A stretch of DNA of 64,000 nucleotides, from the NCBI RefSeq assembly GCF_023520795.1, contig NZ_CP046605.1, positions 372,001-436,000 of the forward strand, in the 5' to 3' direction. The DNA comes from Corynebacterium accolens. Its GTDB lineage: Bacteria > Actinomycetota > Actinomycetes > Mycobacteriales > Mycobacteriaceae. Below the pieces are notes generated by a model that did no database searches, was not told the origin of the DNA, and saw nothing but the letters and a program-made list of their open reading frames with translations. Below, one piece after another: positions 1-64,000 of this stretch. Within the stretch, counting starts at the first letter, position 1, and every line of letters begins with the position of its first letter. A program made the position numbers and the translations under genes.

Positions 1-2
1 CC

Positions 3-122
3 GAGGTGGCATTGGGCTCTCAAGTCGAACCAATTCAGTTAACTTTGTTGATGCTCATTGTGGCAATAACCATAAGCCAAGCACTGTGGGGAACACGGAA
101 AAATGAAAATATTAGTAGTTGA
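3..122 (+). CDS. C-terminal end of a membrane protein (partial, 5' end outside window)
   Basis: A frame open from the window edge encodes 39 residues and stops at TGA 120-122. It contains one strongly hydrophobic segment (about residues 11-28, TLLMLIVATITISQAL) followed by a short charged tail. That fits the last transmembrane helix of a transporter or other integral membrane protein. The stop overlaps the ATG at 103 of the ATP-grasp remnant by 20 nt, which suggests translational coupling. The family cannot be named from this fragment. Confidence 0.45.
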   Translation, partial: EVALGSQVEPIQLTLLMLIVAITISQALWGTRKNENISS

Positions 123-306
123 TGATTCTTCAAGTGGCGCCGATCTGGTGGCAACCCTGCGCCAAAAAAAGGGACGTAGAGGTTGCTACTGCTAACCCGC
201 CGTATGCCATCTCAGCTAACGAAGACGGGAGCATTTCCGATCCATGGGCCCTGGCCCTACTCCGGGAATGTAGCCAAGAAAAATTTGACCTTGTTGTGCC
301 GGGAAG
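103..306 (+). pseudogene. N-terminus of an ATP-grasp ligase, frameshifted and cut by an IS
   Basis: ATG 103 opens MKILVVDDSSSGADLVATLR, a pre-ATP-grasp Rossmann-like start (hydrophobic strand, then SSG). This frame stops at TAA after about 30 codons. The next frame resumes with VEVATANPPYAISANEDGS and ends in KFDLVVPGSEVP, typical of the first 70-80 residues of carboxylate-amine ligases. Reading therefore needs a one-base shift near 165-180. The gene is then interrupted at 307 by the inverted repeat of an IS3-family element, so the ATP-binding domain is missing. The membrane-protein end upstream and the FAD/NAD(P)-binding gene beyond the ISs suggest a former small biosynthetic locus. That link is inference. 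Confidence 0.6.
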
Positions 307-328
307 TGAAGTGCCCCGAGTTTTGTTC

Positions 329-1290
329 CTAGGCATTTGCCTTGTTTTCCATTATTGCCTGTGGCGGGTTCTGCTTCCAAAATTCGGTTTCGACCTCGAC
401 CGGGGTTCGGTATCCCAGGCTTTGGTGGAGCCTTGTCTCGTTCCACCATGACACCCACTCGAACGTCGCGATTTCTACCTCGACAACGTCATCCCACCTG
501 CGGGTATGAATCAACTCACCTCTTGTGAGGGGCCGTTAACGTTTTCAGCCAGAGCATTGTCATAGGAATCACCAACAGTCCCGGTGGAAGCGATAATGCC
601 GTGCTGGGCAAGTCGCTCGTTGTAGACCACGCTGACGTACTGTGAGCCGTGATCCGAATGGTGAATGAGACCTGTTGTTTCTTCAGCACACACGATCGCC
701 TGGTTGAGAGCTTGCAGCGGCAGTGCTTCGGTGCGCATCGAGTCTGATAACGCCCACCCAACGATCCGTCGGGAGTAAACGTCGGTGACAAACGCGGTGT
801 ACACAAAGCCTTTCTTCGTGCGCATATACGTAATGTCGGCCACCCACAGTTTATTTGGGCCTTGAGCTTTGAACTCACGCTCAACCAAGTCCGGGCGCAG
901 ATCAGGCACGTTAGCTTTTCGGGTTGTAATCGGTGATCCGCCTTTGCCTTTGCCAGAAACACCGGCCAGGCGCATCAGTCGGGCGGTTTGTTCACGACCG
1001 ATATCGATTCCGTCACGGCGAAGAGCATGCCACATTTTCCGCACACCGTAAACACCGTAATTATCCCGATGAACAGCACTAATGCGTTCAACTAGAACAG
1101 CATCACGAAGGCGACGAGCACTTAACCCCTCGGGCTTTGGACTGGCGATAACCACGCGGGGTGATAAACCCACCAGTTCGGCTATTTTTCAACGTCTTAC
1201 AAATGAACTCGGGCAGAGAAACGATTCCGGTATTCATCGATGAACCGGATCATTTCTTAACGTTTCGGGTCGAGTCATGAGGCGAAAAAA
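329..1290 (-). pseudogene. IS3-family transposase OrfB, broken by several frameshifts
   Basis: The central part (511-1173) carries the rve/DDE integrase core: WVADITYMRTKKGFVYTAF with the first Asp, then SRRIVGWALSDSM and HHSDHGSQYVS with the second Asp, then DSYDNALAE with the Glu. The C-terminal part, LIHTRRWDDVVEVEIATF to LGYRTPVEVE, continues in another frame (329-514). The N-terminus (MIRFIDEYRNRF near 1230) lies in a third frame and hits a stop. At least two indels separate the pieces, so no functional OrfB or OrfAB fusion can be made. Confidence 0.85.
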
Positions 1291-1568
1291 GCCGAGGCAG
1301 CCTTCAGCAGCTCATTAGTATCGCGTAGCTGGTGATTTTCGCGGCGTAGCCTGGCATTTTCGGCGGCCAAATCTTCACACACAGGTTCTGGGGTGTTTCC
1401 TGCACGGCGGGCAGGCTTAAGTCCATTGACGAGCTGTGTGCCATGAAACCCCAACTTTGCAGCTACTGCCTGGCACGCGGGGCGCATTGACATGTTTTCC
1501 GCCACGATGCGGTCCTCTACAAGACGGACCACACGGTCGTTTGCATCTTGGTCAAATTTTCTTGGCAT
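1275..1568 (-). CDS. IS3-family transposase OrfA
   Basis: 97 residues starting MPRKFDQDANDRVVRLVED, an N-terminal helix-turn-helix, and ending in the leucine-zipper-like AENARLRRENHQLRDTNELL expected of IS3 OrfA. It provides the DNA-binding part of the OrfAB transposase in this family. The segment after FHGTQLVNGLK departs from the usual WVRQA core, so the protein may be damaged. Its partner orfB is broken, so the element is probably immobile unless helped in trans. Confidence 0.75.
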   Translation of the reverse strand: MPRKFDQDANDRVVRLVEDRIVAENMSMRPACQAVAAKLGFHGTQLVNGLKPARRAGNTPEPVCEDLAAENARLRRENHQLRDTNELLKAASAFFAS

Positions 1569-2088
1569 GTTCCAGATTTTCCCATCTACTCAAACGGAAC
1601 AAAACCTGGGACACTTCAAAGATGGTCTTTATTCTTGCACCAATAAGGGCATCGGAACACATCTTTAACCTGCGTTTTTTACGGGTGCTCACCCACTTGT
1701 AAAACGAGGAACGATTCAGCTTTAACACGTGGCACATCCGCTTGACCGAGTATGCGGTTCGGTGGTCATAGACAAACTGGAAGCGGATCACCAGTGAGTC
1801 TCTTCGGTAAAATACTTCGCGGCCTTGCGCAGAATATCGCGTTCTTCGCGCAGTTTAGAGACTTCTGTTTCTAGCTGGCGGATTCGCTAAGAATCAGTCG
1901 TCTCCTGGGCTTTATCGTGCACGGCTTTTATGCGGGCACGTTTGCCCGTGCCGTATTTCTTGACCCAAGAATGTAGCGAGGCTCGGTTGATGCCGAGTTC
2001 GGCTAATGCTGAGTTCAGCGAGAGGCCCTCATTGTTCCTTATAGAGGGCCACGGCATCGCGTTTGAACTGTTCGGAGTACCTGGACAT
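1552..2088 (-). pseudogene. Second IS3-family transposase relic (orfA plus 5' end of orfB)
   Basis: On the minus strand, ATG 2088 opens MSRYSEQFKRDAVALYKEQ, the N-terminus of an IS3 OrfA. A frameshift near 2030 and an in-frame TAG near 1890 interrupt it. The remainder reads SALAELGINRASLHSWVKKY and later LRKAAKYFTEETHW, ending with TGA overlapped by GTG 1791. From GTG 1791 orfB begins VIRFQFVYDHRTAYSVKRMC and is lost after ARIKTIFE, where the neighbouring IS end lies. It is distinct from the IS at 307-1618. Confidence 0.8.
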
Positions 2089-2160
2089 GGTGGTAGATTA
2101 CCAATCTTGCCAGCCCGACTGGGCTGGATATCAGGTGTCCACCAAATGGGGGTCAGGTCC
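1619..2160. mobile_element. Truncated IS3-family element
   Basis: The remaining outer end is near 2135-2160 and reads GGACCTGACCCCCATTTGG on the minus strand, the kind of terminus that recurs at 17,239-17,280. The other end is missing; the copy stops at the inverted repeat of the younger IS at 1618. It holds the orfA/orfB relic described separately. Confidence 0.6.
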
Positions 2161-2246
2161 GAACGCAGATAAACATAACCTGCCTCAGCATGGGGCTAGG
2201 AGTATGAATCCTGGGCTCCTCTGAACGGAACTGCTAACAGCGTAAT

Positions 2247-2266
2247 GGGCAGGCGGTTGCCTGCCC
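2247..2266 (-). terminator. Hairpin downstream of the FAD/NAD(P)-binding gene
   Basis: GGGCAGGC-GGTT-GCCTGCCC is a perfect 8-bp stem with a 4-nt loop, 13 nt after the stop codon of the minus-strand gene. The U-tract on that strand is weak, so termination efficiency is uncertain. Confidence 0.5.
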
Positions 2267-2278
2267 CCTCGCTGCTAG

Positions 2279-4258
2279 CTACGTTTGCTCGGCGAGTGCT
2301 ACCTGTGCCGCGTGCACGGCGGCCTTATCGGCTTCCTGGATGAACCACGAATCGGTGCCCGGAATGGGCGGGGCCAAGGTGGTATCCGGGTACTCGGCGT
2401 GGGCGGGGATTCCCACGAGGTGCAGGCGCTTATCCACCGTGCCGTCGGCGTTGTGGACCTGGCGGGTATCGGGGTCCTCAGCAGGCGAGCCGGTGGGCAC
2501 CTCGATGCCATCGCTTGCGGTTTCCGTAAACGCGCGCACGCGCCCGGATTCTACAAGCGAGCGCATGAAGGAATCGTGCGGGGTGCGGCGGATATCGGGC
2601 TTGTGCACCCAGGCATCGAGAAGCGTCGTGCCCGGGATGCGCTTGCCGCCAGAGGCGCTGGAGCTGATGGTCCATTCCCCGGCGTCGGCATTCGTGCCCA
2701 AGACGGGGTTGCCGCCGACGAAGCTGACGATGCCGGCATCGACAAGCGCCAGCAATTGCTGCGTGCGGAAGGGTGGCGGGCCGGAGCACGTGGTCTGGCC
2801 CAAGGAAATGGCCTTATCGAACATGTGGTGGCGCGACTCCAAGGTATAGCGGCCCTCGGCGCCGAGGACCTGGGTGGGTTTGCGGGAGAAACCGACCGAC
2901 CACAGGGCGGCGCGCACCGGACTATCCGGGCCTTTTTGGGCCTCTGCCAGGTCCTCGCACAGGCTCTGCACGATGTGCTGGGTGAGCTCCTGCTGGCTGG
3001 AAAAATCCTCCGTAAGCAGGTGCATCCAGCGCAGCAGGCTGAAATCCTTGGTGGTATGGCGCGCAATGACCTCATCGAGCTGGGCCAGGCCGTTATAGGC
3101 CACGCCTGCATCTACCGGGGTGGCATCCAGCGCAGCGATGATCTCCTCGCGGGAGGCGCGCAGGCTCTCCGGCTCGACGCGGGCGAGGGTATCGATATAG
3201 GCCTGGTAGGCATCGCGGGCGACCGCAGGCCACACTTCGGTGTCATAGTTGATGGAGCGCGCGCCCGTGCGGTGGGATAGCTCGGCAACGACCTTCTTTA
3301 GGCGCGGGATCTCCGCGGCCGGTGGGAGGGAGTCTTCATCGGATTGCGGTAGGAAGGGATAGCCGCGCCGGGAAGCAGCCGCAAAGGTGGGCTCGGTACC
3401 AGTAGCCTCATAGCGCATGCCCCAAGGCTTGGAGGAATCCTCGACGAACTTGCCGCCGCGGCCCACGGTGGACAGGATGAGGATATCGAAAAAGCCCATG
3501 CCAAGCCCGCGCACGAGGACCTTCTCGTTGTCCTTGATGGAGTCAATACCCTGGTCAATGGGGTTATCGGCGCGAATCCAGCGCAGGCTGGGGTTTTCTT
3601 CCAAGGTCTTTAAGATCCACCGCTCGTTTTCGGTATAGCCTTGGTTTTGCCAGCCGGTGACCGCCAAGGTGGAGCCGGCCTCAACAGTGGTGTCGTTATT
3701 GAGGTGCAAAACATCCGCGCCATCGCGGGATTCAATATCCACCACGCGGGCGTGGTGTTGCTTGACCTCAACCCACTCCGGTACGTCCTGCAAGACGGAG
3801 CGGAAGACCCACAGGATGTAGTGGCCGTAGAGCGCGCGCGGCAAATAGGATTCGGGACGCAATTTCTCCAGCTCTGCGCGGCCGAATTCTTCAAGCACCT
3901 GCGGATCGAGCGGATGGGCGGCGACGTAATCGCGGGCGCCGGGGGACACGTGGGCATCGCCAAGCGTCAGGCGTATCCACTCGTAGATGGTGGGGCCTTC
4001 AACCACCGGGGCCTCCACCGTGGAGTTGGTCTCAGAAAACAGCGTCATGCCGTGCGCGAAGGTATTCATGCACAGGTATTTGGGCTGGTTGATATCCCAA
4101 ATCTTGCCGCCGCCGTGTTGCGCGTCATCGATAAGGTGCAGCGTCAGCTTTTCTGGTGGGTGGGACACAGTATTGAGTTGTGCCACGAGGCGCTCGAGGA
4201 CGGAAATGCCGCGGGGGCCAAGTCCAATCAGCGCGATGGATGAAGTGTTATCGGTCAA
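2279..4258 (-). CDS. FAD/NAD(P)-binding protein (NAD_binding_9 type)
   Basis: 659 residues. A dinucleotide-binding fold opens at residues 8-24 (IALIGLGPRGISVLERL, G12-x-G14-P-x-G17), followed by HLIDDAQHGGGKIWDINQP and by a second nucleotide-binding-like stretch, VLVRGLGMGFFDILILS. This matches the large FAD/NAD(P)-binding family annotated as pfam13454, members of which often sit beside ATP-grasp or non-ribosomal biosynthetic genes. The substrate is unknown. The start chosen is TTG 4258, just before the GxGPxG fold. An AGAAGG element lies about 14 nt upstream. The gene is transcribed alone and away from the UvrA-like gene. The ATP-grasp relic at 103-306 may be a former partner (inference). 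Confidence 0.75.
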   Translation of the reverse strand: MTDNTSSIALIGLGPRGISVLERLVAQLNTVSHPPEKLTLHLIDDAQHGGGKIWDINQPKYLCMNTFAHGMTLFSETNSTVEAPVVEGPTIYEWIRLTLGDAHVSPGARDYVAAHPLDPQVLEEFGRAELEKLRPESYLPRALYGHYILWVFRSVLQDVPEWVEVKQHHARVVDIESRDGADVLHLNNDTTVEAGSTLAVTGWQNQGYTENERWILKTLEENPSLRWIRADNPIDQGIDSIKDNEKVLVRGLGMGFFDILILSTVGRGGKFVEDSSKPWGMRYEATGTEPTFAAASRRGYPFLPQSDEDSLPPAAEIPRLKKVVAELSHRTGARSINYDTEVWPAVARDAYQAYIDTLARVEPESLRASREEIIAALDATPVDAGVAYNGLAQLDEVIARHTTKDFSLLRWMHLLTEDFSSQQELTQHIVQSLCEDLAEAQKGPDSPVRAALWSVGFSRKPTQVLGAEGRYTLESRHHMFDKAISLGQTTCSGPPPFRTQQLLALVDAGIVSFVGGNPVLGTNADAGEWTISSSASGGKRIPGTTLLDAWVHKPDIRRTPHDSFMRSLVESGRVRAFTETASDGIEVPTGSPAEDPDTRQVHNADGTVDKRLHLVGIPAHAEYPDTTLAPPIPGTDSWFIQEADKAAVHAAQVALAEQT

Positions 4259-4279
4259 CGCGGAGCCCTACCTTCTAGC

Positions 4280-4322
4280 TTATAGACCAAGCGGAATTGT
4301 CATAATAGACAATGAAGTCTAT
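4280..4322. promoter_or_regulatory. Palindromic ATAGAC/GTCTAT operator-like sites
   Basis: ATAGAC-AATGAA-GTCTAT (4305-4322) is a perfect 6-bp inverted repeat, and a further TATAGACC lies at 4280. They sit between 22 and 64 bp upstream of the minus-strand FAD gene, where a promoter with -10 TATAAG-like sequence would be. A regulator-binding role is plausible but not shown. Confidence 0.3.
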
Positions 4323-4508
4323 CAGTTGGGGCGCTGGCTAAATATGCATCCACTGTGGCTCCGCGGTGGCAGGGCGCGCTCGCCAGCCGGAACACCCCGG
4401 GCAGGCGTGAAATTAATTCTTGGGCGGGCTGAGTGGTAGACAGATCGGTAGGCAATGCGCGGCGGGGGTGGCGGGCCGAAGCGTTGCCTTAGGAAGCTGG
4501 TGCGCGGG

Positions 4509-4514
4509 TAGGAT
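4509..4514 (+). promoter_or_regulatory. -10 element TAGGAT for a leaderless UvrA-like transcript
   Basis: TAGGAT is followed by 7 nt and then ATG 4522, so transcription would begin at or next to the start codon. No Shine-Dalgarno sequence precedes the ATG. The same spacing is seen at the siderophore-binding gene and the photolyase gene. Confidence 0.5.
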
Positions 4515-4521
4515 TGTGGTC

Positions 4522-6936
4522 ATGACAATCAAGGTTCGCGATGCCCACTTACATAACCTGCGCAACGTCGATGTGGATATGCCGCGCGGCCAACTCGTGG
4601 CGGTGACGGGAGTCTCCGGTTCCGGAAAGTCTTCCCTGGCCTTTGGCACCATTCACGGGGAAGGGCAGCGCCGCTACCTGGAATCGGTGGCGCCGTTTGC
4701 GCGCCGGCTCATTAGCTCCGCGGTGGACCCACAGGTAAGCCAGGTAGAGGGCTTGCCGCCCACGGTGGCGCTGCAGCAATCCACCTCCGGCGGCGGGGCG
4801 CGCTCCACGGTGGGCACGGTCTCCGCACTGTCTAATAGCGTGCGCTTGTTGTACTCGCGCGCCGGGGATAACCCTGAGGGGCTCTACTCGGATGCCTTTT
4901 CACCAAATACCCCAGAGGGCATGTGCCCGCAGTGCCAGGGCGCGGGCGTGGTGCACGAGCCCACCGAGCAATCGATGGTGCCCGATCCCACCTTGTCCAT
5001 TGAGCAAGGCGCCATTAAGGCCTGGCCCGGTGCATGGGCCGGGAAGAATTTCCACGATATCCTCATGAACTTAGGCTATGACCTGGATTCGCCCTGGCAG
5101 GACCTGCCGCAGGAAGACCGCGACTGGATCCTATTTACAGAAGAACGCCCCGTGGTCACCGTAAAACCGCTGCGCGGTGCGGACCAGATCCAGCGCAATT
5201 ATGAGGGCACGTGGCGCTCGGTGGCCAGCTACCTCACCAAGACGCTGCAGGAGACCCAATCGGAATCGCTGCGCAAGCGCACGTTGTCCTTCATGGAATC
5301 CCGCGAGTGCGATACCTGCCACGGCCGCCGGTTGAACCCGCGGGCGCTCAAGGTGACGTATGCGGGAATGAGCATCGATAAGCTGGGTGCCCTGCCGCTG
5401 GATCGGGTCTACGAGGTACTCAGCGCGCAGGAACCGGAGGAAAACTCCGCTGAGGATCTGCTGCTCAAGCAGGTGTTGCCGGCGCTGACCTCCGCCCTGG
5501 AGCTGGGGCTGGCGCACCTCAGCCTGGACCGGCCCACCCAGAGCCTTTCGGCGGGCGAATTGCAGCGCATTCGGCTCGCCGCCCAGCTGCGTTCTGGCCT
5601 CTTTGGCGTGGCGTATGTGCTCGATGAGCCGTCTGCCGGCCTGCACCCCGATGAGCGCGGGGCTGTGCTGGATATGTGCCGCCGGTTTATTGACGCCGGC
5701 AATTCGGTGCTGCTGGTAGAACACGATATGGATCTGGTGGCCCAGGCGGATTGGCTCGTGGACGTTGGCCCCTACGCCGGCGAGGGCGGCGGCAAGGTGG
5801 TCTATTCCGGTCCGGTCGAGGACTACGACGCCGATACCCCTACCGCCCGCGCGTTGGCGCAGCGTGAGCTCGCGCTTGCCGATGCCCCCCGTACCCCCTC
5901 CAACCACCTCCGCCTCCACGGCATTTCTGCGCGCAGCATCGACGGGCTCGATGTGGACTTTGGCCTGGGGCAATTTACCGCGGTGGCCGGTGTATCGGGT
6001 TCCGGCAAGTCGACGCTGGTAAGCACCGTGCTGGCAGAAACCCTCAAGGAATCCGCCACCGCCGTGGCGGATGAGGATAAAGACGATGCAGACGAGGGCG
6101 GCCACGAATTCTCCCTTGCCGGGGTAGAGGGCCTGGATAAGGTCTCCCGGCTGGTGCAGATTTCCCAAAAGCCCATTGGCCGCACCCCGCGTTCCACGCT
6201 GGCCACCTATACCGGCCTTTTCGATAACGTGCGCAAGCTTTTTGCCTCCACCCCGGAGGCCAAGGAGCGCAAGTGGACGGTCTCGCGCTTTTCCTACAAC
6301 GTAAAGCAGGGTCAGTGCCCTACCTGCGGTGGCGCCGGAAAAATCGAGGTAGAACTGGTCTTTTTGCCGGGGTCCTATACCACCTGCCCGCAATGTGGCG
6401 GCGCCCGCTTCAACGATGAGACCCTCGAGGTGACCTGGCATGGGCGCAGCATCGCAGAGGTGCTGGAGCTTACCGTGGATGAGGCCGCCGAATTCTTTGC
6501 CGAGGAACCAAAGATCCACCGCGCCATCGCCACGCTGCAGGCCGTGGGCCTGGGCTACCTCCGCTTGGGGCAAGGCGCGCCGGAGCTTTCCGGCGGCGAG
6601 GCGCAGCGCATCAAGCTCGCCACGGAGTTGCAGCGCTCCCGCAATTCGCGGCGCGGGCACACCGTCTACATGCTGGACGAGCCCACCACGGGCCTGCACC
6701 CGGCCGATATTGCCCTGCTCAATGCGGAGCTGCACAAGCTTGTCGATGCCGGGCATACCGTGATCGTCATCGAGCACGATCTCAACGTTTTGGCCAGCGC
6801 GGACCGCATCATTGAGATGGGCCCCGGAGCCGGTGCGGACGGCGGGCAGATCATCGCGGATGCCACCCCAAGCCAGCTGGCCGCGGAAGATACCGCGACC
6901 GGCCGGGCGCTGCGGGCGCGCCAGCGTCAGAGCTAG
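4522..6936 (+). CDS. UvrA-like excinuclease/ABC ATPase
   Basis: 804 residues. Two ABC ATPase halves are visible: Walker A GVSGSGKSSLAFGTI near residue 33, a zinc-finger-like CPQCQGAG, a second Cys pair CDTCHGRR, signature LSAGELQRIRLAAQL with YVLDEPSAGLHP; then GVSGSGKSTLVSTVL, CPTCGGAGKIEVELVF with CPQCGGARF, signature LSGGEAQRIKLATEL and YMLDEPTTGLHP. It is shorter than canonical UvrA (about 940-950 residues), which suits the second class of UvrA-like proteins associated with DNA-damage or drug tolerance. Whether it takes part in UvrABC repair is not evident here. ATG 4522 is preferred to the upstream in-frame start at 4420 because translation MTIKVRDAHLHNLRNVDVD matches the family start and a -10 sits 7 nt before it. 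Confidence 0.85.
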   Translation: MTIKVRDAHLHNLRNVDVDMPRGQLVAVTGVSGSGKSSLAFGTIHGEGQRRYLESVAPFARRLISSAVDPQVSQVEGLPPTVALQQSTSGGGARSTVGTVSALSNSVRLLYSRAGDNPEGLYSDAFSPNTPEGMCPQCQGAGVVHEPTEQSMVPDPTLSIEQGAIKAWPGAWAGKNFHDILMNLGYDLDSPWQDLPQEDRDWILFTEERPVVTVKPLRGADQIQRNYEGTWRSVASYLTKTLQETQSESLRKRTLSFMESRECDTCHGRRLNPRALKVTYAGMSIDKLGALPLDRVYEVLSAQEPEENSAEDLLLKQVLPALTSALELGLAHLSLDRPTQSLSAGELQRIRLAAQLRSGLFGVAYVLDEPSAGLHPDERGAVLDMCRRFIDAGNSVLLVEHDMDLVAQADWLVDVGPYAGEGGGKVVYSGPVEDYDADTPTARALAQRELALADAPRTPSNHLRLHGISARSIDGLDVDFGLGQFTAVAGVSGSGKSTLVSTVLAETLKESATAVADEDKDDADEGGHEFSLAGVEGLDKVSRLVQISQKPIGRTPRSTLATYTGLFDNVRKLFASTPEAKERKWTVSRFSYNVKQGQCPTCGGAGKIEVELVFLPGSYTTCPQCGGARFNDETLEVTWHGRSIAEVLELTVDEAAEFFAEEPKIHRAIATLQAVGLGYLRLGQGAPELSGGEAQRIKLATELQRSRNSRRGHTVYMLDEPTTGLHPADIALLNAELHKLVDAGHTVIVIEHDLNVLASADRIIEMGPGAGADGGQIIADATPSQLAAEDTATGRALRARQRQS

Positions 6937-7011
6937 CATTTCCTCGGTTCGGCGCTGGCATCTGGGAGATTCCCTGGGATCTCACAGGAAAATGATGTAC
7001 ATCTGGTAGGC

Positions 7012-7764
7012 ATGACAAATAATGGCTTTGGTGAAAACGGTTCCAATAGCCGAAAAGGCTCTCATGATGATGGCCGCGGCACTGACGAGACCCGCCAGTG
7101 GTCTGGCCCGGCCGAGGATGCCACGCGCCAGATAGGCCGCGTCCCAGATAATGCGGCCGGTAACGCCCGCAACCAGCGCCCACAGCAGTATTTCCCGGGC
7201 GCGCAGCAGCCGCAGAATGAGACGCGGCAATTCGACGCGAACGCCGATTACCAGCAGAATTACCAACAAAACTACCAGCAGCCCGGCGGGCAGTATGGCC
7301 AGCAGTACGGTCAACAACAGTATGGCCAGCAACAATACGCCCAGCAGCAGTATGAGCCGGTGCCATCAGACTATGACCCGGATCAGCGCGGTAGGGGAAA
7401 GAAGAAAAACGGCGCGATGGCCGGGGTCTTTGCCGCCATCGCCGTGGTTGCCATCTTGGCGGCGGGCGCCCTGTTCTTCTTGTGGCGCAATGCCGCGAGC
7501 GATGCCGATAAGCCGGCGCCAGAACCGGTGACGGAAACTACGACCACGCAGGTGCCCACCACGGTGACCGAAACCGAGGATGCGGGACCCGGTATTTCTG
7601 AGCGTTTGCGCAATCTGCCGAACCTGCAAGACGATCTCCCCGAAGATATTCCTACCGAGCTGCCACCGGAAATTCAGGACCGCCTGGAAGAAGGCGATGA
7701 CCTCGACGTGGAGCGCCTCTTGCGGGATCTCTTTGGCAATAGCGGCAACCAGCAGCAGGGCTAA
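7012..7764 (+). CDS. Single-pass membrane protein with Q/N/Y-rich cytoplasmic domain
   Basis: 250 residues. Residues 1-75 are polar. About residues 76-120 are a low-complexity run of Gln, Tyr, Asn and Gly (repeats of YQQN and QYGQQ), followed by a basic patch RGRGKKKNG. One transmembrane segment follows (AGVFAAIAVVAILAAGALFF), then a Thr-rich stretch TETTTTQVPTTVTETE and an acidic tail rich in Leu/Pro/Glu. The basic patch before the helix predicts N-in, C-out. No family is recognised. It lies between the UvrA-like gene and menD on the same strand but with no evident shared operon. Confidence 0.7.
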   Translation: MTNNGFGENGSNSRKGSHDDGRGTDETRQWSGPAEDATRQIGRVPDNAAGNARNQRPQQYFPGAQQPQNETRQFDANADYQQNYQQNYQQPGGQYGQQYGQQQYGQQQYAQQQYEPVPSDYDPDQRGRGKKKNGAMAGVFAAIAVVAILAAGALFFLWRNAASDADKPAPEPVTETTTTQVPTTVTETEDAGPGISERLRNLPNLQDDLPEDIPTELPPEIQDRLEEGDDLDVERLLRDLFGNSGNQQQG

Positions 7765-7859
7765 CCAGCGGTACCGGATATAGGCAGGGCGGCGGCGCGG
7801 CACGGCAAGGCGCGGCGGGAATGCCATTTGCCGATTGCCAGCCGCTGCGCCGCAGTAGG

Positions 7860-7865
7860 TAAAAT
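7860..7865 (+). promoter_or_regulatory. -10 element TAAAAT for menD
   Basis: TAAAAT followed by 8 nt and ATG 7874 suggests a leaderless menD mRNA. No clear Shine-Dalgarno is present. Confidence 0.4.
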
Positions 7866-7873
7866 CTGGCAGC

Positions 7874-9496
7874 ATGAATGAATCGATGCAGCTGGCTGAA
7901 CAGGTGGCCGCCCAATTAGCGCGCCACCTTACCGATGTGGTGCTGTGCCCGGGATCCCGCAACGCACCGCTGTCCCTTGCGCTCTTGGCGCGCGAGGATA
8001 TCCGGGTGCATACGCGCATTGATGAGCGCGGCGCTGCGTTTACCGCCTTAGGCATGGCGCGCGTGCAACACCGCCACGTCGGGGTGGTGATGACCTCCGG
8101 CACGGCCGTGGCCAATACGCTGCCCGCGGTGGTTGAGGCGCACTATTCGCATACCCCGCTGGCCATAATCAGCGCGGACCGCCCGGAGCGGTTGATCGGC
8201 ACTGGCGCCTCCCAAACCATCGTGCAAGATGGCATCTTCGGCGTCTATGCGGATACCACCCAGGTCAATGCGGCAGAGGATATCGCCGCCCTTGCGGAGC
8301 GGTTTGAGCGCGACCTCCAGGTGCATATCAATATCGCCTTTGACGCACCCCTGGTAGGAGATAGCCTGCCGGAACGGGTAAGTGGCGATGGCACCCGCGC
8401 GGCCACCCCGCGGTTTTATGACCACGGCGAGGTCGCGGTGGACTTGAGCAAAAATACCCTCGTCATCGCCGGCGATGAGGCCTGGGAGGTCGAGGGCTTA
8501 GAAGACGTGCCGACCATCGCGGAGCCCTCCGCGCCGGGGCCGTTCCACCCCGTGCACCCGGCCGCGGCGCATATTTTCCGCAAGGCGCAGGTTTCCGCGA
8601 ATGACTATGTGGTCAATACCAAGGTCGAGCAGGTCATCGTGGTGGGCCATCCCACGCTGCATCGCGGCGTGCTCGCGCTGATGAATGACCCGGATATCGA
8701 GCTCGTGGTGCTCTCGCGCACGGCGGACTTTACCAACCAGCGCGGGGATAACGCGCGCCTTGGCACCACTGTCAAGACCACCGGGGAGCCAAGCCGCGAG
8801 TGGCTCAAGATTTGCCAGGGCGCGACCGACATGGCCGGCGAGGCCGTGCGCGCAACCCTGGAAGATGAAGAACTCGGGTTTACCGGCCTGCACGTAGCGG
8901 CGGCGGTAGGCGATACGCTTGCGGTCAATGACACGGTGGTGTTGGGGGCCTCGAATCCGGTGCGCGATGCCTCCCTCATTGGTATGCCCTTTGACGGCGT
9001 GGATACCTACGCCCCGCGCGGGGTGGCCGGCATCGATGGCACCGTGTCCCAAGCCATTGGCGTCGCCCTGGCCACGCAATCGCTGGATCCCACCAATTGG
9101 CGCGCCCCACGCGTGATGGCCCTGGTAGGGGATGTGACCTTCCTGCACGATGCGAACGGGCTGTTGATCCCGGAGGACCAGCCGCGGCCGGAGAACCTCA
9201 CCATCGTGGTGGCCAATGACAATGGCGGCGGCATCTTCGAGACCTTGGAGCAAGGCGCGCCCGCGCTTCGCGATGCCTTCGAGCCGGCCTTTGGAACGCC
9301 GCATGGGGTGGGCATCGGCAAGCTGGCAGAGGCTTATGACGCAGACTACCGCCTGGTGACCACCCCGCAGGAGCTGCTGGATACCCTGGCAGAGCTCAAG
9401 GAATACTCCACTGGCATTACCATCGTGGAGGCGCAGACCACCCGTGCTACGCGCCGGGCGCTGCAGGATAAGCTCACGCAGAAGGTGGGCCAGTAA
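7874..9496 (+). CDS. menD: 2-succinyl-5-enolpyruvyl-6-hydroxy-3-cyclohexene-1-carboxylate synthase MenD
   Basis: 540 residues, the usual MenD length. It is a ThDP-dependent enzyme that adds the succinyl-semialdehyde unit of 2-oxoglutarate to isochorismate in menaquinone synthesis. Visible motifs: [15 protein letters not shown] near the N-terminus, [32 protein letters not shown] (the binding arginines and the GASQT family mark), and the C-terminal cofactor region [13 protein letters not shown] plus [17 protein letters not shown]. The stop is immediately followed by GTG of the next gene, and menG, a reductase gene and a polyprenyl synthase gene lie downstream, so this is a menaquinone region. 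Confidence 0.95.
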
Positions 9497-9958
9497 GTGT
9501 CCCCGCGCTATAGGCCCGCGGTTTTTCGGCGCCGGCTGCACCAGCTCGTGCTGGCCGTCTATGTGGCGCTGATCGTGGGCTCGGTGGGCCTGGTGGTAGG
9601 GCCCTTCCTTAATGACCGCGCCATTTCCGCGCAGCCTAGCCGGGCCTTGGCTACGGTCAAGGACGTCGGCGCGCTGCGCACCACCGTGGATTTCCAAGAT
9701 AGCGACGGGATTTATCATTCCCCGCGGCAAGGCTTGCTCTATCCCACGGACCTGGGCGAGGGCCAGCAAGTATGGGTGCAGTACGCCGAAGATAACCCGG
9801 ATTTGGTGAAGGTAGAAGGCCGCGAATGGACCTTGGCGGTCATACCGGCGCTGTCCGTGGCCATCGTGTCTACGCTTGCCGCCGTGGGTTTGTGGCGGCT
9901 TATTAACCTGACCACCCGCCGTGCTGAAAAGCCCGCTGAAAATCGGGCTGAAAAATAA
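9497..9958 (+). CDS. DUF3592-like two-TM membrane protein
   Basis: 153 residues starting at GTG 9497, directly after the menD stop, hence probably co-translated. Transmembrane helices lie at about residues 13-36 (VLAVYVALIVGSVGLVVG) and 112-134 (VIPALSVAIVSTLAAVGLW), flanking an extracytoplasmic beta-rich domain with YAEDNPDLVKVEGREW. This topology and the central PTDLGEGQQVWVQY motif fit DUF3592 proteins. The function is unknown. The tail is charged (RRAEKPAENRAEK). Confidence 0.7.
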   Translation: MSPRYRPAVFRRRLHQLVLAVYVALIVGSVGLVVGPFLNDRAISAQPSRALATVKDVGALRTTVDFQDSDGIYHSPRQGLLYPTDLGEGQQVWVQYAEDNPDLVKVEGREWTLAVIPALSVAIVSTLAAVGLWRLINLTTRRAEKPAENRAEK

Positions 9959-9989
9959 TTTACCCAAATTTTTCATTGGATTCACCAAA

Positions 9990-10007
9990 GGCCTAGAAAA
10001 ATAGGCC
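9990..10007. repeat. GGCCTA hairpin between the DUF3592 gene and mgtA
   Basis: GGCCTA-GAAAAA-TAGGCC is a perfect 6-bp inverted repeat, 12 nt before ATG of mgtA and 32 nt after the preceding stop. It could be an operator at the mgtA promoter or a weak terminator. No U-tract follows. Confidence 0.35.
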
Positions 10008-10018
10008 ATTATGGTGGC

Positions 10019-11218
10019 ATGCGAGTTGCAATCGTGGCCGAATCGTTCCTCCCCAATGTCAATGGCGTGACAAACTCGGTGCTGCGCGTTTTAGAGCACC
10101 TGCACGAAACCGGACACGATGCGATTGTCATCGCCCCCGGTGCCCGCGAGGGCCAAGAAGAAATACCCGATTACTTGGGCTTTCCCATCTACCGCGTGCC
10201 CACCGTGCGCGTGCCGCTGGTGGATTCGCTGCCGGTGGGCGTGCCTACCACGGCCGTGGATGATGCACTGAGGAAGTTCAAGCCCGATATCATCCACCTG
10301 GCCAGCCCGTTCGTGCTGGGTGCAGCGGGCGCATTTTCGGCCCGGCAACAGCGCATTCCGGCAGTGGCGCTCTACCAAACCGATGTCGCCGGTTTCGCCA
10401 CGAAGTACCACGCCTCTGCCTTGGCTTATGGCGTGTGGGAGTGGCTGCGTACCATCCACAATTCCTGCCAGATGACCTTGGCGCCCTCCTCGCTGACCAT
10501 CCGGGACTTGGAAAAACACCACATCAAGCACGTGCGCCACTGGGGCCGCGGCGTCAATGCCGAGCTATTCCATCCCGAAAAGCACTCTGCTGCTCTGCGC
10601 CGCAGATGGGACCGGAGTGGAAAGAAGAATATCGTCGGCTTCGTCGGCCGCTTGGCCGCGGAAAAGGGCGTGCACCGCTTGTCCGCGCTCAATGACCGCG
10701 AGGATATTCAGCTGGTCATCGTTGGTGACGGCCCCGAACGCCCGCTTTTGGAGGCGCAGCTTCCCAACGCAGTGTTTACCGGGGCGCTCAGCGGCGAGGA
10801 GCTAGCCCAGGCCTATGCCTCGCTCGATGTCTTTGTGCACGCCGGCGAATTTGAAACCTTCTGTCAGTCCATCCAAGAGGCCCAAGCCTCTGGCGTGCCC
10901 ACCATCGGCCCGCGGGCAGGCGGGCCCGTGGATCTTATCCAGGAAGGCTATAACGGCCTGCTTTTAGACGTGGATAGCTTTGTCGAGGACCTGCCCAATG
11001 CCGTCGATGCGCTCTTAAACCCAGAGGTACACGCAGAATTACGGGATAATGCCCGCGCCTCCATTTCTTCGAAGACGTGGACCGCGCTGTGCGAGCAGCT
11101 GGTGGGCTACTACGAAGAGGTATTAGAAGATACCCGCCGAGTGCCGCTGACCATTTTGGGGCAGCGGCCAGAGCTGCCACGGTGGGCGGCTCGTGCCCTT
11201 GGGGCGCGCGTAGCCTAG
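10019..11218 (+). CDS. mgtA: GDP-mannose-dependent mannosyltransferase MgtA-like (GT4)
   Basis: 399 residues with the GT-B fold of family GT4. The N-terminal half starts VAIVAESFLPNVNGVTNSVL, and the C-terminal half carries NIVGFVGRLAAEKGVHRL, IVGDGPERPLLEAQL and the donor-site EX7E region GEFETFCQSIQEAQASGVP with GPRAGGPVDLIQEG. In C. glutamicum a protein of this type next to menG makes a mannosyl-glucuronyl diacylglycerol used for lipomannan (MgtA, formerly called PimB). The same neighbourhood (menD upstream, menG downstream) supports the assignment. Specificity is inferred, since PimB and MgtA paralogues look alike. Confidence 0.8.
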   Translation: MRVAIVAESFLPNVNGVTNSVLRVLEHLHETGHDAIVIAPGAREGQEEIPDYLGFPIYRVPTVRVPLVDSLPVGVPTTAVDDALRKFKPDIIHLASPFVLGAAGAFSARQQRIPAVALYQTDVAGFATKYHASALAYGVWEWLRTIHNSCQMTLAPSSLTIRDLEKHHIKHVRHWGRGVNAELFHPEKHSAALRRRWDRSGKKNIVGFVGRLAAEKGVHRLSALNDREDIQLVIVGDGPERPLLEAQLPNAVFTGALSGEELAQAYASLDVFVHAGEFETFCQSIQEAQASGVPTIGPRAGGPVDLIQEGYNGLLLDVDSFVEDLPNAVDALLNPEVHAELRDNARASISSKTWTALCEQLVGYYEEVLEDTRRVPLTILGQRPELPRWAARALGARVA

Positions 11219-11229
11219 ACTAGGCATTT

Positions 11230-11934
11230 GTGTCTAAGGCAGATCTGGATAAAAAGCCCTTCGACGTCGCGCGCATGTTTGACGCCGTCGGCGAAAAATA
11301 CGACCTCACCAATACCGTCTTGTCCTTTGGGCAGGACAAGCGCTGGCGCAAGCGTACCCGCGAGCGCCTTAACCTGCAGCCGGGGGAGAAGGTCCTCGAC
11401 CTCGCGGCCGGAACCGCGGTGTCCACAGAAGAGCTGTCTAAATCCGGTGCGTGGTGCGTAGCCTGCGATTTTTCGCGCGGCATGCTCGCCGCCGGAAGCG
11501 AGCGCGACGTGCCCAAGGTGGCCGGCGATGGCATGAAATTGCCCTTTGCGGATAATACGTTTGACGCCGTCACCATCTCCTATGGCCTGCGCAATATCCA
11601 CGATTACGAGCTGGGGCTGCGGGAAATGGCGCGCGTGACCAAGCCGGGCGGGCGCCTAGCGGTGGCGGAATTTTCCACGCCCATCGTCCCGGTATTTGGC
11701 ACCGTGTACAAGGAATACCTCATGCGCCTGCTGCCTCCTGTTGCGCGCGTGGTCTCCTCCAACCCGGATGCCTATATTTACCTCGCGGAATCCATCCGCG
11801 CTTGGCCTGGCCAAGAGGAGTTGGCGGCGGCCATCAACCGCAATGGTTGGGCCGACGCGGGCTGGCAAAACCTCACCCTGGGCATCGTCGCCTTGCACTC
11901 GGCAACAAAACCGCTTGCCGATGCCCCACAGTAA
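11230..11934 (+). CDS. menG: Demethylmenaquinone methyltransferase MenG/UbiE
   Basis: 234 residues from GTG 11230. It is the SAM-dependent C-methyltransferase that completes menaquinone. Typical elements: [20 protein letters not shown] at the N-terminus, SAM motif [36 protein letters not shown], and [18 protein letters not shown]. It starts 11 nt after mgtA. A TAGACT hexamer at 11216-11221 lies 8 nt before the GTG, so it may also have its own leaderless transcript. It converges with the reductase gene (13 nt between stops). Confidence 0.92.
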
Positions 11935-11947
11935 CCCCTAAAGCTCC

Positions 11948-13204
11948 CTAAACCGCCGCGGTGGAGGCCCACAGGGGCGTATCGCGCCGGACGGCGCCTA
12001 CGGTGCGGCCGGCCGTGCGCCACAGGCGGGCGATAAGGTCGCGGTCCTCCTCCGTGATGAGGTTGCCCATAAGGCGCGCCGCGGCGGGCATCAGCAAGCG
12101 GCCCACCGGCCCGCGCAGCGCCAATGGCCCCGCCACGGGCAGGAATTGCGGGTAGGTCAACAGGCGGGCGGCCGTGCGCGCGAGCAGGAAGGATTCGCCG
12201 TAGTGCTCGCGCAGGGTGGCCGGCCACGCGAGGGTGAAATCCTTTGGGCCGAGCATGCCCACCGCAAGCGCCGCGGTCTCGAGGCCGTAGTCGATGCCCT
12301 CGCCGTTTAAGGGGTTGACGCAGGCGGCGGCATCGCCAATGAGCATCCAGTTGGCCCCCGCCACATTAGAGACCGCCCCACCCATGGGCAGCAGGGCAGA
12401 GGTGACGTGTTCGATGTCCCCAAGGCCCCACTCCGCGCGCTGCTGGGCGGCGTAGAACTCCAGCAACTTTTTGGTATTAATCTTGGCCGGCCGCTGCGCG
12501 GTCGACAGCGCGCCGACGCCGATATTGACCTGGCCAAGCTCTGCACCTAAGGGGAAAATCCACCCGTAGCCGGGCTGGACGGAATCGTCTTCGTCTTTTA
12601 ATTCCACGTGCGAGTGCATCCACGGCTCGGTTGCCTGAGGGGAGGCGGCATAGGAGCGCGCGGCGATGCCATAGACCTCGTCCCGGTGCCAGGTGCGGCC
12701 CAATTGCTTGCCAAAGGTAGAACGCACGCCATCGGCCACGATGAGCCATTTCGGCCGAATTATCCGCTCACCAATGCGAAACGATGTCACCCGGTTGCCC
12801 TCCATGACCGGGGCGCTCGCGGGGGTACCAGAGATTAGCGTGGCTCCTGCGGCGGTGGCGGCCTCTACCAACTGGGCATCGAGCCTAAAGCGCGGCAGGG
12901 CAGTGCCTACCTGGGAAGGATAAGTCTGCGGCCACGGGGCGGTGACGTCTCCGCCGTAGCCGTGCAGCTTGAGCCCGCGGTTGCGGTAGGAGGCGTTAAC
13001 GGTAATGCCGAGCTTATCTAGTTGGTGCATTGCCCGCGGGGTGAGGCCATCGCCGCAGGTTTTATCGCGGGGAAAGGTGGCTGAATCAATGAGGACAGTC
13101 TCATAGCCAGCGCGGGCGGCATGGATGGCCGCGGCACTTCCTGCGGGTCCTGCACCGATGATGGCGACTTCGACAGGGCGGGGGGAATCGATCTGTTCCG
13201 ACAT
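11948..13204 (-). CDS. Geranylgeranyl-reductase-family FAD oxidoreductase (MenJ-like)
   Basis: 418 residues from ATG 13204; an in-frame ATG 12 nt upstream is possible. The FAD-binding Rossmann motif AIIGAGPAGSAAAIHAARAG is at residues 13-32, followed by DKTCGDGLTPRAMHQLDKLG. The second FAD motif is GDAAACVNPLNGEGIDYGLE. Actinobacterial members next to menaquinone genes reduce an isoprene unit of menaquinone (MenJ in mycobacteria). Position between menG and the divergent polyprenyl synthase gene supports that role, which is inferred rather than shown. Confidence 0.82.
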   Translation of the reverse strand: MSEQIDSPRPVEVAIIGAGPAGSAAAIHAARAGYETVLIDSATFPRDKTCGDGLTPRAMHQLDKLGITVNASYRNRGLKLHGYGGDVTAPWPQTYPSQVGTALPRFRLDAQLVEAATAAGATLISGTPASAPVMEGNRVTSFRIGERIIRPKWLIVADGVRSTFGKQLGRTWHRDEVYGIAARSYAASPQATEPWMHSHVELKDEDDSVQPGYGWIFPLGAELGQVNIGVGALSTAQRPAKINTKKLLEFYAAQQRAEWGLGDIEHVTSALLPMGGAVSNVAGANWMLIGDAAACVNPLNGEGIDYGLETAALAVGMLGPKDFTLAWPATLREHYGESFLLARTAARLLTYPQFLPVAGPLALRGPVGRLLMPAAARLMGNLITEEDRDLIARLWRTAGRTVGAVRRDTPLWASTAAV

Positions 13205-13314
13205 AGGGACTATCATTGCACTAGTTCAACCCCTCAAGTGTGTTAAGGGGGCTGGTTTGGACTACGGTAGATAAACGATTATCTCTGGCTTTTAATTGCA
13301 AGGAACGCTATTTA

Positions 13315-14319
13315 ATGACTCACGGCCACTCGCATGCCACTCACGTGGATCTTGGTGATCCACAGCTTAATGAACGCATTGGCGCGGGCATGGAAGCAGT
13401 AGAAGAAAAGCTGCGCAGTGAAACTGACCGCGGCCAGGACTTCTTGAAGGACAAGGTAAGCCATCTGTCCAAGGCAGGCGGCAAGCGCTTTCGCCCGATG
13501 ATGGCCCTGCTTGCCTCTGAGTACGGCGCCAAACCGGGCTGTGAAAAGGTTATTAAGTCCGCCACCGTTGTGGAGATGGTGCACGTTGCTACCCTGTACC
13601 ACGATGATGTGATGGATGAGGCGGACCGCCGCCGCGGCGTGGAATCCGCCAACTCTCGGTGGAATAACTCCGTAGCCATCCTTGCCGGCGATGCCCTCCT
13701 CGCACACGCCTCCCGCCTGATGAGCCAACTAGATACCCATACCGTAGGCCACTTCGCGGATACCTTTGAAGAGCTGGTGACCGGCCAGATGCGCGAGACC
13801 ATCGGTGCCGGCGAAGCCAACCCCGTGGACCACTACATGGCCGTTATTCAGGAAAAGACCGCGGTGCTTATCGCCTCTGCCGGCTACCTCGGCGCGTATC
13901 ACTCGGGCGCCTCGGCCGACCACGCTGCGGCCCTGTATCGCATCGGCGGCGCCATCGGCATGATCTTCCAGATCGTGGACGATGTCATTGATATCTTCTC
14001 CGACCCGAAGGACTCCGGAAAGACCCCGGGCACCGACCTGCGCGAGGGTGTCTTTACCCTCCCCGTCCTCTACGCCTTGGAAGAAGACGGGGAGGTGGGA
14101 GACCAGCTGCGTGAGCTGCTGACAGGCCCCCTAGAAACCGATGCTGAGGTCGAGCGTGCCATCGAGCTCCTGCGCCAGTCTGGCGGCCGTCAGAGGGCGC
14201 TAGAGGACATTAACGCCTACCTACGCACCGTAGAAGAACAGCTTTCCGTACTGCCGGAAAATTCCGCTAGCCAAGCGCTGCGCCAGCTCGCGGACTACAC
14301 CGTTCGCCGCGTGGGCTAG
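13315..14319 (+). CDS. ispB: Polyprenyl diphosphate synthase (IspB/HepT type)
   Basis: 334 residues from ATG 13315, preceded by CAAGGAACG as Shine-Dalgarno; upstream in-frame codons to 13240 are not needed. It carries the two Asp-rich metal/diphosphate sites, LYHDDVMDEADRRRG and IVDDVIDIFSDPKDSGKTPG, and the substrate-binding GKRFRPMMALLA. It elongates isoprenyl diphosphates to the menaquinone side chain. It is divergent from the MenJ-like gene and completes the menaquinone region. Product chain length cannot be read reliably from the sequence. Confidence 0.92.
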   Translation: MTHGHSHATHVDLGDPQLNERIGAGMEAVEEKLRSETDRGQDFLKDKVSHLSKAGGKRFRPMMALLASEYGAKPGCEKVIKSATVVEMVHVATLYHDDVMDEADRRRGVESANSRWNNSVAILAGDALLAHASRLMSQLDTHTVGHFADTFEELVTGQMRETIGAGEANPVDHYMAVIQEKTAVLIASAGYLGAYHSGASADHAAALYRIGGAIGMIFQIVDDVIDIFSDPKDSGKTPGTDLREGVFTLPVLYALEEDGEVGDQLRELLTGPLETDAEVERAIELLRQSGGRQRALEDINAYLRTVEEQLSVLPENSASQALRQLADYTVRRVG

Positions 14320-14429
14320 CTGCTTGTCGATGTCCCCTCTTACACACCCCATTTCTCCCTGCTGCGCTGGCGATTTGGAGGTAGGTGGGTGCTTCATAGT
14401 AAAGTACATACACGCACCACAGAGTGCAT

Positions 14430-14511
14430 GCCAGGTTGCCCGAGCGGCCAAAGGGAGCGGACTGTAAATCCGCCGGCATTGCCTTCAGAAGTTCGAATCT
14501 TCTACCTGGCA
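14430..14511 (+). tRNA. tRNA-Tyr (GTA)
   Basis: An 82-nt class II tRNA. The acceptor stem GCCAGGT (14430-14436) pairs with ACCTGGC ahead of discriminator A 14511. The anticodon arm is CGGACTGTAAATCCG with GTA, there is a long variable arm, and the T arm is AGAAGTTCGAATCTTCT. The 3' CCA is not encoded. An accessory patch begins about 80 bp downstream. Confidence 0.95.
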
Positions 14512-14520
14512 CAACATGGA

Positions 14521-14546
14521 GCCCCACAAGCTGAAGCTTGCGGGGC
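14521..14546 (+). terminator. Hairpin after tRNA-Tyr
   Basis: GCCCCACAAGC-TGAA-GCTTGCGGGGC forms an 11-bp stem with one A-C mismatch, 9 nt after the tRNA. The following TTCG is a poor U-tract. Confidence 0.5.
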
Positions 14547-14635
14547 TTCGTGGCATATGCGACAAAAAGTGTGTCTTGGGGCTTAAAGGTGGGTTAAGGG
14601 TCAAAATGTGTGTCTGGCTCGGCGTGTCGCTTGGG

Positions 14636-14822
14636 CTAGATTTGGCCTTTTTGGATGCCGATTGAATGGGTGTAGTTGGTGTCGATAGCGTTGTCGTAGA
14701 GGGTTGGTCGTCCTGTTTCGTGGTCGGCTTGGTTCTCGTTGTGGGTCAGGGTTTGTACTTTGGCGAGTTGGTCCTGGCCCCAGTTGGACTGCCTGGCGAT
14801 TTCTACGGGATCGTCGGGCAGT
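14636..14822 (-). pseudogene. IS1249-like transposase, C-terminal fragment
   Basis: The minus-strand frame reads DDPVEIARQSNWGQDQLAKV, then QADHETGRPTLYDNAIDTNY, and ends HSIGIQKGQI with TAG at 14636-14638. About 62 residues remain. The N-terminal portion of what is probably the same gene is at 15832-15987. Confidence 0.6.
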
Positions 14823-14829
14823 TCTGTTT

Positions 14830-14973
14830 TTAGATACAGCCATCACGCTTGCCGACGTTTTCTCGGCTCCGCTCACTACCATTGAGAACGGTGGGCACTT
14901 CCCGGGGAGTGACGGCTACCTCGAATTTCCGCAGTTGTGGCAGCACATTATGCAGTGGCTGCGCAGCCTATGA
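14830..14973 (+). pseudogene. C-terminal fragment of an alpha/beta hydrolase
   Basis: The plus-strand frame reads LDTAITLADVFSAPLTTIEN, then GGHFPGSDGYLEFPQLWQHI, ending QWLRSL and TGA 14973. The NGGHF-x-GYxxFPxLW pattern is the catalytic-His end of small serine hydrolases of the RBBP9/YdeN type. Everything upstream, including the nucleophile, is gone, replaced by the IS1249-like fragment. It converges with and overlaps the regulator gene by 6 nt. Confidence 0.6.
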
Positions 14974-15297
14974 GCCCTCTGTCATGGCTTTAAGTGCGGC
15001 AACGTGCTGTGCATAGGCTCCTGTTCCAGTCTGAGTCAACGCGACCCAGACGGCGTCTTTCGCGCGCGTGGAGCCATATTCGCGGGTGCGGCTGATATAG
15101 CCGCTGTCCTCAAGATGTTTCAACTGCTTGGACAGCGTATCGGCGGGAAGCTCGGTGAGTTCTGCAAGCACGGCGTATTTCATCTGCCTGCCGTCGGTTG
15201 CGCCTGAATGGAACAGCGCGGCACAAATTTTAAGCCGATTGATGGGGTGGATGACCGGATCCAGCTTTGCTGGGCGTGGTGAAGAATCCTTAGACAT
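14968..15297 (-). CDS. Winged-helix transcriptional regulator
   Basis: 109 residues from ATG 15297 (GTG 15303 is an alternative; AAAGGGTG precedes the ATG). The body DPVIHPINRLKICAALFHSG, then QMKYAVLAELTELPADTLSK and QLKHLEDSGYISRTREYG, is the MarR/ArsR-like fold seen in small HTH_34-type regulators that accompany a membrane protein. It is the second gene of a two-gene unit: its start overlaps the end of the membrane-protein gene by 8 nt. It probably autoregulates the pair through repeats upstream of 15694 (inference). Confidence 0.8.
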   Translation of the reverse strand: MSKDSSPRPAKLDPVIHPINRLKICAALFHSGATDGRQMKYAVLAELTELPADTLSKQLKHLEDSGYISRTREYGSTRAKDAVWVALTQTGTGAYAQHVAALKAMTEGS

Positions 15298-15694
15298 TGA
15301 CACCCTTTACAGCGGCGTTGCGGTTCTCATACAACATCCACGCGGTAGCTGCAGTGACTACCGCTCCGGAGAACACTATCCAGGGCCATGAATCCGGCGT
15401 CGGTGTTGTAGACATGATCATTGCACCGGGTAGCAATACTCGTGACCAGGTTGCGTGATCGTTGCTCGGACCCATATTTGGATCGAGGCGCACGAATGGG
15501 TTTGCAATCTTATCCTTGAGGAGATAGCCCAGAACGAACGTCGGTACAAGAACCGCGAGGCCGTACCACCATGACAGCTTGGTTAGCGCGAGACCGCCGC
15601 CGACGCCAAGCGCCACTATCGCCACCGCCCACCAGCTCTGTTTCCACGTGGTGCGCTTTTGAACGTCGTGAATGATCTTAAGGTCGTCGCTCAT
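15290..15694 (-). CDS. Four-TM membrane protein paired with the regulator
   Basis: 134 residues from ATG 15694, preceded by AGGGAGAAGAACG as a good Shine-Dalgarno; longer in-frame starts to 15760 lack one. Four hydrophobic segments are visible: WWAVAIVALGVGGGLAL, WYGLAVLVPTFVLGYLL, SRVLLPGAMIMSTT and WPWIVFSGAVVTAATAWML. No catalytic motif is seen. Upstream (15,715-15,800) the minus strand repeats TTGCAT and CTTGC words around a TACACT hexamer that could be the promoter and operator. Confidence 0.7.
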   Translation of the reverse strand: MSDDLKIIHDVQKRTTWKQSWWAVAIVALGVGGGLALTKLSWWYGLAVLVPTFVLGYLLKDKIANPFVRLDPNMGPSNDHATWSRVLLPGAMIMSTTPTPDSWPWIVFSGAVVTAATAWMLYENRNAAVKGVNV

Positions 15695-15831
15695 CGTTCT
15701 TCTCCCTAACGCCAACTTCCCTGGTTTGCAACTAAGGCAAGTGTAACACTCGCTGTGCATGCAAGTCTAATGCTTGCCAAGTATGCAAGTGAAGGACTGT
15801 GCATAGTGGGAATGTAGCTACGCTCGGGGGT

Positions 15832-15987
15832 CTAACGGGACTGGTGGTCTGCTACTGTGACATCTGGCCGACTTTTATTGACTGAGGCTCCGCAGGCCTT
15901 ACATCGCCATCGGGTAGTGCCTTTGCTGGTTGTTCCATTGCGTTTGGTATCACCGCCGCAGTAGCAGCGTGGTCGGTTCTTTGGCAT
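15832..15987 (-). pseudogene. IS1249-like transposase, N-terminal fragment
   Basis: ATG 15987 begins MPKNRPRCYCGGDTKRNGTT followed by TRWRCKACGAS. The CxC-x13-16-CxxC zinc-ribbon start and the RWRCKACG motif are typical of IS1249 transposases (IS256 family in the broad sense). The frame ends at TAG 15832 after about 51 residues. Confidence 0.7.
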
Positions 15988-16256
15988 TGAGTCACCACAC
16001 CACCGCCTACTACCACAGACTGGCAGCCACACTGGGGATTTACCGTGTTGAGGCCAGATATATGCTCCCAAAGCATATATTTCACGCTAACCTACAGGTC
16101 AGAACCTAAAAATCCCCGATCCCAGACACACTTTCTAACCCTTAACCCTTAAAGGTCAAAAGGGGATACTCCAGTTATGTCTTGCGCAGGACGATCGCAG
16201 ACCTTATCATCCACCTGAGTTCATTCGTATTCCAGAATTCAGAAAGAGGTTTTTCC

Positions 16257-16856
16257 TTGAAGTTCGGAACTAAGCTTGCTGCTTCTATCGCACTAGCTTC
16301 TGTACTCGCACCAGCGCCAGTCGCTACATCCGCAGAAACTCCTCAGAACGAGGTTCAGCAGTCAACCAACATAGGGACGGGAAATGATGTCCTTAAGGAA
16401 AGGATTGCTAAGGCCCAGGAGGAGCAACAGGCACTTCTCGTAATCAATGACGCTAATGAGAGTGGATACTCCGCTGAAGTAGTAAACGGCAATGTTCATA
16501 AAGAAGCAGACGCAGTAGTTGTAGAAAGCCCGAATGGCAAAGAAGAAGCTCTGCCCACTTCAAAGACTCTCACCACTGGAGAGAAAGTAGACATCGAATA
16601 CTCGGTAGAGGGCAACCAGATCGCTGCAAAGTATTCAACGAATGTTGATCCAGAGTTGGTCGACGCAACCCTCATTCAGACTCGGTCTGCTGCTGGGTGT
16701 GCGGGGACCATCCTCGTAGGGATCGGAGGGACTACAGCAGCTGCAGTCGGGGTCGCCTCTGCACCGCTCACAGGCCCTATTGGGCCTACGCTGGCTGCAG
16801 CTACCATGGCAAGCGCATCTGGTTCTATCATAACAGCCGCTGACCAGTGCGGATAA
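16257..16856 (+). CDS. Secreted Gly/Ala-rich two-cysteine protein, possible bacteriocin precursor
   Basis: 199 residues from TTG 16257, chosen because AGAAAGAGG lies 7 nt upstream and the frame then begins with a proper Sec signal peptide (KFGTKLAASIALASVLAPAP, likely cut after VATSA). About 115 polar residues follow, then a hydrophobic C-terminal block of about 53 residues. That block starts CAGTILVGIGGTTAAAVGVA, is rich in Gly, Ala, Thr and Ser, and ends with DQCG. The two cysteines bracketing it could form a disulfide. A short gene for a two-TM protein follows at 16890 with its own strong ribosome-binding site. Precursor plus small membrane partner is the layout of many bacteriocin/immunity pairs; this reading is inference and no family is recognised. 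Confidence 0.6.
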   Translation: MKFGTKLAASIALASVLAPAPVATSAETPQNEVQQSTNIGTGNDVLKERIAKAQEEQQALLVINDANESGYSAEVVNGNVHKEADAVVVESPNGKEEALPTSKTLTTGEKVDIEYSVEGNQIAAKYSTNVDPELVDATLIQTRSAAGCAGTILVGIGGTTAAAVGVASAPLTGPIGPTLAAATMASASGSIITAADQCG

Positions 16857-16889
16857 ATATAGGAAACACGAAAAAGTAAGGGGATAAAA

Positions 16890-17108
16890 ATGGGCCTTGG
16901 ACGTAGAATGCTGATCATTGCGTTGAGTACAAACGTTGCAATGATGTGCTTTGTGAGTGCTGTTCTAGAGATAGTTCTGCCGAATGATATACCGCAGTGG
17001 ATCATCTTTGGAAATATTGTTGTATTCGTGGCATGTGTCTACTACACATACAAAGCAGTGACGGTATGGCCGGATAAAGATAAAGAGGAAATGGCCACGG
17101 GTAGGTGA
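16890..17108 (+). CDS. Small two-TM membrane protein (possible immunity protein)
   Basis: 72 residues from ATG 16890, preceded by GTAAGGGGATAAAA. Two hydrophobic helices: residues about 6-28 (MLIIALSTNVAMMCFVSAVL) and 37-56 (WIIFGNIVVFVACVYYTY), then a charged tail WPDKDKEEMATGR. It starts 33 nt after the secreted protein gene on the same strand. No database family is recognised; the immunity idea comes from gene order and size only. Confidence 0.6.
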   Translation: MGLGRRMLIIALSTNVAMMCFVSAVLEIVLPNDIPQWIIFGNIVVFVACVYYTYKAVTVWPDKDKEEMATGR

Positions 17109-17119
17109 TTCCCAAATTT

Positions 17120-17327
17120 TGAAGCGTCCTGGGTTGAGTTCCGCTCCGTTTACGACCCTGTGTTGATGGGCTGAGTGAGATAGTATTCGGTTTCTACTTC
17201 TTGTGGGGTGGCGTAGTCCAAGGCCTTATGAATCCGCTGGGCCTGACCCCCGATGTGTCTACTTTCCGGGGGTCAGGCCCTAGTTTAGATTTCCCGTCTA
17301 CTCAGAGGAAAAACCTGGGACACTTCA
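17120..17327. mobile_element. Short IS3-family relic with two inverted ends
   Basis: Ends TGAAGCGTCCTGGGTTGAG (17120 on) and, on the minus strand from 17327, TGAAGTGTCCCAGGTTTTT are imperfect inverted repeats of the same kind as the IS at 307-1618. Inside, the minus strand encodes the orfB C-terminus QRIHKALDYATPQEVETEYY. At 17239-17280 a perfect 13-bp inverted repeat GGGCCTGACCCCC/GGGGGTCAGGCCC joins what look like the two tips of a second IS. The right end lies 4 nt from the stop of the siderophore ATPase gene. Confidence 0.65.
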
Positions 17328-17331
17328 AACT

Positions 17332-18135
17332 TCAGTCTGGAATGATTACTGTCCGTCCTTGCTGCCCAGCCTTGGTAACCTCTACGGGTAGGCCATATAG
17401 GTGCTCAATTAGTTCTGAGGTGATTATGTCCACGGGATTTCCGTGGGCGACTAACTGCCCGCTTTGCATCGCTACTATATGGTCGGCGAAACGTATCGCT
17501 TGCTGGAGGTCATGTACTACGGCGATGACTGTTTTGCGCTCGTTTTCGCTGAGGTTTCTCACCAGAGTGAGCAAGTCATGCTGATAGCCCAAATCCAAAA
17601 AGGTTGTGGGCTCATCTAGTAAGAGCACTGGGGTGTCTTGGGCTAGCGCCATGGCCAACCAAGCGCGTTGGCGTTGACCGCCGGATAATTCATTCATTCG
17701 CCGGTCAGCCAGCGAATCCAGTTCCACCGTCGATATTGCTTGGGATACCTTGTCGAAGTCTTGGCTGCTGCGCTGCCCTAGCGGCCCTAGGTGTGCGAAC
17801 CGGCCACGTGCTACCAGTTCCGTCACGGTGAGGTGTTCAGGGGCTATTGCATCTTGGGCCATGAGCGCGATGCGCCGCGATAATTCTTTGCGGCCGAAAG
17901 AATCAATCTGTTTGTTTTCTAAGGAAATAGTGCCTGCCTCTGTGGGCAATACTCGCGCCACAGCGCGCAGAAGCGTGGATTTGCCACAGCCATTGGGGCC
18001 AATAATGCATGTAAACTTTCCGCGTGGGAAGTCCACGCTTACGTTGTTTACGGCGGTGAAGTCACCGTAAGTGATGGTAGCGCCCTGTACTGCTACCGCG
18101 ATGTCTCCATCGCTGTCTGAATCTGGGAAAGCCAT
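17332..18135 (-). CDS. Iron-siderophore ABC transporter ATPase (FecE/FepC type)
   Basis: 267 residues. Walker A GPNGCGKSTLLRAVARVLP, signature NELSGGQRQRAWLAMALAQD, Walker B VLLLDEPTTFLDLGYQHDLL and switch His in VIAVVHDLQQAIRFADHI. It is the cytoplasmic ATPase that drives uptake through the two FecCD permeases encoded directly upstream (22 nt gap). Shine-Dalgarno GAAAGGAC precedes the ATG. Expression should be iron-repressed via the DtxR box at 20,280. Confidence 0.92.
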   Translation of the reverse strand: MAFPDSDSDGDIAVAVQGATITYGDFTAVNNVSVDFPRGKFTCIIGPNGCGKSTLLRAVARVLPTEAGTISLENKQIDSFGRKELSRRIALMAQDAIAPEHLTVTELVARGRFAHLGPLGQRSSQDFDKVSQAISTVELDSLADRRMNELSGGQRQRAWLAMALAQDTPVLLLDEPTTFLDLGYQHDLLTLVRNLSENERKTVIAVVHDLQQAIRFADHIVAMQSGQLVAHGNPVDIITSELIEHLYGLPVEVTKAGQQGRTVIIPD

Positions 18136-18157
18136 TATGGGAAAAGTCCTTTCAAAA

Positions 18158-19213
18158 TTACCTGCGGTAGGTGCGGTGCGCGAAGAGCATGAGGATGATC
18201 AGATACGTGCCGCCCAAGGTGACGGTTACGACGCCAACCGGAAGCATGGTGGGGTGGAAAAGCTGTTGCCCTATGATGTCGCAGACCAATAGCAAGGTGG
18301 CGCCGATAAGTGCACCAGCAGGGAGGCTGACTCGTTGGCCACCGGTAAGGAACCTTGTCAGGTGTGGTGCCGCTAAGGCTACGAAAGAAATCGGACCGGC
18401 CAGCGCGGTGCACAGTGCTGTTAAAAGGGCAGAGAGGAACACTAGAACAAGGCGGGTGCGGGTTACATTTAGGCCGAGGGAGTAGGCGGTGTCATCGGCA
18501 AGCTCTAGGGCCTCGCAACGCGACCTCAACGTGAAAGCTAGCACGATGATTAGTGCCAGCACGATGGCCGCTGGGCCGACAAAAATCCATTCAATGCCGT
18601 TGAGCGAACCAGCAGCCCACGTGGCCGCAGCCATGGCCGTGTCCAAATCTGCGCTCAAGATGAGGTAACGGTTGACCGCGGAGAGCGTAAGGGAGACTCC
18701 GATACCGACCAGGATGAGTCGCATGCCGCTTACCTGTCTGCGCAGGGCCAGGACGACGATGATCAGAGCGGTGATCCCGCCTCCGATCACCGCTCCTAAT
18801 GCGACGTTAATAAAACTGCTAAACCCTAAGTAGCTCACCACGATCACCCCGGTATAGGCACCGGTGTTAAAACCAATGATGTCGGGCGAACCCAGTGGGT
18901 TGCGGGTTACGGTCTGAAAAAGTGTGCCGGCGATAGCGAGGCCAGCCCCTACCACGATGGCAGCGGTGACTCTGGGCAAGCGCCATTCGTAGATTACGGT
19001 GGTGCCGAAGCCGGAGTCGGGGTGAATGAGCGCCTGCCAAGCCGACACGCGATCTAGTCCTGCGCCAGGGTACGTCAGCGCTACGACGGCAGCGAGAAGG
19101 ACTGCGGCGATGCCCACAAAAAGCACGATTATTTCGCGGCGGCGGTATCGCGCAGCGATGGTGCGTACCGAGGTGGTAGCGGTCCTCGTGGCATTTAGGT
19201 CTGTGGTCCTCAT
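18158..19213 (-). CDS. Iron-siderophore ABC transporter permease (FecCD family)
   Basis: 351 residues, multiple hydrophobic helices, with the FecCD hallmark WRLPRVTAAIVVGAGLAIAG near residue 75, then FQTVTRNPLGSPDIIGFNTG (NPL(A)-P-x-(I/L)LG) and, near the C-terminus, LAAPHLTRFLTGG. The N-terminus has about 25 polar residues before the first helix. Its start overlaps the end of the other permease gene by 4 nt (ATGA), so the two are translationally coupled and would form a heterodimeric channel. Confidence 0.92.
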   Translation of the reverse strand: MRTTDLNATRTATTSVRTIAARYRRREIIVLFVGIAAVLLAAVVALTYPGAGLDRVSAWQALIHPDSGFGTTVIYEWRLPRVTAAIVVGAGLAIAGTLFQTVTRNPLGSPDIIGFNTGAYTGVIVVSYLGFSSFINVALGAVIGGGITALIIVVLALRRQVSGMRLILVGIGVSLTLSAVNRYLILSADLDTAMAAATWAAGSLNGIEWIFVGPAAIVLALIIVLAFTLRSRCEALELADDTAYSLGLNVTRTRLVLVFLSALLTALCTALAGPISFVALAAPHLTRFLTGGQRVSLPAGALIGATLLLVCDIIGQQLFHPTMLPVGVVTVTLGGTYLIILMLFAHRTYRR

Positions 19214-20256
19214 AGAACCACCTGCTTGCGTTGTGCAAGGAAAATGAGGAAAGGAGCACCGATTATCGCGACGGTTACTCCGGCGGGTAACTCGCCGGGC
19301 AAGATAAGCCGCCCAATGATGTCGGCGAAGAGAAGCAGATTTGGACCGATTAACCCACTAATCCAAATCTGATCGCGCTCATTGGTGATGCCTACTTGGC
19401 GAACCAAGTGGGGGACAAGCATGCCGACAAATGCTAAAACGCCGACTGCGGCAGTGGTCGTTGCGGCGAGCAAAGACACAACAAAGAGGGCCAATGCGCG
19501 GGTTTGGGCTACGTTGATGCCAAGTGCTTCTGCAGCGTGTTCACCTAGCGGCAGGACGGTCAGGCGGGGTGCTAGGAAAAGCAGCATCACTGCGGCGATA
19601 GCCAATCCACACCCCATGAGATAAAGCGGGGTGGTAGCGGCTATATCCATGCTGCCCACCATCCACGCCTTGATTCGGGCGAAGGCTTGCGGATCTAGGA
19701 GCGACATGCCTTCAGAAAGGCCTTCGAACACAGCGCTTAACGCCACGCCGGCAAGCACGATACGGAGCGGATCAATGGCTCCAGACACGTCACGTCCTAG
19801 GCGCGCAACTAATAGCATGGTGCCACTCGCGCCGATCAAGGCGGCGGCGGTAAAAGCTATGGGCGAAGATAGTCCGAACACGCTAAGTGCGAGCGCGGCC
19901 GCGAAGGCGGCACCGGCGTTCATACCGAATACTCCGGTATCTGCCAGCGGGTTTCGGGTGATGATCTGGAGAATGCAGCCGGCGACCGCGAGCCCAGTAC
20001 CCGCAAGGATGGCGGCGACGGTGCGTGGGATTCGTCGCTCGTAGAGGATGTCTCCAGCCGTGCCGCTGCCGGGGCCACCGCGGAGGCCTGCGACTATTTC
20101 AGAGGGGCTAAAAGACTGCGCGCCGATGAATAGGCTGAGCACAATCAGAAGCACCATTAGCAGAAGTGCAAGTGCAAGGAATACGCCGACCCGCCACCTG
20201 CGGCGACGAGCATTCGGTACACCCATTGGGGGGAGCGTTGATTTGGTATGCGTCAT
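19210..20256 (-). CDS. Iron-siderophore ABC transporter permease (FecCD family)
   Basis: 348 residues. First TM at about residues 23-45 (GVFLALALLLMVLLIVLSLF), then the family motif YERRIPRTVAAILAGTGLAV with QIITRNPLADTGVFGMNAGA, and GMLVPHLVRQVGITNERDQI near the C-terminus, all conserved in FecCD permeases. First gene of the minus-strand operon (permease, permease, ATPase), divergent from the binding-protein gene with 42 bp between start codons containing the DtxR box. Confidence 0.92.
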   Translation of the reverse strand: MTHTKSTLPPMGVPNARRRRWRVGVFLALALLLMVLLIVLSLFIGAQSFSPSEIVAGLRGGPGSGTAGDILYERRIPRTVAAILAGTGLAVAGCILQIITRNPLADTGVFGMNAGAAFAAALALSVFGLSSPIAFTAAALIGASGTMLLVARLGRDVSGAIDPLRIVLAGVALSAVFEGLSEGMSLLDPQAFARIKAWMVGSMDIAATTPLYLMGCGLAIAAVMLLFLAPRLTVLPLGEHAAEALGINVAQTRALALFVVSLLAATTTAAVGVLAFVGMLVPHLVRQVGITNERDQIWISGLIGPNLLLFADIIGRLILPGELPAGVTVAIIGAPFLIFLAQRKQVVL

Positions 20257-20279
20257 ATTATTTTCAACAAATAAGTAAG

Positions 20280-20298
20280 TTAGCTTAGGCTAACCATT
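20280..20298. promoter_or_regulatory. DtxR-type iron box in the divergent siderophore promoter
   Basis: TTAGCTTAGGCTAACCATT matches the corynebacterial DtxR consensus TTAGGTTAGSCTAACCTAA at 15 of 19 positions. It includes TAGGCT (20286-20291), which lies exactly 7 nt before ATG 20299 and can be the -10 of a leaderless mRNA; TTCAAC sits 17 bp upstream as a -35. Iron-loaded DtxR bound here would block both directions. Confidence 0.8.
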
Positions 20299-21336
20299 AT
20301 GTCAGAAGTATTGTTCAACAAAAAACGCCTGCTATCAAGCATGGCTGCCGCCGTCGCCATTGCCTTGTCACTGTCTGCCTGCAGTGCCGCCGAAAATGAC
20401 GAATCCAAGGGTGGTTCGGGCAATGAAAGCGTCTCCCATAGTGGTGAGCGCTTTGGTACAGCAGATGAAGAAACCGCCAAGTTGGGAACTGACGCTGAGC
20501 CCGGCCAGTTCCCGCGCACTATCAAACACGCCAATGGTGAAACTGAGATCAAAGAGAAGCCAGAGCGCGTAGTGGTGCTGGATATGGGTGAGCTCGACTC
20601 TGTGCTGTCCTTGGGGATTAAGCCGGTAGGCATGGTTACCTCTAAGGGTGCGAATCCAGTGCCGGATTACTTGGCTGACAAGGTGAAAGACGTACCTTCG
20701 GTGGGCACCATTCAAGAGGTGAACGTCGAAAAAATCGCGGAGCTAAAGCCTGATCTCATTGTGGGCAGCCAGCTGCGCGTGGACGATCTCTACGGGCAGC
20801 TTTCCGATATCGCGCCGACCGTGTTGGCTATTCGCCCAGGATATCCATGGAAGGAAGACTTCCGGCTGATCGGTGATGCGCTCGGTGAAGAGGAGAAGAC
20901 TGTCGATATCCTCAATGACTATGCGGATACCTTGGCTCAAATCAAGGAGAAAATGCCGAAGGACACGACGGTCTCCATGCTTCGATTCATGCCAGACAAG
21001 ATCCGCCTGTACGCCAATAAGTCCCTCATCGGTGTCATTCTGCGCGATGCGGGACTGGATCGCCCAGAAAACCAGGACATTGATGAGCTGGCAGCGGAGA
21101 TTTCTCCAGAGTCCATTTCTGAGGCAGACGGAGATTACCTGTTTTACTCCAGCTATGGCGATCCATCGGCCACTGGTGAGGACAAAATTGTCGAATCCGA
21201 ACAATTTAAGAATCTATCAGCGGTGAAGGAAGGCAAGGCCTTCCGCGTCAGCGATGACCTCTGGTTCTTGGGCCTTGGCCCAACGGGTGCGAAGAAGATC
21301 GCGGAAGAACTAGTCGAATACTTGGATGTTAAGTAA
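20299..21336 (+). CDS. Iron-siderophore-binding lipoprotein
   Basis: 345 residues. Lipoprotein signal peptide NKKRLLSSMAAAVAIALSLS with lipobox LSAC, Cys at residue 28. The mature part has the FecB/FhuD-type periplasmic-binding fold: ERVVVLDMGELDSVLSLGIK, VGTIQEVNVEKIAELKPDLI and the C-terminal SDDLWFLGLGPTGAKKIAEE. It captures ferric siderophore at the cell surface for the FecCD/ATPase system across the divergent promoter. The ATG is not preceded by a Shine-Dalgarno, in keeping with leaderless translation. Confidence 0.93.
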   Translation: MSEVLFNKKRLLSSMAAAVAIALSLSACSAAENDESKGGSGNESVSHSGERFGTADEETAKLGTDAEPGQFPRTIKHANGETEIKEKPERVVVLDMGELDSVLSLGIKPVGMVTSKGANPVPDYLADKVKDVPSVGTIQEVNVEKIAELKPDLIVGSQLRVDDLYGQLSDIAPTVLAIRPGYPWKEDFRLIGDALGEEEKTVDILNDYADTLAQIKEKMPKDTTVSMLRFMPDKIRLYANKSLIGVILRDAGLDRPENQDIDELAAEISPESISEADGDYLFYSSYGDPSATGEDKIVESEQFKNLSAVKEGKAFRVSDDLWFLGLGPTGAKKIAEELVEYLDVK

Positions 21337-21430
21337 TTGACCTGATGGCACGAGGGCCCGCCCGAGTGGGGTGCTTCCCGCGTAGGGAAAGAAGAGCCCT
21401 TGTGCTCTAGGCCGCCTTATAAAGCCGTAT

Positions 21431-21473
21431 GGGCCAGCAGATTCGCGCTATGGTGGCGATATCCTGCTGGCCC
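21431..21473. terminator. Bidirectional hairpin between convergent genes
   Basis: GGGCCAGCAG (21431-21440) pairs perfectly with CTGCTGGCCC (21464-21473), with a small inner CGC/GCG stem. It lies between the siderophore-binding gene (plus) and the phosphohexomutase gene (minus). U-tracts are weak. A second, looser pairing GCACGAGGGC/GCCCTTGTGC is at 21350-21407. Confidence 0.5.
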
Positions 21474-21501
21474 ATAAGACTGTCTTCAGTAAGCGGGCGG
21501 A

Positions 21502-23079
21502 TTAGAGCCCGAAGTAATCGCGCAGGTCGGCCGCGATGGCATCGAGGCGACCGGCGTCGGGGGACTCTAGGTAGCACTTGAGCTTGGGCTCGGTGCCGGA
21601 GGGACGAACGATGACGCGGTCATCGTTATCGGTGAAGAACTTCGAGCCTTGGGCAAACTTTTCCACCTTGGACACCGGGGAGCCGGCGAGCTCCGTCGGC
21701 GGGGTGGTAGAGACCTTGTCCATTGCTTGGGCAATCAGGCTCAAGTCCTCGACGCGGAAAGTCAGCGGCTGCGTGTGCAGGGCACCGACCGTGGCGTAAA
21801 TATCATCCAACCGGCCTAGGAGGCTGCTCCCAGTGGACTTGCATTCGGCGGCGAGGCTGGCGAGCACCACGGAGGTAGAGATGCCGTCCTTATCGCGCAC
21901 TGCGTTGGGATCGGGGCAGAAACCAATGGCTTCTTCATATCCGAAAGCGAGCTCCGGAGTGCGGGCGATCCACTTGAAACCGGTCAGGGTTTCCTCGTGG
22001 CCGAGGCCGTAGTGCGCAGCGATGCGCCCGAGCAGGCGGGACGATACGAGGGAGTTGGCGAAGTTGCCGGTAGCGCCGCGGCGAGCGAGGTAATCGCCAA
22101 GCAAAGCACCGGTCTCATCGCCACTGAGCTGGCGCCAGGTGCCATCGATAGGCACGGCGGCGGCGCAGCGATCGGCGTCGGGGTCGTAAGCGATAAGGAT
22201 ATCGGCACCGATTTTCTCGGCATGCTGGATGCCAAGGTCTAGGGCGCCGGGCTCTTCCGGGTTGGGGAAAGAAACCGTGGGGAAATCTGGGTCAGGAGCG
22301 GCCTGTTCTGGCACCAGCGAGACGGTAAATCCGCAGCGAGACAGCAGTTCCTTACCCAGCTCGGCGCCCACGCCGTGCATGGCGGTCAGCGCAATGGTGA
22401 TATCGGTATTGTCACCAACCAATGCGGCGGCGCGGTCGAGGTACTCCGCGCGGGTATCGACGTCCTCGATGTGCTCGGAGGTGAGCGGAACTTCGTCGGC
22501 GTAGGGGGCCTCAGCAATGGCGGCGGCGATTTCCTTATCTGCTGGCGAGATGAGCTGCACGCCTTCGCCCGGGCCGGTGGCAACGCGGCCACCCAGGTAC
22601 ACCTTGTAGCCATTATCGGCAGGCGGGTTGTGGGAGGCGGTAACCATAATGCCGGCGTCCGCGCCCAGGGAACGGACCGTGAAAGCGGTCAGCGGGGTTG
22701 GGTTCTGTGCAGGCAGGACCAGGGCCTTGCCACCGGCGGCGGAGATAACCTGCGCGGCATCGCGCTGGAACTGTGCGGAGCCGTGGCGGGCATCGCAGCC
22801 GATGACCACGACCGGGGTATCGACCTGCTGCTTGAGCCAGGTAATAAGCCCATAAGTGGTGCGGATGACCACGGCTCGGTTCATGTGGGATTCGCCCGCG
22901 CCCACGGCGGCGCGCAGGCCCGCGGTACCAAAGTTCAGGGGGCCAGCGAAGGCGGCGGCGAGTTCTTCGGAGTTATCTTCTTCAATCCAAGTCAGCACTT
23001 GGCGAGCGGTGTCCGCATCCGGATCGTGTTCGGCCCAGGTGCGGGCGTACTCGATATCGAAGGTCTTATCCACAGACAT
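21502..23079 (-). CDS. Phosphomannomutase/phosphoglucomutase (phosphopentomutase-like role)
   Basis: 525 residues of the alpha-D-phosphohexomutase superfamily. Catalytic phosphoserine loop VTASHNPPADNGYKVYLGG, Mg-binding DPDADRCAAAVP, sugar-binding GYEEAIGFCPDP and the phosphate-binding RPSGTEPKLKCYLE near the end. As last gene after deoD, an MFS gene and deoC it probably interconverts (deoxy)ribose 1- and 5-phosphates or hexose phosphates in nucleoside breakdown. The exact substrate is inferred from context. deoC ends 3 nt upstream of its start. Confidence 0.87.
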   Translation of the reverse strand: MSVDKTFDIEYARTWAEHDPDADTARQVLTWIEEDNSEELAAAFAGPLNFGTAGLRAAVGAGESHMNRAVVIRTTYGLITWLKQQVDTPVVVIGCDARHGSAQFQRDAAQVISAAGGKALVLPAQNPTPLTAFTVRSLGADAGIMVTASHNPPADNGYKVYLGGRVATGPGEGVQLISPADKEIAAAIAEAPYADEVPLTSEHIEDVDTRAEYLDRAAALVGDNTDITIALTAMHGVGAELGKELLSRCGFTVSLVPEQAAPDPDFPTVSFPNPEEPGALDLGIQHAEKIGADILIAYDPDADRCAAAVPIDGTWRQLSGDETGALLGDYLARRGATGNFANSLVSSRLLGRIAAHYGLGHEETLTGFKWIARTPELAFGYEEAIGFCPDPNAVRDKDGISTSVVLASLAAECKSTGSSLLGRLDDIYATVGALHTQPLTFRVEDLSLIAQAMDKVSTTPPTELAGSPVSKVEKFAQGSKFFTDNDDRVIVRPSGTEPKLKCYLESPDAGRLDAIAADLRDYFGL

Positions 23080-23082
23080 GGC

Positions 23083-23730
23083 TTAAAGCTCCTCGAGGAT
23101 CTTGGCGGAGGAGGACAGCCCCAGGCGGCTGGCGCCGGCCTCAATCATGGCGAGGGCATCCTCGGCGGTGCGGATGCCGCCAGAGGCCTTCACGCCCAGC
23201 TTGTCTCCCACGGTCTCGCGCATGAGCTTGACCGCGTGGGTGGAGGCACCGCCGGCGGGGTGGAAACCGGTGGAGGTCTTGACAAAGTCCGCCTGAGCGG
23301 CAGCGGCGGCCTGGCAGGCGAGGACAATGGCGGCATCGGAAAGCGCGGCAGACTCGATGATGACCTTGAGCACCTTGCCTGGGATGGCATCGCGCACGGC
23401 CTGGATTTCTGCCTGCAGCTCCTCGGCGCGGCCCTCGATGGCCAGCGGGATGTTGATGACCATGTCTACTTCCTCGGCGCCATCGGCAACCGCGCGGGCT
23501 GCCTCAGCAGCCTTGATTTCCGGCTTGACGGCGCCGGAAGGAAAGCCCACGACCGTGGCGACATGGAGGGACTCTGGGGTCTCGAGCGGCAGGGCGGAAG
23601 GAGAGACACACACGGCATAGGTGCCAAGCTCGGTGGCCTCTTCTACCAAGGCGCGGAACTGCTCCGAGGTGGCCTCCGGCTTGAGCAGGGTGTGGTCGAT
23701 GTAGGAAGCAACGTCAGTGCGAGAAGTCAT
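23083..23730 (-). CDS. deoC: Deoxyribose-phosphate aldolase DeoC
   Basis: 215 residues. It cleaves 2-deoxyribose 5-phosphate to acetaldehyde and glyceraldehyde 3-phosphate. Visible family elements: [55 protein letters not shown]-type strand ([14 protein letters not shown]), the Schiff-base lysine in [17 protein letters not shown], and [33 protein letters not shown] lies just upstream of ATG 23730. Third gene of the deo operon. Confidence 0.95.
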
Positions 23731-23741
23731 GATTTTCTCCT

Positions 23742-25097
23742 TTAGGAAATAGAAGCGGATTCTTTACGGGCCATCTTGAGGTCAGAGACCACATAGAGGC
23801 CAGAGCCGATGGCGGCGATGAAGGTGAGGACCAACAGCGTGGTGGTGTAGCTGGTGGATTCCTGCAGCTTGGCGGTATAGGCAATGCCCAGGGGCACGGC
23901 GATATTGATGGTGAGGTTGTAGAAACCAATGGCGATGCCAGACTTGGCTGCGCTGATATTGCGCAGGGCGGTGTTGACCAGTGGGGCGTACATCAGCGCA
24001 AAGCCGCTGGCAAAGGCCACGATGGCGATGATGAGTACGGAAACGTGAACCTGCGCGAAGAACGCGGCGAACAAGAGCGCGCCGGCAACCATGCCAAAGG
24101 CGGTGTAAATGGTGGCGCGAGAGGACATGACCTTGCCAATCTTGCCGGAGAAGATACCGACGAGGATGGCGCAGATATAGCCCGGAACCATCAACAGCGA
24201 AGCCTGATCCAAGCTCATGCCGTGCATGTCATGGGCTGCGAAGGGCAGCAGGAAGATAAAGCCCAGCTGCGTGGAATAGACAAAGAGCACCATGATAATG
24301 GTCCACACGTAGCGGCCATTGGTGAAAAATTCCGGGGTGACCACGGGGTTCTTTGCGTTCTTGATGTGCACGGTGAATGCGGCAACGCCCACGATGGCAA
24401 AGATGAGCCAGTACCAGGCGTAATCCTGCATGAACAAGATAAGCGCGCTGGCAAAGAGGGCTACGTAGAACAGGCCGAGCGCGTCCAGGTGGCTTTCCAC
24501 GGCCTCATCTTCCGGCACATTCTTAATGATGGGCGGAATGGTCAGCAGGAGGATGAGCGGGATGAGGAACATCGCGGTCCAAGACACGTGGGTGGAGATG
24601 AATCCGGAGGTCAGCGCGCCAATGAGCAGGCCAGCCTGGAAGGCGGCGGTGGAAAAGCCGAGGTAAGTCTTTTGATCATCCTCGCTCAAGTGCTTGGTCA
24701 CGTAGATGACATAGAGTGTTTCAGCGGCGGCCAAACCGGTGGTTTGAATCAGGCGGCCGGTTAATACCATGGCCCACGAACCGGAGAAGACGAAGGCCAG
24801 GATGGAACCTACGGCCACAAAAACGATGCCGGTAAGCATCAGTTTCCGGATAGAGATGGAGTCTGCCAAGGCGGCGTAGACAACGGCACCGATACCAATG
24901 ATCACGCCGGCCAGGGAGGCCTGCAGCGACGCGGTCTTATCGGAAATTTCGAGCGCTTCCGCGATCGGCATGGTCATCGTCTTGAAACCATTGTCAATGA
25001 TGAGGGAGAAGACGAAGACGAAAAGCAGGATGGGGACGGCGGCCTTGGGATTTACCTGGGTGCGCTCACCCGGGGTGGCCTTAACTTTTTTCAGCAT
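23742..25097 (-). CDS. MFS transporter, probable nucleoside uptake
   Basis: 451 residues with about 12 hydrophobic helices. Start [20 protein letters not shown] is cytoplasmic, the first helix [18 protein letters not shown] follows, and the loop 2-3 region has [20 protein letters not shown] (a DxxxxRK MFS signature). It lies between deoD and deoC, in the same operon (15 nt and 11 nt gaps), so a nucleoside or deoxynucleoside substrate is likely. Substrate is inferred from position. Confidence 0.8.
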
Positions 25098-25112
25098 GGC
25101 GGCGGGGTCCTT

Positions 25113-25838
25113 TTAGTCCAGCGCGTTGAGCGGCAGAGCGAGCTCCACCATGGTGCGGAAGGCGGTCTGGCGGTCTTCAGCGGAAAGCTGCTTGCCGGTG
25201 ACGATGTTGTCGGAGACGGTAAACAGGCCCAAGGCGTCAACGCCGGTTTCGGCGGCGGTGGCATAGAGCGCTGCGGATTCCATCTCCACGCCGAGCACGC
25301 CCATGTGTGCCCAGCGGTCGTTCACGGTCTGGTCCATGTTGTAGAAGATGTCCGAGCTCAAGATATTGCCCACGTGAATGTGCTGGTTCTGCTTCTCGGA
25401 TTCATCAACCAAGGCCTTGAGCAGCTTCCACGATGCGGTGGGAGCGTAGGTGCCTGGCAGGTCATACTGGGACAGGAAGTTGGAATCGGTGGAGGCAGAG
25501 GAAGCAACGATGACATCGTGCAATTCGATGTCTTCTTGCATCGCGCCGATGGAGCCGACACGGATGAGCTTTTTCGCACCGAACTTGTGGATGAGCTCCC
25601 AGGAGTAAATGCCGATGGACGGGATGCCCATGCCGGTGCCCATGACGGATACCTGCTTGCCGTTATAGGTGCCGGTAAAGCCCAGCATATTGCGGATCTC
25701 GTTGAATTGGACGGTGTCTTCGAGGAAGTTATCAGCAATGAACTTCGCGCGCAGTGGGTCACCGGGCAGCAGGATGGTCTCTGCGATTGGTGCGCCGTGC
25801 GGGTTGATGTGCGGGGTGGAAATGTCGGTGGCGGACAT
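25113..25838 (-). CDS. deoD: Purine nucleoside phosphorylase DeoD type
   Basis: 241 residues. It phosphorolyses purine (deoxy)nucleosides. Family marks: ETILLPGDPLRAKFIADNFL (phosphate-binding GDPLRA), GFTGTYNGKQVSVMGTGMGI, KLIRVGSIGAMQEDIELHDV (RxGS), VLGVEMESAALYATAAETGV (MExxAL ribose site) and TVSDNIVTGKQLSAEDRQ (catalytic Asp). A strong GGAGGAG lies 7 nt before the ATG. First structural gene of the deo operon. Confidence 0.95.
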   Translation of the reverse strand: MSATDISTPHINPHGAPIAETILLPGDPLRAKFIADNFLEDTVQFNEIRNMLGFTGTYNGKQVSVMGTGMGIPSIGIYSWELIHKFGAKKLIRVGSIGAMQEDIELHDVIVASSASTDSNFLSQYDLPGTYAPTASWKLLKALVDESEKQNQHIHVGNILSSDIFYNMDQTVNDRWAHMGVLGVEMESAALYATAAETGVDALGLFTVSDNIVTGKQLSAEDRQTAFRTMVELALPLNALD

Positions 25839-25880
25839 TGACGTGCTCCTCCATGTGAACTTCGGGTGTGTACATGGGTT

Positions 25881-25930
25881 AGTCTAGTCCGCCCGGAACC
25901 AATGTCAATGGGATGGTTAACAAATGTTCC
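25881..25930 (-). promoter_or_regulatory. deo operon promoter with operator-like repeat
   Basis: On the minus strand TTGACA (25903-25908) and TAGACT (25881-25886) are separated by 16 bp, a near-consensus promoter. Next to its -35, GGTTAACAAATGTTCC (25915-25930) contains the inverted repeat AACA-AA-TGTT. It is a likely operator for the SorC/DeoR-type regulator encoded immediately upstream. Confidence 0.6.
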
Positions 25931-25951
25931 CTCAGTGTGACGCGTTTTATG

Positions 25952-26896
25952 TTAATTATGCTCCAATAGCCTGTGAGCTGTGGATTGATCGGTTACAAGG
26001 TGGGTGGCCAAGCCCATCTCAAGGGCTACGTTGATGGCGCGGGTTTTGGTGTGTCCGCCGGCCACGAGTACGCGAGTGGGGCGTTGGGTTAAATCGTCCA
26101 AGCCGATGCCGACGGTGCGCGCATCCACGGCGGGGGAGGCGATGGCGCCCTCGGCGGTATAAAAGCGGGAACAGACATCGCCTACGGCATTGGTGAGAAG
26201 TTCCTCACTTTCTTCCTCGGTGAGATAGCCCAGGTTCAGCGCCAGGGACTCCTTTTCGATGGCCCCCGCGGTAAATACCGCCACGTCCACGGACGCCCCC
26301 ATATCGAGGATTGTGGAAATGTGCCGGTCGCGGACGACCCACTCCTTGGCCTCGACGGAATCAAAGATGACCGGGAGGGGGAGTAGGTGTGCCTCGGCAT
26401 TAAAGGCCTGGGTAAATGCCTGCATAGTCTGCAGATCCTTGGTGGAGCGCTCCGAGTGGGAGTGTCCACCTTTGAGCTGGACGATGTCCACGCCCTCTAG
26501 CGGACGCTTGCGTAAATGGGAGGCCACCGCGGACATGGTCTCGCCCCAGGAAAGGCCCACCGAGGTGTGATCGGTAATGAGTTCTTCCAATAGGGCGGTG
26601 CCAGCGCTGCCTAGATCAGCGAGCAGGGATCCGCCGGGAGGGGTGGCGGTGACGCGGGCATCGGCAAGCGAAAAGCGCTCGCAGAGCGCAGAAACCAGCT
26701 CATCGGACTGCTCGCGGGGATCGGTAATACTCACGGTGACAAAGCCGCGCTCGGCGGCGTGGGTGAGCAATTTGGAGACCGTCGGCCGGGAAATTCCCAG
26801 GTGCGCCGCCACCTCCGCCTGCGAAAAACCGGAGTTGTAGTAGAGCTTCGCGGCGTCGAGAGAAAGACAGTCTTTATGATCCAGCATGCCTTTCAT
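25952..26896 (-). CDS. deoR: SorC-family DeoR transcriptional regulator
   Basis: 314 residues. N-terminal helix-turn-helix SQAEVAAHLGISRPTVSKLL (about residues 25-44) and a SorC-type sugar-phosphate-binding domain: DHTSVGLSWGETMSAVASHL (phosphate site) and later GVGLDDL-like TVGIGLDDLTQ and VLVAGGHTKTRAINVALEMG. In this family deoxyribose 5-phosphate or a related sugar phosphate releases the repressor. It is 113 bp upstream of deoD on the same strand. The start could also be the second ATG at 26887. Confidence 0.87.
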   Translation of the reverse strand: MKGMLDHKDCLSLDAAKLYYNSGFSQAEVAAHLGISRPTVSKLLTHAAERGFVTVSITDPREQSDELVSALCERFSLADARVTATPPGGSLLADLGSAGTALLEELITDHTSVGLSWGETMSAVASHLRKRPLEGVDIVQLKGGHSHSERSTKDLQTMQAFTQAFNAEAHLLPLPVIFDSVEAKEWVVRDRHISTILDMGASVDVAVFTAGAIEKESLALNLGYLTEEESEELLTNAVGDVCSRFYTAEGAIASPAVDARTVGIGLDDLTQRPTRVLVAGGHTKTRAINVALEMGLATHLVTDQSTAHRLLEHN

Positions 26897-26974
26897 TCAA
26901 GCACACCGGGCGGGCAGGACCACCATCGTCTAAGCCGCAGAAATTTGCTCACTTATGGGCGCTGACGTGGCGAT

Positions 26975-27005
26975 TTGTGCAAAGTGGAGGTGGCAGGTTA
27001 AATTA
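26975..27005 (+). promoter_or_regulatory. Promoter of the tRNA-Thr/tRNA-Met unit
   Basis: TTGTGC (26975-26980) and TTAAAT/TAAATT (26999-27005) with about 18 bp between, ending 57 bp before tRNA-Thr. Confidence 0.4.
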
Positions 27006-27061
27006 TTGAAGTCCGCAACGGAGAGCACAACGAAATATTGACGTGCTTGATGCTGGGATAT

Positions 27062-27134
27062 GCCCCCTTAGCTCAGTCGGCAGAGCGTTTCCATGGTAAG
27101 GAAAAGGTCGACAGTTCGATTCTGTCAGGGGGCT
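27062..27134 (+). tRNA. tRNA-Thr (GGT)
   Basis: 73 nt. Acceptor GCCCCCT pairs with AGGGGGC, discriminator T 27134, and CCA is encoded at 27135-27137. D arm GCTCAGTCGGCAGAGC; anticodon arm TTTCCATGGTAAGGAAA with GGT; T arm ACAGTTCGATTCTGT. Confidence 0.95.
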
Positions 27135-27185
27135 CCATTCATGTCTGGAGGAAATATCTTCCTGCAGGATGAAGGTGTTCACCAT

Positions 27186-27257
27186 GGCGGTGTAGCTCAG
27201 TGGTAGAGCAAGCGACTCATAATCGCTGTGTCGCGAGTTCAATTCTCGCCATCGCTA
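27186..27257 (+). tRNA. tRNA-Met (CAT)
   Basis: 72 nt. Acceptor GGCGGTG pairs with CATCGCT using two G-T wobbles. D arm GCTCAGTGGTAGAGC; anticodon arm AGCGACTCATAATCGCT with CAT; T arm GCGAGTTCAATTCTCGC. The sequence looks like an elongator Met tRNA. CCA is not encoded (ACCG follows). Confidence 0.9.
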
Positions 27258-27267
27258 CCGGGAAAGA

Positions 27268-27291
27268 AAAGCGCCACTGCGGCGCTTTTTT
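27268..27291 (+). terminator. Intrinsic terminator after tRNA-Met
   Basis: AAGCGCC-ACTGC-GGCGCTT followed by TTTT: a 7-bp stem with a run of T, 11 nt after the tRNA. Confidence 0.85.
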
Positions 27292-27394
27292 ACTACCGTG
27301 CCTATGGCCTTAACAGAGCACTGGTTTCCGTGCGGAATTAGGGATCTGGTAAGGTCATCGGCGCGTGACGTTCAAGCGTCACGGATAACAAAAT

Positions 27395-27467
27395 AGGGGC
27401 GTGGCGCAATTGGTAGCGCAACGGTCTCCAAAACCGTAGGTTGCAGGTTCGAGTCCTGTCGCCCCTG
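27395..27467 (+). tRNA. tRNA-Trp (CCA)
   Basis: 73 nt. Acceptor AGGGGCG pairs with CGCCCCT, discriminator G 27467. Anticodon arm ACGGTCTCCAAAACCGT with CCA; T arm GCAGGTTCGAGTCCTGT. It precedes secE, the usual bacterial neighbourhood. Confidence 0.95.
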
Positions 27468-27472
27468 CAAGA

Positions 27473-27511
27473 ATCCCCGTCACCAGCTTTCCAGGTGGCG
27501 GGGATATTTTT
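27473..27511 (+). terminator. Intrinsic terminator after tRNA-Trp
   Basis: ATCCCCGTCACC pairs with GGTGGCGGGGAT (one G-T pair), followed by ATTTTTG. Confidence 0.85.
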
Positions 27512-27639
27512 GTCACAGATGCGGCGTACCCGCCTGGCGTGCTTTCCTGCCCGTGCAGCTTTTGCTAGGGTTGACAAAGTTATGTCTGGGCGGGGTTTCG
27601 CGCCCAGAAAAAGATTTCATTTCCCAAGGAGGGTTAGCT

Positions 27640-27972
27640 GTGAGCGATGAGCAGCAGCCGAACGGCTCGGCGGCCCCGCGTCCCACCGGTAAGCGCCAGC
27701 TTTCTGGTGCGGCTTCCACGACCTCCACGGACTCGGCGAAGAAGAACGTCGTCCGCGTTGAGGATAAAAACCGCACCGACAGCCCGGGTGGCGGCATCGC
27801 CGCATTCCCCGGCGAGGTTGTCTCTGAAATGAAGAAGGTGGTCTGGCCCACTCGTGGGGAGATGCTGCAGTACACCCTCATTACGTTCGCCTTCTTGATT
27901 GTCATGACCGCGCTGGTTTGGGGCGTTGATACCCTGGCTGGCCTCGGAGTTGAGAAGATTCTGACTAATTAG
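27640..27972 (+). CDS. secE: Protein translocase subunit SecE
   Basis: 110 residues from GTG 27640, placed by AAGGAGG 7 nt upstream; the in-frame start at 27553 overlaps the tRNA terminator region and lacks a site. About 55 polar residues precede the conserved SecE core FPGEVVSEMKKVVWPTRGEM and one transmembrane helix YTLITFAFLIVMTALVWGVD. SecE clamps SecY in the translocon. Followed by its own terminator before nusG. Confidence 0.93.
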   Translation: MSDEQQPNGSAAPRPTGKRQLSGAASTTSTDSAKKNVVRVEDKNRTDSPGGGIAAFPGEVVSEMKKVVWPTRGEMLQYTLITFAFLIVMTALVWGVDTLAGLGVEKILTN

Positions 27973-27994
27973 CTAGAATGACCCCATAATCTTT

Positions 27995-28036
27995 TATCCC
28001 GCTGTTTCCGCACTCCGGAACGGCGGGATACTTTTT
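27995..28036 (+). terminator. Intrinsic terminator between secE and nusG
   Basis: ATCCCGC..TTCCG pairs with CGGAA.GGCGGGAT (14-bp imperfect stem, loop CACTC), followed by ACTTTTTG. Confidence 0.85.
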
Positions 28037-28101
28037 GCCCACACGCGCCGCGGGTAGGCTGGTTCTACAACACGCGCCGATGACATTTTGGAGTACCACT
28101 C

Positions 28102-29007
28102 ATGAGCGACGAGAATAACGTCGAAAACCCAGGAACCTCCCTAGAGGAGGCCATGCAGTCCAACGTGCAGGAGCAGGCTGCAGAGCACGCCAGCGCAGTC
28201 GAGGACGCCCAAGAGGAGGCCGCAGCGCCGGCTGAGGATGGCACCAACAACGCAGACGCTGCGCTTGCCGATGCCCCCGCGGCAGAAGCCGAGTCCGCCG
28301 CGGAGTCCGCAGAGGCTGCCCCAGCGGAGTCCGCCGAAACCGAGGAAGAGGCCGAGGACGCCGCTTACCGCAAGCGCCTGCGCGACTTCACCCGCGAGCT
28401 GAAGAAGCAGCCGGGCCAGTGGTACATCATCCAGTGCTACTCCGGCTACGAGAACAAGGTGCGCACGAACCTCGACATGCGTGCCCAGACCCTTGAGGTG
28501 GAAGACTCCATCTTTGAGGTCGTCGTCCCCATCGAGCAGATCATGGAAAACAAGGACGGCAAGAAGAAGATTGTTAAGCGCAAGCTGCTGCCGGGCTACG
28601 TCCTGGTGCGCGCTGAGCTTAACGATGCCGCTTGGTCCGTCATCCGCGAAACCCCCGGCGTGACCTCCTTCGTGGGCAATGAAGGCAACGCGACGCCGGT
28701 CAAGACCCGCGACGTGGCCAAGTTCCTCATGCCGAATGAAGCGCCCGCCACCAAGGGCGAGGCCGCCCCGAATGAGCAAGAGGGCGAGCAGGTCGTCGAA
28801 ATGCCAGAGAAGGAAGTGGCCAAGAAATACGCCCACGACTTCGAGGTGGGCGAGGCCGTTACCATCCTGTCCGGCCCGCTGGCTGCCGTATCTGCCACCA
28901 TTTCCGAAATCGACCCGGAAACCGGCAAAATGCAGGGCTTGGTCTCCATCTTCGGCCGCGAAACCCCAGTGGAGTTGTCGCCGACGGAAATCGAGCGCAT
29001 TTCTTAA
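28102..29007 (+). CDS. nusG: Transcription elongation/termination factor NusG
   Basis: 301 residues. An acidic, Ala/Glu-rich extension of about 100 residues is typical of actinobacterial NusG. The NGN domain starts [20 protein letters not shown] and includes [15 protein letters not shown] and [12 protein letters not shown]. The KOW domain at the C-terminus reads [20 protein letters not shown] and [25 protein letters not shown] hexamer at 28056-28061 with TTTTTG 17 bp upstream may be its promoter. Confidence 0.95.
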
Positions 29008-29024
29008 AAAATGATTTTGTGCAG

Positions 29025-29063
29025 GGCGCACGGTGTTCTAGACTGGAACGCCGTGCGCCTTTT
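29025..29063 (+). terminator. Intrinsic terminator after nusG
   Basis: GGCGCACGG pairs perfectly with CCGTGCGCC and is followed by TTTTG. The loop contains TAGACT, a -10-like hexamer that could serve the rplK leader. Confidence 0.8.
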
Positions 29064-29177
29064 GCGTGCGCACACGTAAATCGTTTCATCCTCCGGTGGC
29101 CCACTGAGGTGAGCATCCGGACGGGCCGCGTTATTCATCGTGACGCAGGTCCGGTACCACAGGAAAGAGGTAATTCG

Positions 29178-29621
29178 ATGGCTCCAAAGAAGAAGGTATC
29201 TGGCTTCATCAAGCTGCAGATCGAGGCTGGCGCCGCTAACCCGGCACCGCCAGTTGGCCCGGCACTCGGTGCCCACGGCGTCAACATCATGGAATTCTGC
29301 AAGGCTTATAACGCCGCTACCGAGAACCAGCGTGGCAACGTGGTCCCTGTTGAGATCACCGTCTACGAAGACCGCTCCTTCGACTTCAAGCTGAAGACCC
29401 CGCCGGCAGCCAAGCTGCTGCTGAAGGCCGCAGGCGTTCAGAAGGGCTCTGGTGTCCCGCACACCGATAAGGTCGGCTCCGTCACCTGGGATCAGTGCAA
29501 GGAAATTGCACAGACCAAGTTCGAGGACCTCAACGCCCGCGACATCGAGGCCGGCGCACACATCATCGCTGGTACCGCCCGCTCCATGGGCCTTAACATC
29601 GATGGCGCACCGGAGAAGTAA
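29178..29621 (+). CDS. rplK: 50S ribosomal protein L11
   Basis: 147 residues from ATG 29178 (AGGAAAGAGG upstream). Starts [20 protein letters not shown], with [20 protein letters not shown] and the C-terminal rRNA-binding domain [20 protein letters not shown] and [13 protein letters not shown]11 forms the GTPase-associated centre with 23S rRNA. First gene of the rplK-rplA pair, with about 115 nt of leader after the nusG terminator. Confidence 0.97.
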
Positions 29622-29630
29622 AAACTTTAT

Positions 29631-29664
29631 GTGGTAGGGCCAGCTTCGGCCCGTCAAATACCAC
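29631..29664 (+). promoter_or_regulatory. RNA hairpin between rplK and rplA, possible L1-binding site
   Basis: GTGGTA (29631-29636) pairs with TACCAC (29659-29664). Inside, GGGCC pairs with GGCCC around an AGCTTC loop, leaving an asymmetric internal loop GTCAAA on the 3' side. L1 represses its own operon by binding such a stem with a bulged purine-rich loop in many bacteria, but usually in the rplK leader. The role here is inference. Confidence 0.4.
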
Positions 29665-29689
29665 GCCAATCCAGAAAAGGAATTGTTAA

Positions 29690-30394
29690 ATGAGCACCAA
29701 GTCTAAGGCTTTTAAGGCCGCTGCGGAACTGGTAGATAAGTCCCGCCTGTACCGTCCGATCGAGGCCGCAAAGCTGGCCAAGGAGACCTCCTCAAAGAAC
29801 TTCGACGCCACCGTTGACGTCGTCTTCCGCCTGGGCGTTGACCCACGCAAGGCTGACCAGCTGGTGCGCGGTACTGTCTCCCTGCCTAACGGCACCGGTA
29901 AGGACGTTCGCGTCGCCGTCTTCGCTGAGGGCGAGAAGGCAACCGCAGCTCAGGAAGCTGGCGCTGACATCGTTGGTACCTCCGAGCTGATCGAGCAGAT
30001 CAATGAGGGCAACCTGGACTTCGACGTTGCCATCGCTACCCCGGACCAGATGGCCAAGGTTGGCCGCGTCGCCCGCGTCTTGGGCCCACGTGGTCTCATG
30101 CCTAACCCGAAGACCGGCACTGTGACCAACGACGTTGCTAAGGCAATTAGCGAGGTCAAAGGCGGTAAGATCTCCTTCCGTGTGGACAAGGCTGCAAACT
30201 TGCACGCCATCCTTGGTAAGGCTTCCTTCGATGCTGAGAAGCTCGCTGAGAACTACGGCGCCCTCATGGATGAAATCCAGCGCCTGAAGCCAGCTTCCGC
30301 AAAGGGCATCTACATCAAGCGCGCCACCATCTCTACCACCTCCGGCCCAGGTATTCCTGTGGACGGCTCCGTGCAGAAGGGCTACACCGACTAA
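29690..30394 (+). CDS. rplA: 50S ribosomal protein L1
   Basis: 234 residues. [20 protein letters not shown] at the start, [20 protein letters not shown], then [20 protein letters not shown] (the conserved L1 signature) and [28 protein letters not shown] precedes the ATG. Closed by a clear terminator 29 nt downstream. Confidence 0.97.
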
Positions 30395-30422
30395 GACGGT
30401 GATAGCGCATAGCGCGTGAATG

Positions 30423-30455
30423 AAGACCCCGAGGATTTTCCTTGGGGTCTTTTTG
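30423..30455 (+). terminator. Intrinsic terminator after rplA
   Basis: AAGACCCC pairs with GGGGTCTT, followed by TTT. Confidence 0.85.
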
Positions 30456-30505
30456 CATCGAACATCAGGCCCTGCGGTGTGAACGAAAAGCCAAGGTACT
30501 GGGCG

Positions 30506-31843
30506 TTAGTTTGCGTCTTTGATCTCGGCGTAGGCATCTAGCGCCGCTTGGCGCGACTGCCTGAGGTCCACGATGGGCGGGGCGGATAGCGTGGGCGCCC
30601 ACTGGCGGATATACGCGCCATCCGGGTCGAAGCGCTGAGCCTGGGTTTCCGGGTTGAAGATGCGGAAGAAGGGTGCGGCATCGTCGCCGCAGCCGGCCAC
30701 CCATTGCCAGTTAAACGGATTGGAGGCGGCATCGGCATCCACCAGGGTGTCCCAAAACCATTCCTCGCCTAGGCGCCAATGGATGCCCAGGTTCTTGGTA
30801 AGAAACGAACCCACCACCATGCGCACGCGGTTGTGCATGTAGCCGGTGTGCCAGAGCTCGCGCATACCGGCATCGACAAGCGGGATGCCCGTCGTACCCT
30901 CCTGCCAATCCTTTAGCCGCGGGTCATTCCAGGACCAGTCGAAGCGGTTGAATTTTTGCCGCACGTTGCGGGTGGCCAGATCGGGCAGGTGGTAGAGCCG
31001 GTGCCAGGCAAAGTCGCGCCACAGCAACTCGGACTGAAATTTCTCCGCGTCGGGCTCCTCGGCGGCGGCCACCCAGACCTCGCGCGGGGATACCTCGCCA
31101 AAGCGCAAGTGCGGCGAGAGCAGGGACGTGGCGTTGCGCGCGGGTATATCGCGCTCCTCGGCGTAGTGAGCTAAGTCGAGCTGGGCTAGGCGTTCGCGCG
31201 CACCGGCCTCTCCGGGAGTCCAATACTGGGCGAGCGACGCAGCCCACTGCGGTTCATCGGCGCTGGGGTTGGGCCAACTGCTGCTTGCCGATGCCCCCAT
31301 CTCCCGCCCCGCCAGCAATTCCGGTACTGGCAGCGGTTCCTCATCAGCAAGCTGGGACCGCGCGGCGGCCGCGAAGGGAGTAAAGACTTTATAAGGGTTG
31401 CCCTGGGCGTTGGTGACCTCCCATGGCTCCACGAGGGTGAAACCGGGGCAGGAGATGGCGTTAATTCCGGCATCGGCAAGCGTTGCTTTGACCCTCGCGT
31501 CTACCTCGCGCAGCGGGCCGTGGTAGCGGCGGTTCCAGGTGACGGTATCGGCGCCAACCTCGTGGGCGATGCGGGGAATGACGGTGCGGGCATCGCCGGT
31601 AGCGCGCAGAAGCTTCACCCCACGGGAGGCAAGCTCCTGCGCTAGGGCATGGAGCGAACGCTCCCGCCACCAGTGAGTGGCGCCACCGAGCGGCCGGGTG
31701 CTGGGGTAGGCGGGCTCATCGAGGACAACGGCCACTAACTCTGGCTTTGAACCGTTTTTATCGGTGGCGGCCTCCGCGGCGCGGGTAAGGGCCTGGTTAT
31801 CGGATAAGCGCAGGTCATCGCGAAACCACATGAGGGAAGTCAT
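30506..31843 (-). CDS. phr: Deoxyribodipyrimidine photolyase (CPD class I)
   Basis: 445 residues from ATG 31843. The family start SLMWFRDDLRLSDNQALTRA is directly after this ATG, and TAGGCT lies 7 nt before it, so the mRNA is probably leaderless; upstream codons to 31936 are not needed. Further marks: TWNRRYHGPLREVDARVKAT in the antenna domain, and the FAD-binding helical domain with LLSPHLRFGEVSPREVW, ELLWRDFAWHRLYHLP, VDAGMRELWHTGYMHNRVRM and NPFNWQWVAGCGDDAAPFFR. It repairs UV pyrimidine dimers using light. It sits on the opposite strand between rplA and rplJ, dividing the ribosomal block. Confidence 0.93.
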   Translation of the reverse strand: MTSLMWFRDDLRLSDNQALTRAAEAATDKNGSKPELVAVVLDEPAYPSTRPLGGATHWWRERSLHALAQELASRGVKLLRATGDARTVIPRIAHEVGADTVTWNRRYHGPLREVDARVKATLADAGINAISCPGFTLVEPWEVTNAQGNPYKVFTPFAAAARSQLADEEPLPVPELLAGREMGASASSSWPNPSADEPQWAASLAQYWTPGEAGARERLAQLDLAHYAEERDIPARNATSLLSPHLRFGEVSPREVWVAAAEEPDAEKFQSELLWRDFAWHRLYHLPDLATRNVRQKFNRFDWSWNDPRLKDWQEGTTGIPLVDAGMRELWHTGYMHNRVRMVVGSFLTKNLGIHWRLGEEWFWDTLVDADAASNPFNWQWVAGCGDDAAPFFRIFNPETQAQRFDPDGAYIRQWAPTLSAPPIVDLRQSRQAALDAYAEIKDAN

Positions 31844-31899
31844 ACTAGATAGCCTACGCGGCTGGGCAATTTGGGAATGCGAGGAAAGCACGGTAGTAT

Positions 31900-32129
31900 C
31901 CCTTGTGAAGTTTGAACGGCCTTGTGGCCGAGTCAAAGTTCACCGAAGACCGTTGGTCATCCACTAAGGATTGAAAGTTCTCCACCCTGGAGGCGGCCCA
32001 CGCAGGAGACACTTTGCGCATTCCGCGGCATTTCTCATGTCGCACGCCCTGTGCTCTTGCACGGGGCTTTTCTTTTTGGAAGGCCCCAGCGGAAAATAAA
32101 AGAGATGTTTTGGAAGGAGGCGAGAGACA
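31900..32129 (+). ncRNA. L10 (rplJ) leader with attenuator hairpin
   Basis: About 230 nt of untranslated DNA precede rplJ. It is rich in short stems such as CGGCC-TTGTGG-CCG and ends with GCCCTGTGC-TCTT-GCACGGGGC (32046-32067) followed by TTTTCTTTTT, a textbook intrinsic terminator 52 nt before the start codon. L10-L12 complexes bind such leaders and lower expression. Here premature termination at 32077 would be the output (inference). The leader start is estimated. Confidence 0.65.
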
Positions 32130-32651
32130 ATGGCAAACCCAAAGAACACTGCAGACTTGGCAGAGCTGAAGGAGAAGCTGGCCGATTCTAGCTCCGTCGT
32201 TTTGACTGAGTACCGCGGCCTGACCGTATCCCAGCTGCAGGAGCTGCGTAACAACCTGGGCTTTGACGTTGACTACTCCGTCGCCAAGAACACCCTCTTC
32301 AAGATCGCTGCCAACGAAGCTGGCATCGAAGGTCTTGATGATTTGCTGACTGGCCCGACCGCAATTGCGTTCATCAAGGGCGAGGCAGTAGATGCTGCGA
32401 AGATCATCACCAAGTTTGCTGATGACAACAAGGCACTCGTCATCAAGGGTGGCTACATGGACGGCGACGCATTGTCTGCGGAGCAGGTTCAGGCCATCGC
32501 CAAGCTGGACAACCGCGAGACCACCCTCGCAAAGCTGGCTGGCGCTATGAAGGGTTCTATGGCGAAGGCAGCCGCTGTCTTCAACGCTCCTGCAACCAAG
32601 GCGGTTCGCACCGTTGTTGCTCTGCAGGACAAGAAGGAAGCAGAAGCTTAA
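32130..32651 (+). CDS. rplJ: 50S ribosomal protein L10
   Basis: 173 residues. NPKNTADLAELKEKLADSSS at the start, then VVLTEYRGLTVSQLQELRNN and VAKNTLFKIAANEAGIEGLD, the L10 core that binds 23S rRNA, with a C-terminal helix for L7/L12 dimers. Strong site GGAAGGAGGCGAGAGACA before the ATG. Cotranscribed with rplL. Confidence 0.97.
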   Translation: MANPKNTADLAELKEKLADSSSVVLTEYRGLTVSQLQELRNNLGFDVDYSVAKNTLFKIAANEAGIEGLDDLLTGPTAIAFIKGEAVDAAKIITKFADDNKALVIKGGYMDGDALSAEQVQAIAKLDNRETTLAKLAGAMKGSMAKAAAVFNAPATKAVRTVVALQDKKEAEA

Positions 32652-32739
32652 GTCGTCACAACAGACGCACACATAAAACACCGTGCTTGCTACCTCATCA
32701 CCGGGGAACAAGCACACAACACAGAAAGGACTTGCCATC

Positions 32740-33129
32740 ATGGCTAAGCTCACCAAGGACGAGCTCATTGAAGCTTTCAAGGAAATGACCCTCATCGAAC
32801 TGTCTGAGTTCGTTAAGGAATTCGAGGACGTCTTCGACGTTGAGGCTGCTGCACCGGTTGCTGCTGCTGCACCGGGCGCTCCGGCTGAGGGCGGCGCTTC
32901 CGCTGCTGAGGAGCAGACCGAGTTCGACGTCGTTCTGACCGACGCTGGCGCTAAGAAGATCGGCGTTATTAAGGCTGTCCGCGAGCTCGTCTCCGGCCTG
33001 GGCCTGAAGGAAGCTAAGGAAATGGTTGAAGGTGCACCTAAGGCCATCATCGAAGGCGCTTCCAAGGACGACGCTGAGGCTGCTAAGACCAAGCTGGAAG
33101 AGGCTGGCGCTTCCGTCGAGCTCAAGTAA
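32740..33129 (+). CDS. rplL: 50S ribosomal protein L7/L12
   Basis: 129 residues from ATG 32740 (AGAAAGGA upstream). N-terminal dimer domain [20 protein letters not shown], an Ala/Pro-rich hinge with acidic residues, then the conserved [20 protein letters not shown] and [18 protein letters not shown]. Recruits translation factors to the ribosome. Followed by a strong terminator, after which accessory DNA begins. Confidence 0.97.
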
Positions 33130-33151
33130 TTTAACTGAGCTTCACGCTTTC

Positions 33152-33208
33152 GAAGCCCCCACTCTTACCGCGCTAAATGCGGTGGGAGATGGGGGCTTCT
33201 CCCGTTTT
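33152..33208 (+). terminator. Intrinsic terminator after rplJL
   Basis: GAAGCCCCCA (33152-33161) pairs with TGGGGGCTTC (33190-33199), with an inner TACCGC/GCGGTG stem, followed by TCCCGTTTT. Confidence 0.85.
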
Positions 33209-33267
33209 ATATGCCCCTCTTGAGTTCAGAGGGTCGTTGCAACACTTTCCCTTAGGAGGGTGTTGTT

Positions 33268-33435
33268 GTGCTTGGAGTTGTGGGCCCGTTTCATTCGTTG
33301 TCTGAGTCGGATCGTCGTGGCTTGGTCGCCTTGGTTGGCAGTGGGCGTAGCGTTCGTTCGGCTGCTGGTGAGCTTGGCTGTCATTACGTGCATATGGTAT
33401 ATAGTGAGCTGGTTGATTCTTCCGGTGACTACTAA
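33268..33435 (+). pseudogene. N-terminal transposase fragment (IS30-like)
   Basis: GTG 33268 follows TTAGGAGGG and begins VLGVVGPFHSLSESDRRGLV, then ALVGSGRSVRSAAGELGCHY, a helix-turn-helix start typical of IS30-type transposases, ending at TAA after 55 residues. The DDE domain is absent. The preceding GGTCGTTGCAACACTTTCC (33224-33250 region) looks like the IS terminus. Family assignment is tentative. Confidence 0.45.
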
Positions 33436-33479
33436 CCGAGAACGATGCCCTATTTGTGCAGGGCAGATGAAGAAAAAGA

Positions 33480-34917
33480 GAGTGTCCGATTCTTTGTGTG
33501 CGGGGGCTTGGTTTACAAGTAATCCGCGAATCGGTTGGGGTAGGCCACGGCTAGTTGGTTGATGGCTTGTTTCCACCCGGTGGCTTTCGCTCCTTCAATA
33601 TAGCCGTTGCCTTCAATGTCGCGTTTTGTTTTCTTCGCTCGCTGGGCAGCGCGCTTGTCTTCGATGTCGCAGATCATCAGCCACAGCGTCTTCAGTGCGG
33701 CAGTATCGTTCGGGAATTGCCCCCCCCGGTTACGGGTAGCTTTACGCAGTTGGGCGTTGAGCGATTCGATCGAGTTGGTGGTGTAGAGCACTCGCCGCGC
33801 CGCTGGCGGGAACTGCAGAAACGGTACCAACCGCTCCCATGCGTCCCGCCAGACTTTGACCGACTGGGGGTATTTCCGGCCAAGTTCACTGGCCTCGAAG
33901 ACATCCAGGCTGGCACGTGCAGTGTCCTCGTTAGCGGCTGTGTAGACCTCACGCAGTGTGCGGGAGACTGATTTGCGGTCCTGGTAGGACACCCACCGGT
34001 TCGCAGCCCGAATCAGGTGCACAATACAGGTCTGCACCATGGAATCCGGCCAGGTTGCCTCCACGGCTTCCGGCAGGCCTTTGAGCCCGTCGCAGCACAC
34101 GATGAACACGTCTTGGACACCGCGGTTGGCCAGATCCGCACACCGATGCCCAAAATGCGGCGCCTTCATTGTCCGCGATCCACAATCCCAGGATGTGCTT
34201 GATGCCGTCCATGTCGACACCAACCGCCATGTAGCAGGACTTGTTGACCACGCGGTGGCCGTCACGGATTTTAACGCGTAGCGCGTCGAGGAAGATCACC
34301 GGATAGAACTCGTCGAGCTGGCGGTTTGCCAGATCATGACCTCTTCCAAGACCGCGTCGGTAATGGTGCTGATCGTATCCGGGCTCATATCCACACCGAG
34401 GGTGGTTGCGAGATGGTGGCACATATCGCGCACGGTCATCCCGCCGACGTACAGCGAGATAATCATGTCGTCGAGCTCTGTGAGCCGACGTGTGCCCTTG
34501 GGCATCATCCGGGGAGTAAACGTGCCGGCGCGATCCCTGGGCACGGTCACTTCCACCGCGCCGTAGCCAGAGTTGACGGTTTTGGTGTACGACCCGTTGC
34601 GGTGATTGCTGCTCTGTGCGGTTTCCACCTGGGCTTTGGCCTTGTGTTCGGAATGGCTATAGCCCAAATGCGCATCCATCTCTGCCTTAAGACCAGCGTT
34701 AATCGAAGCCTGCAACAGGCCTTTGACCAGCTCGCTGGCGTCATCGGTGGACATCGACAGCACGCCAATCAAGCTGGCGAGCTTAAGGATTTTCCATCAG
34801 CTTCTCACTGATGTCGTTGACCCTCGCCGGGTCATGGTTTTTCTTCGGTGACACAGTAGTCATTATCTGTGAAACTCCTTCTAGATCAGAGCCTCACACA
34901 CAAACTTCCTGACACCC
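33480..34917. mobile_element. IS256-family element, decayed
   Basis: 1438 bp bounded by imperfect inverted repeats: GAGTGTCCGATTCTTTGTGT at the left and, on the minus strand from 34917, GGGTGTCAGGAAGTTTGTGT. The interior is one IS256-type transposase gene with several frameshifts. The 8 bases outside the two ends do not match, so no target duplication is visible. Confidence 0.75.
33513..34863 (-). pseudogene. IS256-family transposase with frameshifts
   Basis: Start ATG 34863 gives TTVSPKKNHDPARVNDISEK then a stop at MENP. The frame resumes as LIGVLSMSTDDASELVKGLL (34,296-34,772), with VTVPRDRAGTFTPRMMPKGT and LYVGGMTVRDMCHHLATTLG. After another shift the DDE core reads VIFLDALRVKIRDGHRVVNK and VGVDMDGIKHILGLWIADNE; after a third, IVCCDGLKGLPEAVEATWPD to NRGGQFPNDTAALKTLWLMI. 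Three indels make it inactive. Confidence 0.85.
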
Positions 34918-35154
34918 TCGGCCGAGATGGCTTTCGCCGCGATGAGTTCTTCGATGACCTTGCGTGTTGCCGGGCCGACTTTCCTGACACTCTCCCTCGG
35001 CACCTAGCACATCAGCATGCCCCCGGCGGTATTTCAGGTCCGAGGCTGCGTTATGCCTCCGGATAAGTGAAATAATCCTAATACCAGCACGCCAGACCGG
35101 CTAAACATATAACTTCACCAACACATCCTGTCGTTTAGGCCCCCGAAGGAGCTG
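34918..35154. other. Intergenic DNA between the IS256 relic and the broken higA
   Basis: No gene is recognised. The motif CTTCCTGACACCCTCGGC at the IS256 end recurs in altered form (TTTCCTGACACTCTCCCTCG) about 72 bp downstream, suggesting an older duplicated IS end. No higB toxin frame could be found here. Confidence 0.35.
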
Positions 35155-35502
35155 TTGGCGTTGACTTTATCGACTACCACTGAAGCACGCACTCATGTTG
35201 ATGTTGTTCCCGTTCCGCATCCCGGAGAAATTCTTCTCCTAGAATTCCTCAAACCCGCGGAATTACCCAGTATCGCCTGGCAACGACATTGGCACTACCC
35301 GCTCTCAAGTCTGCAAAATCACCCGCGGTGCGCTCGGTATCAGCGCCGATATGGCCTTGCGCTGGTCGGCCTACTTTGGGAATTCCGCGGAGTTCTGGCT
35401 CGGACTCAAGAGGAATACGATCTGTGGAAAACTCGCCAGACCACTGATGTCAGCGCCATCGTTCCGTGGAATCACAAAGAAGAAGCCGAGTCTCATTCAT
35501 AG
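35155..35502 (+). pseudogene. higA: HigA-type antitoxin gene with two compensating frameshifts
   Basis: The N-terminus VVPVPHPGEILLLEFLKPAE is the start of HigA/VapI-type XRE antitoxins, and the C-terminus QEEYDLWKTRQTTDVSAIVP belongs to the same family and the same frame. Between them the expected middle is read only in another frame (ITRGALGISADMALRWSAYF, then GNSAEFWLGL). So two indels cancel, giving a full-length frame with a nonsense middle, including the helix-turn-helix. No intact HigB toxin is adjacent. The gene is dead, or the indels are sequencing errors. TTG 35155 or TTG 35161 would be the start. Confidence 0.7.
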
Positions 35503-35519
35503 GAACAGTTGACTTGCGC

Positions 35520-36770
35520 TCATGAGTGGCTAGGGGAATTCCCTTTCTCCCTCGCGTCTGCTTGCGCAAGGACGCGATCGGCTCGGCGCACAAAGATAAG
35601 GGCGGGCCCGATAGCGAGGAGCCCGGCGAACGCATTGGCCCACAAACCAGTGGTCAAGGTCCAGCGATGAGACAATGCGGCCAGCGGGGTCGACCACACA
35701 CTAGAGAGTGAAACGACGGTGCTCATTTGGATATTGGTGACTCGGCCAAAAGTTTCTTCTGCCAGAAGCCTGTGGAGTGCGGCATAGGTTACCGCGCCGG
35801 CGGCTGGGGCTGTAAGAACAGACAGCCCTAAGGGGATGATCATCAACAGGCTGGGGCTGAGCAGGGCACCACAGGCGATTGATGCAGCAACCCAGGCGCA
35901 TGTGCCTACCTGAAGGGTGGCGAAGGAGAACTTCTTCTGCAACCAACCCGTCGACAAAGCCCCCACAATCCCGATGAGGCCTATGGACGTGCGGGCTAGT
36001 CCCGTTACCCATCCAGGGTTATTCCCCTCCTCCAGTATGAGGACCGCCATGAACAGCGAGCCGTTAATTGCGCAGTTCGACAGTGTTTGCATGGCAATGA
36101 GCCCGCGAAGTAGTGGCGCGCGAGCCACGATGGCTAAGCCTTCCTTCGTCGTGCGTAGGAGCTTGTTCTCTGCCTTCTTTGTGGGGTCTAGGCGAGCCCT
36201 GATGAAGAGGAAGAAGACAATGGTGAGGATATTTGCCAGACCGACAAACACGAAGGGCAGTGCCACATTGACTTCTAGAAGCGCGCCGCCCACAGTGGGG
36301 CCGATGAGTCCCGCAAATTGCAGACGTGCTTGGATGAGCCCTTGTTTGGCGGCGAGCTGTTCTTCCTCAACGAGCTGGGGCAGGCAAGGGTCGGAGCAAG
36401 CTTGACCTATCCGGTAAAAGAACATCATGCTCCCGAGAAGCGCACCGAAGACCATGGGGGAGAAACTTCCGGATAGGATGAGACTCGCTAACGCGAGGTT
36501 GAGTACCCCGGCCAGAGCGTTGGTCACAATGATGAGTGGCTTGCGGCGCCACATATCCGCAAGAGAGCCGCCGATGATTCCGCCTGCCAGTGCAGCTATT
36601 CCGGTGATGGTTCCATACAGGCCGGCAAGGGTAAGGCTATCGCTCAAGCGTAGAGTGACCACCGGAATAGCAAGCCCGGCTCCTACCCCGGCTATCTGAG
36701 CCACGAGGTCAGACCACAGGAATAGTCTAAAATCACTTGGGTTGGTGCGATCAACTTTATTTATATTCAA
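35520..36770 (-). CDS. MFS exporter of the RiPP-like cluster
   Basis: 416 residues from TTG 36770, fixed by ATAGGAGGAGCA just upstream. Ten to twelve hydrophobic helices; FLWSDLVAQIAGVGAGLAIP at the first helix and GGSLADMWRRKPLIIVTNAL, the loop 2-3 motif of MFS_3/EntS-type exporters, which often release siderophores or peptides. It is the last gene of a four-gene minus-strand unit, 24 nt after the SagB-type gene. Export of the modified peptide, or self-protection, is the likely role (inference). Confidence 0.8.
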   Translation of the reverse strand: MNINKVDRTNPSDFRLFLWSDLVAQIAGVGAGLAIPVVTLRLSDSLTLAGLYGTITGIAALAGGIIGGSLADMWRRKPLIIVTNALAGVLNLALASLILSGSFSPMVFGALLGSMMFFYRIGQACSDPCLPQLVEEEQLAAKQGLIQARLQFAGLIGPTVGGALLEVNVALPFVFVGLANILTIVFFLFIRARLDPTKKAENKLLRTTKEGLAIVARAPLLRGLIAMQTLSNCAINGSLFMAVLILEEGNNPGWVTGLARTSIGLIGIVGALSTGWLQKKFSFATLQVGTCAWVAASIACGALLSPSLLMIIPLGLSVLTAPAAGAVTYAALHRLLAEETFGRVTNIQMSTVVSLSSVWSTPLAALSHRWTLTTGLWANAFAGLLAIGPALIFVRRADRVLAQADAREKGNSPSHS

Positions 36771-36794
36771 TGCTCCTCCTATAACAAAGCCATC

Positions 36795-37856
36795 TCAGTC
36801 GTCCCTAGGCCCAACTGCAATTAGCATGCCCCAGAGGAAAGATCGCCAATCTAGTCCCGCGTTGTCAGCGATGATGTCTTCCCGAAAGAGAGAAATGCCC
36901 CGAGAGAGGTGGTCAGTGGCTGTAGCAACCATTTGAATAACTTGGCTAAGGTGCCCAATTTCTAGCCAGAGCGTTCGAATCGAGTTTAGACTTTCGTATT
37001 TCCAGGATATGACTCGAGGATCACCAACAGTAATAAAATGTATTGGGGCATCCACGACATGCGATTGTTTCCCAACCGCGGTCTTCCATTCCTTATAGGG
37101 CTCTAGATGATTGAGAAACAGTAAGGAATGGTTTTTCGGGTGGTATAAATAATAACCATCGTCGATTGAATCGCATCTACTAACGCGGACAATGAGCTCG
37201 GTTGAGCACAATCCTCCGGCAGATGGGGCCGAACGAAAATGGATGTTTCCGGACTTCTGTTCGTTTGTTGTTGGGCGCTTTGAAAAGCTTGCGGAATCGT
37301 AAAGGATTGATGCTAGTGACCTAAGGCTAATTGATTTTAGCTCTGTATTCGTAAAACGTGCAGATTTTCGAGAATTCAAAACAGATTTGAAGCTTCTGGT
37401 GTAGCTTATTGTCTCGCCGTGCGGAAGGTTCAATTCTTGCTTGGCGAAAATCGGATTCTCCCATACATGATGCGGTGGGCCGGTGAGCGCGAGTTTTTCC
37501 CTTAAATGCTGGTGATGCTCATCTAGTTGAGCGATTGTCTCGTCGGAACGGACTCCGCTGGCAAATGCGTAGTCGCGCGCGAGCGGAGGAGTATCGGGCC
37601 ACATATCTAGAACCGTGCATTCGGTATTGGGGGGTTCATTAGAAAAATGCTGTAGTACCCCTAAGTTCTGGAGTTCCGGAAATGAATCTTCGCTAGACAC
37701 GACCGTTACTCCACTAATAGTTTGACTATCTAGTAAGCGGAAGAGTTCCTCCCTTGCCTTCTGGTTTAAGATTGTCTGAGTTTGCTCTAGAGGGTTGTCC
37801 CAAACGAGATACGGTCCCTTGAACCGAAAATGGCCCACTGTCGCTATTCTAAGCAT
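36795..37856 (-). CDS. SagB-type dehydrogenase (nitroreductase fold)
   Basis: 353 residues. The first 150 residues are a variable N-terminal region. The FMN-binding core opens VLNSRKSARFTNTELKSISL (R-K-S-x-R-x-F), then LRSLASILYDSASFSKR, FRSAPSAGGLCSTELIVRV (the SAGGL-xx-E motif of SagB/ThcOx oxidases), YYLYHPKNHSLLFL, and near the end WLEIGHLSQVIQMVATATD. SagB enzymes oxidise azolines made by YcaO partners, but no YcaO is present here, so another peptide oxidation is implied. Its start overlaps the ATP-grasp gene by 8 nt. G+C content is clearly below that of neighbouring housekeeping genes. Confidence 0.8.
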   Translation of the reverse strand: MLRIATVGHFRFKGPYLVWDNPLEQTQTILNQKAREELFRLLDSQTISGVTVVSSEDSFPELQNLGVLQHFSNEPPNTECTVLDMWPDTPPLARDYAFASGVRSDETIAQLDEHHQHLREKLALTGPPHHVWENPIFAKQELNLPHGETISYTRSFKSVLNSRKSARFTNTELKSISLRSLASILYDSASFSKRPTTNEQKSGNIHFRSAPSAGGLCSTELIVRVSRCDSIDDGYYLYHPKNHSLLFLNHLEPYKEWKTAVGKQSHVVDAPIHFITVGDPRVISWKYESLNSIRTLWLEIGHLSQVIQMVATATDHLSRGISLFREDIIADNAGLDWRSFLWGMLIAVGPRDD

Positions 37857-38844
37857 CGTTTAAAGTCCTTTGTAAATATCTAGCAATGGCGTTGGAGACG
37901 AGATTCGTGCCAGCTCGGTCTTCGTAGAATAGCCAATCGAAGCAAACGTTACATTCAAGAAATATTGGGTCACCTCCTTGTATTAGGAGGTCGATAGCAC
38001 ATAAATTACAACCGGATAGTTGGGAGTATTCAATTAGAATATCTTTTAATCTTTGGGTAGATTTATATAGAGATACGCTCACGCCGTTGTTCTCTTGCCA
38101 CAGGTCGTCTGCATTGTCATATCCCGATACTCGGAAAACGATAACTTCTTGGTCGATTACGTAGCAGCGGAGCTCATACTCTGAGTTCATATACTTCTGG
38201 AATAGGAGAGGTACCGGCTCATCACGAGTTGATTGATCTAGCTTCAAACGTTTAGGCATAGCTCCAAGAAGTGTTCCCGGAGTCGGTTCTACCCAGTGGG
38301 GGCCAATCGGTTTGGCAATTGAAAAGGGAAACGCCGCTTCATATCCAATTGACGTTTGAGGGGTAGTAAGTCCAATAGAATTGGCGAGCTGAATTTGTGC
38401 AAGCCGTGACCGAGCGTTACAAAATTGGTTTACGCTAAATAAAGCAATCTCTTCAAGCGTTTGTATGTAGGATATTGCCTGATCTTTGATATAAATTATT
38501 TCCTCTTTAACGCAGGATATATTTTTTATAGATTCGCGTGAAAAATGGCGGATCCAAGCTACTGTCACCGTGGTGTTGCCATGTTCCGTAACCAGTCTTC
38601 CGAAGTTATCTATTGGTAATAGCTCTTTACTGAGTTCGCCGTCGCTGTCAATTCGTACGACTCCAATGTTTTGGCTGGCGAGAATCAGCGACAGGAGGTC
38701 ACATTCTCGGTCATCTTGGCGGGTTATGAAGACTACACTTTTTGATGGAAGCGATTCGGGGTGATTGTGGCGGAATTCTCGCTGAAAATCGTTGCTTGGG
38801 CCTTGAAGTCTTATGGTGATATTTTTGTCTATAAGGATCGTCAT
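37849..38844 (-). CDS. ATP-grasp peptide ligase of RiPP-maturase type
   Basis: 331 residues. The N-terminal domain VVFITRQDDRECDLLSLILA with VVRIDSDGELSKELLPI follows the pattern of MvdD/TgmB-like ATP-grasp maturases (TSREDxxxD.. then xRxDxxxF). The centre has NARSRLAQIQLANSIGLTTP (QxxxAxxxGLxxPxT) and PVPLLFQKYMNSEYELRCYV (FQ.y....e.R..v). The end is CNLCAIDLLIQGGDPIFLEC followed by NVCFDW, where the usual metal-binding E-x-N is ECN. Such enzymes couple side-chain carboxylates to hydroxyls or amines, or extend peptides. It is 59 bp after the short precursor frame and overlaps the SagB-type gene, so all are coexpressed. DNA here is AT-rich (38,461-38,520 has 18 G+C of 60). Confidence 0.8.
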   Translation of the reverse strand: MTILIDKNITIRLQGPSNDFQREFRHNHPESLPSKSVVFITRQDDRECDLLSLILASQNIGVVRIDSDGELSKELLPIDNFGRLVTEHGNTTVTVAWIRHFSRESIKNISCVKEEIIYIKDQAISYIQTLEEIALFSVNQFCNARSRLAQIQLANSIGLTTPQTSIGYEAAFPFSIAKPIGPHWVEPTPGTLLGAMPKRLKLDQSTRDEPVPLLFQKYMNSEYELRCYVIDQEVIVFRVSGYDNADDLWQENNGVSVSLYKSTQRLKDILIEYSQLSGCNLCAIDLLIQGGDPIFLECNVCFDWLFYEDRAGTNLVSNAIARYLQRTLNDA

Positions 38845-38860
38845 AGATATATGGCGGGGT

Positions 38861-38897
38861 CCTGTGGGTGCATGCTTGAGGGGCTTGCATCCACAGG
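38861..38897 (-). promoter_or_regulatory. Attenuator-like hairpin between precursor and ATP-grasp gene
   Basis: CCTGTGGGTGCA and TGCATCCACAGG form a 12-bp stem (one G-T) with a 13-nt loop. It begins 6 nt after the precursor stop and lacks a U-tract. Such hairpins commonly let a precursor peptide be made in excess over its enzymes. Confidence 0.6.
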
Positions 38898-38903
38898 GGG
38901 TAG

Positions 38904-39065
38904 CTAAAAGTCCTTTTTTACGTCGTGATTTGCTGCCTTGATTTTGTAATCATTAACAAAGGCGTCCAGCTTGTGATTGGGTCGTGGTGTGGGGTGTTCT
39001 GTCTGGTTTAGAATCTCCCGCGCTATCTGAGTGCTGAGACGCGGTGCTACTTCTGCGTGATGCAA
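38904..39065 (-). CDS. Candidate RiPP precursor peptide
   Basis: 53 residues if started at TTG 39065, which has GGGAGG 7 nt upstream; an in-frame ATG at 39095 has no ribosome site and would add 10 residues. The N-terminal half MHHAEVAPRLSTQIAREILN is leader-like. After HPTPRP comes NHKLDAFVNDYKIKAANHDV and KKDF, rich in Lys, Asp and Asn, side chains an ATP-grasp ligase could link. No signal peptide, no transmembrane segment, and no known family. It is the first frame of the ATP-grasp/SagB/MFS unit, has a promoter upstream and a hairpin behind it. The precursor role is inferred from size, position and composition. Confidence 0.6.
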   Translation of the reverse strand: MHHAEVAPRLSTQIAREILNQTEHPTPRPNHKLDAFVNDYKIKAANHDVKKDF

Positions 39066-39139
39066 GGTAAAACCTCCCGGTAGTGTGATGTGCATTACTT
39101 GCGGTAATTAGAATCTACATGAGCACTTTGGGTCCGGGT

Positions 39140-39168
39140 ATCCTACAAAAGTTCTAAATCTCGTTTCA
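39140..39168 (-). promoter_or_regulatory. Promoter of the RiPP-like cluster
   Basis: On the minus strand TGAAAC (39163-39168), 17 bp, TAGGAT (39140-39145), leaving a leader of about 65 nt before TTG 39065. The divergent DUF3068 gene has TAGGAT at 39197-39202, 8 nt before its ATG. Confidence 0.5.
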
Positions 39169-39210
39169 GGAAGTGTGTTTTGAACAAACGAGTCGGTAGG
39201 ATAAGCCACC

Positions 39211-40224
39211 ATGCTGCCCAAGTCCCGCATCTTCTCCGTCCTTCTGCTCGGCCTCGGCGTAGCGATGGTGGCCGCCGGAGTAGCGGCGCCGGCGTTTTTG
39301 GATTTCTCGCCGCGGCTGCCGTTGGAACTCAAAAACACCACGTGGACTCTTAAGGATGAGTCCGCGGATTCCCAAGTGGTCAATAAGGATGGAACGTCGC
39401 CTTATTCCGGGCCGATGACCTACCAGATCAATGCGGGCATCCAAGAGCCTTCGGATGAAGATACTGCGACGCTGCGCATAGGGGAGACGCGCCTGCGCGG
39501 CGATGGCCAAGGACTCGATGATTTAAGCCAAGCGCAGGTGTGGACCTATCCCATTGACCGCCTGAGCGGTGAGGCAAAGGCAGAGGCCAGCCTGAGCCAT
39601 ACCTTGGCCAGCCCTGAGGAGAAGGTTGCTGTCGATGGGTACTGGCTAAAATTCCCGGCGGATGCGGAAAAGACGAATTACCCAGTCTTTGACCCCACCT
39701 TGCGCAAGGCAGTGGACGCGGTCTTTGAAGAAGAAACTGAAATAGATGGCCGTACGGTGTATCGGTATCACCAGGAAATCGAGCCAACAAACGTAGCGCA
39801 GCTTTATGCCGCCGATGGCAATACCACCTCTTTCCCCAAGGAAGATGGGGGACACGAACCTGGTTATTTGATGCACTCGGGCAGTACGGATTTCTACGTC
39901 GACCAAGCTACCGGCCTGGTGGTGGGCATGGACATGGATATCGATGACTACTACGCGGACCGAGAGGGCGTAGGCCGCGAGCAAGCATTCGTCTTTAATG
40001 GTTCCACCTCAGAGAAGTCCCGCGCGGCGCTACTCGATGAAGCGAAATCGTTCCCACGCAACCACGTGGCGGAGATTGCGCGGTGGGCGGCACTGGGTAT
40101 CGGTATCGTGTTCACCTTTATTGGAGTCATTGGGGTGCTGGGAATTTACGACCGTAAAAACAAGCATGTGCGCCGACGCGGAAAGAAAAGCGCCAGCGAA
40201 ATGACTAGCGAAAGTGCCAGATAA
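39211..40224 (+). CDS. DUF3068 (PorA-family) membrane-anchored protein
   Basis: 337 residues. N-terminal hydrophobic helix FSVLLLGLGVAMVAAGVAAP, a large extracytoplasmic domain (about residues 30-285) with TLRIGETRLRGDGQGLDDL and YHQEIEPTNVAQLYAADGN, then a second helix WAALGIGIVFTFIGVIGVLG and a basic cytoplasmic tail. That two-helix, exposed-domain layout with the RxxxxGxGxxL stretch is DUF3068. Function is unknown. Proteins of this kind occur between rplL and rpoB in other corynebacteria as I recall, so this gene marks the core side of the gap. ATG 39211 follows TAGGAT by 8 nt. Confidence 0.75.
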   Translation: MLPKSRIFSVLLLGLGVAMVAAGVAAPAFLDFSPRLPLELKNTTWTLKDESADSQVVNKDGTSPYSGPMTYQINAGIQEPSDEDTATLRIGETRLRGDGQGLDDLSQAQVWTYPIDRLSGEAKAEASLSHTLASPEEKVAVDGYWLKFPADAEKTNYPVFDPTLRKAVDAVFEEETEIDGRTVYRYHQEIEPTNVAQLYAADGNTTSFPKEDGGHEPGYLMHSGSTDFYVDQATGLVVGMDMDIDDYYADREGVGREQAFVFNGSTSEKSRAALLDEAKSFPRNHVAEIARWAALGIGIVFTFIGVIGVLGIYDRKNKHVRRRGKKSASEMTSESAR

Positions 40225-40598
40225 GAGTATTAAGCGCGGTTCGGGTTGCGGTGGAATGAGTTTTTAGTGGTACGGTGCTTGTGGTTGCCCCGCTAGATCT
40301 GGCGCAACATTATTGCCGCGTTGGCGCAGCGGCGAGCGAGAGCTTGCCCCCTAGCGCGGAAAGAAAAGCCTTAAGTGTGGTGTGTCTTTACATACCTGAG
40401 TTTTTCCTATACACTGATTCGTTGCGCTGGAATCTGGATTTTCGGTGCACATTTAGCCTTTCGGGTTGGTGATGGCAAAACCGACTTGACAAGGTGATTT
40501 TGTGCATTCTGAACCCAGACACTCCACAGCAGACCGAATGCTAAAATTACCAGCGGTTTTGTTGCTCGTCGGCCAGGGCGAGTAGCAATCCGCGTGAG
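40225..40598 (+). promoter_or_regulatory. rpoBC upstream region with promoter
   Basis: This 374-bp gap has no gene. TTTACA (40387-40392) and TACACT (40410-40415) are 17 bp apart and form the best promoter, about 180 bp before rpoB. TTGACA at 40484-40489 and TAAAAT near 40541 may mark a second start. The long leader suggests post-initiation control. Confidence 0.6.
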
Positions 40599-43500
40599 GT
40601 GCTGGAAGGACCCATCTTGGCAGTCTCCCGCCAGACCAAGTCAGTGGCCAATATCCCCGGAGCCCCGAAGCGATACTCGTTTGCAAAAATTAGCGAGCCT
40701 ATCGCCCTGCCGGGCCTCCTTGACGTACAACTCGATTCCTTTGCTTGGCTCGTCGGCTCGCCGGAATGGCGCGAGCGTGAGCAGGCTGAGCGCGGCGATA
40801 ACGCACGCGTGACGAGCGGCCTTGAGGATATCCTCGAAGAGCTCTCGCCGATTCAGGACTACTCGGGCAATATGTCCCTGTCCTTGTCGGAGCCTCGCTT
40901 CGAGCCGGTGAAAAACACCGTCGATGAGTGTAAAGAAAAGGACATCAACTACTCCGCGCCGCTGTACGTGACCGCAGAGTTCATCAATAACGACACCCAA
41001 GAGATTAAGTCGCAGACCGTCTTCATCGGTGACTTCCCGATCATGACTGATATGGGTACCTTCATCGTGAACGGTACCGAGCGCGTCATCGTCTCCCAGC
41101 TGGTGCGTTCCCCGGGCGTGTACTTCGATCGTTCCATCGATAAGTCCACCGAACGCCCGCTGCACTCCGTGAAGATTATTCCTTCCCGCGGTGCTTGGCT
41201 GGAGTTCGACGTGGACAAGCGCGATACCGTCGGCGTGCGCATAGACCGCAAGCGCCGCCAGCCGGTAACCGTCCTGTTGAAGGCGCTGGGCTGGACCGAG
41301 GAGCAGATCAGGGAGCGCTTCAGCTTCTCTGAGCTCATGATGTCCACCCTAGAATCTGACGGTGTATCCAACACCGATGAAGCGCTGCTGGAGATCTACC
41401 GCAAGCAGCGCCCAGGCGAGCAGCCTACCCGCGAGTTGGCGCAGTCCTTGTTGGATAACTCCTTCTTCCGCGCTAAGCGCTATGACCTTGCCAAGGTTGG
41501 CCGTTACAAGGCCAACCGCAAGCTGGGCCTTGGCGGCGACCACGACGGTCTGATGACTCTGACCGAAGAAGACATCGCCGTCACCCTGGAGTACCTGGTA
41601 CGCCTGCACGTGGGCGAGCGTGAGATGAAGGCGCCAAACGGCGAGATGATCTCGCTGAACACCGACGATATCGACCACTTTGGTAACCGTCGTCTGCGCA
41701 CCGTGGGCGAGCTCATCCAGAACCAGGTCCGCGTGGGCCTGTCCCGCATGGAGCGCGTCGTGCGCGAGCGCATGACCACCCAGGACGCTGAGTCGATCAC
41801 GCCGACGTCCCTGATTAACGTGCGTCCGGTCTCTGCTGCTATCCGCGAGTTCTTTGGTACCTCCCAGCTCTCGCAGTTCATGGACCACAACAACTCCCTG
41901 TCTGGCCTGACCCACAAGCGCCGCCTGTCCGCGCTGGGCCCAGGCGGTCTGTCCCGTGAGCGCGCCGGCATTGAGGTGCGAGACGTGCACGCTTCGCACT
42001 ACGGCCGCATGTGCCCGATTGAGACCCCCGAGGGTCCGAACATTGGGTTGATTGGTGCGCTGGCGTCCTACGCCCGCGTGAACCCCTTCGGCTTCATCGA
42101 GACCCCGTACCGCAAGGTCGTTGACGGCAAGGTTACGGACCAGGTGGAGTACCTCACCGCTGATGAGGAGGACCGCTTCGCCATTGCTCAGGCCGAGGTA
42201 GAGCAGGACGAGGAAGGCCGTTTGATCGGCGAGCGCATCGAGGTCCGCCTGAAGGAGGGTGACATCGGAGTGACCGATGCCTCCGGTGTGGACTACGTTG
42301 ACGTTTCCCCGCGCCAGATGGTCTCCGTTGGTACCGCCATGATTCCGTTCTTGGAGCACGACGATGCTAACCGTGCCTTGATGGGCGCGAACATGCAGAA
42401 GCAGGCGGTCCCGCTGGTTCGCTCCGAGGCCCCACTGGTGGGTACCGGTATGGAGCAGCGCGCCGCATATGACGCTGGCGACGTCGTCATCACGCCAAAG
42501 GCCGGTGTGGTGGAAAACGTCACCGCTGACGTCATCACCATCATGGACGATGAGGGCCAGCGCGATACCTACATCCTGCGCAAGTTCGAGCGCACCAACC
42601 AGGGCACCAACTACAACCAGACCCCGCTGGTGTCCATGGGTCAGCGGGTAGAGGCCGGCCAGGTTTTGGCCGATGGCCCGGGTACCCACAACGGTGAGAT
42701 GTCGCTTGGCCGTAACCTGCTGGTTGCGTTCATGCCGTGGGAAGGCCACAACTACGAGGACGCCATCATCCTCAACCAGCGCATCGTGGAAGAAGACATC
42801 CTGACCTCCGTCCACATCGAGGAGCACGAGATCGATGCTCGTGACACCAAGCTGGGCGCCGAAGAAATCACCCGCGAGATTCCAAACGTCTCCGAGGACG
42901 TCTTGAGCGACCTCGATGAGCGCGGCATCATCCGCATCGGTGCTGACGTTCGTGCCGGCGATATCCTGGTGGGTAAGGTCACCCCGAAGGGGGAGACCGA
43001 GCTGACTCCGGAAGAGCGCCTGCTGCGCGCCATCTTCGGTGAGAAGGCCCGCGAGGTTCGCGATACCTCCATGAAGGTTCCGCACGGTGAGGTGGGCAAG
43101 GTTATTGGCGTTGCTCGCTTCTCCCGCGATGACGATGACGACCTGGCACCTGGCGTCAACGAGATGATCCGCGTCTACGTTGCGCAAAAGCGCAAGATCC
43201 AGGACGGCGATAAGATGGCCGGCCGCCACGGCAACAAGGGTGTTGTGGGCAAGATTTTGCCGCCAGAGGATATGCCGTTCATGGAGGACGGCACCCCGGT
43301 GGACATCCTGCTGAACACCCACGGTGTGCCGCGTCGTATGAACATCGGCCAGGTTCTTGAGCTGCACTTGGGCTGGTTGGCTCACGCTGGTTGGAAGGTC
43401 GACACCGAGGATCCGGCTAATGCCGAGCTGCTCAAGACCTTGCCGGAAGAGCTTTACGATGTCCCAGCGGACTCCCTGACCGCCACCCCGGTCTTCGACG

Positions 43501-44093
43501 GTGCTACCAACCACGAGATCGAGCGCCTGTTGGCATCGTCCCGCCCGAACCGCGACGGCGACGTACTGGTCAACGAGCACGGTAAGGCCACGCTTTTCGA
43601 TGGCCGGTCCGGCGAGCCGTACAAGTACCCCATCTCCGTGGGCTACATGTACATGCTCAAGCTGCACCACTTGGTCGATGAGAAGATTCACGCCCGTTCC
43701 ACTGGTCCTTACTCCATGATTACCCAGCAGCCACTGGGTGGTAAGGCTCAGTTCGGTGGCCAGCGCTTCGGCGAGATGGAGGTGTGGGCAATGCAGGCTT
43801 ACGGCGCTGCCTACACCCTGCAGGAGCTGCTTACCATCAAGTCCGATGACGTGGTAGGCCGCGTGAAGGTCTACGAGGCCATCGTGAAGGGCGACAATAT
43901 TCCAGATCCGGGCATCCCTGAGTCCTTCAAGGTGTTGCTCAAGGAGCTGCAGTCCCTGTGCTTGAACGTGGAGGTTCTTTCCACTGACGGCACCCCGATG
44001 GAGCTGTCTGGCTCTGATGACGATGACATGGATAGCCCATCGCTTGGCATTAACTTGTCCCGCGATGAGGGTTCTTCCGCTGACATCGCCTAA
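40599..44093 (+). CDS. rpoB: RNA polymerase beta subunit
   Basis: 1164 residues from GTG 40599. TTG 40617 is an alternative with the better ribosome site (GGAAGGA 7 nt upstream). Family elements throughout: NILEEL-type [40 protein letters not shown], the rifampicin pocket [19 protein letters not shown] followed by [34 protein letters not shown], and [20 protein letters not shown] near the C-terminus. In the pocket the resistance-associated Asp, His and Ser residues (516, 526, 531 in E. coli numbering) are the susceptible type, and Gln 517 is replaced by His. It precedes rpoC by 132 nt. Confidence 0.98.
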
Positions 44094-44225
44094 ATAGATT
44101 CTCGGTCCACTGCGGAATGCACGGTTCCGGTGTTTAACACCGGGGCCGCCGCGGGCGGGCAATAAAGATTAATTCATTAAAAGCCATCAATTCCTCACAT
44201 GACGAGGATGAAAGGGAGACATTAC

Positions 44226-47200
44226 GTGTTTGACGTAAATCTCTTCGACGAGCTCCGCATCGGTCTGGCCACTGCTGACGATATCCGTCGCTGGTCTAAG
44301 GGCGAGGTTAAAAAGCCCGAGACCATTAACTACCGCACGCTGAAGCCGGAAAAGGACGGCCTGTTCTGCGAGCGCATTTTCGGACCTACCCGTGACTGGG
44401 AGTGTGCTTGTGGTAAGTACAAGCGCGTCCGCTACAAGGGCATCATCTGTGAGCGTTGCGGCGTTGAGGTCACCAAGTCCAAGGTGCGTCGTGAGCGCAT
44501 GGGCCACATCGAGCTGGCCGCTCCGGTAACCCACATCTGGTACTTCAAGGGCGTTCCTTCCCGCTTGGGCTACCTGCTGGACCTGGCACCGAAGGACCTT
44601 GAGCGCATCATCTACTTCGCTGCCAACATCATCACCTCCGTTGATGAAGAGGCTCGCCACAACGATCAGTCCACTCTGGAAGCAGAAATGCTCCTGGAGA
44701 AGAAGGACGTTGAGGACGAGACCGAGTCCGAGATCGCAGAGCGCGCTTCCAAGCTCGAGTCCGACTTGGCGGAGCTGGAGGCAGCCGGAGCGCGTGCCGA
44801 TGCCCGCAAGAAGGTACAAAACGCTGCTGATAAGGAAATGCAGCACATCCGCGAGCGCGGCGAGCGGGAAGTCGCACGCCTGGATGAAATCTGGAACACC
44901 TTCTTGAAGCTTGCTCCGAAGCAGATGGTCATCGATGAGACCATCTACGAAGAGCTGGTTGACCGCTACGAGGATTACTTCACCGGCGGCATGGGTGCAG
45001 AAGCCATCCAGACCTTGGTCCGCAATTTCGACCTCGAGGCAGAGGCTGAGGAGCTGCGCGAGATCATCAACAACGGCAAGGGCCAGAAGAAGATGCGCGC
45101 GCTTAAGCGCCTCAAGGTCGTTGCCGCATTCCTTAACTCCGGCAACGACCCGGCAGGCATGGTGCTGGACGCTATTCCGGTTATTCCGCCTGAGTTGCGC
45201 CCGATGGTGCAGCTCGACGGTGGCCGCTTCGCCACCTCGGACCTGAATGACCTGTACCGCCGCGTTATCAACCGCAATAACCGCCTGAAGCGCATGATCG
45301 ACTTGGGCGCACCAGAGATCATCGTGAATAACGAGAAGCGCATGCTGCAGGAGTCTGTGGACGCGCTCTTCGATAACGGCCGCCGTGGCCGTCCGGTTAC
45401 CGGCCCGGGCAACCGCCCGTTGAAGTCCCTGTCTGACTTGCTCAAGGGCAAGCAGGGCCGTTTCCGCCAGAACCTGCTGGGTAAGCGCGTGGACTACTCC
45501 GGTCGTTCCGTTATTATCGTCGGCCCGCAGCTGAAGCTGCACGAGTGTGGTCTGCCGAAGCTGATGGCACTCGAGCTGTTCAAGCCTTTCGTCATGAAGC
45601 GCTTGGTCGAAAACGACTACGCCCAGAACATCAAGTCTGCTAAGCGCATGGTGGAGCGCCAGCGCCCAGAGGTGTGGGACGTGCTGGAGCAGGCCATTTC
45701 TGAGCACCCAGTGATGCTCAACCGTGCGCCTACGCTGCACCGCCTGGGTATCCAGGCCTTCGAGCCGAAGCTGGTTGAGGGTAAGGCTATTCAGCTGCAC
45801 CCGCTGGCTTGTGAGGCGTTCAACGCCGACTTCGACGGTGACCAGATGGCAGTTCACCTGCCGCTATCCGCCGAGGCACAGGCAGAGGCTCGCGTGCTGA
45901 TGCTGGCTTCCAACAACATCCTGTCCCCGGCATCCGGTAAGCCACTGGCTATGCCGCGTCTGGACATGGTGACCGGCCTGTACTACCTCACCATGGACAA
46001 GGCAGAGGACGAGATTGGTGGCAACGGTCGTTACCGCGAGGCTGGCGAGGACTACCCGGCAACGGGCGTGTACTCCTCCTACGCCGAGGCCCTCATGGCC
46101 TACGACCGCGGCACGGTTGGCCTGCAGGCACCGATCAAGGTCCGCATCGATCACCTGCGCCCGCCAGAGGACATCGAGGCAGAGCTCTTCCCTGATGGCT
46201 GGTCCAAGGGCCAGGCATGGTTGGGCTACACCACCATCGGCCGCATCATGTTCAACGAGCTGCTGCCGTGGAACTACCCGTACCTTGAGGGCATCATGGT
46301 CCGTAAGGGCGGCGGCACCGACGGCAAGGTGCTCATTGGTGACGTGGTCAATGACTTGGCCACCAAGTACCCAATGATCACCGTGGCCCAGGTTCTGGAC
46401 AACATGAAGGACGCTGGCTTCTACTGGGCAACCCGTTCCGGTGTGACCATTACGATGTCTGACGTGCTGGTGCTGCCGAATAAGACCGAGATCCTCGAGT
46501 CTTATGAGAAGGAAGCAGAGCGCATTGAGCGTAAGTACTGGGAGCAGGGTGCACTCACGGAGCGCGAGCGTTATGACCGCCTGGTAGAGCTGTGGAAGGA
46601 CGCTACCGATACCGTCGGTGAGGCCGTTGAGAGCATCTACCCGGATTACAACCCAATTCCAATGATTGTGAAGTCGGGTGCTGCCGGTAACATGCGTCAG
46701 ATCTGGACGCTGGCCGGTATGAAGGGCATGGTTGTGAACTCGCACGGTGATTACATCACCCGTCCGATTAAGACCTCCTTCCGCGAAGGCCTGTCCGTGC
46801 TGGAGTACTTCAACAACTCCCACGGTTCCCGTAAGGGTCTGGCCGATACCGCGCTGCGTACCGCTGACTCTGGCTATCTCACCCGTCGTCTGGTGGACGT
46901 TGCTCAGGATGTCATCGTCCGCGAAGAGGACTGTGGCACCCGCCAGGGCGTGCGCGTTCCTATCGGCGAGGTCTCCGGCGACAAGGTCGTCCTCTCCGAG
47001 CTGTGGGAGACCTCCGCTTCCGGTCGCGTGCTTGCTACGGACGTCAAGGACGAGAACGGCGAGGTCGTTGCAGAGGCCGGTGCAGACCTGACCGAGGAGC
47101 TCACGCAGAAGCTTCTCGATGCCAAGGTCACCGACGTCAAGGTCCGCTCCGTGCTGACCTGCCAGACCCCGGCCGGTGTCTGTGCGAAGTGCTACGGCAA

Positions 47201-48221
47201 GTCCATGGCGTCCGGCCAATTGGTCGACATCGGCGAGGCCGTCGGCATCGTGGCTGCACAGTCCATTGGTGAGCCTGGTACCCAGCTGACCATGCGTACC
47301 TTCCACCAGGGTGGTGTCGGTGGCGACATTACCGGTGGTCTGCCGCGTGTGCAGGAGCTCTTCGAGGCTCGTAACCCGAAGAACCGCGCACCGATTGCTT
47401 CCGTGGACGGCACCGTGTCCCTGTCCGATGAGGGCAACTTCTGGACCATGACCATCACCCCGGATGACGGTTCTGATGACGTGGTTTACGAGAAGCTCTC
47501 CAAGCGCCAGGGCCTGGCCCAGGTGCGTCGCCCGATGGAGTCCAACCCGGATGCGATGATCGAGCGTTCCTTGAAGGACGGCGACCACGTTGAGACCGGT
47601 GACCGCTTGATGCGTGGTGCGGCTGACCCGCACGACGTGCTCGAGGTTCTGGGTCGTCGCGGTGTGGAGCAGCACCTCATCAACGAGGTGCAGGCCGTGT
47701 ACCGCACCCAGGGTGTGGCCATCCACGACAAGCACATCGAGATCATCATCCGCCAGATGCTGCGCCGCGGTACCGTCATCGACGCCGGTACCACGGAGCT
47801 GCTGCCGGGCAACCTGATCGACCTTTCTGAGGCCAAGCAGATGAACGCTGCACAGGTTGCAGAAGGCGGCGAGCCGGCGCAGCTGCGCTCGGAGATCATG
47901 GGTATTACCAAGGCCTCCTTGGCTACCGAGTCTTGGCTGTCCGCTGCTTCGTTCCAGGAGACCACGCGTGTGCTTACCGATGCCGCTATTAACAAGCGCT
48001 CCGATAAGCTCATCGGCCTCAAGGAAAACGTCATCATCGGTAAGCTGATCCCGGCCGGTACCGGTATCTCCCGTTACCGCAATATCTCCGTCAAGCCGAC
48101 CGAGGCTGCGCGCAACGCCGCTTACTCGATTCCGACTTACGGCGATTCCATCTACGGTGATGACGGCTTCGGTGAATTCACCGGCGCTTCCGTTCCGCTG
48201 GATGAGGACTTCACCTTCTAA
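44226..48221 (+). CDS. rpoC: RNA polymerase beta' subunit
   Basis: 1331 residues from GTG 44226, placed by GAAAGGGAG upstream and the family start [20 protein letters not shown]; the in-frame ATG at 44199 adds nine unlikely residues. Zinc ribbon [20 protein letters not shown], the insert of actinobacterial beta' (residues about 140-230, acidic coiled coil), the catalytic [20 protein letters not shown] with three Mg-binding Asp, and the second zinc site [20 protein letters not shown]. Closed by a strong terminator. Confidence 0.98.
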
Positions 48222-48274
48222 GTCCTAGGCGCTCGTGCCCCCTCGGCCGTGCCCCCTCGGCACCGCGTCCAGTC

Positions 48275-48316
48275 AGAGCCCCCGCTTCCGTGCACACGGT
48301 AAGCGGGGGCTCTTTC
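48275..48316 (+). terminator. Intrinsic terminator after rpoBC
   Basis: AGAGCCCCCGCTT pairs with AAGCGGGGGCTCT, followed by TTC. Confidence 0.85.
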
Positions 48317-48398
48317 AGGATATTTCTCTATTAACGCAGATGGCCTATAAATATTTTGATTTTCAAATATGGGCTTTAAATTGGGATACAATTTAACG

Positions 48399-49193
48399 TC
48401 ACTTTGAACGAGGATCGTTTTTCAGAATTTCTGGAAGGGGATCGCTCGCCGAAAAATATTGAAGAACGTTAGGATCCAAGCAATTAAGTAATTCAAAAAT
48501 TTCCTTCCGGTAGATGCTGCAATCGATATCGATCAGTGACTCTTGGTGGCTAATTCTATTTCTAAGCAAAACGGCGTGATGCATGATAAAACTAGCTCGA
48601 TCAGGGGAAATACTCTTAGGGCCCGATGACAGCGCCCGGCTAGTTATCTCTTTGTACACGGACTTGAGATTCGTATAGGTGGTCTCGTTAGGGTAATACT
48701 TGCGGGTGCCATCGGGGCGAATTGTCGGTTCTCGGTAGAAGAAAGCTTCCTTCCATTGAGTTAAGGTGACTTGGGCAATAATGTCATCGCGGTTAATGGG
48801 TTGACCTTTTCGCGGATGAGTTCCTTCGATGAGCCCGGTTCCGTTGTCGCGAATCCCTTTAGCATTCCTGGCTTTTCCTAGGGCTCTGTTTGCAATTTGT
48901 TGGCTGACTTTGGAGAGCGGGAAGGATACATTGCAAGTGGGATGTTCAATCCAATTTTTATTGCTTTGAGGCTCCTGCTCATCGCTCCATTCATCGATCG
49001 CTTTGCAAATCTTGTTTCTGAGGACAATCTCAAAAACGGATAATAAGTTCCAAAGCGCCGCAGATAGTTGAAGGTCCCACCTATAAAGCGTGAGGGCTCG
49101 ACCAGCATGATTTCCCATTTGGGTTAAATATTTTTCAGTGCGCTGTTCTCCCAACGTCTGTAGTACATGCTGTTCATGTCTGGATCCGTGCAT
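48399..49193 (-). CDS. Abi-family HEPN protein (Abi_2/AbiD-AbiF-like)
   Basis: 264 residues. The N-terminal half has LTLYRWDLQLSAALWNLLSV and FEIVLRNKICKAIDEW, a pattern of Abi-like proteins. The C-terminal half carries HHAVLLRNRISHQESLIDID, an R-x4-H HEPN ribonuclease motif (RNRISH). Abi proteins of this kind cause abortive infection or growth arrest by RNA cleavage. No protein antitoxin is adjacent; instead a structured RNA is predicted directly upstream on the same strand. The gene lies between rpoC and the thiamine transporter, in AT-rich DNA, pointing to acquisition. Family placement is by motif reading, without a search. Confidence 0.7.
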   Translation of the reverse strand: MHGSRHEQHVLQTLGEQRTEKYLTQMGNHAGRALTLYRWDLQLSAALWNLLSVFEIVLRNKICKAIDEWSDEQEPQSNKNWIEHPTCNVSFPLSKVSQQIANRALGKARNAKGIRDNGTGLIEGTHPRKGQPINRDDIIAQVTLTQWKEAFFYREPTIRPDGTRKYYPNETTYTNLKSVYKEITSRALSSGPKSISPDRASFIMHHAVLLRNRISHQESLIDIDCSIYRKEIFELLNCLDPNVLQYFSASDPLPEILKNDPRSK

Positions 49194-49267
49194 TGCTTCG
49201 TCTTCCTCGGCATCGCGGATTAGGTGATCTTGTCATAGTGTGCTTTTTGGTCTATTCTCGGAATGGA

Positions 49268-49382
49268 GAGAGTGATATAGCCACCTAGGATCTTAATTCA
49301 CTCCAGTAGGAAGGGCCACGTTCGAACACCGGTTACAAACCGAAGCATCGGACGGGGCCCTTTCGTTTTGAGAGCGTCTGAT
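49268..49382 (-). ncRNA. Structured RNA upstream of the Abi-family gene
   Basis: On the minus strand AAGGGCC (49356-49362) pairs with GGCCCTT (49311-49317), enclosing CGGTT-TGT-AACCG and a CCGATGCTTCGG alternative. A second stem TCACTC/GAGTGA lies at 49270-49303. A promoter directly upstream (49389-49418) supports separate transcription. A conserved RNA (abiF motif) has been reported upstream of abiF-type genes, and related RNAs act as antitoxins. Whether this is a member must be tested with a covariance model. Confidence 0.5.
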
Positions 49383-49388
49383 GGATTG

Positions 49389-49435
49389 TGTATAGGTTTC
49401 CCGTTACTGGGAGCCCAATTCGGCCGCCGAATTGG
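49389..49435 (-). promoter_or_regulatory. Promoter of the ncRNA/Abi unit with adjacent palindrome
   Basis: Minus strand TTGGGC (49413-49418), 18 bp, TATACA (49389-49394). Immediately upstream and touching the -35 is the perfect 9-bp inverted repeat CAATTCGGC-C-GCCGAATTG (49417-49435), a possible operator. Confidence 0.5.
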
Positions 49436-49506
49436 TTGTGAGGACCCGTATGCGTGCCTGCTAGTATGAGTAAAGCCTGTGGCCCAGATTAGTAAAAATG
49501 TGGGCC

Positions 49507-49535
49507 TTGGACTACTTGATTTAAACCATTACACG
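49507..49535 (+). promoter_or_regulatory. Promoter of the TPP-riboswitch/ykoEDC operon
   Basis: TTGGAC (49507-49512), 17 bp, TACACG (49530-49535). It follows a GGCCCA/TGGGCC stem (49481-49506). Confidence 0.5.
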
Positions 49536-49549
49536 GGAGCTTTAAGAAT

Positions 49550-49665
49550 CTGTGGGTCCGTGGGGCGCACAGGCCGCACCGGCGCAGAAATGAAGGCTGA
49601 GATACTGCGATATGACGCGGTGAACCGTTGAACCTGATCCGGGTAATTCCGGCGAGAGGGAGGAA
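49550..49665 (+). ncRNA. TPP (thiamine pyrophosphate) riboswitch
   Basis: The THI-box core is evident: GGCTGAGATACTGCG, then TTGAACCTGATCCGGGTAAT and TCCGGCGAGAGGGAGGA. The 3' part contains the AGGGAGG that is also the Shine-Dalgarno of ykoE, 6 nt before ATG 49669, so ligand binding would act on translation initiation. Confidence 0.92.
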
Positions 49666-49668
49666 ATA

Positions 49669-50283
49669 ATGACTACTAATGCAGCTGCGTCCGCAGCGCC
49701 AAAGCGCAACCTGAACTGGCGCGTGGTGGATATTGTGGTGGCATCCGTCTTGGGTGTTGCCTGTGGCTTCGTATTCTTGGGCTGGAATGCCGTGGGCTAT
49801 GCCTGGTATGAGGCCATGGATGCGCTCACGCCGGGGCTTGGTGGCTTGGCCACCGGTATCTGGCTACTGGGCGGCATCCTGGGTGGATTGGTCATCCGCA
49901 AGCCGGGTGCGGCAGTCTACGTGGAGGTCCTTGCCGCGACGGTGTCGGCCGTCTTGGGCTCGCAGTGGGGTATTAGCACCCTGTACTCGGGCCTGGCACA
50001 GGGTATTGGCGTGGAGATCATCTTTGCCATCTTCATGTACCGGCAGTTCAACCTTGGGGTGACCATCCTGGCCGGTATGGCAGCAGGCTGGGGCGCTTTC
50101 GTCCTGGAGCTGTTTACCTCCGGTAACCTCGCGAAGTCCTTCGAGTTCAATATGATTTACTTGGTCACCCTGACCATTTCCGGTGCTATCTTGGCGGGCG
50201 CCCTGGGCTTCTACCTGGTGAAGGCATTGGCAAAGACCGGTGCCCTTGACCGCTTTGCAGTAGGCCGCGAACAGCGCGCTTAG
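49669..50283 (+). CDS. ykoE: ECF transporter S component YkoE (thiamine precursor)
   Basis: 204 residues with five to six hydrophobic helices: VVDIVVASVLGVACGFVFLG at the start, GLATGIWLLGGILGGLVIRK, EVLAATVSAVLGSQWGISTL and LTISGAILAGALGFYLVKAL. It matches YkoE-type substrate-binding proteins for hydroxymethylpyrimidine or thiamine. The TPP riboswitch directly upstream and the ATPase and T component downstream support this. Confidence 0.9.
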   Translation: MTTNAAASAAPKRNLNWRVVDIVVASVLGVACGFVFLGWNAVGYAWYEAMDALTPGLGGLATGIWLLGGILGGLVIRKPGAAVYVEVLAATVSAVLGSQWGISTLYSGLAQGIGVEIIFAIFMYRQFNLGVTILAGMAAGWGAFVLELFTSGNLAKSFEFNMIYLVTLTISGAILAGALGFYLVKALAKTGALDRFAVGREQRA

Positions 50284-50296
50284 GGTCTAGATTGCC

Positions 50297-51724
50297 GTGA
50301 CTGATTTTTCACGCTTAGCAGGAAATGCCACAAAAATCGCGGCCCGCGGTTACGGGTGGACCCACGCTGGGCGTTCGCAACCGGCGCTGCAGGACATAGA
50401 CCTTGTCATCGAACCCGGTGAGAAGGTCTTGCTGTGCGGGGATTCCGGCTCCGGAAAGTCCACGCTTTTGGCGGCGATCGCCGGCGTCTTGGGCTCTGAC
50501 GAAGAAGGCACGCGCACCGGCGAGATCACCTTGGAGGATTCGGCGGGCACGGTCGAAGAACCGGGCCGGACCATTCCGGTGGGTTTGGTCCTGCAGGATC
50601 CGGATTCGCAAGTTATCTCCGCGCGCGTGGGCGATGATATCGCCTTTGGCTGCGAGAACCTGGCATATCCGCGCGAGGAGATCTGGCGCAGGGTGCGCCA
50701 AGCCCAAGAGTTGGTAGGCCCATATGTGGACCTGGATTTTCCCACCGAGCACCTCTCCGGCGGGCAGAAGCAACGCCTGGCACTGGCCGGGGTCATCGCC
50801 ATGGGCGCGGGCGTGGTTCTATTGGACGAGCCCACCGCCAACCTGGATCCGGAAGGGGCGGGGGATGTGGTGCGGGCCGTCGGCAAGCTGGTAGAGCACA
50901 CGGGTGCCACCTTGGTGGTAGTCGAGCATCAACATGCGGCGTGGGAAGGCGTGTTGGACCGCGCGGTAGAGCTGAAGGATGGGCGCATTATTTCTGATGG
51001 CCCCTTTGCTGACGCCGCCCGCAAGCGCCAGGTCACCGGCCTCCCGCAGGCGCGGTCGCTGGCAAGCGATGCCCTCGATGAGTCCAACGCCGCGTTGTGG
51101 AGCAAGGATTTGGTAACCCGCTATGGTCCGCCGCGGTCCATCTCCCTGCCAGCGGGGGGCTCGACCGTTATTACCGGCCGCAATGGCGTGGGAAAATCGA
51201 CGTGGCTGATGACTATGGCGGGGCTACTTCCGGCCGAATCCGGGGAAATCGGGGTCGCTGACTTCATCCGCCGCGGCGTCAAGGGCCCGCCTTCCCGGTG
51301 GAAATCCCGCGAATTGGCTGACCGCATTGGTTTCGTCTTCCAAAATCCGGAACACCAATTTGTCGCCCGCAGCGTGGAAGAGGAATTGCGGGTCGCGCCC
51401 AAGGTCATGCGCGTCGATCCCCCAGAAAAGCGCATCGCGCAGCTGGTGGAATCGCTGCGCTTGGGGCACTTGCTCAAGGCCAATCCGTTTACGCTATCCG
51501 GTGGCGAAAAACGCCGCCTTTCGGTCGCAACGGCCCTGGTGACCGCGCCGGAGGTGCTGCTTTTGGACGAGCCGACCTTTGGCCAGGATCCCGGCACCTT
51601 CGTGGAATTGGTGGGGCTCTTGCGCCAATTGGCCGATGACGGCATCACCATTGCCTCCATTACCCATGACCCGCTGTTTATAGAGGCCTTGGGTGACCAC
51701 CAGGTGGAGGTGCGCGGTGCCTAA
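50297..51724 (+). CDS. ykoD: ECF transporter fused ATPase YkoD
   Basis: 475 residues from GTG 50297. Two ABC ATPase domains: CGDSGSGKSTLLAAIAGVLG, LSGGQKQRLALAGVIAMGAG and VVLLDEPTANLDPEGAGDV in the first; TGRNGVGKSTWLMTMAGLLP, LSGGEKRRLSVATALVTAPE and VLLLDEPTFGQDPGTFVEL in the second. The fusion replaces the usual EcfA/EcfA' pair. It overlaps the T-component gene by 8 nt. Confidence 0.92.
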   Translation: MTDFSRLAGNATKIAARGYGWTHAGRSQPALQDIDLVIEPGEKVLLCGDSGSGKSTLLAAIAGVLGSDEEGTRTGEITLEDSAGTVEEPGRTIPVGLVLQDPDSQVISARVGDDIAFGCENLAYPREEIWRRVRQAQELVGPYVDLDFPTEHLSGGQKQRLALAGVIAMGAGVVLLDEPTANLDPEGAGDVVRAVGKLVEHTGATLVVVEHQHAAWEGVLDRAVELKDGRIISDGPFADAARKRQVTGLPQARSLASDALDESNAALWSKDLVTRYGPPRSISLPAGGSTVITGRNGVGKSTWLMTMAGLLPAESGEIGVADFIRRGVKGPPSRWKSRELADRIGFVFQNPEHQFVARSVEEELRVAPKVMRVDPPEKRIAQLVESLRLGHLLKANPFTLSGGEKRRLSVATALVTAPEVLLLDEPTFGQDPGTFVELVGLLRQLADDGITIASITHDPLFIEALGDHQVEVRGA

Positions 51725-52487
51725 TCTCTTGCGCAACGTCAACCCGCTAACCCGCATCTTCCTGATGTTCGTCTGGGTTACGCCGCTGCTCGCCTCCATC
51801 GACTGGGTATCGGCGGCGCTATCGCTGAGCCTGACGCTCATCCTGGCGCCGCTGTGCGGTGTGTCCTGGGTGCGGTTGTGGAAGGCCGGCTGGTTCTTAT
51901 TCCTCATCGCCCCGCTATCGGGCATTTCCATGCTGCTGTATGGCGCGCCCGGGGGAGAGGAGTACTTCAGCTGGTGGCTGATTACGGTGACGGAAAATTC
52001 GCTCACCCTGGCCATCGCGATCACGCTGCGTGTGCTCGCGGTCGCCCTACCGACGGTGGTGCTCGCGCGCGATATCGATCCCACCGAGCTTGGCGATGCC
52101 CTCTCGCAGATCCTCCGCCTTCCCTCCCGCTTCGTCATTGGTGCTGTGGCCGGCGTGCGCATGATGACGCTGCTGAAATCCGATTGGCAATCGCTCGGCA
52201 TGGCGCGCAGGGCCCGCGGGCTTACGGATGAAGGTCGATTCAAGCACTTGCTTACGATGTCCTTTGGCCTATTGGTCATTGCCCTGCGCCGCGGCGGCAA
52301 GCTTGCGACGGCGATGGAAGCGCGCGGATTTGGGCGCACCCCACCCGGAGGAGGGGAGCGGACCTGGGCCCGAGAATCCAGGTTGCACGCCCGCGATGGG
52401 TGGGTGATGGCCTGCGGCCTCGCCCTTGCTTGTGTACCGGTGGTAACTTCGGTACTTACTGGGGCCTGGAGATTCTTTGGCCTTTAA
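51717..52487 (+). CDS. ykoC: ECF transporter T component YkoC
   Basis: 256 residues from GTG 51717 inside the end of ykoD, which implies translational coupling. Helices at IFLMFVWVTPLLASIDW, LSLTLILAPLCGVSWV, LFLIAPLSGISMLLYG and SLTLAIAITLRVLAVALPTV. The ATPase-coupling motif SLGMARRARGL and a second EARGFGRTP (A-R-x) are those of EcfT. It completes the YkoEDC importer. Confidence 0.9.
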   Translation: MPNLLRNVNPLTRIFLMFVWVTPLLASIDWVSAALSLSLTLILAPLCGVSWVRLWKAGWFLFLIAPLSGISMLLYGAPGGEEYFSWWLITVTENSLTLAIAITLRVLAVALPTVVLARDIDPTELGDALSQILRLPSRFVIGAVAGVRMMTLLKSDWQSLGMARRARGLTDEGRFKHLLTMSFGLLVIALRRGGKLATAMEARGFGRTPPGGGERTWARESRLHARDGWVMACGLALACVPVVTSVLTGAWRFFGL

Positions 52488-52513
52488 TCCGCGAAAGCAG
52501 TGATTCAAGCACT

Positions 52514-53065
52514 ATGGACATTGATGCCGAACAAGAGCGCCTCTTGGAGGACATCGTTAAGCTAGCAGCCTCGCGAAAGCGTGCGTTTAAACCCATCACG
52601 GTGCTTATCGATGGCCCCTCTGGCTCCGGCAAAACCTGGACCGCCGCCACCTTGGCAGATCGCACCAATTGGCGGGTGGTTCACCTCGATGAATTCTATC
52701 CCGGCTGGCATGGCTTGGAGAAGGGCTCCGAGATGGTGGGCGAGCAAGTCTTGCGCACCATGAATCCCGGCTATTGGCGCTGGGATTGGGAAGCCAATTG
52801 CCCCGGTGACTGGGCCAGCCTCGACGTGCGGGATGATCTCATCGTTGAGGGCGTTGGCTCCGTGACCGCGGACAACATTGCGGCCGCGAAAAAGCGCGGC
52901 GCGGTAGTAACCGTGCGCATCGATGGCCCCCGCGAGCAGCGCTATGAGCGCGCGATTGCGCGCGAGCCGGCCTACGAAAAGTGGTTTGCCACTTGGGAAG
53001 AACAGGAAAAATCCTACTTTTCTGACAAGGCTGCAGAGCCAGACCTGACGTGGGAGTGGGAGTAG
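52514..53065 (+). CDS. P-loop kinase-like protein (uridine kinase family)
   Basis: 183 residues from ATG 52514. Walker A LIDGPSGSGKTWTAATLADR (residues about 27-46), DEFYPGWHGLEKGSEMV, WRWDWEANCPGDWASLDVRD and DLIVEGVGSVTADNI (Walker-B-like) are those of small actinobacterial ATP-binding proteins related to uridine kinase. The substrate is unknown. It starts 26 nt after ykoC on the same strand, so it may be cotranscribed with the thiamine-precursor importer and phosphorylate a thiamine-related or nucleoside substrate (inference). Confidence 0.75.
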   Translation: MDIDAEQERLLEDIVKLAASRKRAFKPITVLIDGPSGSGKTWTAATLADRTNWRVVHLDEFYPGWHGLEKGSEMVGEQVLRTMNPGYWRWDWEANCPGDWASLDVRDDLIVEGVGSVTADNIAAAKKRGAVVTVRIDGPREQRYERAIAREPAYEKWFATWEEQEKSYFSDKAAEPDLTWEWE

Positions 53066-53120
53066 TCCCTCCGCGCCGCCGGCAGGATAGACTACCGGTT
53101 TTGTGTTCATGGCGCTGGCT

Positions 53121-53150
53121 TTGCTAGTCTTAGCGCTAGTTCACTATGTA
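53121..53150 (+). promoter_or_regulatory. Probable promoter of rpsL-rpsG
   Basis: TTGCTA (53121-53126), 18 bp, TATGTA (53145-53150), about 175 bp before rpsL. The leader contains GGAAGCGCC.../GAGCGCC and CTATTTTTG, which could pause or terminate transcription. Confidence 0.4.
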
Positions 53151-53328
53151 CTGCGCGCCCTGTGTGAATATGGCGCGCAAAGAACATGGTGAAAAGTCTG
53201 ATCCTTAACAAGGCGCCCGCCTTGGGAAGAGTTCTGGACATGCGGAAGCGCCCCGGGAAAGAGCGCCTATTTTTGCATGTTTGGTTCCCTTCTTAAGAAG
53301 TGGTGCAATTCGACAGAAAGACTGTTTA

Positions 53329-53700
53329 ATGCCAACTATTCAACAGCTGGTCCGCAAGGGCCGCCAGACCAAGCGCAAAGAGGTCTCTACCGCTGCGCTG
53401 AAGGGTTCCCCGCAGCGTCGTGGCGTGTGCACCCGCGTGTACACCACCACCCCGAAGAAGCCGAACTCCGCTCTTCGTAAGGTTGCTCGTGTGCGCCTTA
53501 CCAGCGGCATCGAGGTTTCGGCCTACATCCCAGGTGAGGGCCACAACCTGCAGGAGCACTCCATGGTCCTCGTTCGCGGCGGCCGTGTGAAGGACCTTCC
53601 AGGTGTTCGTTACAAGATCATCCGTGGCTCCCTGGATGCCCAGGGCGTCAAGGACCGTAAGCAGGCTCGTTCCCGTTACGGCGCAAAGAAGGGACAGTAA
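53329..53700 (+). CDS. rpsL: 30S ribosomal protein S12
   Basis: 123 residues from ATG 53329 (in-frame upstream codons to 53281 are not needed). Starts [20 protein letters not shown]. The decoding-site loops [18 protein letters not shown] and [20 protein letters not shown] carry the unmutated lysines that change in streptomycin-resistant strains (43 and 88 in E. coli numbering). 6 nt before rpsG. Confidence 0.97.
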
Positions 53701-53706
53701 TAAACA

Positions 53707-54174
53707 ATGCGTAAGAATGCTGCTCCGAAGCGTCCTGTAGTAAAGGACCCGGTATACAACTCCGAGCAGGTAAGCATGCTCGTCAACAAGATCCTCCAGG
53801 ACGGCAAGAAGTCCACCGCAGAGCGCATCGTCTACGGCGCGCTTGAGGCTTGCCGCGAGAAGACCGGCACTGACCCGGTTGGCACCCTTGAAAAGGCCCT
53901 GGGCAACATCCGCCCGGACCTCGAGGTTCGCTCCCGCCGCGTGGGTGGCGCTACCTACCAGGTGCCGGTTGAGGTCCGTCCGGACCGCGCCAACACCTTG
54001 GCACTGCGCTGGATGGTGACCTTCACCCGTCAGCGTCGCGAGAACTCCATGATCGAGCGTCTCGCCAACGAGATCCTGGATGCCTCCAACGGCCTCGGTG
54101 CTTCCGTGAAGCGCCGTGAGGATACCCACAAGATGGCTGAGGCTAACCGCGCCTTCGCTCACTACCGCTGGTAA
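53707..54174 (+). CDS. rpsG: 30S ribosomal protein S7
   Basis: 155 residues. [20 protein letters not shown] at the start, [20 protein letters not shown] and [20 protein letters not shown], then [13 protein letters not shown] at the end, as in actinobacterial S7. Binds the 3' major domain of 16S rRNA. Forms the str operon with rpsL; fusA follows after a 319-bp gap. Confidence 0.97.
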
Positions 54175-54493
54175 TTTTTCAGCACCTTCATCAATGGCCT
54201 AAGCAACGAGAAACGAGTTTCGCGCTGATTTCCGGGTTCCCCGGCGGCGACACAAAACTTCATATCTCTTGCTTGGGCCATTTTGGTGGCACAGGGTGTG
54301 ATTTAGTCCAGCACAGCTGGGCTAGTCCAGCGCATTCGCTTTGTGTCCAGTACACTGAAGCGATGGAAGTCTAGGAGCCGCTGGGCACCTAGCACGGCCA
54401 CACAATGGCAAACTTTTCAAGAACTTATCCATGCAGGCGTCTTAGCCAGGTTTCTGGTCACGGCGTCGACGACTATCAAGTTGGGGTATAAAC
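54175..54493 (+). promoter_or_regulatory. rpsG-fusA gap with likely fusA promoter
   Basis: No gene in 319 bp. TACACT (54351-54356) is the best -10 but its -35 is poor. The hairpin CCAGC-ACA-GCTGG lies at 54308-54320, and TATAAA sits 1 nt before the GTG of fusA. The long gap suggests fusA is transcribed separately from rpsLG. Confidence 0.35.
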
Positions 54494-56623
54494 GTGGCAC
54501 AAGAAGTGCTCAAGGATCTGAACAAGGTCCGCAACATTGGCATCATGGCCCACATCGATGCTGGTAAGACGACCACCACCGAGCGTATTCTCTTCTACAC
54601 CGGTATCAACCGTAAGGTGGGCGAGACCCACGACGGTGCATCCACCACTGACTGGATGGCACAGGAAAAGGAACGCGGCATCACCATTACCTCGGCTGCC
54701 GTGACCTGTTTCTGGAACAACAACCAGATCAACATCATTGACACCCCGGGTCACGTTGACTTCACCGTTGAGGTTGAGCGCTCCCTGCGTGTCCTCGATG
54801 GCGCCGTCGCCGTCTTCGACGGTAAGGAAGGCGTGGAGCCACAGTCCGAGCAGGTGTGGCGCCAGGCCGCTAAGTACGACGTTCCGCGCATCTGTTTCGT
54901 CAACAAGATGGACAAGCTGGGCGCAGACTTCTACTACACCGTTGACACCATCGTTGAGCGCTTGGGTGCCAAGCCGCTCGTTATGCAGCTGCCTATCGGC
55001 GCTGAGGATGACTTCGACGGCGTTGTTGACCTGCTGAACATGCAGGCCATCACCTGGCGCGGCAAGGTCGAAACCGGCGCTGAGCCAACCTACGAGGAGA
55101 TCCCTGAGGACCTCAAGGAAAAGGCTGAGCAGTACCGCGAGCAGCTGGTTGAGGCCGTTGCAGAGTCTGATGAAGAACTCATGGAGAAGTACTTCGGCGG
55201 CGAAGAGCTCTCCATCGACGAGCTGAAGGCCGGCATCCGTAAGCTGACCATCAACTCTGAGATTTACCCGGTCTACTGTGGTACCGCTTACCGCAACAAG
55301 GGTGTCCAGCCACTGCTGGATGCTGTTGTGGACTTCCTGCCTAACCCGCTGGACGTGGGCGAGGTTATCGGCCACGCTGTGGGCGATGAGGACCAGCAGC
55401 TTACCCGTAAGCCTTCCGTTGAGTCTTCCTTCTCCGCACTGTCCTTCAAGATTGCAGCTCACCCGTTCTTCGGTCAGCTCAACTTCGTGCGCGTGTACTC
55501 CGGCCAGGTCACCCCTGGTACCGAGGTCATGAACTCCACCAAGGGCAAGAAGGAGCGCATCGGTAAGCTCTTCCAGATGCACGCCAACAAGGAGAACCCG
55601 GTGGAGCAGGCTGACGCCGGCAACATCTACGCCGTTGTTGGTCTGAAGGAAACCACCACCGGTGACACCCTGTGTGACAAGAATGACCAGATCATTCTTG
55701 AGTCCATGGACTTCCCGGACCCGGTTATCAAGGTCTCCATCGAGCCGAAGACCAAGGCCGACCAGGAGAAGCTGGGTAACGCCATCCAGAAGCTCGCTGC
55801 CGAGGACCCAACCTTCACCGTTGAGCTGGATGATGAGACTGGCCAGACCGTCATCGGCGGTATGGGCGAGCTACACCTCGACGTGCTGGTTGACCGCATG
55901 AAGCGCGAGTTCAAGGTCGAGGCAAACATCGGTAACCCGCAGGTTGCCTACCGCGAGACCATTCGCCGCAAGGTGGAGTCCATCGACTACACCCACAAGA
56001 AGCAGACTGGTGGTTCCGGTCAGTTCGCAAAGGTTATCTGCACCATCGAGCCGTACAACCCGGACCCAGAGACCTTGGAAGAGGGCGAGTCCGCAACCTA
56101 CGCTTTCGAGAACGCCGTGACCGGTGGCCGCGTGCCGAAGGAATACATCCCTTCCGTCGATGCTGGTATCCAGGACGCAATGCAGTACGGCTACCTGGCT
56201 GGCTTCCCGATGGTCAACATCAAGGCAACGCTGGAAGACGGCGCTTACCACGACGTTGACTCCTCTGAGATGGCCTTCAAGCTGGCCGGCTCCCAGGTAT
56301 TCAAGGAAGCTATGGCCAAGGCAAAGCCGGTTCTGCTGGAGCCAATGATGGCCGTTGAGGTTGTTACCCCTGAGGAGTACATGGGTACCGTTAACGGTGA
56401 CATCTCCTCCCGTCGTGGCCAGGTCTTCGCCATGGAAGACCGCTCTGGCGCCAAGGTCGTCAAGGCCAAGGTTCCGCTGTCTGAAATGTTCGGCTACATC
56501 GGTGACCTGCGTTCTTCCACCGCAGGCCGCGCTAACTTCACCATGGTCTTCGACTCCTACGCTGAGGTTCCTTCCTCCGTGGCTCAGGAGATCATCGAAG
56601 AGCGCACCGGCGGCGCTAACTAA
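54494..56623 (+). CDS. fusA: Elongation factor G
   Basis: 709 residues from GTG 54494. GTPase motifs [20 protein letters not shown] (G1), [11 protein letters not shown] (G2), [16 protein letters not shown] (G3) and [12 protein letters not shown] (G4). Domain II-V elements [20 protein letters not shown] and the C-terminal [20 protein letters not shown]. Catalyses translocation on the ribosome. Full length for the family, no second copy in the window. Confidence 0.98.
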
Positions 56624-56643
56624 TAGAGACGCCCCGCCCGTTC

Positions 56644-56695
56644 AGCGGTGGCTAAGGGCTGGTAGTCTCTGCCAGTAGATGCCAGCCTCACCGCT
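56644..56695 (+). terminator. Compound hairpin after fusA
   Basis: AGCGGTG (56644-56650) pairs with CACCGCT (56689-56695), and inside it GGCTGG pairs with CCAGCC. It starts 20 nt after the stop. No T-run follows, so it may be an mRNA 3' stabiliser or a partial terminator. Confidence 0.45.
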
Positions 56696-57013
56696 AAATG
56701 TGGCAACTGGGCCAGGGTAGCGGCGGGCTGAGTTTGCAGCTAAAACCATTGGTTGTGAATTGAGCCGGCCGTTACCCTCCCAGGATCCTTTATTTGAGAC
56801 TCTTGTTGAGGGAAATGGCCGCGAAGATTCGCGGGGTTACCTCCTATAATGGCGGTTTGAAAAAACCGCGGGATAAATCTAGGATCGTGTAACTGGCACG
56901 TAAAGAAAGCGTCATTAGCGCTTTGTCCCAGATATTGGGTCAGGTGCCAATGACAACTGTCAACCACGTGGCTGCGAAGGTCGTAGCCACCATATAGTCC
57001 AGGAGGACATACA
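56696..57013 (+). promoter_or_regulatory. tuf promoter and leader
   Basis: No gene in the gap. A consensus -10 TATAAT lies at 56845-56850, about 165 bp before tuf. Immediately after it GCGGTTT-GAAA-AAACCGC (56853-56870) would be the first hairpin of the transcript. CCAGGAGGACATACA precedes the GTG. Confidence 0.6.
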
Positions 57014-58204
57014 GTGGCAAAGGAGAAGTTCGAGCGTACGAAGCCGCATGTGAACATCGGCACCATCGGACACGTCGACCACGGCAAGACCACCACCACC
57101 GCAGCGATCACCAAGGTTCTGGCTGACCAGTACCCTGAGGAGAACCAGGCATTCGCGTTCGACATGATCGACAAGGCTCCTGAGGAGAAGGAGCGCGGTA
57201 TTACCATTAACATCTCCCACGTGGAGTACTCCACCCCGAAGCGTCACTACGCACACGTTGACGCCCCGGGCCACGCCGACTACATCAAGAACATGATTAC
57301 CGGCGCGGCTCAGATGGACGGCGCTATCCTGGTTGTTGCTGCAACCGATGGCCCGATGCCGCAGACCCGCGAGCACGTTCTGCTTGCTCGCCAGGTTGGC
57401 GTTCCTTACATCCTCGTTGCACTGAACAAGTGCGACATGGTTGATGATGAGGAAATCATCGAGCTCGTGGAGATGGAGATCTCCGAGCTGCTCGCAGAGC
57501 AGGACTACGATGAGGAAGCTCCTATCGTTCACATCTCCGCTCTGAAGGCACTCGAGGGTGACGAGAAGTGGGTACAGTCCATCGTTGACCTGATGGATGC
57601 CTGCGACAACTCCATCCCTGATCCGGAGCGCGCTACCGATCAGCCGTTCTTGATGCCTATCGAGGACATCTTCACCATTACCGGCCGCGGTACCGTTGTT
57701 ACCGGCCGTGTTGAGCGTGGTCGTCTGAACGTCAACGAGGACGTTGAGATCATCGGTATCCAGGAGAAGTCCCAGAACACCACCGTTACCGGTATCGAGA
57801 TGTTCCGCAAGATGATGGACTACACCGAGGCTGGCGACAACTGTGGTCTGCTTCTGCGTGGTACCAAGCGTGAGGACGTTGAGCGTGGCCAGGTTGTTAT
57901 CAAGCCGGGCGCTTACACCCCTCACACCAAGTTCGAGGGTTCCGTCTACGTCCTGAAGAAGGAAGAGGGCGGCCGCCACACCCCGTTCATGAACAACTAC
58001 CGTCCTCAGTTCTACTTCCGCACCACCGACGTTACCGGTGTTGTGAACCTGCCTGAGGGCACCGAGATGGTTATGCCTGGCGACAACGTTGAGATGTCTG
58101 TTGAGCTCATCCAGCCTGTTGCTATGGACGAGGGTCTGCGCTTCGCTATCCGCGAGGGCTCCCGCACCGTCGGCGCTGGCCGCGTTACCAAGGTTCTCGA
58201 CTAA
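57014..58204 (+). CDS. tuf: Elongation factor Tu
   Basis: 396 residues from GTG 57014. GTPase motifs [51 protein letters not shown] and [14 protein letters not shown]; domain [22 protein letters not shown] and domain [23 protein letters not shown]. Delivers aminoacyl-tRNA to the ribosome. Codon use is strongly biased, as expected for a highly expressed gene. Closed by a clear terminator. Confidence 0.98.
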
Positions 58205-58238
58205 TCGAGGCTTCGTAACCGCTCAGTAGAGCTTTAAG

Positions 58239-58276
58239 AGTCCGCTGCACCGCATACCGGTGTGGCGGACTTTTTT
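58239..58276 (+). terminator. Intrinsic terminator after tuf
   Basis: GTCCGC (58240-58245) pairs with GCGGAC (58265-58270), with an inner CACCG/CGGTG stem, followed by TTTTTT. Confidence 0.9.
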
Positions 58277-58480
58277 GATCCCTACTCGCGCCTTGAGTTG
58301 GAGAGGTCGCTGGCTACAGGCAGTGCTGGTGCTTTAGTGGCTTTTTCTGCACTCCGAGGGAACTGTAGGGCCAGCTTAAGACTACTCACGCCGCTAGAGG
58401 CCTGAATGCAGCGATATGGCTGTGCCAGGGTGGAGGCCATCTCGGAGGCCTTTAGCTGCAGGCGCCATTGGCGCGGGCCG

Positions 58481-58495
58481 CTCCTAGGTAGGAGT
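58481..58495. repeat. Left 15-bp target duplication of the DDE element
   Basis: CTCCTAGGTAGGAGT, nearly palindromic (CTCCTA..TAGGAG) and containing CCTAGG, abuts the left tip TGTGATGTC. The identical 15-mer abuts the right tip at 60260-60274. Confidence 0.85.
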
Positions 58496-58508
58496 TGTGA
58501 TGTCTAGT

Positions 58509-58616
58509 GACTTTTTGGACTCGGAGTCCATTGACTTTTTGGACGCGGAGTCCAGTTAGTTTTTTGACGCGGAGTCCAGGAAGTTTATGGACAGGATGTC
58601 TAACGACTTTTTGGAC
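58509..58616 (+). repeat. Left subterminal array, five 24-bp-spaced boxes
   Basis: Boxes start at 58509, 58533, 58557, 58581 and 58605. Boxes 1, 2 and 5 are GACTTTTTGGAC; 3 is TAGTTTTTTGAC; 4 is AAGTTTATGGAC. GCGGAGTCCA-like sequence fills most spacers. These are probable transposase-binding sites. Confidence 0.85.
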
Positions 58617-58633
58617 TCTGGCTTCTTGACAAT

Positions 58634-60133
58634 GTGGGGATGGCAATTCCCATTACTCTCCGCAAGAAGATAGCGGATTTCGACCCCATCCGTGAGGGCA
58701 TCACGGTCCAGCAGTTCTGCAAGAACATCGGCGTATCGAAGCAGACGTACTACAACATCAAAGCACGTATCGCCGAACGCGGGCGGGCTGGCATCGTGCC
58801 CGACAGCACGGCACCGCTGAACCCGCGACGGGTCTACGATGACAAGATTCGACAACAGGTCCTGCAAGCTCGCGGTACGTTAAGAGCCCGCGGCCAAGAC
58901 TGCGGCCCATGGTCAATCTTCTACTTCTTCCTCGACGAACTCGGCTACGACCAACCACCGTCACGAGCTTTAATCGCACAATGGTTGCACGAGGCTGGCG
59001 TCGCTGACATCAATGCACGTAAACGACCGCGTAAGTCCTACAGGCACTTTGCCAGGGGCGAAGTCAATGAACTGTGGCAGATCGATGCGTTTGCCTACAG
59101 ACTCTTCGATGTGCCTCACACGCAAGTGACTATCTACCAAGTCGTCGACGATGCCAGCCGCTTCGACGTCGGCTCCCAAGCTTTTGGAACTCCAGAAAAC
59201 GGCACCGATGCCCGCATCACGCTAAGTGGAGCCATTGATGCTTACGGACTTCCCCAAGAAGTCCTCTCTGACAACGGTGATGCCTTTGCCACCTACCATC
59301 GCGGCCGGCTGTCGCAAACCGAACGCTGGCTCGCCAGCCTGGGAGTTCAATCAAGTGCGGGCTTTGCTCCCACGACGCAAGGCAAAGACGAGCGATCGCA
59401 CCAAACCATGACCAGGTTTTTGGATGCTCGTACCCCGACGACGCTGGCGCAGGTCCAACAGCTGATTGTCGACTACCGCAACTTCTACAACACACGCCGT
59501 CGCCACCAAGGACTTCTCAGGGGCAAGATGCACATCACCCCAGCCCAAGCCTGGGAGATTATCTCGCATGCCCAGCCACCGACGCAGCCGATTGACCCAG
59601 ATGTTTTATGGACAAAAATCGCGAAACAATATCACCGGATTCACCCCGACAACCAGGCAGATGCTTTAGCAGCCGACACAGTGGTCGCGACAGATAATGC
59701 CCTGCCTGAAGTTGCAGCTTCAGACAGGGCACCAAGTAACGACACTCAGGCGATCCAGCAAGATACACCCCATGCCGATTCCTCAACCGTAATGCCAAGC
59801 TCTACCGGTGTAAATGCATTCTGGCCTATCCCGGACAAGCTGTGGATCAACAAAAGCGGGGTGGTACGCGTTATGGGGCACGGCCTCTACGTCGGGCTGC
59901 GCTTCAAAAATCGAGCCATCTACAGCAGCGTAGCCGATGACTATGTGGAATTTTTTACTGATCACGACGGTGAGAAACTGTTTTCATTTCCGCTACCGAT
60001 CCAACTGAATCAGCGTCCACCCGGCGGTCAAATCAACATAAACCACGTTGTCGGCATGTGGCACCGACAACCCCCAGAGCTAAAACCCAACCTCTCTGGG
60101 CCACGGCCAAGCCGCCGGAAGAAGCCAAGCTAG
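58634..60133 (+). CDS. IS481-family-like transposase
   Basis: 499 residues from GTG 58634 (ATG 58640 is an alternative). HTH region GITVQQFCKNIGVSKQTYYN. The rve/DDE core has the first Asp in ELWQIDAFAYRLF, TIYQVVDDASRFDVGSQAFG, the second in PQEVLSDNGDAFATYHRG, and Glu in TTQGKDERSHQTMTRFLDAR, then YRNFYNTRRRHQGLLRGKMH. A C-terminal extension of about 170 residues (low-complexity linker, then LWINKSGVVRVMGHGLYVGL) ends in basic RRKKPS and is longer than in most IS481 members. The frame is intact. Confidence 0.85.
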   Translation: MGMAIPITLRKKIADFDPIREGITVQQFCKNIGVSKQTYYNIKARIAERGRAGIVPDSTAPLNPRRVYDDKIRQQVLQARGTLRARGQDCGPWSIFYFFLDELGYDQPPSRALIAQWLHEAGVADINARKRPRKSYRHFARGEVNELWQIDAFAYRLFDVPHTQVTIYQVVDDASRFDVGSQAFGTPENGTDARITLSGAIDAYGLPQEVLSDNGDAFATYHRGRLSQTERWLASLGVQSSAGFAPTTQGKDERSHQTMTRFLDARTPTTLAQVQQLIVDYRNFYNTRRRHQGLLRGKMHITPAQAWEIISHAQPPTQPIDPDVLWTKIAKQYHRIHPDNQADALAADTVVATDNALPEVAASDRAPSNDTQAIQQDTPHADSSTVMPSSTGVNAFWPIPDKLWINKSGVVRVMGHGLYVGLRFKNRAIYSSVADDYVEFFTDHDGEKLFSFPLPIQLNQRPPGGQININHVVGMWHRQPPELKPNLSGPRPSRRKKPS

Positions 60134-60138
60134 CACCA

Positions 60139-60246
60139 GTACAAAAACTCCGTGGACTCCCCGTCCAAAAAGCGGGGAGACTCCGCGTCCACAAAGTCCC
60201 AAGACTCCGAGTCCACAAAGTAGCTGGACTCCAAGTCCAAAAACCT
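60139..60246 (-). repeat. Right subterminal array, five 24-bp-spaced boxes
   Basis: On the plus strand GTCCAAAAAG-type boxes start at 60139, 60163, 60187, 60211 and 60235, an exact 24-bp period, inverted relative to the left array. The last ends 13 nt from the right tip, as on the left. Confidence 0.85.
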
Positions 60247-60259
60247 CATGGACATAACA

Positions 60260-60274
60260 CTCCTAGGTAGGAGT
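60260..60274. repeat. Right 15-bp target duplication of the DDE element
   Basis: CTCCTAGGTAGGAGT, identical to 58481-58495, directly after the tip GGACATAACA. Confidence 0.85.
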
Positions 60275-60372
60275 CGCAATGTGTTTGCTCTAGGGCACCC
60301 GTGTAGTAGCGAGTCCGATAAGCTGCCGGACGGTCTGCGCTGACGGCTAATGGGCCGCCAACGCGAGCCAGT

Positions 60373-60402
60373 CTCGCTGCCCACGCCTGGGCAGCGAGTT
60401 TG
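60373..60402. terminator. Hairpin CTCGCTGCCC/GGGCAGCGAG
   Basis: A perfect 10-bp stem with loop ACGCCT, followed on the plus strand by TTTGT. It lies in the gap between the transposon and the peptide-transporter genes. Confidence 0.55.
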
Positions 60403-60461
60403 TCCCCTTAAGTTGGATCCTGTTGGGGTTTGCAGGGTCCAAACACACCCAAACACAAAGG

Positions 60462-60501
60462 AAGGCCTTCCACTACCTGCAGGCAGGTAGTGGAAGGCCT
60501 T
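60462..60501 (-). terminator. 19-bp perfect hairpin after the peptide-binding gene
   Basis: AAGGCCTTCCACTACCTGC pairs with GCAGGTAGTGGAAGGCCTT over 19 bp with only AG between the arms. It is 22 nt past the stop of the minus-strand lipoprotein gene. T-runs on either side are short. Confidence 0.7.
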
Positions 60502-60523
60502 TACCTAGTAAGGGAAGTAGTTA

Positions 60524-62230
60524 TTACTTCTCCCAGCCGATGTTTTCCTTAGGGACGACGGCGAATCCAGGGGCACCCATGTTGGCGATACCCTTCTTCA
60601 GGCCGACCATCACTGGGCCGTTAGCGTACGGAAGCAGGCCGTACTCTGCAAAAGCTTCGGACTCGAGCTCGTTAATGCGCTCGATTTGCTCATCGCGGGT
60701 CGGCAGCTTCTGCATCTCTTCGATCTTCTTGTCAAACTCTTCGGTACCGGTAGAAGACTTGTTCAGGGTCGAGTCGCTAGCGTAAGTCTGGCCGAAGTAT
60801 GCTGCGCCGAATGGGTCACTTGCAGCGAAGCCGGAGAGGAAGAGGTCAAAGTCGCGCTCGTTGCTGATCTTGGAGAAGTCAGAGCTCGGGCGCTCCTCAA
60901 TCTTCAGCTCGATGCCGGCGTCCTTCAGCATCTTTTGGACTGCGGTAGCCGTTGACTTGGAGACCTCGTCATCGCCGATAAGAACGTAGCGCAGAGACAG
61001 CTTGTCGCCGTCCTTTGCGTAGTAGCCGTCATCGCCCTCAGAGTAGCCGGCGTCTTCCAGCAGGCTCTTAGCCTCTTCGACGTCGTACTCGAGGACCTCA
61101 GAGAGGTTGTCCTTGTAGCCGTCCTGGGTTGGGTAGAGGGTCAAGGAACCAGGCATTTCCTCTTCATAGCCCAGGCCGTTGTAGCGGATTTCCGCGAGCT
61201 GGTCGCGGTCGATGGCTGCAAAGACTGCGTGGCGAACATCCTTATCAGCCAGCTGTGGGGCCTTGGAGTTCAAGGTGAAAAGGACGCTAGCGGGACGTGT
61301 AGCTGCGCGGACGTCGATGGAATCACCCATGTCTGCGGCGATGGTGAGGTTATTCTTGCTGCCGACACCAGCGGCGTCGATCTCGCCGGCCTGGAAGGCG
61401 TTGATGGTTGCCTGGGACTCCATCACGCGGTAACTGACCTTATCGAGCTTCGGCTCATCGCCCCACCACTTCTCGTTGGGTACGAAGGAAACGCTCCCGC
61501 CCCGGAAGTCGGCATTTTCTACCTTGAATGGGCCCGCGCCGTACTGTGGGTTGAGCTTGCCCAAGTATTCCTGGTCAAATTTCTCGGCGGTATCGATCGC
61601 TGGGTGCAGGATGTCGTTGAAAAGTCCCTGCCACCATGGGTATGGGCTCTCGAAGGTGACCACGGCTTCCTTGTCGTTTTCGCCCTTCTCCACGGATTCG
61701 ATCAGCTCGTAGCCGTCGGTGGAGTTGACCTGGACATCCATGTCCTTGCCGTTATTGAAACGCCAGGTGTTTTCGAAAGCGGTCCAGTCAATGGGCGTGC
61801 CGTCATTGAAGGTGGCTTCGTCGTTGATCTCGTAGGTCACGACGGTCTTATCGCCTTCGGTGGACTCATCTACCGAATCCAAGTAAGCGGGGTTCGGGGT
61901 GTAGTTACCTTCGCCGTCAAAGAGCGCCATTTGCGGGTTGTACCAGCTCCATACGGTGCGGGTATCCGTGGTCATATTGGCGTGGAAGCTGTTTTGCTGT
62001 TCAGTCAGCTCGCCAAGGGCGAGGGTCAGCTCACCGCCGTCCTTAATCTCATCGCGGTCTTTTTCGTTGTAGTCACCGGTGGGCTTGACGTCGATCTCTA
62101 GGCCACCGACTGCCTTTTTGGAGGAACCGTTACCGTCGCCATCGTCAGAACTCGAGCAGGCGGTGAGTGCGAGTGCCGTGGCGGAGAGAGTGGCAACCGT
62201 TGCTATACGGAAGCGACCGAACTTTTTCAT
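60524..62230 (-). CDS. Peptide ABC transporter substrate-binding lipoprotein (family 5)
   Basis: 568 residues. Lipoprotein signal FRIATVATLSATALALTACS with lipobox LTAC. The mature part follows the OppA/DppA fold: ELTLALGELTEQQNSFHANM, YTPNPAYLDSVDESTEGDKT, FNDGTPIDWTAFENTWRFNN (the SBP_bac_5 DGxPxTA region) and DVRHAVFAAIDRDQLAEIRY. Binds oligopeptides outside the cell. It is downstream of the fused ATPase gene on the same strand (147 nt gap), so both belong to one uptake system; permease genes should lie beyond the window. Confidence 0.92.
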   Translation of the reverse strand: MKKFGRFRIATVATLSATALALTACSSSDDGDGNGSSKKAVGGLEIDVKPTGDYNEKDRDEIKDGGELTLALGELTEQQNSFHANMTTDTRTVWSWYNPQMALFDGEGNYTPNPAYLDSVDESTEGDKTVVTYEINDEATFNDGTPIDWTAFENTWRFNNGKDMDVQVNSTDGYELIESVEKGENDKEAVVTFESPYPWWQGLFNDILHPAIDTAEKFDQEYLGKLNPQYGAGPFKVENADFRGGSVSFVPNEKWWGDEPKLDKVSYRVMESQATINAFQAGEIDAAGVGSKNNLTIAADMGDSIDVRAATRPASVLFTLNSKAPQLADKDVRHAVFAAIDRDQLAEIRYNGLGYEEEMPGSLTLYPTQDGYKDNLSEVLEYDVEEAKSLLEDAGYSEGDDGYYAKDGDKLSLRYVLIGDDEVSKSTATAVQKMLKDAGIELKIEERPSSDFSKISNERDFDLFLSGFAASDPFGAAYFGQTYASDSTLNKSSTGTEEFDKKIEEMQKLPTRDEQIERINELESEAFAEYGLLPYANGPVMVGLKKGIANMGAPGFAVVPKENIGWEK

Positions 62231-62377
62231 GGGGATTACTCCTTGCGTGAGATGAAGATGAAGTTGGCATAAACGGAGAGTGAAGTAACCGCAAACTCCA
62301 ACTGTGTGAATAACTATACAATATTCAAATTTGTGTCCGCAATCACTTTGAGAAAAGAAGGCGGGGCTAGGGGGTAG

Positions 62378-64000
62378 CTAGGCCCGAGACTTTTCCCTGC
62401 GTGCGCGGGCAACCTTGGGATCCGGATTCGGGATGGCATCCAGAAGTTTCTTGGTGTAGTCGTCCTGTGGGTTATCGAAAATCTCATCCGTCGAACCGGA
62501 CTCGACGAACTTGCCCTTGTACATCACCGCAACGCGGTCCGAGAGGTGGCGCACAACGGAAAGGTCGTGGGCAACGAAGAGATAGGACAGGCCCAGCTTT
62601 CGCTTCAGGTCCTCGAGCAGGTTAATGACACCCGCCTGGATGGAGACGTCCAAGGCGGAGACTGGCTCATCCAGCACGAGAACCGAAGGACGCGTGGCTA
62701 GGGCGCGCGCCAACCCGATTCGCTGGCGCTGGCCGCCAGAAAAGTGGCTAGGGAAGCGGTCCAGCTGCGAGGAATCGAGGCCGACCAGGTTCATGAGCTC
62801 ATTCACGCGGGCATCGACATCGCCGTCATAGCCAAGCGAGTTGAGCGGTTCCGCGATGACCTCGCGCACGGTCAGGCGGGGGTTGAGCGAGCTCATGGGA
62901 TCCTGGAAGACGATCTGGATGTCTTTGCGGGCCTCGCGGCGCTCGGATCCGCTCATGCCATTGGCGTCCTTGCCGTTGAGGACTACGGCACCGTTTTCTG
63001 GGTCCAAGTCCATGATCTCCAGCAGGGTGGTGGTCTTACCGCAGCCGGACTCGCCGACGATGGCCAGGCACTCGCCTTCGCGGATATCGAAGGTAATGCC
63101 GTCGACGGCCTTGACGGTGCCCACCTTGCGCTTAATTAACGCGCCCTTGGTCAGCGGGAACTGCTTGCGCAGTTCGTTCACAGCGAGGGTAGTCTTGCGG
63201 TCCTCGCGGGGAACGTCGGCCAAGACGTCATCGGAAAGCAGCGGCGGCTTGAACATCAGCTCGCCGTCAATTTTGCGGTCGTGGATCTCCGGCGCGCGCA
63301 GGCAGGCGCTGCGGTGGGAGGTGGATTCGTCCTTGAGCGGAAGCAGGTTTGGCTCGCCGGTCAGGCACGCCTCTTGGGCGACGGGGCAGCGCGGGGCGAA
63401 TTGGCAACGATCCTTTAGATCCACCAAAACCGGCGGGTTGCCCTCGATGGGGGTGAGGGGCTCCGAGGCAGAGGCATCGGGGCGCGGGGTGGAACCGAGC
63501 AGGCCCACGGTATAGGGCATGCGCGGGTTAGAGAAGATGGTATCGACATCGCCGTGCTCTACCGGCTGGCCGGCGTACATGACCATGACATCATCGGCGG
63601 TTTCTGCCACCACGCCCATATCGTGGGTAATCATGATGGTCGCGGCGCCGGTCTCACGCTGGGCTACTCGGATGACGTCTAGGATCTGGGCCTGGATGGT
63701 GACGTCGAGGGCCGTCGTCGGCTCATCGGCAATGAGCACGCGCGGGTTATTCGCAATAGCAATGGCGATGACCACGCGCTGGCGCATACCGCCGGAAAAC
63801 TCGTGCGGGAAGGACTTCAGGCGCAGGTGGGGCTCGGGGATGCCCACCAGATCCAGCAGTTCGGTGGCTTGCTTAAGGGCGGCCTTCTTGCTGACGTCCT
63901 GGTGCGCCTGGATGGCCTCCACCAGCTGCGAACCAATATCGAAGACAGGGGTCAGCGCGGAGAGCGGATCCTGGAAGATCATGCCGATGCCATTGCCGCG
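62378..64000 (-). CDS. Peptide ABC transporter fused double ATPase (5' end outside window)
   Basis: At least 540 residues are visible; the frame stays open to the window edge, so the first Walker A is outside. First domain: MIFQDPLSALTPVFDIGSQL, FSGGMRQRVVIAIAIANNP, VLIADEPTTALDVTIQAQIL and the oligopeptide-type C-terminal CQFAPRCPVAQEACLTGEP. Second domain: IVGESGCGKTTTLLEIMDLD, FSGGQRQRIGLARALATRPS and VLVLDEPVSALDVSIQAGVI. It is a DppD-DppF style fusion that powers peptide import together with the lipoprotein at 60524-62230. Confidence 0.92.
   Translation of the reverse strand, partial: RGNGIGMIFQDPLSALTPVFDIGSQLVEAIQAHQDVSKKAALKQATELLDLVGIPEPHLRLKSFPHEFSGGMRQRVVIAIAIANNPRVLIADEPTTALDVTIQAQILDVIRVAQRETGAATIMITHDMGVVAETADDVMVMYAGQPVEHGDVDTIFSNPRMPYTVGLLGSTPRPDASASEPLTPIEGNPPVLVDLKDRCQFAPRCPVAQEACLTGEPNLLPLKDESTSHRSACLRAPEIHDRKIDGELMFKPPLLSDDVLADVPREDRKTTLAVNELRKQFPLTKGALIKRKVGTVKAVDGITFDIREGECLAIVGESGCGKTTTLLEIMDLDPENGAVVLNGKDANGMSGSERREARKDIQIVFQDPMSSLNPRLTVREVIAEPLNSLGYDGDVDARVNELMNLVGLDSSQLDRFPSHFSGGQRQRIGLARALATRPSVLVLDEPVSALDVSIQAGVINLLEDLKRKLGLSYLFVAHDLSVVRHLSDRVAVMYKGKFVESGSTDEIFDNPQDDYTKKLLDAIPNPDPKVARARREKSRA

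Follow-up and report, generated by a model that had tools for sequence, protein, structure and literature searches.

The core of a graspetide pairs an acceptor residue (Thr, Ser or Lys) with a donor (Asp or Glu). The SagB-type enzymes best known so far oxidise the azolines that YcaO has formed, and in LysW-type systems a carrier ending in Glu accepts an amino acid, which is attached by ArgX or LysX.

A 2022 survey (PMC8939145) recognised an ATP-grasp "branch 6" in which most predicted precursors have a SagB-like nitroreductase nearby, the SagB-linked precursor clusters being 367 and 1115, and its main text gives no product or mechanism. ATP-grasp and SagB families are also both among the RiPP markers of PMC12710340. 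In the literature searched, the pairing itself is described in PMC8939145 only. The preliminary description of the locus studied here could match this pairing to no described peptide class; the combination had already been noted in the survey, and what stands is that its main text assigns neither product nor chemistry. For what may be the same group, the present work supplies putative precursors with two kinds of tail.

Our locus resembles branch 6 in its ligase, in a short precursor without a GG or Phhx(1,2)h motif and in its SagB-like partner. Branch 6 includes a PGM1 locus, as do the loci collected here (L063). These shared neighbours, SagB and a PGM1-like gene, only suggest that the cluster ligase belongs to that branch. 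As a difference, the main text of PMC8939145 mentions no tail motif, chemistry, product, Corynebacterium or Lactobacillus.

Results

The window, by which we mean the whole 64,000-nucleotide stretch of Corynebacterium accolens DNA that was analysed, holds four minus-strand genes for a short peptide, an ATP-grasp ligase, a SagB-type dehydrogenase and an MFS transporter (Table 1). The four frames lie in the tight order first described, and the ATP-grasp and SagB frames do overlap by 8 nt (37849-37856). The AT-richness ascribed to the cluster holds for the peptide, ligase and SagB genes (G+C 0.479, 0.435 and 0.476, against 0.607 for rpoB) and not for the MFS gene (0.573). The whole operon is compact, at about 3.6 kb.

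Table 1. Features of the cluster, in positions of the window
Feature	Position	Strand	Basis or remark
Putative precursor peptide gene	38904..39065	-	53 aa from TTG; longest frame to 39095
Codons of the KKDF tail (peptide C-terminus), proposed modification site	38907..38918	-	KKD.$ motif count
Hairpin between peptide and ligase genes, role proposed	38861..38897	-	RNA fold
ATP-grasp ligase, graspetide-synthetase-like, 331 aa	37849..38844	-	Family scans, profile and fold matches
SagB-type dehydrogenase, 353 aa	36795..37856	-	TIGR03605, ThcOx/McbC relatives
MFS transporter, 416 aa, proposed role in export and self-protection	35520..36770	-	MFS_1 match

The cluster is flanked by ribosomal L7/L12 on one side and, on the opposite side, by rpoB and a PorA-family gene. 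The decayed IS256 reported at the flank is indeed there and shows as the broken frames of a Mutator-family (IS256-like) transposase. In the relative G175 the cluster occupies the same site and has no IS element beside it, so that the element is a later arrival and the idea that it brought in the cluster is rejected. The flanking frame provisionally named as a broken higA matched no Pfam family, and a scan for promoters and terminators found no more than in shuffled sequence. An anti-phage defence role was also rejected, none of the four cluster proteins having a PADLOC match.

The closest solved ligases, by sequence and fold, are graspetide synthetases. Profile searches reached CdnC at 7e-28, with AMdnB, MdnB/MdnC and PruB also matched, and the fold matches (PsnB is among the closest solved structures) likewise fall on graspetide synthetases and on ArgX-LysW, from a weak model; mean pLDDT was 64.6 and 66.4 for the two structure models, both weak. 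The ligase is thus of the MdnC/PsnB kind. Family scans gave Pfam RimK at 9.1e-6 and NCBIfam GRASP_SAV_5884 at 1.5e-12, the latter at 47 bits where the cut-off is 350, and the protein scores under the NCBIfam thresholds for named families of maturases. Residues K178, R226, D285, E297 and N299 are invariant in 10 of 10 ligases.

The dehydrogenase exceeds the TIGR03605 cut-off (84.2 bits against 78.4), reaches only 0.24 with Pfam Nitroreductase and keeps W285-K286-Y287. Its profile finds ThcOx (2.4e-13) and McbC (1.5e-4), and the fold matches agree, again from a weak model. With TIGR04511, a putative peptide maturation dehydrogenase, it scores 74.2 bits, under the cut-off of 240, as do its relatives L062 (174), L065 (133), L067 (142) and L068 (23), the last being highly divergent and lacking the W-K/R-Y motif. 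SagB adjoins 11 of 13 close ligases (the exceptions are L063 and L070) and none of the 8 weaker ligases fetched. In all nine cases measured the ligase and SagB frames overlap; with the longest frames taken, the overlap is 4 to 89 nt.

The short frame reads as 63 aa from its ATG. The TTG is the better start, lying seven bases after GGGAGG (39073-39078), and the peptide ends in Lys-Lys-Asp-Phe. A neighbourhood search had been proposed to see whether such a frame recurs, and it does: in all 11 SagB-bearing loci among the 13 close ligases, which come from Actinomycetota and a Ligilactobacillus salivarius plasmid, the ATP-grasp gene is immediately preceded by a short ORF. Because distant genomes have it in the corresponding position, the frame is more than chance, and the RiPP-like anatomy first proposed gains support. 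Six of the upstream ORFs end in KKD[F/A/N/S] and five in CKGCHGG, a recurrence that also supports a conserved C-terminal target region. The 39 loci hold 5,630 small ORFs, and neither tail occurs outside these upstream ORFs; KKD.$ occurs in five, all directly upstream of an ATP-grasp gene. At the close ligases without SagB (L063, L070) no ORF with either tail was found. The leader segment carries an aromatic residue and then a mostly acidic residue before an invariant Tyr. In held-out searches, the withheld peptide was the first non-training ORF of 3,416 in 7 of 8 groups (E only 0.058 for the window and only 0.026 for G128) and L003 failed (rank 14, E 8), in a test that is not fully independent because the peptides had been recognised partly by their tails.

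The lack of a YcaO noted in the preliminary description was borne out, with no match in cluster or genome. YcaO was found in none of the 10 cluster genomes searched and, as a control, in 5 of 14 named genomes. Cys is absent from all five KKD-type peptides examined, and Cys, Ser and Thr are absent from the last 20 residues of the window and G128 peptides; CKGCHGG has two cysteines. If the tail is the site of modification, SagB cannot make azoles on the window peptide, since there is no Cys, Ser or Thr there. Azole formation is rejected for the KKD type, and a SagB chemistry different from that of the known relatives is likely, given the missing YcaO and a tail without these residues. The cluster thus shares TIGR03605, the W-K-Y motif and the fold with the ThcOx/McbC azoline oxidases, and a SagB-type dehydrogenase with the pathways for linear azol(in)e peptides (TOMM/LAP), but it differs from both in lacking YcaO and heterocyclisable residues in the tail.

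SagB matches occurred in 20 plasmid records, three of them L. salivarius plasmids, and seven of the remaining 17 were examined and set aside. YcaO is annotated in those of C. tuberculostearicum (L007), Enterococcus (L008), Latilactobacillus curvatus (L009) and Hymenobacter (L084), a TOMM protein in that of Bradyrhizobium (L082), and in the unannotated Nonomuraea record (L006) YcaO/TfuA-like frames were recognised by eye. Maritalea (L081) has SagB and an MFS gene, no annotated ATP-grasp and no KKD tail among its listed frames. The ATP-grasp plasmid match examined in Sinorhizobium (L083), from a set of 70 records of which a minority was covered, has no annotated SagB. Viral contigs scanned with P0029 gave no match.

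Discussion

The cluster very probably encodes a ribosomal peptide pathway, and the ligase and SagB probably both act on the same tail. We see it as a graspetide-related RiPP variant, a view drawn from sequence as regards the bond formed and the group oxidised. With moderate confidence, we favour a route in which the graspetide-type ligase forms an amide bond in the tail, SagB then oxidises the ligase product, as we infer, and the result is likely exported. The leader segment would dock on the ligase, which would activate a carboxylate, either that of the KKD Asp or the one at the C-terminus, which both tail types have, and may join it to the amine of the conserved Lys to give a lactam. That a Lys lactam is the specific bond is a tentative suggestion. 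Since CKGCHGG has no Asp, the two types cannot share an Asp-Lys lactam. SagB would then remove two electrons from the C-terminal unit, a host protease encoded outside the cluster would cut off the leader, and the MFS transporter would export the product and protect the producer. A SagB conserved in a setting that allows no azoline points to a two-electron modification of peptides not described before, and operons this compact can be expressed and tested whole.

Another reading, which we consider unlikely, takes the peptide as a carrier: the ATP-grasp enzyme would load the invariant C-terminus with a free amino acid, SagB would oxidise the attached residue, and the small molecule would be cut off and exported. 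The tail is nearly invariant, against the diversifying cores of many RiPPs, its free C-terminus is common to both types, an MFS transporter fits a small molecule, and ArgX-LysW (3vpb, E 2.6e-4) is among the ligase matches. As in LysW systems, a small protein with a conserved C-terminus lies beside an ATP-grasp gene, with a weak sequence match and a fold match. Yet the ligase scores far better with graspetide ligases than with ArgX; the cluster has a SagB partner, no tailoring peptidase or other peptidase, no amino-acid enzyme and no lysine or arginine genes; and its tails, with a last residue that varies (F, A, N, S or G), end in F/A/N/S after Asp or in GG, not in the Glu of a LysW carrier.

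The grouping of the ligase with graspetide synthetases, and the existence of close ligases without SagB, would also fit an ordinary graspetide with side-chain lactams or lactones, in which SagB is dispensable or acts elsewhere. A short precursor accompanies the ligase in every SagB-bearing locus, as in graspetides; of the two tails, KKD holds a Lys and an Asp, and CKGCHGG is free of acidic residues. The cluster differs from graspetides in its constant SagB partner and lacks their leader motif and a Thr/Ser...Asp/Glu core. This reading is improbable: SagB adjoins 11 of the 13 close ligases, in two phyla, its frame overlapping that of the ligase wherever measured, no Ser/Thr acceptor stands at a conserved tail position, and the absence of acidic residues from CKGCHGG also speaks against it.

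It is very unlikely that the short frame is a leader or regulatory ORF beside enzymes that make a non-peptide product or modify another protein. The frame matches no Pfam, NCBIfam or PADLOC model, but its leader and tail are conserved at the amino-acid level, in the same place, across two phyla, and both enzymes come from peptide-modifying families. An azole pathway in which the ATP-grasp enzyme replaces YcaO and SagB oxidises azolines as usual is far-fetched, the likeness of SagB to ThcOx and McbC and the CKGCHGG cysteines being outweighed by the YcaO and residue counts given above.

Returning to a ligase and SagB that modify one tail, it is tempting, if speculative, to go further and see a RiPP class of its own. 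Here the graspetide-type ligase and the SagB flavoenzyme would together turn an invariant Lys-Lys-Asp tail (in sister clusters, CKGCHGG) into a C-terminal warhead that is oxidised and cross-linked, SagB working without an azoline substrate; KKD would be the ancestral form common to lactobacilli and actinobacteria, and the exporter would double as immunity in strains that no longer produce the peptide.

Of the 11 SagB-bearing loci, five have a counterpart of the transporter (MFS_1, 1.2e-18) after SagB, with that of the window either among the five or additional to them, and L003, L068 and L069 have none there. At the same chromosomal site, three relatives lack the biosynthetic genes and retain the transporter, one of them with a SagB stump. 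There the transporter is under apparent constraint (dN/dS 0.13 and 0.12). Its retention may have a reason other than immunity, and these transporter-only relatives are ready candidates for immunity testing.

Finally, a hairpin follows the peptide gene in four of the five loci folded, that is, in the window (z-score -3.79 for the fold of 38840-38915) and in three of four others. We propose, from the sequence, that it would favour expression of the peptide over that of the enzymes.

Gene content and setting

The cluster lies on the minus strand of a single-contig genome (2,465,625 bases, of which the window covers positions 372001-436000), with the L7/L12 gene on one side and a PorA-family gene, then rpoB, on the other. 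Its four frames are present as preliminarily described, and the two overlapping by 8 nt are those of the ligase and SagB. The cluster had also been called AT-rich, which holds for the peptide, ligase and SagB genes (G+C 0.44-0.48) but not for the MFS gene (0.573). The TTG at 39065, behind GGGAGG, was judged by eye to be the peptide's best start and gives 53 aa.

Features of the window and of two plasmid loci
Feature	Location	Strand	Basis
Short ORF, ATP-grasp ligase, SagB-type dehydrogenase, MFS transporter	window	minus	frame and family scans
higA-like stretch	window 35142-35522		
IS256-like (Mutator-family) transposase, frames broken	window 33320-34994		
92-aa protein after SagB	L003 8038-8316		
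SagB-type dehydrogenase, then MFS	L081 4560-6840		

The higA-like stretch matched no Pfam family; DNA about 91% similar occupies the same site in genome G015, and in G074 and G150 the stretch runs on into the MFS match. The transposase is missing at the corresponding point of G175.

The ligase and its partner

The ligase was found in 3 of 242 Corynebacterium genomes: its own, G175 (98% identity) and G128 (34%). A relative with only 24% identity to the window's is carried by Ligilactobacillus salivarius plasmids (three records; locus L003), in the order short CDS, ligase, SagB, again with an 8-nt overlap, and a 92-aa protein. The thioredoxin match of this last protein was weak, below the cut-off (E 0.0094). 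A profile built from three ligases (A1, threshold E 1e-12) matched 20/396 genomes of a phylum sample and 54/401 of a family sample; the samples overlap, and the window's own genome is in both. Matches scored either at least 107 bits or at most 85 bits. Long flanks were obtained for 19 places: nine others of at least 107 bits, G128, G175 and eight of the weaker ones. In the family of G267 and the genus of G795, the ligase was present in 2/39 and 2/18 genomes, both times the already-known pair.

Adding the window and L003 to the eleven stronger places gives 13 close ligases, 11 of which adjoin a SagB (profile A2, E 1e-5), at just 23 bits in L068 and interrupted by a contig end in L064; none was found in the eight weaker-ligase regions. 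The exceptions, L063 and L070, have a PGM1-like ligase and a JmjC-type protein as neighbours, respectively. L063 (G593) also encodes a protein of 831 aa that contains macro and ADP-ribosyltransferase-type domains.

Against solved structures, the ligase profile ranked graspetide synthetases first (CdnC, 7e-28; AMdnB, 1.9e-20; MdnB; MdnC; PruB, 1.8e-17; PsnB, 1.5e-5), followed by ArgX (2.6e-4) and RimK. Although the ligase was modelled by AlphaFold with low confidence (mean pLDDT 66.4), Foldseek still placed graspetide ligases at the top. Lys178, Arg226, Asp285, Glu297 and Asn299, which we take to be ATP/Mg residues, are invariant (10/10). The SagB profile matched a putative nitroreductase (3eo7, 6.5e-36) and the azoline oxidases ThcOx (2.4e-13) and McbC (1.5e-4), and ThcOx came first in a fold search with a similarly weak model (mean pLDDT 64.6). 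Going by its family, SagB would use FMN.

The short peptide

The preliminary description proposed looking for the same short frame upstream of related ligases. It recurs immediately 5' of the ligase in 11/11 SagB-bearing loci, with one of two C-termini: KKDF (window, G175, G128), KKDA (L003), KKDN (L062) or KKDS (L064), and CKGCHGG (L065 to L069). Both types share a leader with an aromatic residue, mostly an acidic residue and then an invariant Tyr (10/10 aligned). Among 5,630 ORFs of 20-130 aa from 39 of 136 loci, KKD.$ occurred five times and C.GCHGG$ four times, always directly 5' of a ligase; two peptides fall outside these counts, that of G175 (L137) and that of L067, whose longer frame is above the size range.

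When peptide profiles were built leaving out one group at a time, the held-out peptide was the top non-training ORF of 3,416 in 7/8 groups (E 0.058 for the window, 0.026 for G128, 3.4e-4 for L062 and 4.3e-6 or better for the rest), a test not fully independent because the peptides were picked partly by their tails; that of L003 ranked 14 (E 8). Across 13 whole genomes, a single strong place appeared in exactly the ten cluster genomes, nine of whose peptides are in the profile; the tenth, that of G175, is outside it but almost identical to the window's peptide. Two further places were weak (E 0.43 and 0.75), and the three transporter-only relatives gave no match at E <=1. The cluster is real, conserved and uncharacterised, and it is very probably a ribosomal-peptide pathway.

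Predicted chemistry

The absence of YcaO was borne out in all ten cluster genomes, a set without the host of the L. salivarius plasmid. KKD-type peptides contain no Cys (5/5), and the last 20 residues of the window and G128 peptides contain no Cys, Ser or Thr; Ser/Thr number one in L003, one in L062 and two in L064, at no position common to all. These two observations, YcaO in 0/10 genomes and Cys in 0/5 peptides, argue against azole chemistry in the KKD type. Because YcaO and suitable tail residues are lacking, SagB would have to oxidise something other than an azoline here if the tail is its target, and non-azole chemistry is likely. In azoline oxidases the Lys-Tyr pair of a W-K-Y motif is catalytic, though a literature search on it gave no hits; W-K-Y is present in 4/4 complete KKD-type SagBs and W-R-Y in 4/5 of the CKGCHGG type, L068 having no motif. 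A mobilizable plasmid of a C. tuberculostearicum skin isolate (L007) carries a TOMM-type cluster with YcaO, SagB and an ABC transporter.

The preliminary description could match the enzyme combination to no described peptide class. The pairing is already in print: the main text of PMC8939145 (2022) reports an ATP-grasp branch 6 mostly with a SagB-like nitroreductase alongside the precursors. These precursors (clusters 367 and 1115) are described there as distantly related, without a GG or Phhx(1,2)h motif, and branch 6 products as possibly not graspetides. The locus L063 is similar to the branch 6 locus of that paper that bears PGM1. No tail motif, chemistry, product or Corynebacterium or Lactobacillus members were found in this main text, although its Figure 6 or supplements may show a motif; nor were these found in the literature searched, mostly outside subscription journals. 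We consider the product very probably that of a graspetide-ligase RiPP pathway with a SagB partner.

History of the locus

In G175, window 33319 joins directly to 34995; since G175 has the site without the IS element, the element likely arrived later. The interval from the L12 gene to the PorA gene yielded no cluster DNA in G219, G105, G220 and G211, and nothing but the higA-like stretch in G015. The MFS is present in 8/242 Corynebacterium genomes (E 1e-60), three of them with the ligase. G074 (94%), G150 (93%) and G195 (79%) carry it at the same site with the ligase absent (L129, L130 and L118), while the fetched flanks of G166 (44%) and G023 (55%) share no window DNA but part of the G023 MFS. 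In G150 the alignment skips the DNA between window 36894 and 39067, leaving a SagB stump (residues 322-352, 81%), which is best read as a deletion of the biosynthetic genes; the gaps in G074 (36720 to 39169) and G195 (36719 to 39172) leave none. All three MFS frames lack internal stops, with dN/dS against the window of 0.13 (G150) and 0.12 (G074), values spanning time before the loss as well, and saturated dS in G195. A kept transporter fits protection against the product, but another function or a lag may also account for it.

A FastTree of 22 ligases gave the CKGCHGG-type group a support of 0.999 and the node linking it to the window clade one of 0.26. KKD is probably, though not certainly, the older tail, because it is found in the Lactobacillales group and in two groups of actinobacteria that do not belong to the CKGCHGG group.

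Expression and export

Of five loci folded, four have a stable hairpin 3' of the peptide gene (z -3.8 in the window, -4.8 in G128, -2.5 in L062, -4.5 in L003), and L065, with 12 bases between genes, has none. The G175 hairpin differs from the window's by one base, giving an A-T pair in place of an A-C mismatch. Such a hairpin may raise precursor relative to enzyme expression. A promoter scan gave nothing above shuffled sequences.

Nine of the eleven SagB-bearing loci were assessed for the MFS gene, L064 being cut short. It immediately follows SagB in the window, G128, L062 and L065, and in L066 by its 94% identity to L065; it was not seen there in L003, L068 or L069, where the following proteins matched other families or none. 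The G175 MFS is the window's (99%). On a Maritalea plasmid (L081), with no ATP-grasp or YcaO annotated nearby, a SagB-type dehydrogenase gene is likewise followed by one for an MFS transporter.
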